This document shows, one piece after another, positions 1-24,580 of a stretch of 24,580 bases of DNA (positions within the stretch are counted from its first letter, which is position 1; each line of letters opens with the position of its first letter). A model generated the notes under the pieces. That model ran no database searches and was not told the origin of the DNA. It saw nothing but the letters and a program-made list of their open reading frames with translations. Position numbers and translations under genes: made by a program. The stretch spans positions 1 to 24,580 of IMG/VR virus record IMGVR_UViG_3300036851_000265; one strand, given 5' to 3'. This DNA is from a virus.

Positions 1-251
1 ACGGCACCTGGATTACCGGCACCACCTGATGAGCCAGCGGATCCACCTGGACCGCCGTTGCCTGCGGCACCGCCGGTTCCGTTATTGCCTGAGTTGCCTG
101 GGGTACCTGGATTGCCAGATGTACCAGAGTTGCCAGTACCACCCTGGCCTGATACAGTTACGCGTCTAACATTCCATGGCACAGTAAACGTTCCATTGCT
201 ATTGAACGTTGCATTACCTGGATTTGCTAGTGCACGCATGCGCATTGGCAT
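1..251 (-). CDS. Glycine-rich tail fibre/adhesin protein, N-terminal part (cut by window edge)
   Basis: Only the first 83 codons are inside the window; the reading frame is still open at base 1. The start is the ATG at 251-249. An AAGGAG ribosome site at 267-262 lies 10 bases upstream and overlaps the stop codon of the preceding fibre gene (TAAGGAG), so translation is probably coupled. Residues about 17-35 (NGTFTVPWNVRRVTVSG) match the short beta-strand pattern that opens the Gly-rich domains of many phage tail proteins, usually FTVPxGVxxVxVxGxGGGG. From about residue 36 the protein becomes a low-complexity stretch rich in G, N, S and P, with GNxG and GGxG steps. Two further ATGs follow at codons 3 and 5, but the first has the best spacing. 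The role as a virion surface protein is inferred from the domain and the neighbouring fibre genes. The length is unknown. Confidence 0.8.
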   Translation of the reverse strand, partial: MPMRMRALANPGNATFNSNGTFTVPWNVRRVTVSGQGGTGNSGTSGNPGTPGNSGNNGTGGAAGNGGPGGSAGSSGGAGNPGA

Positions 252-265
252 AAACTATGGACTCC

Positions 266-3200
266 TTATGGTACTAAGTTAGCCATTACTTGGCCGGCGT
301 AGTATGTGGTACCGCCGTCAAATGTTGTCATAGTGACAGCATCCATGCGGTTTGCTGTTGTTGTTAATGTAGGTGTAACTTGATCTGTCCAGTGAACTGA
401 AGCAGGCCATGTGATTGTTCTTGAACCAGTACCATCCTGCAACAAGAAGACTGTAAATGTGTATGCACGACCAGAAACTGGTGGATTGCTAAATGCCCAT
501 GTTGTAATTGAGTTATTCAACGTAACACGTTGAACGTTTCCATTGTTATGATCAAGCGTATAGGAGGATGATGCGGTTGAAGTTGCTGTATACTTCTCTG
601 TCTGTTTACCGTTCGTATACACTTCACCAGATGTTGTAATCTGTAAATGAGGTGTTGTAGAACCGTTTGCTGCAAATTCAACTACGTTACCGCTTCGGGC
701 AGCCATAGCAAGAGAATCAGCAGTAAATGAAGCACCAATTTGAACACCACATCCAATATCACCAAATGCAACGCTACTACGCATTAATGTAACATATGGA
801 CCATTAGCATGGGTGCTGTTGATGTCGATGACATTGCCCGTAGCTCCAGAATTAAAGGTTGTAGTACCATCATTGCCAACAGTCATTCTTGTTGAGCCTG
901 CGGTTGCTAATGTAATGGTACCAGCTGTACCGCTACCTGCAGGACCTGCTGTAATAACGATGTTACCGCCAGTACCCGATCCTGGTGTACCGCCTGTGAT
1001 ATTAACAGAACCACCACTGCCAGTACTTGCACCATCTCCACCAACTAGATTAAGAGCAGCAGCATTCGTGTTTGATGTACCAGATGTGATTGTTACAGCA
1101 CCTGGAGTTCCTCCAGCAGAAATACCACCAGTAATTAGAACAGGACCTGCTGCGCCGCTTGTGGATGCAGCACCACCTCTAAGAATTAAGGATCCTGCTG
1201 TTCCAGAAGCTGATCCTGAGTTGGCACCACGAATATCTACGTTACCAGATGTGCCAGATGTGTTACCACCTTGGCCACCAATGATATTAACTGCGCCACC
1301 GCCACCTACGCCAGTTGGTTGACCGCCTGTTAAGTTAATGCTACCACCTGCACCAGTAGTTGCTGTGCCACCATTAAGGTTGAGAGCACCAGCATCACCA
1401 GATGAAGTACCACCCTGGCCTGATGTAATTGTTAGAGCGCCGCCAGTACCAGTTGTTGCGCTGCCGCGACCAGCACTTATTGTTACAACACCACCGGTAA
1501 CACTGGTACCTGTTGAGTTGGCAGCAGAGATTGATACGTTACCACCAATAGTACCAGATGCACCAGCTGGAGCAGATGCTGCAATGCTGATATTGCCACC
1601 ATCACCGTTTGCTGCTTGACCACCTAATAAGTTAAGAGCGCCACCTTTATTTCCTGAACCTGTTGTTGCGCCACCACGAACCACCAAGGTAATACCTGGA
1701 TTCAGAGCACTTGTGGTAGCTTGAATCGTAGGAGGCGTACCAGTGCTACCAATTGATAGCAAGTTAGTCGTTGAATCGTATGTTAAGTCTGCGCTTGCAC
1801 CAAATGCCCCGGCGTTATTGTACTGAATTTGTGTTGTTGAACCTGCTGGTGTTCCACCTGCAGCTACCCATGTACCATCACCTCTCCAGAAGGTTGCTGA
1901 TGATGCATTTGTGCCAGAGTTCAAATTGTTAACAGGTAGGTTTCCTGTGATTGCATCAGAGTCTGCAAGATCAACAGCACCCCAAGCATATGTAGATGCA
2001 CCTGTTACACGTAATACCTGACCAACTGTTGATGAGTTAGTAATTCCAGTTATTGGAGATGTGCCATTACCTTGTAATATACCTGTTAGTGAGGTGGCAC
2101 CTGTACCACCACCAGAGACATTTAGTGTTGAAGGTAGTCCTGCTGGCGCTGCAATCCAACCTGTTGGCGATCCAGCTTGATATGTTAAGACATAACCATC
2201 TTGAGGACCTGGTGATCCTGTGATATACACATCTGTCAACTGTGCTAATGATGTTGCTGCATTCTCCCAGGTAGGTGCCGCACCTGATCCGTTTGATGTC
2301 AATACTTGTGTTGCGCTGCCTGTATCAGTACCAGCTGCTCCAACCGACCATGCACCATTAGCAAGAATACGGAAACGTTCAGCTGGGGTTGGACCTGTTA
2401 AGAATCTAATATATCCAGGTGTACCCGATGTCGATCCACCAGCAGAAATGAATACATTTCCTCCAGCGCCTGTTATGTTGTTATTAAGGCCTGCTGTAAT
2501 GAATACACCACCGCCTGCACCGCTTGCAGCACTTGCAGCACCGCCTTGTAAGAATATAGGACCACCAGTTGCAGCACCAGATGCGGCGCCACCTGTAAGT
2601 GTGATTGATCCACCAGCACGATCTGTACCAACACCATTACCACCAACCATCAATGCGTCACCGCCAGCTCCCTCAGATGCGGTACCACCGATTACATAAG
2701 CTGCGCCACCATTACCAGATACTGTGCCACCATCGCCACCTTTAAGCTGTGTAGTTGCACCGTTGTTTGTAGTAGTAGCTGCTGGTTGATCACCAATATT
2801 AATAGTTGAACCAGGATCTGTTGTAATGTTGGGATTTTGGCCTAATGTCAATGTTTGTGTTGCATTGTTCCATGTGAACAGTGAACTTGCACCAAAATCA
2901 CCACTGTTATTGTATTGGATTTGTGTGTCTGTTCCAGCAGCTTGTGTTGCAGCTGAGAATTGTGTGAACGTTAAATTGGTTACTCCAACAGTAATTGGAT
3001 CTGCTGTAATCAATACCCACCCTGTGCTTTGGAATTCTGTACCTTCCAATACAAGCGTGAATGCACCTGTAGTAACTTCACCTGACGGTGTCCCATCGAA
3101 GTCTACAGAACGACTCCATGCGCCTGCAGCTACGACATAGATACCGTTTTGTGATGCTGTTGTTTGATCCTTAACCAAGACACGATCATTAGCAATAACG

Positions 3201-3646
3201 GAAACGTCATCGATGGTTTGTAGGCCAGAAAGAGTAATGTTACTGCCTGTTGTTGTTACACGAACAGATGCCTTTAAATCTAATCCCGTTGCCACTGCAT
3301 CAACATATTGTTTTGATGCTGCATGTAATGCTAATGATGGATCGGCATTCAATGTCAGGAAGCCTGTCATTGTATCACCACCACGATTCACTGGTGTGAA
3401 TGCTAATGCAGTGATAATATCACTAGAATTTGGAGATGATGTTGCTGTTACACGACCGTGAGCATCAGTTGTGATCTTTACAAACGAACCAGTAACTGGT
3501 GTGCCTGTATTTGGAAGATGAGATTCATCCAATGTGCCTGCGTTTATGTTAGAGGCATCTTGATAGAACGAAGGATCTTCACCGCCAAGTGAGCCTGCGT
3601 CTACTGTAATGCTATCTAACTGATCACCACGAATTTTTGTTGACAT
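266..3646 (-). CDS. Large modular tail fibre protein with two Gly-rich beta-repeat arrays (1126 aa)
   Basis: Residues 1-50 form a fibre N-terminus of the D-x-SLxGxxxxFY type, also seen in the 330-residue fibre downstream of the related trio. Residues 90-117 hold a phage tail-fibre repeat (GGDTMTG ... SKQYVDA). Residues 150-213 resemble the 'DRVLVKDQT...NGIYVV...TGWVL' beta module; a related version is in the 568-residue protein. Residues 243-268 and 605-632 are two copies of a TQIQYNNxGxFGAS linker. After each comes a Gly-rich array: residues 301-403 (about 7 units) and 651-915 (about 16 units). Units are about 15-17 residues, of the form GG-x-(V/I/L)-x-(I/L)-x-x-G. The C-terminus (1018-1126) carries the ITWPASVxW...GGTTYYAG module common at the ends of fibre proteins. 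The start is supported by GGAG about nine bases upstream, overlapping the previous gene's end. It is probably a trimeric host-recognition fibre; the receptor is unknown. Confidence 0.9.
902..1696 (-). repeat. Second Gly-rich beta-repeat array, about 16 units
   Basis: This stretch encodes residues 651-915 of the 1126-residue fibre. Each unit of about 14-18 residues begins with GG or AG, continues with alternating hydrophobic residues (for example [22 protein letters not shown]) and ends in a Gly/Ser/Thr-rich turn. The pattern suggests a regular beta-helix or stacked-strand rod, one turn per unit. At the DNA level the units are diverged, so this is an old protein-level repeat rather than a recent tandem duplication. 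Confidence 0.85.
2438..2746 (-). repeat. First Gly-rich beta-repeat array, about 7 units
   Basis: This stretch encodes residues 301-403 of the 1126-residue fibre, with units such as [13 protein letters not shown] and [10 protein letters not shown]. It follows the first TQIQYNN linker and ends in a [12 protein letters not shown] module. The second array follows a second copy of the same linker, so linker and array appear to have been duplicated together. Confidence 0.8.
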
Positions 3647-3649
3647 CTA

Positions 3650-4039
3650 TTATCTCTCCACCTTACTCAACGCTTCTAATGCTGCGCTGCATACGGCTAT
3701 TACTTTTTCTTCTGTATCTACGTCACTGATCTCTTTCTTCGCTTTCAGGCGAAGAAATTCAACTTGTGCTGCTAACTGAATCCATTTACCGCGACTAGCT
3801 AAAATCGTTGTAGCTACATCCTTTGGATTTGACCCCAAAGCTAACACCTCTGCTTTAATCAATGGATAGGCATCCAAATTTGCAGGGAAGTTGTCAGAAA
3901 TGTAATCCATAGCTTGTTCAGTTTTCTCTTGGTATACCATTAGCTGTGTGCTGGTACACGTTAGGGATTCAACACGAACTTGCTCTGCTACAGTATTTAT
4001 TGAAGCTATCGCTGCTCTTTTAACGCTATCTAAATTCAT
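3650..4039 (-). CDS. Small helical fibre-associated protein (129 aa), possible tail-fibre assembly factor
   Basis: This is a mostly alpha-helical protein without signal peptide or membrane segment. Its order of features is an N-terminal helix, then MVYQEKTEQAMDYI (about 34-47), a PLIKAEV segment, and RGKWIQLAAQVEFLRLKAKKEI (about 83-104). That order resembles small phage proteins that sit directly downstream of fibre genes and have a 'vYxxKxxEAxxy ... yPxlxAEv ... RxxAKxxI' pattern. Some of these are annotated as tail-fibre assembly or as unknown virion-associated proteins. The gene lies between two fibre genes, nine bases after the first and three before the next. AAAGG six bases before the ATG supports the start. 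A role in folding or attaching a fibre is inferred from position and resemblance only. Confidence 0.75.
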   Translation of the reverse strand: MNLDSVKRAAIASINTVAEQVRVESLTCTSTQLMVYQEKTEQAMDYISDNFPANLDAYPLIKAEVLALGSNPKDVATTILASRGKWIQLAAQVEFLRLKAKKEISDVDTEEKVIAVCSAALEALSKVER

Positions 4040-4048
4040 GGTGTACCT

Positions 4049-5041
4049 TTATGCAATTTGTTCATATCTGATCCAGCTGCCGCCCAATAATCTGGTATCA
4101 TTGCCGCTGCTGCTGTTCTGTGCCCATTCAAGTGCATACGTAACCGAACCAGATGCTGTTAACACACCAGAACCCAGTAGGTAATCTCGGGCAGATGAAA
4201 CTGAAATTGTTGAGAATGTTAGCTGATCGTTTGTGCTGCCAGGGCCACCTGCTGTTTGTGCTGCAAATGTACCCGGGGCGTTGTTTGCATGAGATGAACC
4301 ACCCCACATGAAGAAATCAGAACCAAGTGTGGTACGGTTGAATGCTAGTTTAATGCCTTGTGTACCTGTTGTTACACCCTGGAATTGTAAACAGAAACTA
4401 ATTGCAAATGTTCCCGAGCCAGGAGTAAACTGTAAATCAGGATCAGCTGCTAAGCTTGTTGTTGTATTGCGGCTTGTTGTAGAAGCTTTAACAATGGTTG
4501 TTCCAACTGATGGTGCTGCCCATGCACCAGCACCATTCAAGAATGTTGTTGATGATGGTGTGCCTGACGCCGTAATCGTTGAAACAGAATGATTATGACT
4601 GTCATCTACCACAGTGACCGTGATAGCTGTAGTACCTGAACCTGTAGCATCACCTGATAATGTGATTGTTTGGTTGCCTGTCAAATAAGCTGCATTGCTT
4701 CCGCTTGTTACTTGTCCTTTTGCATTGACTGTAACGTTATTATAAGTGTTTGCTGTAACGCCTGTGTTAGCAATTGTCAAAACAGCTGAACCAGCACTTG
4801 ATGTTACGTCTCCGCCTGTGAATGCTGGAAGACGAGCAGAACCGAGAGTACCAGACGCGATATTTGAAGCATTCGTTGTATCGGTAGTGGCAGACGTTGC
4901 TAGTCCAGTAATTGTACCTACACCTTGTGTACCTGTGTGGTTTGCTCTACTAAGGTAGAACGTACCAGCTTGACCTTCCAGAGAGTCTGAATCGAGACCT
5001 GTTGAGTCAATTTGGGATGCTGTAATTTTTTGCTGTGCCAT
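4049..5041 (-). CDS. Tail fibre protein (330 aa)
   Basis: The N-terminus (about 1-40) has the same D-x-DSLxGQxxTFYLSRANHTGTQ layout that opens many phage fibres. The middle carries short repeated beta motifs typical of fibre shafts: GGDVTSSAGSAVLTIANTGV, then NNVTVNAKGQVTSG, then TLSGDATGSGTTAITVTV (about 80-140). A conserved GAGAWAAPS linker ends the shaft. The remaining 140 residues or so form a different, globular-looking domain rich in aromatic and small residues that ends in WIRYEQIA, probably the receptor-binding or trimerising tip. GAGGA eight bases before the ATG supports the start. It sits between the 568-residue fibre-like protein and the small helical protein, in the same late operon. 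It is secure as a fibre-type protein; its exact position on the tail is unknown. Confidence 0.88.
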   Translation of the reverse strand: MAQQKITASQIDSTGLDSDSLEGQAGTFYLSRANHTGTQGVGTITGLATSATTDTTNASNIASGTLGSARLPAFTGGDVTSSAGSAVLTIANTGVTANTYNNVTVNAKGQVTSGSNAAYLTGNQTITLSGDATGSGTTAITVTVVDDSHNHSVSTITASGTPSSTTFLNGAGAWAAPSVGTTIVKASTTSRNTTTSLAADPDLQFTPGSGTFAISFCLQFQGVTTGTQGIKLAFNRTTLGSDFFMWGGSSHANNAPGTFAAQTAGGPGSTNDQLTFSTISVSSARDYLLGSGVLTASGSVTYALEWAQNSSSGNDTRLLGGSWIRYEQIA

Positions 5042-5056
5042 TACTCAATTCCTCTT

Positions 5057-6763
5057 TTACGTTGCGAATGCATAGATCACAACGTCATCGCTGACAGCTG
5101 GGATAGAGCTGACATTAAATGTAATTTGATTTGCACCTGTTACGGTGTACTGTTTCGTTCCACCTTCTTGTTGGAACACACCATTAACGAACACTTGCAT
5201 ATATGCAACACCAGCACCCTTGGCCAGTGTGTCGAGTACTGTGTTATAGATTGCTGATCCAGTTCCTACAAACTCTTCATAGTTAGGAGGAACAGCTCCG
5301 CTTCCACTTGCTGGTTCAGCTTTCCAGACCGCATCAACTGCATCGTATGTTAATACGTCTCCGTCAGTTGGTGTTGAAAGAATCTGAACGTTTGAAATAT
5401 CTTCTAGGCGTGTTCCTGCCAAGACTGGATAGAATGAGTAGAATTCGAAGAAATCTGTTAATTCTAATGGAATACCAATCCACTGGATCTGGTTAGGTGT
5501 TGTTTCTACATAGTCAACATCGACCACTACCTTTTGACCATTAAAGAAAACAGATAGGCTGTTAGCACCAGGCACGTACGTGATGATGCTGAAATCAAAT
5601 ACAGGAGGAGATCCTGTGGCATTGGCACCAGTTTGTGTTTCGTATGCTGGAACAGCTGTTCCAGTTACACCAAGTACAATATAGCACTCAACAATTTCAC
5701 CACCAACAAATGGTGTTGGTGAACCTAAGAACGTAATGGATGTTGATGACGTCTCATCATATGCAAGTCCTTTGACTTGCTTGATACCATCTACGAATAC
5801 CAACAATCCAACACCTGTAGCTGATGGAATGTATGTGTTTGTTAATGTGAAAAGTGTCTGTGCTGCAGATGCAGTGAATTGTTCTTTGATGAAAGCAATA
5901 CCACTATTTCCACCGCCACCGCTGCCGGAACCGCTGATTTGAGCCCATTGATCAAATTGATCGAACGCAAACACTTTACCAGAATCTGTGCCTTCAACTA
6001 CGTATACTGCATCACCGGCAACTTCATTCTGCGTATCTTCTGTCCAAGATGTTCCTGTTGCATCCCAAATCCAAACGTTACGTTGTGTTACAGCAGCAAC
6101 GTTGGAGAACAGTACGCGATCGCCGTCAACAAGTGTTACACCATCAATAATGCCAGTTGTTGGGAAGCTTAGGAAGTTGGCATATAGTGTATTATCACGT
6201 GCAACTACAGGTGCTCGCCAAGATGAGATAGTTGATGTTCCCCCTGAAATATCAATCCAAGTTGAACCATTAAATACCTGCAATGCTGGCGTGTTGGTAT
6301 TATACCACAATTGGCCAGTTGTTGGTTCAGCTGGTGCAATGGCACCAGAGAAATTTTCCAACATGTTTAACAAACTGGTTTGGATAACTTGGCCCCAATT
6401 CATCGATCCACGACCAGAGATTACAAGTGATGTGTCTGCAGGTACAGAATACTGAACGTATCCAAGCGGAAGTGCTTCAGATGGAATTACTTCCACAGTT
6501 GTAATTGTTGTTATACCAGGTGAGCCACCATATACAGCAGAAGCAACAGTATATGTTCCATCATTTGCTGCCGAATCAACAACTTGGAAAGTAAATCCGT
6601 TAATGAATCTTGCTGTTACATCTCCAAATACAGTGAATACTTTTGGAGATGAATCGACAGATAGAATGTCACGAGGGACTGAAGTTCCTCCGTTTGTTTC
6701 CAATGGGTAAACTGTTAGCCATGGAGTGCCGTTAAAATGATCAATTACATATTCACCGGCCAT
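5057..6763 (-). CDS. Tail fibre/baseplate-associated structural protein, member 3 of a related trio (568 aa)
   Basis: Residues about 113-169 form the module shared with the next two upstream proteins: ISGRGSMNWGQ, then LLNMLENFSG, then GQLWYNTxxxxLQVFNGSTW. This layout is frequent in structural proteins of T4-like phages from aquatic and soil hosts. Residues 212-268 resemble the 'DGDRVLF...NVWIWD...' module that also occurs in the 1126-residue fibre. Three further beta units follow, each with an 'FVNG' core (FVDGIKQ 323-329, VFFNGQK 405-411, VFVNGVF 524-530). A Gly/Ser linker lies at about 277-287. The start ATG overlaps the previous stop by one base (TAATG), with AAGGAG seven bases upstream. 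The protein probably contributes to the host-contact apparatus; which fibre it builds cannot be told. Confidence 0.85.
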   Translation of the reverse strand: MAGEYVIDHFNGTPWLTVYPLETNGGTSVPRDILSVDSSPKVFTVFGDVTARFINGFTFQVVDSAANDGTYTVASAVYGGSPGITTITTVEVIPSEALPLGYVQYSVPADTSLVISGRGSMNWGQVIQTSLLNMLENFSGAIAPAEPTTGQLWYNTNTPALQVFNGSTWIDISGGTSTISSWRAPVVARDNTLYANFLSFPTTGIIDGVTLVDGDRVLFSNVAAVTQRNVWIWDATGTSWTEDTQNEVAGDAVYVVEGTDSGKVFAFDQFDQWAQISGSGSGGGGNSGIAFIKEQFTASAAQTLFTLTNTYIPSATGVGLLVFVDGIKQVKGLAYDETSSTSITFLGSPTPFVGGEIVECYIVLGVTGTAVPAYETQTGANATGSPPVFDFSIITYVPGANSLSVFFNGQKVVVDVDYVETTPNQIQWIGIPLELTDFFEFYSFYPVLAGTRLEDISNVQILSTPTDGDVLTYDAVDAVWKAEPASGSGAVPPNYEEFVGTGSAIYNTVLDTLAKGAGVAYMQVFVNGVFQQEGGTKQYTVTGANQITFNVSSIPAVSDDVVIYAFAT

Positions 6764-8868
6764 TAAAATACTCCTTCGCTACTGTTCATACTTATGAACT
6801 CTACTGTTTGACCAGTTAGGTCGTCATAAATTTGAACAGCGATGCCAAATCCGTTATAGGCAACTGTTTGTTCGTTATAGTCATATTGTGCAGCTGGAAC
6901 AGGCGTCTCAAATGTTTCTGTGTATGCACCACCAAACAAAGAGCCAAATAGTGGTTCCGCTGATGGAGAACCTGCTGCATCTACAATCACAAGATCCTGA
7001 GGTGGTGCAGAGTTTACATAAAATGCAAATGATGAATTCTCAATGACACCAAACACTCCTGCTCCAAAACCTACTAGTTGTTGGTTGATCTCTTCCATAA
7101 GGGCTGCAAGAGAATCTGTGGCAGGGGATCCTGCTGTGATTGAAACTGTGTATGTGACCGCAGGTGAACCAGTACCGACAGTAAAATCTGCTTCGTACAC
7201 TGTAGCTGGAGAGCCACCACCGATCAATAATGTTGGAACGTCACCATCGAATTGTGGAAGAGTGATAGGAGAACCAGAGTACAAATCGTAACTAATTCTT
7301 TGCATTCCCTTAACGTCAGCAATCTGCTTAATACCGTTCACAAATACCATCAACCCACCTGACTCACCAATATATTGTGGTGTATTGTAAACCGATAGAG
7401 CCCCCTGACCATCCTGAACGGAACGACGAGGTGTTGTTCTACGCTTGATGACTCTATCAAGCATGTGTGTTGCTTCGATTACATCTGTTGGTGTTGGAAT
7501 TACACCTTCATTAGAATGTGACAACAAATCTGTTGTTTGGATTGGTGTGTAAGGAGGAATCTCACCAGCTACTGCAAATCCACCAACAACAACAGGCGAA
7601 CCGTTTTGAACTGTCAGTGTTAATGTTCCAAATGCATCTAACGATCCACCGTTTACATAACGTTCTGTTGAATCAACGTAAGCTTTTGTTGCAGCATCTT
7701 GAGGATTTGTTGGGTTGTTGACATTTGTGATACTGTTTGAACCCATGTTCAAAGTACCTGACAATGTGCCACCTGTCAAATTCAACTTAGCATTTAACTG
7801 TGTTTGTACGTTACTTGTTACACCAGCCAAATGATTAACTTCAGTTACAGTTGCTGTCACATCAGATATGTCAGTAAGAACTAATGTAGCATTCGTCCAA
7901 AGCGAAGGTGAACCGCCAATTGCACGAAGCACTTGACCTGCAAGAACTGTTGGTACAATAGTAACGTCTGTTAGATCGTTCAATCCAATAACTGGAGCAA
8001 CGATAGCTGCATCAACATAAGCCTTTGTAGCTACATCTTGAGGGGCTGTTGGATCGTCAGCATTGACGATCTTACTTCCACCCATGTCAATTTCAGCGCC
8101 ACTTGTCATGACTAAATCGCCAGACATTGTATCGCCCGTCTTCTCTACAAAGTTACCTAACACACCCACCCAGGTGGTGCCGTTCCATACGTTGAGCAAT
8201 GTTGTAGCTGTATCGAACCACAAAGATCCAGGAACAGGATTTGAAGGTGCTACATCACCGTACCATACTGTGTTTACCTGTACCCATTCGAGACCATCAT
8301 ACACGCGCAGTACTTTCTTTGGCTTGTTGATTGCTGGATTAGGAACACCGATTGTTGTGTCTAATTCGAACGAGCGCTGCAACCAAACACCGTTTGCTGT
8401 TGGGCAAAGAGGATGTCCTGAAATATTCACACCAAAGTAAAGGATGCCTGTAGCATTATCAAATTGATATGTGTTGTTAACAGCAGGTAATGGAGGCGAA
8501 CCAGATGTTGCTGTTACAGTGATCGTGGACCAGGTTTCAGTTGCATCGCTCCAAAGGTACCAATCGGCTGTTGGTGTAGCACTTGTGTGAAGAATTACAA
8601 CACGATCAAACCAGATCTGGCCGGAAATAGCATTTACTGGTTCTGTTGAACCAGAAAAGTTCTCCAACATGTGAAGGATGTCTTCGTCTGTACGCTCGCC
8701 GTAGTTAGGCGTACCCTTACCATACAGAATCAATGAGGATGATGCGTACGATGAAGTTGGATCTAACGTTGGCGACGTTGGGAATACTGTACCGTTCGTA
8801 GTGTAAGGATTAAGTACGAATGGTGCAACTGTTGGATCGGTAAAATGAATCGTATACTGTGTTGTCAT
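6763..8868 (-). CDS. Tail fibre/baseplate-associated structural protein, member 2 of a related trio (701 aa)
   Basis: The shared N-terminal module is at 45-90 (LYGKGTPNYGE, HMLENFSG, GQIWFD). A second half-copy is at 213-233 (PGSLWFDT ... WNGTTW). Two tail-fibre repeats follow: 245-287 (GDTMSG ... ATKAYVDA) and 366-399 (GGTLSG ... ATKAYVDS). An FVNGIKQ unit is at 509-515. The C-terminal third is unlike its relatives and contains five of the protein's eight Gly-Ser-Pro tripeptides. There are no membrane segments. AGGA nine bases upstream supports the start. Position and modules indicate a virion tail protein probably involved in adsorption; the precise function is not recognised. Confidence 0.85.
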   Translation of the reverse strand: MTTQYTIHFTDPTVAPFVLNPYTTNGTVFPTSPTLDPTSSYASSSLILYGKGTPNYGERTDEDILHMLENFSGSTEPVNAISGQIWFDRVVILHTSATPTADWYLWSDATETWSTITVTATSGSPPLPAVNNTYQFDNATGILYFGVNISGHPLCPTANGVWLQRSFELDTTIGVPNPAINKPKKVLRVYDGLEWVQVNTVWYGDVAPSNPVPGSLWFDTATTLLNVWNGTTWVGVLGNFVEKTGDTMSGDLVMTSGAEIDMGGSKIVNADDPTAPQDVATKAYVDAAIVAPVIGLNDLTDVTIVPTVLAGQVLRAIGGSPSLWTNATLVLTDISDVTATVTEVNHLAGVTSNVQTQLNAKLNLTGGTLSGTLNMGSNSITNVNNPTNPQDAATKAYVDSTERYVNGGSLDAFGTLTLTVQNGSPVVVGGFAVAGEIPPYTPIQTTDLLSHSNEGVIPTPTDVIEATHMLDRVIKRRTTPRRSVQDGQGALSVYNTPQYIGESGGLMVFVNGIKQIADVKGMQRISYDLYSGSPITLPQFDGDVPTLLIGGGSPATVYEADFTVGTGSPAVTYTVSITAGSPATDSLAALMEEINQQLVGFGAGVFGVIENSSFAFYVNSAPPQDLVIVDAAGSPSAEPLFGSLFGGAYTETFETPVPAAQYDYNEQTVAYNGFGIAVQIYDDLTGQTVEFISMNSSEGVF

Positions 8869-8871
8869 CTA

Positions 8872-10176
8872 TTAATATCCTGTTGCATACCAGTAGCTGC
8901 CTGAAGAGCTCTGTGCAGCATATAAAGTGAATCCTGTTGTTCCCAAACTTGACACTGTAGGTGCACGACCACCACCGTCGTTAATGACACGCTGCTGTGT
9001 TGCTTGAACATTGAAGCATGCATTTGGAAAAGTAATTGGAAAGCTTACAAACACACCTACTGATGAATATGATCGGAATCCCCACTGGAAAATAATTCCA
9101 TTTGGAAGAGTTACATATCCATTCGTTGACAATAATTCTGTGAATGTTCCGACGGCAGCGTCAACGTAAGCTTTTGTTGCAGCATCTTGAGGAAGTGCTG
9201 GATCTGTAACGTTGCGAATCAAATTTGAACCCATGTCCAAATAACCAGCCATGCTTGCGTTTGAAGCACCGTTACCTGCTCTGTTGAGTGGTGTATATCC
9301 TAGTGCTCCAGTGATATTGCCACTCGACAGTGCTGATGCAGAATATGTGCCACCGCCTGAGCGCTGTACGAATCCTGTACCTGATGTTGCAGAAAGTGCT
9401 TGAAGTTCAGCACCAAGTGTGAATGTCAGTGTACCGCTTGTTGTGATTGGAGAACCACCAATTGTTAAGCCAGTTGAACCCGAGGCTGCAACAGATGTTA
9501 CAGAACCACCTGATGGAAGACTGAAGAAACCTTTAACGCCGCCAGCATTTGTACCATAGTACGTGCTTACGCCAGGTGAATTTTGATCGTTGACCAGTGA
9601 GAATGTTCTATTAGCTGATAGATCACCGCCACCTGTAATAGAAAGTGTACCAGTTACAGTTCGTGAAGTTGGAACAGCGCTGCTTGTGTTTACAGAATCA
9701 ACCCATGCTGATCCATTGTAGATCTTTAATGTCGAGGTATCCGTGTCGTATGCAAGTTCACCTGTGCGTGGTGTCGTTACATTTACATTGGAATTGATAT
9801 TAGCTGTTGTGCCAATAATTGATACTTTACCAGAAGGGCGCCACTCTGAACCATTGTAGACAAAAAGTTCTTCAGTAGTTTTGTTGTACCATACTTGGCC
9901 AATGATTGGTTCGTTGATACCAAATCCAACAGCTGCAAGGTCTGTTTCATTCTCTGGTGTGAATGGTGTGTTTGTTTGCTGTGCGACTGCAAAATGTTCC
10001 ATCAAATGATAGAAATTCTCGTCAAAGCGCTCACCCCAATTAGGGGCACCGTTACCGTAGAGGGTCAAATCAGTATTGCGCTGAACGCCACCAACACCAT
10101 CGAAGGTTCGTGGTTGGATTGCTATACGAGTTGAGTCGTCAGTACTGTTAAGAAGATAAAGAACTGCTTCTGCCAT
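8872..10176 (-). CDS. Tail fibre protein with Gp53-like C-terminal tip domain, member 1 of a related trio (434 aa)
   Basis: Residues 36-112 carry the trio's N-terminal module (LYGNGAPNWGE, HLMEHF, GQVWYNKT, VYNGSEW), followed by a second short copy ending in IYNGSAW. A GALGYTPLN turn and a tail-fibre repeat (GYLDMGSNLI ... ATKAYVDA, about 311-340) come next. The last 85 residues (LSTNGYVTLPNGIIFQWG ... SVGVFVSFPITFPNACFNV ... TTGFTLYA ... SYWYATGY) fit the phage Gp53-like C-terminal domain, which caps many fibres. This is the first gene after a CATAAATA late-promoter-like site at 10211-10204, and AGGA seven bases upstream marks the start. It is confidently a fibre; the tip domain suggests contact with the host surface. 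Confidence 0.9.
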   Translation of the reverse strand: MAEAVLYLLNSTDDSTRIAIQPRTFDGVGGVQRNTDLTLYGNGAPNWGERFDENFYHLMEHFAVAQQTNTPFTPENETDLAAVGFGINEPIIGQVWYNKTTEELFVYNGSEWRPSGKVSIIGTTANINSNVNVTTPRTGELAYDTDTSTLKIYNGSAWVDSVNTSSAVPTSRTVTGTLSITGGGDLSANRTFSLVNDQNSPGVSTYYGTNAGGVKGFFSLPSGGSVTSVAASGSTGLTIGGSPITTSGTLTFTLGAELQALSATSGTGFVQRSGGGTYSASALSSGNITGALGYTPLNRAGNGASNASMAGYLDMGSNLIRNVTDPALPQDAATKAYVDAAVGTFTELLSTNGYVTLPNGIIFQWGFRSYSSVGVFVSFPITFPNACFNVQATQQRVINDGGGRAPTVSSLGTTGFTLYAAQSSSGSYWYATGY

Positions 10177-10203
10177 CTGATTGTCCTATGTGTTACAACC
10201 AGA

Positions 10204-10211
10204 TATTTATG
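10204..10211 (-). promoter_or_regulatory. Putative T4-type late promoter before the tail fibre operon
   Basis: CATAAATA on the minus strand differs by one base from the T4 late -10 element TATAAATA. It lies in the only non-coding gap between the replication block and the fibre genes, 28 bases upstream of the first fibre ATG and just after the previous stop codon. The same octamer occurs upstream of gene 32. Late promoters need no -35 element, and none is apparent here. Confidence 0.6.
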
Positions 10212-10214
10212 GAG

Positions 10215-10895
10215 TTAGAGCTTTAGTTCTTCCACGTATGTTTTCATCTGTTCTACAGATTGGGGATCTTCGTTAAACTTCTTCTGCCAGAATGCAGGAC
10301 GAATCATTGTTTCCAGTATAATTCGCTGTTCAGCGTTGGTTTGATTGACGAAAAAATCACCGAACTTGCCGCTGTTCAACAAGATCCATGGCGACAGACG
10401 GCGTTCTCTCACCAACTTGATGACATCATTGGGTGTTAGGGTATCAAAAATGTCGCTAACATCGACATTGAACTCTTCTGCATGGTTGAACAATGTGTTG
10501 ATTGTTATCTCAGCGTGCCTCTCAGGTGAGAGCTTCTTGTCCAAATGCTCCAAATAAAGGTTGTACACCTCTTCTCTGGTCCAGATTGTAGGCGATATAT
10601 CATGCTCTCGCATCACTGCCACGAACGCATCAGTATCTGGAAGTTTGCTATTCTTAGCTAATTCGGCAAACTTCATGAACGAATTGAAATATCGCGAATT
10701 GATGAAAGCCTTCGCGTTGTTGGCTACCTTGTTATATGAACGAAGCCACTTCTGATAAAAAATCCAAGCTGTCTGGCCGATAGCTTCTTGGAACTGTTTT
10801 TCACGCTTCATGTCCTTGCACTCGTGACGAAGATATCGTTCTTCATGAACGAATCTTTGGCCACAATACTGACATTTGTAGTTCGTGCTAATCAT
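10215..10895 (-). CDS. Uncharacterised protein with N-terminal zinc-finger-like motif (226 aa)
   Basis: Residues 8-26 read C-x2-C-x12-H-x-C (CQYCGQRF ... LRHEC). This resembles the beginning of a C2H2 zinc finger, but the final ligand is one residue after the histidine instead of the usual three to five. The rest is hydrophilic and mainly helical, with no recognised catalytic motif. The gene overlaps gene 62 by four bases (ATGA), so it is translated just after the clamp-loader small subunit. A DNA- or protein-binding role in replication or transcription is plausible from the finger and the position, but I do not recognise the family. It is the last gene before the late fibre operon. Confidence 0.75.
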   Translation of the reverse strand: MISTNYKCQYCGQRFVHEERYLRHECKDMKREKQFQEAIGQTAWIFYQKWLRSYNKVANNAKAFINSRYFNSFMKFAELAKNSKLPDTDAFVAVMREHDISPTIWTREEVYNLYLEHLDKKLSPERHAEITINTLFNHAEEFNVDVSDIFDTLTPNDVIKLVRERRLSPWILLNSGKFGDFFVNQTNAEQRIILETMIRPAFWQKKFNEDPQSVEQMKTYVEELKL

Positions 10896-11362
10896 CTTGC
10901 TTTCAGTTCTTTCTTGATCTTCGAGATTTCATCTGATTGTCTAGCTAGCTGTTCAGCGTAGCTAAGAATATCTTCGTCTTTCAACAATGGAATTGATTGA
11001 ACTGCTTCTTTCGTGCTATATCCAAAGTATTCACGAACTACAGATACGATGTTTGGCATACCTGTTGTCGCTTTAGACGAGCCTTTCATCCATGTATACC
11101 GTTGACTGTTACCAGATGAACATGCAACGAACAGATTTGTAAGCAGTTCTTTGTGCTTATACAAACTAAACACGTATGGATTAGCAAACTCGTTCAATAA
11201 TACGATTTGACGAGCATCATCAGTGCCTGTCATCCAACGCATCGTAACAAGAGGAACAAATTGCTTTGCCTCTTCTTCAGTCCAAGATTTGTAGAGTCCA
11301 ACATCTTTCTGATTGATGGATTCTAAAACCTCAAATATGTTTAGCTTACGCGCTTGGTCCAT
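10892..11362 (-). CDS. 62: gp62-like sliding-clamp loader small subunit (156 aa)
   Basis: In T4, gp62 forms a complex with four gp44 ATPase subunits and helps open and load the gp45 clamp onto primer-template DNA. This protein matches the phage clamp-loader A-subunit family along its length: NIFEVLESIN (8-17), FVPLVTMRWMTGT (35-47), LLNEFANPYVFSLYKHKELL (55-74), QRYTWMKG (87-94), VVREYFGYSTKEA (108-120), and a C-terminal coil ending in KIKKELKAR. It is a little shorter than T4 gp62 (187 residues), as is usual outside the close relatives of T4. The start overlaps the preceding gene by 17 bases with no clear Shine-Dalgarno sequence, which suggests translational coupling. Three unrelated genes separate it from gene 44. 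Confidence 0.88.
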   Translation of the reverse strand: MDQARKLNIFEVLESINQKDVGLYKSWTEEEAKQFVPLVTMRWMTGTDDARQIVLLNEFANPYVFSLYKHKELLTNLFVACSSGNSQRYTWMKGSSKATTGMPNIVSVVREYFGYSTKEAVQSIPLLKDEDILSYAEQLARQSDEISKIKKELKAR

Positions 11363-11696
11363 TTTTGAATACCATCGACATGTTGTGGTTGCAGAACTTA
11401 CATCTTACATGATTCTCATGCAGAACCAACTGTTCAAATGGATGTATACATTCCTTAACCATAGTCATTCGAAGTACTGAAACTTCATCGAGAATTGGCT
11501 GCTTCTCTTTAGCTGTGATTTCAAGGATGCGTTGATCGATTTCATTCAACTTCGACATCAATTTCACCATGTTGTCCATCTTGCGATTCCATGATGTTTT
11601 TTCACTGCGTGTTGAGAAGTTAGAAATCACCTCTAATAGACGACGGTGTTTGATCTCTTCTTCTGTTTCGTTCTCTGGTTTCTTACGACGAGCCAT
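11346..11696 (-). CDS. Uncharacterised small protein with zinc-ribbon-like C-terminus (116 aa)
   Basis: The start is taken at the ATG at 11696, not the in-frame GTG three codons earlier, because AAGGAG (11710-11705) lies eight bases before the ATG and overlaps the GTG. The N-terminal two thirds are charged and helical, with a probable coiled coil at about 40-66. The C-terminus contains C83-x-H85-x13-C99-x2-C102 (ECIHPFEQLV ... CKFC), a plausible four-ligand zinc site. I do not recognise a named family. It overlaps gene 62 by 17 bases, so its translation and that of gp62 are probably linked. Confidence 0.78.
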   Translation of the reverse strand: MARRKKPENETEEEIKHRRLLEVISNFSTRSEKTSWNRKMDNMVKLMSKLNEIDQRILEITAKEKQPILDEVSVLRMTMVKECIHPFEQLVLHENHVRCKFCNHNMSMVFKNGPSA

Positions 11697-11709
11697 TATT
11701 GGCACTCCT

Positions 11710-12045
11710 TCATGTTGGCCATATATCGGCTCTCAATTGCATCACTTCTTTTGCGCGTTCAATAACACAGGTACCTTCTTCAGTCTTGAGAATATGGCGA
11801 ACCTGTCTAAGAACGTGATCTGTATCGTATGCATTCTTGTGTATTGGCGCATTATGTGACATTGCTTCCCAAAAGATCTTAGCAGCATGATCGGGAACAT
11901 AGTTTTCACCATATTGCAATTTACCTGTGCTCAAATCTATGCTCACCAACATTTCATTTTTATTGAAAATTTGAAATGTATTGTTTAGTGTATGTGATAC
12001 CGTCATTAGCGGTAATGGAGATTCATTAACTACTGTGAATTCCAT
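11710..12045 (-). CDS. Uncharacterised small protein (111 aa)
   Basis: This is a soluble protein of mixed beta/alpha composition: an N-terminal beta-rich half (FQIFNKNEMLVSIDLSTGKL) and a helical C-terminal half ending in AKEVMQLRADIWPT. It has no cysteine pairs, membrane segment or catalytic signature that I recognise. It is well supported as a gene: GGTGGAG lies six bases before the ATG and overlaps the previous stop. Its own stop codon (TGA) overlaps the next gene's AAGGAG. It is one of three genes inserted between the clamp-loader subunits, but nothing in it identifies a replication role. Confidence 0.75.
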   Translation of the reverse strand: MEFTVVNESPLPLMTVSHTLNNTFQIFNKNEMLVSIDLSTGKLQYGENYVPDHAAKIFWEAMSHNAPIHKNAYDTDHVLRQVRHILKTEEGTCVIERAKEVMQLRADIWPT

Positions 12046-12048
12046 GTC

Positions 12049-12543
12049 TTACTCCACCAGCTTCATTGCACGATCGTAATCAGCTGCAGTTGGCTCTACC
12101 TTAATTTGTTGCATTAGTACTTTCAATGCAGCAGGATCGATGTCCTGTTCGTTGATATAGAATACATTTCGTTGTTCTTCCCGCTTGACAGGATAGAGTA
12201 TCTGGCTGTGCTGTCCAGTTGGTCCTTCCAATGCAAGTCTGAGATACGTATCCAATTTGTCAACAAGATTTTCCATCTCTCGTCTGTGGTTGTTTTGTAT
12301 TTCGTTAACCTTCAACTCAAGTGCTTCAACTTGTGATTGCAATACACTGACATATGAAGCATTGGTGTACAAGTAGGGATCAACAGATAATGTGTACATG
12401 TTACTACTACCACTACCGGCAACGACGATTCCGTCACCTGCAGTTAGATGTAGTGCTTGCACGTCTGCTTGCACGTCTGCTTGGGTAACTGACCGATCCA
12501 CCCATTGATTACCACACGTCAGAAACATATTTTCATTGGACAT
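12049..12543 (-). CDS. Uncharacterised protein with central coiled coil (164 aa)
   Basis: The N-terminal 55 residues are beta-rich and contain a DGIVVAGSGSSNMYTLSV segment reminiscent of linkers in virion proteins. Residues about 64-105 (VSVLQSQVEALELKVNEIQNN and onward) form a probable coiled coil. The C-terminus is short and helical. A perfect 12-base tandem repeat near the 5' end doubles the tetrapeptide ADVQ. AAGGAG seven bases before the ATG supports the start. It follows gene 44 by 11 bases in the same operon. The coiled coil and beta segment could suit a structural protein, but no family is recognised. Confidence 0.75.
   Translation of the reverse strand: MSNENMFLTCGNQWVDRSVTQADVQADVQALHLTAGDGIVVAGSGSSNMYTLSVDPYLYTNASYVSVLQSQVEALELKVNEIQNNHRREMENLVDKLDTYLRLALEGPTGQHSQILYPVKREEQRNVFYINEQDIDPAALKVLMQQIKVEPTAADYDRAMKLVE
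12459..12482 (-). repeat. In-frame 12-bp tandem repeat (two copies)
   Basis: GCACGTCTGCTT on the plus strand occurs twice in a row, preceded by a further matching GCTT. It encodes ADVQ-ADVQ on the minus strand in the coiled-coil protein. Because the unit is a multiple of three, the frame is kept. It looks like a replication-slippage product. Confidence 0.9.
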
Positions 12544-12554
12544 TATTGTTCTCC

Positions 12555-13487
12555 TTATACCTGTCCTAATTTGATAAACATAGCCGCAGCATTGATCTCT
12601 GAATCAGATACTAGCGCATGTTTGACCAAGTGATCAGCAATGATAACAATACCCTGCTCCCACTTTTCGATCTTTGTGAACTTTTTGCTCTTATTGAGAT
12701 TCTCATACAAGAAGCGATAAACATCTTCCCACTCTTCGGCTGCTACATTTCCACAGCAAACCTTACGGGTGGCTTCCCAATCGCCCGTTTCAAGTGTATC
12801 GAGAAGTTTGAATTTGTAATCTGCACCTTGAGCTTGTTGCTTTGTGTCAACTAACACACCATTGATTGCGTTACCTTGAAGCAGATTGATGATCTGGCGA
12901 ACGTCAGGATATCCAACTGCAACATACTTCTCCAAAAGATCAAGATCGAATTTGACATTTTCTTTGATCAGAACAGTTGCGGCAAACTCCAACACATCAT
13001 CACGAGGTGGAGCTTTGAATCTGTACTGTTGTAGACGAGATTTGATAGCTGGGATCAGTTTGTTCTCATAGTTACACGTGAAGATGAACCGTGCATTATG
13101 TGCATAGTCTTGCAACATGCCTCTCAACACACCCTGAGCTGCCAACGATAAGTAATCAGCTTCTTCGAGACGTACAATCTTGAAGTTGCCAAAGGCGTAG
13201 GTAGAAATGAAGTTCTTAATCTTATCGCGAACATCATCTACTGAGTTTTCATCAGATGAGTTAATTACTAACACATCTGTTGGATCAATGCCCATTTCTT
13301 CAGTTAGAATCAACGACAATGTCGTCTTACCAGTTCCCTGTACACCCGAAAGCAATAGGTGAGGAATTGATTTGTCCTTAATCATCTGCTCAAAGGCAGC
13401 CTTGTGAGAAGGATCGTGGAAGACGTATTCGTTTAGTGTATGTGGGCGATGTTTTTCCGACCACAGAGCTTTCTTATCGCTGCTCAT
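12555..13487 (-). CDS. 44: gp44-like sliding-clamp loader large subunit, AAA+ ATPase (310 aa)
   Basis: This ATPase works with gp62 to load the sliding clamp for the replicative polymerase. The N-terminal WSEKHRPHTLNEYV (9-22) is typical of clamp-loader/RFC subunits. Walker A is GVQGTGKT (48-55). The Walker B region reads IVRLEEADYLS (104-114), with Glu where most relatives have the metal-binding Asp (DEAD). Sensor 1 is TCN (137-139). The SRC motif, which supplies the arginine finger, appears as SRL (150-152), keeping the arginine but not the cysteine. The length is close to T4 gp44 (319 residues). AAGGAG ten bases upstream and a sigma70-like promoter just before it make this the head of its own transcript. 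The substitutions are in motifs, not in reading frame, so the protein is probably functional. Confidence 0.93.
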   Translation of the reverse strand: MSSDKKALWSEKHRPHTLNEYVFHDPSHKAAFEQMIKDKSIPHLLLSGVQGTGKTTLSLILTEEMGIDPTDVLVINSSDENSVDDVRDKIKNFISTYAFGNFKIVRLEEADYLSLAAQGVLRGMLQDYAHNARFIFTCNYENKLIPAIKSRLQQYRFKAPPRDDVLEFAATVLIKENVKFDLDLLEKYVAVGYPDVRQIINLLQGNAINGVLVDTKQQAQGADYKFKLLDTLETGDWEATRKVCCGNVAAEEWEDVYRFLYENLNKSKKFTKIEKWEQGIVIIADHLVKHALVSDSEINAAAMFIKLGQV

Positions 13488-13520
13488 TATAGTTATTCTC
13501 CTTGCAGACTTGCGCTGACA

Positions 13521-13548
13521 AGTATACTACAAGGCTGTTCTATGTCAA
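13521..13548 (-). promoter_or_regulatory. Sigma70-like promoter for gene 44
   Basis: On the minus strand TTGACA (13548-13543) is followed after 16 bases by TATACT (13526-13521). That is a perfect -35 and a five-of-six -10. It starts one base after the stop codon of the membrane-protein gene and ends 34 bases before the gene 44 ATG. It should be read by host RNA polymerase early in infection. Confidence 0.75.
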
Positions 13549-13549
13549 C

Positions 13550-14566
13550 TTATTTGACGAGGCGACTCTCAGGCATGGTTGGTTTTTGTGGGTTACGAAC
13601 TGACTGTTTAACCTCTTTCTTGCGAAGCATTTCCTCAAGTGCTTGTTTTTGGATCAGCTCTTGAGGTGAAAGTTCACGATCCCTATTCAACTGATCGAGG
13701 GCGTCTCTGATTTGTTCAATCGTAATGCTCTCTTGAGGTGTTTTAACCAATTGTTCAACAGATGTGATCGCGGGCGTAGGTTCATCTAGCTCGATAGGTT
13801 CATCAACCTCTATTGAAGTATCTGAACCACTTGCAGCTTTGGAAGAAGATCGCAACTTAAGCGCAACGTTGACACCAATTGTCAATACCACAGCAAGAGG
13901 ATCGAAGGCAAACATGATAAGAATGATCATCCAAGTAATTGCTGTATTGACATCCTTACCCATAGCCTCAGCGATGAATAAGATTGGACCAACATGAGCC
14001 TCTTCTTTGATCTTGGTAAGCTTCAATTCAGAGATTTGCTTTGAATCGCTTGCAATAGTAGCGTCGTATTGTACGACTTCCTTATCAATGCGCTTACGCT
14101 CTTCATTAAATTCGTTTATCAAACGTTGACGGCTTCTGACATAATCAGCAGGTAAGTTTGCCACCTGATCATCAATCTGTTTTCTACGAGCTAAGCGTTC
14201 CTGCTTCAACTGCTCAGTACGAGTTTTATCCTCTTCAAGAAGGGCGACTTTCGAATTTGTTTCTGTTAGTTGAGCATTTGTGGCAATATGGGCTTGACTT
14301 AAGAAACCAAAGATGCCAGCAGACGTAATTAACATCAACACAATGATTGATGCAATTAGGTACGTTCTCATCGCACGTGATATATCGTTCCAATATCTGT
14401 ATACGAACGATGCAGCAACTAATTTTCCCGCCTCAAGAGAGGAGGACATAATTACAACTGGAAGGAATGCTCCAGAAAAGATCTGAGCCAAACCGTAGAT
14501 ACTGAAAAAGGCTGCAGAGCCGGCGATAGCTAATGTAGTAAGAATTAGAACAACAATAAAGCCCAT
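13550..14566 (-). CDS. Membrane protein with four predicted helices and a long coiled coil (338 aa)
   Basis: Predicted membrane segments lie near residues 2-22, 30-55, 69-90 and 209-235. Between the third and fourth is a long charged stretch (about 100-195) with the heptad character of a coiled coil. The C-terminal 100 residues are soluble and acidic, with a basic end. The protein looks anchored in the host inner membrane with a large helical domain. Similar four-helix/coiled-coil membrane proteins occur in other T4-like phages without a known function. GAGGA seven bases before the ATG supports the start. It lies directly downstream of the GroES-like gene and upstream of the gene 44 promoter. 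A role in membrane attachment or envelope remodelling is speculation. Confidence 0.82.
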   Translation of the reverse strand: MGFIVVLILTTLAIAGSAAFFSIYGLAQIFSGAFLPVVIMSSSLEAGKLVAASFVYRYWNDISRAMRTYLIASIIVLMLITSAGIFGFLSQAHIATNAQLTETNSKVALLEEDKTRTEQLKQERLARRKQIDDQVANLPADYVRSRQRLINEFNEERKRIDKEVVQYDATIASDSKQISELKLTKIKEEAHVGPILFIAEAMGKDVNTAITWMIILIMFAFDPLAVVLTIGVNVALKLRSSSKAASGSDTSIEVDEPIELDEPTPAITSVEQLVKTPQESITIEQIRDALDQLNRDRELSPQELIQKQALEEMLRKKEVKQSVRNPQKPTMPESRLVK

Positions 14567-14580
14567 CGACGGTTCCTCAT

Positions 14581-14907
14581 TTACGCCGCCGCGACAAATT
14601 CGTCGTCAACAGCCAATACGTAATCTTGATTTGTTAGCCAAACAGTTTCACTTCCATATGACACGCCTTCGGTCCATTTCAGTGCTTCTACCAGAACTCT
14701 CATGCCAGGCTTAATATCTGAATCTATTTTCTCACCTACGGCTACTACAATGCCCCAACGAGGAGACTTTGTGTTTGAATCCATGCTGGCGCCAAGTTGA
14801 AATCCCCATTCTGTTGTCTGCTTAAACTGTTTGATGCCTCGTGATGTAACAAGCTCATCTTCAAAACGGAACAACAGGTTAGTGTGTAAAGTCTTCAACT
14901 TCGTCAT
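14581..14907 (-). CDS. GroES-like (gp31-type) co-chaperonin candidate (108 aa)
   Basis: The protein is mostly beta and of GroES size. The order of features fits the co-chaperonin barrel: a first strand (NLLFRFEDEL), a variable loop, RWGIVVAVGEKI, then KPGMRVLVEALKWTEGV, and a final DYVLAVDDEF. In GroES the corresponding parts are GxVxAVGxG, VKxGDxVLF and a C-terminal DILAI strand. T4 encodes such a protein (gp31) to help host GroEL fold the capsid protein; T4 gp31 is 111 residues. Sequence similarity to gp31 itself is weak by eye, so the assignment rests on the pattern. The ATG at 14907 is chosen over an upstream TTG because GGAG lies six bases before it. Confidence 0.55.
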   Translation of the reverse strand: MTKLKTLHTNLLFRFEDELVTSRGIKQFKQTTEWGFQLGASMDSNTKSPRWGIVVAVGEKIDSDIKPGMRVLVEALKWTEGVSYGSETVWLTNQDYVLAVDDEFVAAA

Positions 14908-14940
14908 ATGATTCTCCAATCTTTCTTATATGTTATGGTA

Positions 14941-15243
14941 TTATTTCGAACGTGCCTTCTGCAAGGTCTTCTTTGGGGCTGGTACTGGCTGTACTTCTGG
15001 TACAACTGAAGCCAATGCTTCTGATGGTGCTGCTGTCAATGATGGTTCAACCTCTACAGATTTAACAACATCTGCCTTTGACTCTTTTGCAGCTTTCTTT
15101 AGACGGCGGCGCAACTTCTTTTCAATGAAGTCTTGGCGGGCACGGACATCGTTTGTTGCAGGACGTTCGGCGATCTGTTTCTTGATAGCAATCAAGTCGA
15201 AATCAACCATCACACCACGTGCACTTCTTACTTTCTTAGGCAT
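14941..15243 (-). CDS. Conserved-type small basic protein with KKVRSARGVMVDFDLIAIKK motif (100 aa)
   Basis: The start is the ATG at 15243, with AGGAG six bases upstream; the longer open frame upstream overlaps the previous gene and lacks a ribosome site. The N-terminal motif (PKKVRSARGVMVDFDL) resembles a small protein family widespread in T4-like phages, with an 'ARGxVvDFDxL' core and unknown function. Residues about 35-56 are very basic (ARQDFIEKKLRRRLKKAAKE), suggesting nucleic-acid binding. The C-terminal half is Ala/Pro/Val-rich and probably disordered. The length of this tail is the main difference from the shorter relatives I know of. I cannot assign a function. Confidence 0.72.
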   Translation of the reverse strand: MPKKVRSARGVMVDFDLIAIKKQIAERPATNDVRARQDFIEKKLRRRLKKAAKESKADVVKSVEVEPSLTAAPSEALASVVPEVQPVPAPKKTLQKARSK

Positions 15244-15262
15244 TCGTTTCTCCTGGATGCTC

Positions 15263-15847
15263 TCAATGTAGGAAATCAGCAATGTCGAGTTTGTATTCAA
15301 CACTGTCAACATCGTGTACACCAATTAGGTATAACACATATGAAGAAACGCTGCTACCTCTACCGACGCCCCACACTATTTCTTTTTGTTCCAGTGTATT
15401 TATGACAAAAATTAACGCCCGCAAAAAGTTATCTAACTGCTGCGATTTGTATAGTAAAAGCTCCGAACGTGCTCGTTTGAACCGTTCCACTGCTTGTGGA
15501 GACACCTCTGTGTCCGTTATCCAGCCGTTTGACGTGCATTCTTGAATCAAACGCTCTTCAACATACATGCTAACATCCATTGCTGAATATGGGTCTGGCA
15601 GATTCCAGATTCCAACATTCGCCATCAATGCTGCGTTGAGGGTCTTTTTGGTACGTACTTGATCTTCAGGAGATGCATGCTTATTGAATTGCTTGATCGC
15701 ATTCGTTATCTGATTGACATAAAGACCTTTCGTTGACAGCCCTTGTGACAAACGACGAACCATCTCTTCTTCAGAGACTACTGATTCACCATCGATCCAT
15801 AGAACACGATTGTTCAGTTCGAAATTGATCTTCGTTTCAGTTTGCAT
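15263..15847 (-). CDS. DnaE-like fragment: PolIII-alpha palm motif without catalytic aspartates (194 aa)
   Basis: The last 60 residues resemble the start of the palm of bacterial DNA polymerase III alpha. NFLRALIFVINTLEQKEI (140-157) parallels the 'YFLIVxDFIxxAKxxGI' helix. VGRGSSVSSYVLYLIGVHDV (161-180) and LDIADFL (187-193) parallel the 'GPGRGSAAGSLVAYxLGITDxDPLxxxLLFERFL' block. The protein ends right there, just before the region that in DnaE carries the catalytic PDxDxDF aspartates. It therefore cannot be a polymerase by itself. The N-terminal 110 residues match nothing I recognise. The ATG overlaps the previous stop by one base (TAATG). It may be a conserved phage family that kept a nucleotide- or DNA-binding piece, or a remnant; its tight fit in the operon favours a working protein. 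Confidence 0.7.
   Translation of the reverse strand: MQTETKINFELNNRVLWIDGESVVSEEEMVRRLSQGLSTKGLYVNQITNAIKQFNKHASPEDQVRTKKTLNAALMANVGIWNLPDPYSAMDVSMYVEERLIQECTSNGWITDTEVSPQAVERFKRARSELLLYKSQQLDNFLRALIFVINTLEQKEIVWGVGRGSSVSSYVLYLIGVHDVDSVEYKLDIADFLH
15397..15404 (-). promoter_or_regulatory. Possible internal late promoter (CATAAATA)
   Basis: The same CATAAATA octamer found upstream of gene 32 and the fibre operon occurs here inside the DnaE-like gene, followed by CA. It could serve the downstream basic protein, GroES-like and membrane-protein genes. Since it is inside coding sequence (residues near 149-151), chance occurrence is possible. Confidence 0.25.
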
Positions 15848-16230
15848 TACATCTTCTGAGCTGTGCGATGTATTTGACCATCATATTGAACGTTGTCGGG
15901 AATACCACCACCTGCATCCGGAATCAAGAATGCACCACTATAGATTGGATTCTTATCTGGTGGTACAACAGGAATAACAGGTGTCATACCTGATGGTGTT
16001 GTTGGTTGTGGGAGTGCAACAGTTCGGTTGTGTGTCGACTTAGCAGCTGGTTTTACCACTTCTGGTTCAACTGATCCTTCCTTTGCACCAACAGCATCGA
16101 TCTTTGCACGGATCAATCTCCACTGCTCCAGGTTTGGAAACCAATCCTTTGGTTGTAATTCTTCAACGCCCTGTAACCAGGCACGGAATTCAAGAAGTGA
16201 AATTCGTTTGTTTTTTGCTTTGTATGTCAT
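15847..16230 (-). CDS. Uncharacterised protein with SLLEFRAWLQGVEE N-terminus and Pro-rich tail (127 aa)
   Basis: The ATG at 16230 is preferred to the in-frame TTG five codons earlier that directly abuts the previous stop; only a weak GGA lies upstream. The first 45 residues (ISLLEFRAWLQGVEELQPKDW ... WRLIRAKIDAV) form a compact helical domain. Small proteins with this 'SLxEFxxWLxGVEE...W.P...QWxxIRxKID' pattern occur in other T4-like phages, function unknown. The rest is rich in Pro, Val and Thr (MTPVIPVVPPDKNP) and probably unstructured. It overlaps the DnaE-like gene by one base, which suggests the two are made together. Confidence 0.72.
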   Translation of the reverse strand: MTYKAKNKRISLLEFRAWLQGVEELQPKDWFPNLEQWRLIRAKIDAVGAKEGSVEPEVVKPAAKSTHNRTVALPQPTTPSGMTPVIPVVPPDKNPIYSGAFLIPDAGGGIPDNVQYDGQIHRTAQKM

Positions 16231-16245
16231 ATGTGTATATTCCAA

Positions 16246-16431
16246 TTAATCGTAAAGGTTGGTCAACGCTTTCATAGCGTAGTCATATTTTGATGAATGA
16301 TCGTAAGTGAAGCGTACCTGGATAGCAAGAATCTTTCCTGTAGGAGCAGACAATGGCTGTACTTCATAAATTGATTTTGCAAATTCACTCCATATCATGT
16401 CGGCAGCTTTCTTTGTTTCTTCCATGTTCAT
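16246..16431 (-). CDS. Small uncharacterised protein with a capsid-like EVQPLSAPTGKI motif (61 aa)
   Basis: The ATG overlaps the preceding gene's stop by four bases (ATGA), and GGGAG lies seven bases upstream. The first 20 residues form a helix (TKKAADMIWSEFAKSI). They are followed by YEVQPLSAPTGKILAIQVRF (22-41), which resembles the conserved 'VQPMTGPTGLIFAMR' segment near the N-terminus of T4-type major capsid proteins (gp23). The protein is far too short to be a capsid protein and there are no head genes nearby. It may be a chance likeness or a small protein mimicking or derived from that segment. No function is assigned. Confidence 0.65.
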   Translation of the reverse strand: MNMEETKKAADMIWSEFAKSIYEVQPLSAPTGKILAIQVRFTYDHSSKYDYAMKALTNLYD

Positions 16432-16913
16432 ATCAGGTCTCCCACGATTGCATTCTTCAAATATTTATTGTACGTATCTGAGGGGGATACATTCACCCAG
16501 CTATCGTTTGAAATCGGATGGCATAACATGTGATGTTTGTTAATTGAAGGTCCTACGTTGCGTCGATTTGGCAGGTAGTCAGTGATTTGGATCACTGCTG
16601 AGTCAGTCGAGGGTCTTCTTGGACCGTAAACGAAAGCTGAAAACTCCTTGCCAGGTAGTTCTGAAATTTCAACAACATCCAGCTGTTGTGTCTCAGGATC
16701 GACGACTAAAATATTCCAGTTAGCAGGTAGCCAGAACTTAAATCCCCAAATCAACAATTCAAGAGTTGGACAAATAGTCTCTTCCAACACCTGTAATGGT
16801 GTTAGCATGAAATCGCGTTCGTTCAAATCTAATACCCAAACATGATCGGACACAGTTGGTGTATGGATGCTGTCTAAAATGATAGCATCATAGTTATTAT
16901 CGAAAACCAGCAT
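16428..16913 (-). CDS. Uncharacterised protein downstream of uvsW (161 aa)
   Basis: The start is placed at the ATG at 16913, giving a 17-base overlap with the uvsW 3' end; GAGGAG ends four bases before it. The much longer upstream extension would overlap uvsW by about 145 bases and is unlikely. The protein is beta-rich, with segments such as FKFWLPANWNILVVDPETQQLDVVEISEL (about 62-90) and a conserved-looking NKHHMLCHPI ... VNVSPSDTYNKYLKNAIVGDLI C-terminus. The spacing of the NxH, HPI and SPSD residues suggests a folded domain, but I do not recognise it. It ends in an ATGA overlap with the next small gene. Confidence 0.75.
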   Translation of the reverse strand: MLVFDNNYDAIILDSIHTPTVSDHVWVLDLNERDFMLTPLQVLEETICPTLELLIWGFKFWLPANWNILVVDPETQQLDVVEISELPGKEFSAFVYGPRRPSTDSAVIQITDYLPNRRNVGPSINKHHMLCHPISNDSWVNVSPSDTYNKYLKNAIVGDLI

Positions 16914-18429
16914 ACGTCTCCTCTTGTTCTTTGTATTGTACGACTTGCTTTTTGTGCGGGTACTTACTTTCTTTGTAAAATTTGATTCGTTCTCGTAAGT
17001 GACCTTTACTGTACTTGAAATCTGAACAAATATCAAACACATTTACGAAATCCTTGTCATGAGCCTTGCGAAGGCCGCGACCAATCGTTTGGATTACGCG
17101 GGTAAACGATCTACCAACATCGATGAAAATTAGGTTGAAGATACGAGGAATGTCAAGACCCGTACTTGCGATGTTTACTGTCGCAATAACGGTCATATTA
17201 TCTTCTGATGCAAACTGGTCGTACACCAATTTGCGTTCTTTTGCATCGTCATCACCATAAAGGAAAACTGAATCATCGATTGCTTCTTGTAAACGTTGAC
17301 CGAACTTGATACCATTCACCAAACAAAGTGTATTGCCCTTGCCTTGTGAGCGAACTTTCTTAACGAAGTCAGCAATCCATGCAAGACGATGTTTATCACG
17401 TTGTAGGAATGACTTCTCAGCACTCCAATCTGGAAAGTAAGAATCCTTAAATGCCTTGTATGTTGGCGTAGGCAATGTGATGCATTCCGTAAGGAAGTCC
17501 TGATACTGCTCTTCAAGATTCGTGTCATGTTGAATGATGTCGATATGAAGATCTGACAGAACGCCTTCGTCGATCAGCTGATGAGCTGGAATGGAATACT
17601 GCACTGTTCCAACAGCGATCTTAACAGCGTATTCATCACTCTTTTCTTTTGGAAGGGTTGCGGTTACACCAAAACGATATGGAATATTCTTACCATAATC
17701 GTTGATAAGTTTTGTAAGGACATTGCCTTTGAGCTTGTGACATTCATCAGCCACAACAACCGAAAACTGTGTGATCAGTTCTGGTCGGTTTTGAAGTGCC
17801 TGCCATGTTGAAACAATGTGTTGGTGTTCCAAATCTTTACGCTTGCCACTGTATTCGCCCACATCTAACTTGAACATCTTGTAGTTGTCACAAGTCTGGA
17901 TTGTCAAGCTTCTATCAGGAACAATAATAATTGATCTCAGGTTGTCTGTGATCTCATATGCCTTTGCAATTGCGGCCGTGCAACAAGACTTGCCTGCACC
18001 TGTACCAGCAATTCCAACGCCGCCACCATTCGACAATAGCGAATTCACCAGATCGATTTGGTACTCACGCATATACCAGGGTTCGTCCGTTTTAGGATCA
18101 ATAACACCAAAGTCAGCAAAGAAATTGCGAGTGATTGGTGTTGGAGATACAAGTCGACTTTCACGACGATCGTCAATTTCAATGTCGTATCGAAGGGCAA
18201 TTACCTTCGGTATCATTTCATCTAAGAGCTTGACATACGTCTTGCCTGTTTTGTGGAAGAAACGGATCTTACCATCCCAAGCACCTAGTTTGTACTTAGG
18301 ATTGAAGAAGTAGTTTGGTCCAAAAACGCCGTACTCTTCGTACATGAAAGCGATGTGATCTGGATGCAATCCTACGAATACACACTGTACTTCATCTAGG
18401 ATTACTATCTTGCATTGGCGATTCATCAT
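16897..18429 (-). CDS. uvsW: UvsW-type recombination DNA/RNA helicase (510 aa)
   Basis: UvsW is a superfamily 2 helicase that unwinds R-loops, drives branch migration and helps switch T4 from origin-dependent to recombination-dependent replication. The N-terminal 80 residues match the UvsW substrate-binding domain (VFGPNYFFNPKYKLGAWDGKIRFF, compared with FNPRFRYGNWDGRIR in T4). Walker A is GTGAGKS (142-148), the DExH box is DECH (228-231), motif III is TAT (256-258), and motif VI is QTIGRGLRK (447-455). The length is close to T4 UvsW (503). The first two codons are both ATG; only a weak AAGAGAAG precedes them, and the gene overlaps the upstream small gene by 38 bases, so it is probably translationally coupled. 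Position in a uvsX-uvsY-uvsW cluster fits its role. Confidence 0.95.
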   Translation of the reverse strand: MMNRQCKIVILDEVQCVFVGLHPDHIAFMYEEYGVFGPNYFFNPKYKLGAWDGKIRFFHKTGKTYVKLLDEMIPKVIALRYDIEIDDRRESRLVSPTPITRNFFADFGVIDPKTDEPWYMREYQIDLVNSLLSNGGGVGIAGTGAGKSCCTAAIAKAYEITDNLRSIIIVPDRSLTIQTCDNYKMFKLDVGEYSGKRKDLEHQHIVSTWQALQNRPELITQFSVVVADECHKLKGNVLTKLINDYGKNIPYRFGVTATLPKEKSDEYAVKIAVGTVQYSIPAHQLIDEGVLSDLHIDIIQHDTNLEEQYQDFLTECITLPTPTYKAFKDSYFPDWSAEKSFLQRDKHRLAWIADFVKKVRSQGKGNTLCLVNGIKFGQRLQEAIDDSVFLYGDDDAKERKLVYDQFASEDNMTVIATVNIASTGLDIPRIFNLIFIDVGRSFTRVIQTIGRGLRKAHDKDFVNVFDICSDFKYSKGHLRERIKFYKESKYPHKKQVVQYKEQEETYAGFR

Positions 18430-18619
18430 CTTCTCTTATTATTGTTAGCGATTGCAATAACTTGATATCTGGAATCAAGTTTGCACTATAGATCAATCTC
18501 CATGTTCCGTCTGGAAGCTGATCTAAATGAATCATTTGTTTGTCTACTTTGACTGCTGTAGCTTTAGAAAGTTCAAGCTCCTTCCCAATGCCCATAAGTG
18601 CAATTTTACGTTTCGTCAT
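18392..18619 (-). CDS. Uncharacterised small protein between uvsY and uvsW (75 aa)
   Basis: The ATG overlaps the uvsY stop by four bases (ATGA), with GAGGA nine bases upstream. The gene's 3' end overlaps uvsW by 38 bases. The protein is mostly beta, with TAVKVDKQMIHLDQLPDGTWRLIYSANLIP (about 21-50), an acidic REDDESP near the C-terminus, and no recognised motif. T4 also has tiny genes around uvsY and uvsW, but I cannot match this one to any of them. Its overlaps on both sides argue that it is real and expressed with the recombination proteins. Confidence 0.72.
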   Translation of the reverse strand: MTKRKIALMGIGKELELSKATAVKVDKQMIHLDQLPDGTWRLIYSANLIPDIKLLQSLTIIREDDESPMQDSNPR

Positions 18620-19089
18620 ACGAGGCCATCCTCGATTGCTGCGACTCGAATCTTTGTGATATTGTTCAGTGCGTATCCACGCGATTTAAATGCTTCAACT
18701 GCACCATCAAACTTGTCGTGCAATTCTTTGATCTCAAGGTACAGTTCGTACTTCTCAAGATATGCTTCTTCATTGTCGATATATTTTTCAATTGCACGAT
18801 CACCCAAATCACGGTTGTACGTTTCAACATACTGCTTATACAGTCTGCCACGTACACGCGCTACTTCCATTTCCATGTACTTTTGGAGCGTGTTCAGTTC
18901 AGCGCGGCGTTGATCATAATACAAGTGCCACGCTGGATTCTCTCGATTGGCGTGTTCCAATTTCTTGCCTTTGATTTCAATCAAAGCTGCAAGGTTTGCA
19001 AGGTCGGTGTCGTATTGTGAAACTAGAGTGATAAGCTGTGCTGCATCAATCTTATTATCGGCTGTTTTAATGTCTGCTATTTTGCTCAT
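18616..19089 (-). CDS. uvsY: UvsY-type recombination mediator (157 aa)
   Basis: UvsY is the T4 recombination mediator: it helps UvsX displace gp32 and form filaments on single-stranded DNA. The protein is all-helical. The diagnostic region is the C-terminus, FDGAVEAFKSRGYALNNITKIR (127-148), which aligns with CSGALDAIKSRGFAIKHIQDMR of T4 UvsY. The middle (YYDQRRAELNTLQKYMEMEVARVRGRLYKQYV) corresponds to the DNA-binding helical part. It is slightly longer than T4 UvsY (137). A GTGGGA sequence lies upstream, somewhat far from the ATG. The start overlaps the 41-codon frame by 23 bases. Finding uvsX, uvsY and uvsW together strongly supports the call. Confidence 0.9.
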   Translation of the reverse strand: MSKIADIKTADNKIDAAQLITLVSQYDTDLANLAALIEIKGKKLEHANRENPAWHLYYDQRRAELNTLQKYMEMEVARVRGRLYKQYVETYNRDLGDRAIEKYIDNEEAYLEKYELYLEIKELHDKFDGAVEAFKSRGYALNNITKIRVAAIEDGLV

Positions 19090-19192
19090 TGTTTTCTTTT
19101 TCCCACGATAGCAGTGCTTTTTGTTGTTCTTCTGTTAAGCTATCCATATCGAAGTCAGCATCTGGTTCTGGTGGACCAAATAGCTGCTTCAT
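19067..19192 (-). pseudogene. 41-codon frame, probably the detached 3' end of the upstream gene
   Basis: This short frame (MKQLFGPPEPDADFDMDSLT ... ending ENNEQNSRH) begins at an ATG overlapping the previous stop by four bases (ATGA). Just upstream is a perfect 17-base tandem duplication. If one 17-base copy is removed, the 143-codon gene reads straight through into this frame, giving one 178-residue protein. The simplest reading is therefore a single gene broken by the duplication. The ATGA arrangement could still let this piece be translated by reinitiation, so a small separate protein cannot be excluded. The acidic sequence has no recognised domain. Confidence 0.65.
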
Positions 19193-19620
19193 CTGACTCT
19201 TCGTCTTCTTGTGTTCTTCATCTTCTTGTGTTCTTCATCTTCTTTTGTTCTTAGGAAAGCCAAGATTTCTTGGCGACCTTCAAACATCAATGCAATTGGC
19301 ATTCCCATCTGTAATGAGAAATTGAAATATCTAGAGTTGGCTTCTGTTATTTCCATATGGCTGCCATCAGCCGTATTAATTTTTGTTCCAATAGGCCACG
19401 ATACATTAGCAGTTAAAAACAGTGCATTCAGCTCAGGTCTGTGTGTAACTACACCCCACGAAACTTGAGCGCTTGGCTGCATGATATCGTTAATAATGTA
19501 TTCTTCAATCGCTTTCAGCCCATCACCGATCAGTGTTTTGATCTGATCAGTATAATCTTGGTATGCCTTAACTCTTAAGGCAAACAGTTCGTCCAAGCGC
19601 TTGATGTTATCAGCACTCAT
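19189..19620 (-). CDS. Uncharacterised protein, 3' end altered by a frameshifting duplication (143 aa)
   Basis: The ATG at 19620 is chosen over the adjacent GTG because GGAG lies six bases before it; it overlaps the nucleotidyltransferase stop by one base (TGATG). The N-terminal helix (RLDELFALRVKAYQDYTDQIKTLIGDGLKAIEEYI) is followed by a beta-rich domain (WGVVTHRPELNALFLTANVSWPIGT ... RYFNFSLQMGMPIALMFEGRQEILAFL). The end (HKKMKNTRRRRVR) is a very basic tail created by reading a 17-base tandem repeat out of frame. Without one repeat copy the frame continues as KTKSQMKQLFGPPEPD, an acidic tail. The original protein was thus probably 178 residues. No family is recognised. It sits between a nucleotidyltransferase and uvsY. 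Confidence 0.78.
   Translation of the reverse strand: MSADNIKRLDELFALRVKAYQDYTDQIKTLIGDGLKAIEEYIINDIMQPSAQVSWGVVTHRPELNALFLTANVSWPIGTKINTADGSHMEITEANSRYFNFSLQMGMPIALMFEGRQEILAFLRTKEDEEHKKMKNTRRRRVR
19204..19244 (-). repeat. 17-bp tandem duplication (about 2.4 copies) that shifts a reading frame
   Basis: The minus-strand unit GAAGATGAAGAACACAA is present twice without mismatch (19242-19226 and 19225-19209); the 17-base periodicity extends over 41 bases. Because 17 is not a multiple of three, the extra copy changes the frame of the gene containing it. Confidence 0.92.
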
Positions 19621-20669
19621 CACTTACTCCATACGATGTCCTGCACCTTCATAAGTACATTAGCAGCGTGTTTCAAGTCAGGCTTCTTTGGCAGACTTGT
19701 CTTGTGATACCAAACTTCACGAACCTCACGGTCCATTTCTTCGGCGTACTTCACTACTTCTTCATATGTCCAAGCACCATTGCGAATTGACAGTAGTTCC
19801 TGAGCATCCGGGCGCTTCACGTACACAACACCATCACGCAATGATTCCAAACCCATTCGCAATAGACGAACAAGGTGCATTGCATGCTTTGTGTCGTATC
19901 CAAAGTTCTCTTCTAGTGTAGAGCGAACTTCATTACGATTTTTCTTCCATGTCCAGTACTGATCGTGGCGCTGTTTAGCAGCCTTGTACTCTTCTTGGTT
20001 AAATTTAACAAAGGCAAGAGGTGGAGGAAGATTTTCACGGCTTCCTTCAAACTTATCATTCAAACTTCCACTATCGTTGATCGTCTGCCACCCTTCCATA
20101 GGCACGATGCCGAATAATGTATCGCTATATGGTACAAGCATGTAGTCATGTATGAAGTTTGAAATCCTGAAATCAGATGGCATCATCTTCTCTTTGCCAA
20201 ACCACTGAACCATAGAAATGAACTGCCACTGCTTTGGTGGCTCTTCGGGTTGTGGATTCATGATCCACTTGTTGTGGCCTTTGATGCGCTTCAACTGAGC
20301 AATTGCATATCCAGATGTAGTGAATGCAATCTTTGATGATAGCAATTCAGCACGGTGGGAACGCAGTTCGTCATAAGCTGGAGTGCGGAAGGTGATATCT
20401 GAATCATCTGTCCACAATAGCTCGATGATGTTTGGATTGCAATCAGTACAAAGCTTCATGAAATGACGAAGCTCGAAGAATTTAGTGTCTTCTTCGTTCG
20501 TATCTGCTGCTTCGTTGATTGGGAAAAATGGGGTGACAATGTTAATTTTGTCAGCGCAGAACAATCCACGATAGTCCACGTCAGACGTAGCAATAGCTGT
20601 GCCGTAGGCATGACTGCCTGCAAGCATTTTGACCAACATGTTTTTATTGACTAGTTCTAACGCGTCCAT
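19620..20669 (-). CDS. RlaP-like nucleotidyltransferase (349 aa)
   Basis: The N-terminus carries the polymerase-beta-type nucleotidyltransferase signature: GSHAYGT (18-24) followed by SDVDYRG (29-35), in which D30 and D32 would bind the catalytic metals. FFELRHFMKLCTDCNPNIIELLW (about 64-86) follows and is typical of the RlaP/YcgL-like branch linked to RNA repair, seen in bacteria and many large phages. The C-terminal half is helical and basic. The family transfers a nucleotide to an unknown acceptor; RNA end repair is a common suggestion. GAGGA seven bases upstream marks the start, directly behind a 13-bp hairpin. Its place among recombination genes gives no firm clue to the substrate. Confidence 0.88.
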   Translation of the reverse strand: MDALELVNKNMLVKMLAGSHAYGTAIATSDVDYRGLFCADKINIVTPFFPINEAADTNEEDTKFFELRHFMKLCTDCNPNIIELLWTDDSDITFRTPAYDELRSHRAELLSSKIAFTTSGYAIAQLKRIKGHNKWIMNPQPEEPPKQWQFISMVQWFGKEKMMPSDFRISNFIHDYMLVPYSDTLFGIVPMEGWQTINDSGSLNDKFEGSRENLPPPLAFVKFNQEEYKAAKQRHDQYWTWKKNRNEVRSTLEENFGYDTKHAMHLVRLLRMGLESLRDGVVYVKRPDAQELLSIRNGAWTYEEVVKYAEEMDREVREVWYHKTSLPKKPDLKHAANVLMKVQDIVWSK

Positions 20670-20682
20670 ACAGAAATCCTCA

Positions 20683-20728
20683 TAGAGGTTGATATCATAC
20701 CCATTGTGGAGTGCAATATCAACCTCTA
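20683..20728 (-). promoter_or_regulatory. Intercistronic RNA hairpin in front of the nucleotidyltransferase gene
   Basis: A perfect 13-bp inverted repeat (TAGAGGTTGATAT / ATATCAACCTCTA) encloses a 20-base loop. There is no U-run after it on either strand, so it is not a standard terminator. On the transcript its 3' arm ends one base before the GAGGA ribosome site. It could be a processing or stability element or regulate translation. Confidence 0.65.
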
Positions 20729-20734
20729 ATTCGG

Positions 20735-20911
20735 TTAGACTAGCTCTTCAACGATACCAACGCCTTCGCTGATAATTAACACTACTGCTGCAGTTACTGC
20801 CCAAATGTTTGGAATGCCAAGCATTAGGGCGTAGCCAGTAATTCGCACGCCAGATTTAGCTAACGATACGTAAAGGTGTTTCTTTGGATCTGGAATGTAT
20901 TTGTCTGTCAT
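20735..20911 (-). CDS. Small membrane protein (58 aa)
   Basis: This short gene begins at an ATG overlapping the uvsX stop by four bases (ATGA), with GGGAG seven bases upstream. The protein starts with a hydrophilic KYIPDPKKHLYVSLAKSGVR, continues with one hydrophobic segment (about 25-49: TGYALMLGIPNIWAVTAAVVLIISE) that should cross the membrane once, possibly twice, and ends in GIVEELV. Small proteins of this size and plan (DPxxHLxVSxAKSxxRI then a membrane helix and EELV end) are found in other T4-like phages, function unknown. A 13-bp hairpin follows seven bases after the stop. Confidence 0.8.
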   Translation of the reverse strand: MTDKYIPDPKKHLYVSLAKSGVRITGYALMLGIPNIWAVTAAVVLIISEGVGIVEELV

Positions 20912-21975
20912 TTCTTAACTCCCTTCTTGGCTGCTCTCTTAGCTTTTGCACTTAGACCGGAATCGGATGTGTCTTCATCAGCGTCTACTATGACCGCCTG
21001 AAGTTTAACATCCGTCTTAGCTTCGCACTTTACCAGAATATCCTGATACATGTCATGGGTGATGTCCTTCTGATAGAAGGTTGTGTCTTCACCAGACAGA
21101 GCTAAGCGTGACCCACGCTTATCAAGCACACCAAGCTCTACAGCAACTTCCACCAAACCATTGAATGGATCCATACCTGTTTCGTATGGTACTTCCAACT
21201 GAACTGTTTGGAATGGTTGTGTAAAGCGAGTCTTGTAGCCTTCTGCCTTCAGCTTGATGCCCTTGGCAATGCCGTCGACGCGAAGTTTCAATTTTGTAAG
21301 CAATGCAATATGAGACAATGAGAACTTGATTGCATCTGAAACAATCCAAACACCTTCACCGTTCAACACATCTTGGTTTTTGTACACCTGAGCTGTTACA
21401 AGAATTGAGATGTTGTCGTGCTTGATTGCTTGCACGAACTGACGCATAACAGCCTTGAGCTGTTTGCTTCTCTGACCTTGGTCGCCCTTAAGGATGCCTT
21501 TGTCGAAGTTTTCTTCTTCGGTTTCGGTCATCAACATGTCCAAGCTGTCTACAACGATAAGAAGCTTATCGCCTGCACTTGGATCATCGCCACGATCTTC
21601 TTTGTATCCTTTGATCAAGGATGAAACCGTTTGCTGAAGCTGTGGAATTGTTTCGATTTCTGCATAGACGTAACTATCGTCGATCTTAACACCCAATGCC
21701 TTGACAAAGTCCTTATCCAAGGCGTGTTCTGAATCGATTACAACAACTGTTGCGCCTTGTGCTTGAGCTTCTCGCATGGCATTACATACAAGGAAGCTCT
21801 TGCCACTACCAGATGGTCCGGTGTAGCAACAAACTCGCCCTTGTGGGATGCCTTGCATGAAGCTGCCAGAAAGAATTCTGTTCAGCACATAATTTCCAGT
21901 TGAAAACCAATAGCGAGGTGGTTCAGACCCGCCTTCCTGTTCAACTTCCTTTCTAAAAATATCTAAGTAACCCAT
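20908..21975 (-). CDS. uvsX: UvsX RecA-like recombinase (355 aa)
   Basis: UvsX forms filaments on single-stranded DNA and catalyses homologous pairing and strand exchange, supporting recombination-dependent replication and repair. The ATP-binding core is complete: Walker A GPSGSGKS (53-60), the RecA-type VIDSEHALDKDF with the likely catalytic glutamate E83, and Walker B LLIVVDSLD with D143. The DNA-binding loop region KGDQGQRSKQLKAVMRQF follows. The length is close to T4 UvsX (391) and RecA. The C-terminus is acidic (DADEDTSD) and then strongly basic (AKAKRAAKKGVKK). AGGAG six bases before the ATG supports the start. Upstream is the gene 32 terminator, so uvsX may be read by readthrough or from an unseen promoter. 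Confidence 0.96.
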   Translation of the reverse strand: MGYLDIFRKEVEQEGGSEPPRYWFSTGNYVLNRILSGSFMQGIPQGRVCCYTGPSGSGKSFLVCNAMREAQAQGATVVVIDSEHALDKDFVKALGVKIDDSYVYAEIETIPQLQQTVSSLIKGYKEDRGDDPSAGDKLLIVVDSLDMLMTETEEENFDKGILKGDQGQRSKQLKAVMRQFVQAIKHDNISILVTAQVYKNQDVLNGEGVWIVSDAIKFSLSHIALLTKLKLRVDGIAKGIKLKAEGYKTRFTQPFQTVQLEVPYETGMDPFNGLVEVAVELGVLDKRGSRLALSGEDTTFYQKDITHDMYQDILVKCEAKTDVKLQAVIVDADEDTSDSGLSAKAKRAAKKGVKK

Positions 21976-21985
21976 TTCATTCTCC

Positions 21986-22025
21986 TAAAATACAAAGAGG
22001 TCGAGCGATTGCTCGCCCAACCTCT
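21986..22025 (-). terminator. Rho-independent terminator after gene 32
   Basis: On the minus strand AGAGGT pairs with ACCTCT and is continued inward by seven more pairs (two G-U), giving a 13-bp stem capped by a GCAA tetraloop. TTTGTATTTT follows. The stem starts 11 bases after the gene 32 stop codon and ends about 20 bases before uvsX. GNRA-capped G/C-containing stems followed by U-runs are typical intrinsic terminators; an alternative fold gives an AATC loop. Confidence 0.75.
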
Positions 22026-22036
22026 CTAGATGGCTA

Positions 22037-22999
22037 TTACGCCTTTGCTGCTGATGCTTGACGGCGAGCACGAATCTGAGCCAGAATCTGGTCAGCGTCA
22101 TTGCTCTTTGGTGAATCATCAGTTTTAGGAGCGGCTGCTGTTACTGCAGCTACTACTGGTGTTGTCTTTGGTGCTGGGACATCGCTGTCATCACTACCAT
22201 CAACATCATTGTCATCATCTCCACCGCCTGCTTCTGCAACAACACGAGTCTTTGGGGCTCCTGCGTCTGCAGCAGCTGCTGCGCCATTGTAGTTTGAACC
22301 GGTCATTGCTGCGTTCAACATTGACTCAACCTTCTCAAGGCCTGGATGTGCTGGAAGCAACGTTACCAAGTCGACAATGTTCTCTTCGGCCAACTCAATT
22401 TCCTGCTCTGTGAGAGGAATCTGCTTTGGACGGAAGCGTGTGCCATTGACATACGAAGGATAGTCACCCTGCTTTGTCTTCTTGATGTGGAAGTTGTATC
22501 CATTGCCGTACGACGTTGGAACTGCTTCAAGATCACCTGTTTCGAAAGCAGCCTTGATTACATTGTAAAGCTGAAATCCGAAAGCGATAAAACGAACCTT
22601 ACCCTGATGTGTCTCGCCAGTTTCCTTATTTGGCTCAAGTGGATCCTGAACAACCAAAGCCTGTGCAATGTGCTGACTCGTACGCCAGTACTTCTTGCCA
22701 TTAACCTTGTCACCTGCCTTGTAATAATGCTGGGAAAGTTTGCAGATTGGGCAATCTTCCTTGTACATCTTCAAGCAAGGAACTGTTTTCTTCTCACCGT
22801 TGATGGTGAGAGCGTGGGTCATTTTTTCAACCACGAAAAGCTTTGGATTGTTTGTATTCTTGTCAGGCAAGAAGCGGATTACTGCTTCTTCGTCAAACTT
22901 CATATTCCAGAATGGATAATAGTTGTTTGGACGGCTTGAATTGCCCTGATTGTCGTTCTTCTTAAATGCTGCGCGCAGCTGGTCTATTGTTAATTCCAT
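22037..22999 (-). CDS. 32: gp32 single-stranded DNA-binding protein (320 aa)
   Basis: gp32 coats single-stranded DNA during replication, recombination and repair and recruits partners such as UvsY. NYYPFWNMKFDEEAVIRFLP (26-45) begins the core. The zinc site is H62-x12-C75-x7-C83-x2-C86, close to H64, C77, C87 and C90 of T4 gp32. ALVVQDPLEP and HQGKVRFIAFGFQLYNVIKA match the OB-fold region. The N-terminus (MELTIDQLRAAFKKN) corresponds to the basic cooperativity arm. The C-terminal part is Ala/Pro-rich with an acidic run (DDDNDVDGSDDSD) and then a basic helix at the very end. The ATG at 22999 is chosen because homology begins there and the 49 codons upstream look like leader RNA. The ribosome site (AAAGG, 11 bases upstream) is weak, as expected for a regulated start. 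Confidence 0.95.
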   Translation of the reverse strand: MELTIDQLRAAFKKNDNQGNSSRPNNYYPFWNMKFDEEAVIRFLPDKNTNNPKLFVVEKMTHALTINGEKKTVPCLKMYKEDCPICKLSQHYYKAGDKVNGKKYWRTSQHIAQALVVQDPLEPNKETGETHQGKVRFIAFGFQLYNVIKAAFETGDLEAVPTSYGNGYNFHIKKTKQGDYPSYVNGTRFRPKQIPLTEQEIELAEENIVDLVTLLPAHPGLEKVESMLNAAMTGSNYNGAAAAADAGAPKTRVVAEAGGGDDDNDVDGSDDSDVPAPKTTPVVAAVTAAAPKTDDSPKSNDADQILAQIRARRQASAAKA

Positions 23000-23131
23000 G
23001 TTAATTTCTACCTTTTGTTCTAATTGTTCTAGGCAAAACTGATCTATTAATTTGTTATTGTTCAGTTCTGCTTTTAAACAGGGCACATAATTGTGCTTCT
23101 TGTTTTTTCGGATGGTGCCTGTCACCACACG
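23000..23131 (-). promoter_or_regulatory. 32: Gene 32 leader with possible autoregulatory pseudoknot
   Basis: On the transcript TGGTG-ACAGG-CACCA forms a 5-bp hairpin (23127-23113). Its ACAGG loop can pair with CCTGT at 23082-23078, making a pseudoknot. A second hairpin, GCACA-ATTA-TGTGC, lies at 23096-23083 between them. The remaining 80 or so bases to the ATG are A/U-rich with little structure. T4 gp32 represses its own mRNA by nucleating on a 5' pseudoknot and spreading over unstructured RNA, so this layout fits the same control. Confidence 0.55.
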
Positions 23132-23137
23132 CCAACC

Positions 23138-23166
23138 AACATACACGTATGTGTTTTGATTGTCAA
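23138..23166 (-). promoter_or_regulatory. Sigma70-like promoter for gene 32
   Basis: Minus-strand TTGACA (23166-23161) is followed after 17 bases by TATGTT (23143-23138), a perfect -35 with a four-of-six -10. Transcription would begin near 23131, placing the putative pseudoknot at the very 5' end of the mRNA. Confidence 0.6.
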
Positions 23167-23172
23167 CGAGTC

Positions 23173-23180
23173 TATTTATG
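23173..23180 (-). promoter_or_regulatory. Putative T4-type late promoter before gene 32
   Basis: CATAAATA on the minus strand, in the non-coding gap, is identical to the site before the fibre operon and one base from the T4 late consensus. T4 gene 32 is also transcribed from several promoter classes, including late. Confidence 0.55.
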
Positions 23181-23204
23181 ATCGAACTTGGTTACCCGAA
23201 TAAA

Positions 23205-23615
23205 TTATGAAACTTGTGAAGCATATGCTATGTTAGAGTTGTACCCACTCTCTGCTGTAATAGCGCGAACATAATAGCCATACTGAGCTGTTAGGTTATT
23301 AGATGCTGGATCATCATAATACCACAAGCCTGCTGCAGGTTCACCTGGACCACCTGTAGAAAGAATTGGGGTAGGACTATCCAAAGCAATAAGATCCCCA
23401 TACACAAGTACGTCCTGTGGTGAAAAGTTAACTTCAGATTGAAAGGTTTGCGCATCCATGCCATAAAGGTCATACGACAGTATTGTCTGTCCAGTTATAC
23501 TTCCAGCTGTCCATATTAATCTATTTTGTGTTCCGTTGGCTTCAATACTGAGCGATGGTGGTATTACACCACCATCGCTAACGTTAGAAATTAGTAAGTG
23601 CCAGACGCCATTCAT
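23205..23615 (-). CDS. Small fibronectin-III-like structural protein (136 aa)
   Basis: The start is taken at the ATG at 23615, four bases after the preceding fibre gene's stop; a longer frame would overlap that gene by 32 bases. The body has the strand order of a fibronectin type III domain: RLIWTAGS, then LSYDLYGMD, VLVYGDLIAL, and a final YGYYVRAITAESGYNSNIAYAS. That last segment matches the YxYxVxAxxxxGxSxxS pattern at the end of such domains. Fn3-like domains are common surface decorations on phage virions and fibres. The coding sequence contains a strong 12-bp hairpin near its 5' end. No membrane segment or signal peptide is seen. The ribosome site is weak, which suggests coupling with the fibre gene. 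Confidence 0.72.
   Translation of the reverse strand: MNGVWHLLISNVSDGGVIPPSLSIEANGTQNRLIWTAGSITGQTILSYDLYGMDAQTFQSEVNFSPQDVLVYGDLIALDSPTPILSTGGPGEPAAGLWYYDDPASNNLTAQYGYYVRAITAESGYNSNIAYASQVS
23551..23579 (-). repeat. Perfect 12-bp hairpin inside the Fn3-like gene
   Basis: AGCGATGGTGGT and ACCACCATCGCT are inverted copies separated by five bases. The element lies in coding sequence (SDGGVIPPSLS), 36 bases after the start codon. The string TGGTATTACACC in it recurs at the start codon of the same gene. No U-run follows, so it is not a standard terminator. Confidence 0.8.
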
Positions 23616-23619
23616 GGTA

Positions 23620-24580
23620 TTACACCGATATCTGAATGCCGGGACCACCAATCATCCAGAGATCAGTTCCAACTTTTTGAAGTGTGTTTGCAGTAAATCC
23701 TGCAAATCCAAAAGTGCCTGTGTTGACGCCAGTTGCATTTTCATAAACAGTAACACCACCTTCAACACCAATGGTGATCGATCCATTTCCAGTAATGTCA
23801 AGTGAAGAAATCGAAAACACCGTGCCTACAGGAATTGGAACTGTTGCATTTAGTGGAATTGTCCACGTCCACACATTATCGTCTGTCTGTGTTACGGCTT
23901 TGCCGTTATCCGATGCAGCGAATGTGTAGTTAGCGTTTTGTATGTTCTGAGTAATTAATGAAGAACTACCAACGTCTTCCCATGTAGGTGTTGCACCAGA
24001 TCCGTTAGATGTTAGAACTTGTCCTGCTGTTCCAGGTGTACTATCAATGTTCCACGCTCCATCGACATCAATTTGAAGGCGGGTTGTCGCATCTGTTTGA
24101 AGTGTGAGGGCCAAGGAAGGACTCAATATAACATCTGTATCAAGGCCTGTTCTATCTACGAGAAGGAAAGTACTTGAAACGCCATAAGGGCTAGCATCTG
24201 TAGCTGTTGTAAATGAAAGCGTACCACCACTGCCGGCACGGATAGACCAGAATTTCTCATCTGTGCCAGCTGTTACTGCAGCCAATGCTAATGGCTCTTC
24301 TAAACGAGTAACTCCTTTCCATGTCCAAAGCGGAGGGGACGGTAAACCTGAACGATCTTGAATCGTTAAAGCTGTTCCTGTAAAGGTATTGCTACTCGTC
24401 AGTGCCAAGATATTAAGATCACCATTGCTTCTATGGAATCCCCAACGGGTTTCATCCATAACAATGCGACCTTGTATGCCTGTTCCAGCACCATCGCCTG
24501 CGTTCAAATTGACATTGCCACCGTCCGAAGCTGAACCAATTGCATCAGTTGCATCAAGTGTAACGTCATATCCTTGTTCT
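23620..24580 (-). CDS. Tail fibre-type structural protein, C-terminal part (cut by window edge)
   Basis: The frame is open through the right edge of the window, so the start lies beyond base 24580; at least 319 codons are visible. The first visible residues (SASDGGNVNLNAGDGAGTG) look like the end of a Gly-rich beta-repeat array like those in the 1126-residue fibre. A module TRLQIDVDGAWNID, then [17 protein letters not shown], follows. It closely parallels [12 protein letters not shown], then [17 protein letters not shown], in the same large fibre. The last 120 residues (ITQNIQNANYTFAASDNGKA ... PIPVGTVFSI ... QKVGTDLWMIGGPGIQISV) form a terminal domain typical of phage fibre proteins. It is thus a second member of the same fibre family, placed on the other side of the replication block. 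Confidence 0.85.
   Translation of the reverse strand, partial: EQGYDVTLDATDAIGSASDGGNVNLNAGDGAGTGIQGRIVMDETRWGFHRSNGDLNILALTSSNTFTGTALTIQDRSGLPSPPLWTWKGVTRLEEPLALAAVTAGTDEKFWSIRAGSGGTLSFTTATDASPYGVSSTFLLVDRTGLDTDVILSPSLALTLQTDATTRLQIDVDGAWNIDSTPGTAGQVLTSNGSGATPTWEDVGSSSLITQNIQNANYTFAASDNGKAVTQTDDNVWTWTIPLNATVPIPVGTVFSISSLDITGNGSITIGVEGGVTVYENATGVNTGTFGFAGFTANTLQKVGTDLWMIGGPGIQISV

What the first reader, a model, noticed from the sequence alone, without database searches (positions are those of the whole stretch)
23000..23143. Gene 32 leader can form a pseudoknot followed by unstructured RNA
The hairpin loop ACAGG (23122-23118) is complementary to CCTGT (23082-23078), with a second hairpin between them and about 80 A/U-rich bases before a weakly preceded ATG. 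T4 gp32 represses its own translation through a 5' pseudoknot and adjacent unstructured mRNA. Here neither primary sequence nor spacing copies T4, so it would be a divergent version of the same operator.
Basis: partly seen in the sequence, partly recalled or inferred. Interest (0 to 1): 0.65.

Follow-up and report, generated by a model that had tools for sequence, protein, structure and literature searches.

The report
Gene 32 leader pseudoknot, covariation-supported
The mRNA leader of this uncultured phage's single-stranded-DNA-binding protein gene carries a real, evolutionarily conserved RNA pseudoknot, probably the switch by which the protein turns off its own production as in phage T4, but built to a different plan and found in a whole group of phages where it was not known.

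Summary
The pairing is at the stated coordinates: hairpin S1 (23128-23123/23117-23112), whose loop ACAGG pairs with CCTGT (23082-23078), with a second hairpin HP2 (23096-23083) between them. A strict form of this motif (drawn up after reading the first leaders) is in 30 of 58 non-redundant gp32 leaders of the window's relatives, against 1.4% of control stretches and 0.8% of shuffled leaders. Hairpins picked by S1 alone have the loop complement downstream in 29/34 leader cases, against 8/74 elsewhere. Every pair of both stems shows compensatory changes (120 double-change cells; shuffled mean 31.5). A relative from another collection, found later, keeps the loop but changes S1 and HP2 with compensation. 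G-U wobbles fit the transcribed strand.

The plan (S1, 5-nt loop A-N-R-G-G, A-rich linker or HP2, S2) differs from T4's and is at chance level in other gp32 lineages. Most likely it is a gp32 autogenous translational operator; binding and repression are inferred, not shown. One correction: the '80 unstructured bases' hold a 10-bp hairpin (23071-23033), leaving about 33 open bases before the ATG.

The parts
23173..23180 (-). T4-type late promoter box CATAAATA
   Evidence: a box matching [TCAG][ACG]TAAATA lies upstream of the pseudoknot in 37 of 38 curated leaders
23161..23166 (-). -35-like TTGACA of a sigma-70-type promoter
   Evidence: 10 of 12 matches, spacer 17; by itself no more than chance in shuffles; same arrangement in many relatives
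23138..23143 (-). -10-like TATGTT; would start the mRNA a few bases 5' of the pseudoknot
23123..23128 (-). pseudoknot stem S1, 5' arm GTGGTG
23118..23122 (-). loop ACAGG = 5' strand of stem S2
23112..23117 (-). pseudoknot stem S1, 3' arm CACCAT
23097..23111 (-). A-rich linker (part of pseudoknot loop L3)
   Evidence: sequence; L3 A-rich in relatives
23083..23096 (-). inner hairpin HP2, GCACA-ATTA-TGTGC, abutting S2
   Evidence: HP2 next to S2 in 24 of 29 leaders with a gap of 14 nt or more, against 4.9 in shuffled gaps
23078..23082 (-). 3' strand of stem S2, CCTGT
23000..23032 (-). A-rich open tract with weak Shine-Dalgarno AAGG (23014-23011); presumed gp32 spreading / ribosome-binding region
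22037..22999 (-). gp32-like single-stranded-DNA-binding protein, 320 aa
   Evidence: phrog_1192 2e-36, phrog_224 6e-21; profile of its relatives matches T4 and RB69 gp32 structures
20908..21975 (-). UvsX-like recombinase, next gene downstream
   Evidence: phrog_97 2e-52

Best explanation
The leader of the gp32 mRNA folds into an H-type pseudoknot with an optional hairpin inside its third loop. Stem S1 is 6 bp here (5-12 bp in relatives). The 5-nt loop A-N-R-G-G pairs with a sequence downstream (S2), and HP2 sits directly against S2. I propose it works as in T4. When gp32 exceeds the available single-stranded DNA, a gp32 molecule binds the pseudoknot, and further molecules polymerise cooperatively along the A-rich tract and over the Shine-Dalgarno and AUG, blocking ribosomes. 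In the window a third hairpin (HP3) shortens the tract that has to be covered to about 33 nt. Shown: the pseudoknot is a conserved, covarying structure of the gene 32 leader on the transcribed strand, and the gene product is a gp32 homologue. Inferred: transcription start sites, gp32 binding, translational repression.
For: Strict motif in 30/58 clade leaders against 16/1161 control stretches (binomial 3e-40 if independent) and 94/11600 shuffled leaders. S2 tested separately from S1: 29/34 leader hairpins have the loop complement downstream, 5/34 upstream, and 8/74 of other hairpins do. Covariation on 31 distinct cores: 98.5% of cells paired (shuffled 64.5%), 120 cells changed on both sides (31.5), covariation score 0.956 (0.23); partners slid by 1-3 columns fall to 37-54% paired. 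L304, found afterwards in another collection, has CAGATG|ACAGG|CATCTG...GAACA-ATTA-TGTTC CCTGT: three of six S1 pairs and one of five HP2 pairs changed with compensation against the window. Wobble is strand-specific: 16 G-U against 3 A-C in leader motifs, 33 against 30 in controls. T4 and RB69 gp32 repress through a leader pseudoknot plus an open A+U-rich tract (PMC3014915; PMC535899). gp32 identity.
Against: No binding or repression data. The pseudoknot-start distance (S2 ends at -78 here; -42 to -111 in relatives) is longer than in T4, and hairpins interrupt it in the window and in several relatives. About 15 of 58 clade leaders show no such pseudoknot, so it is not indispensable. In one sub-branch a sigma-70-like promoter lies downstream of the pseudoknot, so early mRNA would lack it. 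Loop and S1 closing pair leave little or no L1 linker, so one end pair may have to open.
Confidence: 0.72

Rival explanations
1. The pseudoknot is a 5'-end cap that stabilises the gene 32 mRNA (blocks 5'-dependent RNase E attack) or sets up ribosome standby, with no gp32 binding.
For: In many relatives the predicted sigma-70 start lies 2-14 nt 5' of S1, and in the other sub-branch the pseudoknot lies soon after the late-promoter box, i.e. at mRNA 5' ends. T4 gene 32 mRNAs are unusually stable (PMC3014915).
Against: A cap does not need an S2 in the loop with a conserved A-N-R-G-G pattern and G-C closure, and the A-rich tract before the start codon is also a shared feature. Start sites are only predicted.
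Confidence: 0.15
2. It is an operator for another phage or host regulator (a RegA-like repressor, a ribosomal protein), not gp32.
For: Nothing here identifies the ligand.
Against: It sits on the gene for a protein whose T4 and RB69 homologues recognise leader pseudoknots; the strict motif is not enriched elsewhere in the same loci.
Confidence: 0.08
3. Chance pairing or shared ancestry of a simple hairpin, no pseudoknot.
For: A single leader has about a 1% chance of the motif; curated cores were chosen because they pair.
Against: Uncurated counts against controls, compensatory changes at all 11 pairs, a relative found afterwards.
Confidence: 0.02
4. The structure acts as folded single-stranded DNA of the coding strand (as proposed for STAXI) rather than as RNA.
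For: STAXI pseudoknots are reported near ssb genes and proposed to act as ssDNA (PMC2864571).
Against: Single copy, not a tandem repeat; no Rfam match; nearly always between promoter-like boxes and the gp32 start codon.
Confidence: 0.03

Closest known systems
Phage T4/T2/RB69 gene 32 translational operator (leader pseudoknot + A+U-rich tract)
   Same: Same gene; a pseudoknot upstream of an A-rich tract that includes the ribosome-binding site; the first loop base is nearly always A, as is T4's single-base L1; sequence divergence with structure kept, as between T4 and RB69.
   Different: T4 read here as TGCC|A|GCTATGA|GGTA-AAGTG-TCATAGC: S1 4 bp, S2 7 bp, short L3. In this clade S1 is 5-12 bp, S2 4-5 bp (7 in a few), L3 5-30 nt and often holding a hairpin, and the pseudoknot is farther from the start codon.
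STAXI motif (pseudoknot repeats near ssb, topoisomerase and integrase genes)
   Different: STAXI is tandemly repeated two or three times (PMC2864571); here single copy, in the leader, no Rfam match.
RB49 gene 32 leader
   Same: A T4-type gene 32.
   Different: Reported to lack a pseudoknot (PMC535899, PMC3014915), as do the XacN1 and CM1 leaders and nearly all other outgroup leaders examined here.

Membership tests
T4-type gene 32 autogenous operator | Lies in the leader of a gp32 homologue | tested here: met
T4-type gene 32 autogenous operator | 5' pseudoknot in the leader mRNA | tested here: met
   by covariation and controls; not by probing
T4-type gene 32 autogenous operator | T4 geometry (S1 about 4-5 bp, one-base L1, S2 about 7 bp, short L3 without a hairpin) | tested here: not met
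   T4-geometry motif at chance level in the clade (2/58 against 0.6, maximum 3 in shuffles)
T4-type gene 32 autogenous operator | Unstructured A+U-rich tract with UUAA(A) repeats from the pseudoknot to the ribosome-binding site | tested here: inconclusive
   A-rich (50% A, 73% A+T), but a 10-bp hairpin lies within it in the window; ATTAGA and AATAAT words, not UUAAA, dominate in relatives
T4-type gene 32 autogenous operator | gp32 binds the leader and represses translation | not testable with these tools
   needs binding and reporter assays
T4-type gene 32 autogenous operator | Common descent with the T4 pseudoknot | tested here: inconclusive
   strict motif in 1 of 94 outgroup leaders, XacN1 and CM1 lack it; no intermediate found
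STAXI | Two or three tandem pseudoknots, Rfam match | tested here: not met
   no match; single copy

The most novel reading that the evidence does not exclude
A pseudoknot operator for gp32 arose independently of T4's in a large lineage of uncultured (partly jumbo) T4-like phages, with a different architecture (5-nt A-N-R-G-G loop, HP2 inside L3). In one sub-branch it sits upstream of the early-type promoter, so that only late transcripts would carry it.
Probability: 0.35. Interest if true: 0.75.

Novelty: new variant of a known kind. Interest (0 to 1): 0.63.

Why it matters
A 2010 review stated that the T4-type gene 32 pseudoknot might still be the only viral pseudoknot used to autoregulate translation, noted that RB49 lacks one, and asked for study of diverse T4 relatives (PMC3014915). 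Here about 40 divergent leaders supply the comparative data: which bases are free (nearly all of both stems), which are fixed (the S1 G-C closure, loop A1, the loop's G-rich end) and which parts are optional (HP2). That makes it directly testable what gp32 recognises, shape or sequence, and whether autogenous control by a pseudoknot was inherited or invented twice.

Tried and rejected
Nested alternative in the window (ACAGGCAC/GTGCCCTGT): weaker, and the extension is not seen in the relatives inspected by eye. Upstream GTG start at 23146 (369-codon frame): relatives do not share it. T4-geometry scan in the clade: chance level. Same scan in the cyanophage-like group: 7/47 against 0.75, mostly a hairpin over the promoter; left as a lead. 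MAFFT alignment of full pseudoknot regions (A6) misplaced HP2 and S2 and was not used; cores of fixed length were used instead (A7). A first pair count was sent with a wrong-length structure. An extra viral-contig scan with A5 mostly returned contigs already held, so the planned larger held-out test could not be made; L304 is the only relative found later. Nucleotide searches of the phage collection: no match. Rfam: none. Early searches failed on a one-base coordinate slip.

Full report
What was checked. The window is a 24,580-base virus record. Its gp32-like gene runs 22999 to 22037 on the minus strand, followed by a UvsX-like recombinase. A profile of its close relatives matches the solved structures of T4 and RB69 gp32, so calling the gene 'gene 32' is justified.

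The structure in the window. S1 is GTGGTG/CACCAT (23128-23123 with 23117-23112) and its loop ACAGG pairs with CCTGT at 23082-23078. HP2, GCACA-ATTA-TGTGC (23096-23083), ends directly against S2. S1 and HP2 are in the minimum-free-energy fold. S1+HP2 is -12.2 kcal/mol against -8.4 for S2+HP2 nested and -6.7 for the extended nested helix. S1 and S2 share no base, so they can coexist; a switch between them is not required. A third hairpin, HP3 (23071-23062 with 23042-23033, 10 pairs with one G-U), lies between the pseudoknot and the start codon, so the claim of about 80 unstructured bases holds only for the last 33 or so.

Relatives. No similar nucleotide sequence was found in the phage collection; by protein, the best cultured relative is Xanthomonas phage XacN1 at 44%. 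Scans of IMG/VR with protein alignments gave about 300 loci, from which 152 non-redundant leaders with an assigned start codon were made. The window's clade (profile score of at least 370 bits) has 58 of them; the other 94 serve as outgroup. The clade lies within a well-supported branch of the gp32 tree (ultrafast bootstrap 98, SH-aLRT 91, 62 rows) that holds all pseudoknot-bearing rows. The label is clustered (8 changes against 22 in shuffles) and present in both main sub-branches, which fits one ancestral gain and several losses or undetected variants.

The motif is not chance. A strict motif was defined after reading the first leaders by eye: G-C-closed S1 of at least 5 pairs, a loop of exactly 5 nt wholly paired downstream with at most one G-U, a gap of 4-40 nt. 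It is in 30/58 clade leaders, 1/94 outgroup leaders, 16/1161 control stretches of the same loci and 94/11600 dinucleotide-shuffled leaders. Without the G-C closure the figures are 38/58 against 128/1161. Because the motif was drawn from about a dozen of these leaders and because the phages are related, the binomial values are too small to take literally; but the sequences that fill the motif differ widely. To separate S2 from S1, hairpins were chosen by S1 alone: 29 of 34 in leaders have the loop's complement downstream, 5 upstream, and 8 of 74 hairpins elsewhere do.

Covariation. In 34 distinct curated cores S2 is fully paired in 31 (mean 5.2, maximum 12, when partners are permuted) and S1 in 29 (mean 2.0, maximum 9). 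The second S2 pair occurs as A-U 10, G-C 10, U-A 8, C-G 6, never broken. On 31 distinct cores, including the later L304, all 11 pairs show double changes: 120 such cells against 31.5 in shuffles, and sliding the partners by 1-3 columns drops pairing from 98.5% to 37-54%. The curated cores were selected because they pair, so these figures describe the covariation; the counts in the preceding paragraph are the test. L304, the only hit in the genome collection and retrieved after the motif was defined, has loop ACAGG, S2 CCTGT and HP2 loop ATTA as in the window, but S1 CAGATG/CATCTG and HP2 GAACA/TGTTC: three and one compensatory changes, none disruptive. In a search that allowed G-U and A-C mismatches equally, leader motifs had 16 G-U and 3 A-C, controls 33 and 30. 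The pairing is therefore on the transcribed strand.

Consensus. The closing pair is G-C in 32/34. The loop is A (32/34), any base, purine, mostly G, mostly G. Three cores have A opposite A at the first S2 pair, so that A may serve as a one-base L1, as in T4 (inference). The gap is either short and A-rich (5-17 nt; 63% A overall), as expected of a strand lying in the S1 minor groove, or longer and holding HP2 next to S2 (24 of 29 with a gap of 14 nt or more; 4.9 in shuffled gaps). Leaders outside the strict form appear to carry variants: L096, L201, L263, L288.

Promoters. A T4-type late box (YATAAATA or near) lies upstream of the pseudoknot in nearly all curated leaders, and in many a sigma-70-like pair ends 2-14 nt before S1. 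In the window these are CATAAATA (23180-23173) and TTGACA-17-TATGTT (23166-23138); the latter alone is no rarer than in shuffles. In one sub-branch (L011, L287, L293, L284) the sigma-70-like box follows or overlaps S2, so early mRNA would lack the pseudoknot (read from the sequences).

Function. T4 gp32 binds a leader pseudoknot and then spreads over an open A+U-rich tract that includes the ribosome-binding site; RB69 does the same with a diverged operator (PMC3014915, PMC535899). The shared gene, position, structure class and A-rich tract make autogenous repression the most likely role here. It is an inference. The geometry is not T4's, and the lineages in between show no enrichment of the motif, so whether the two pseudoknots share an origin is open.

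Verdict. Observation confirmed, interpretation supported with two qualifications. A new variant of a known kind, with unusually strong comparative evidence.

Noticed in passing
L011, L269, L284, L287, L290, L293 leaders: A sigma-70-like promoter seems to lie after the pseudoknot, and a GTGAAC...GTTCAC hairpin lies between it and the start codon; early transcripts would lack the pseudoknot.
   Followed up: partly
L017, L018, L188; L172, L181, L257; L182, L198 leaders: Clade members without the pseudoknot have other shared leader elements (TTATCATAACCCTTGA; GTGACCGTTGA..GTCAC hairpin; CAGAAC repeats) that may replace it.
   Followed up: no
L036-L159 leaders (gp32 group at 29-36% identity): A hairpin such as TGTGTAG..CTACACA over the promoter -10 region, then two or three copies of AGGCA before the start codon; T4-type pseudoknot geometry in 7/47 against 0.75 expected.
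   Followed up: partly
L099 leader; many others: Repeats of TTAGATAA/ATTAGAA between the pseudoknot position and the Shine-Dalgarno (ATTAGA in 22 of 38 curated leaders), possibly the counterpart of T4's UUAAA repeats.
   Followed up: partly
window 23081-23098 (+): HP2 with its A-rich 5' side reads as an intrinsic-terminator-like site on the opposite strand.
   Followed up: no
window 10204-10211, 15397-15404, 23173-23180 (-): CATAAATA late-promoter-like boxes on the coding strand; the first is just upstream of the gene at 8872-10176.
   Followed up: no
L304: A 3.2-kb contig filed under a Thaumarchaeota MAG encodes a gp32 of this phage clade, so it is probably misbinned phage DNA.
   Followed up: no
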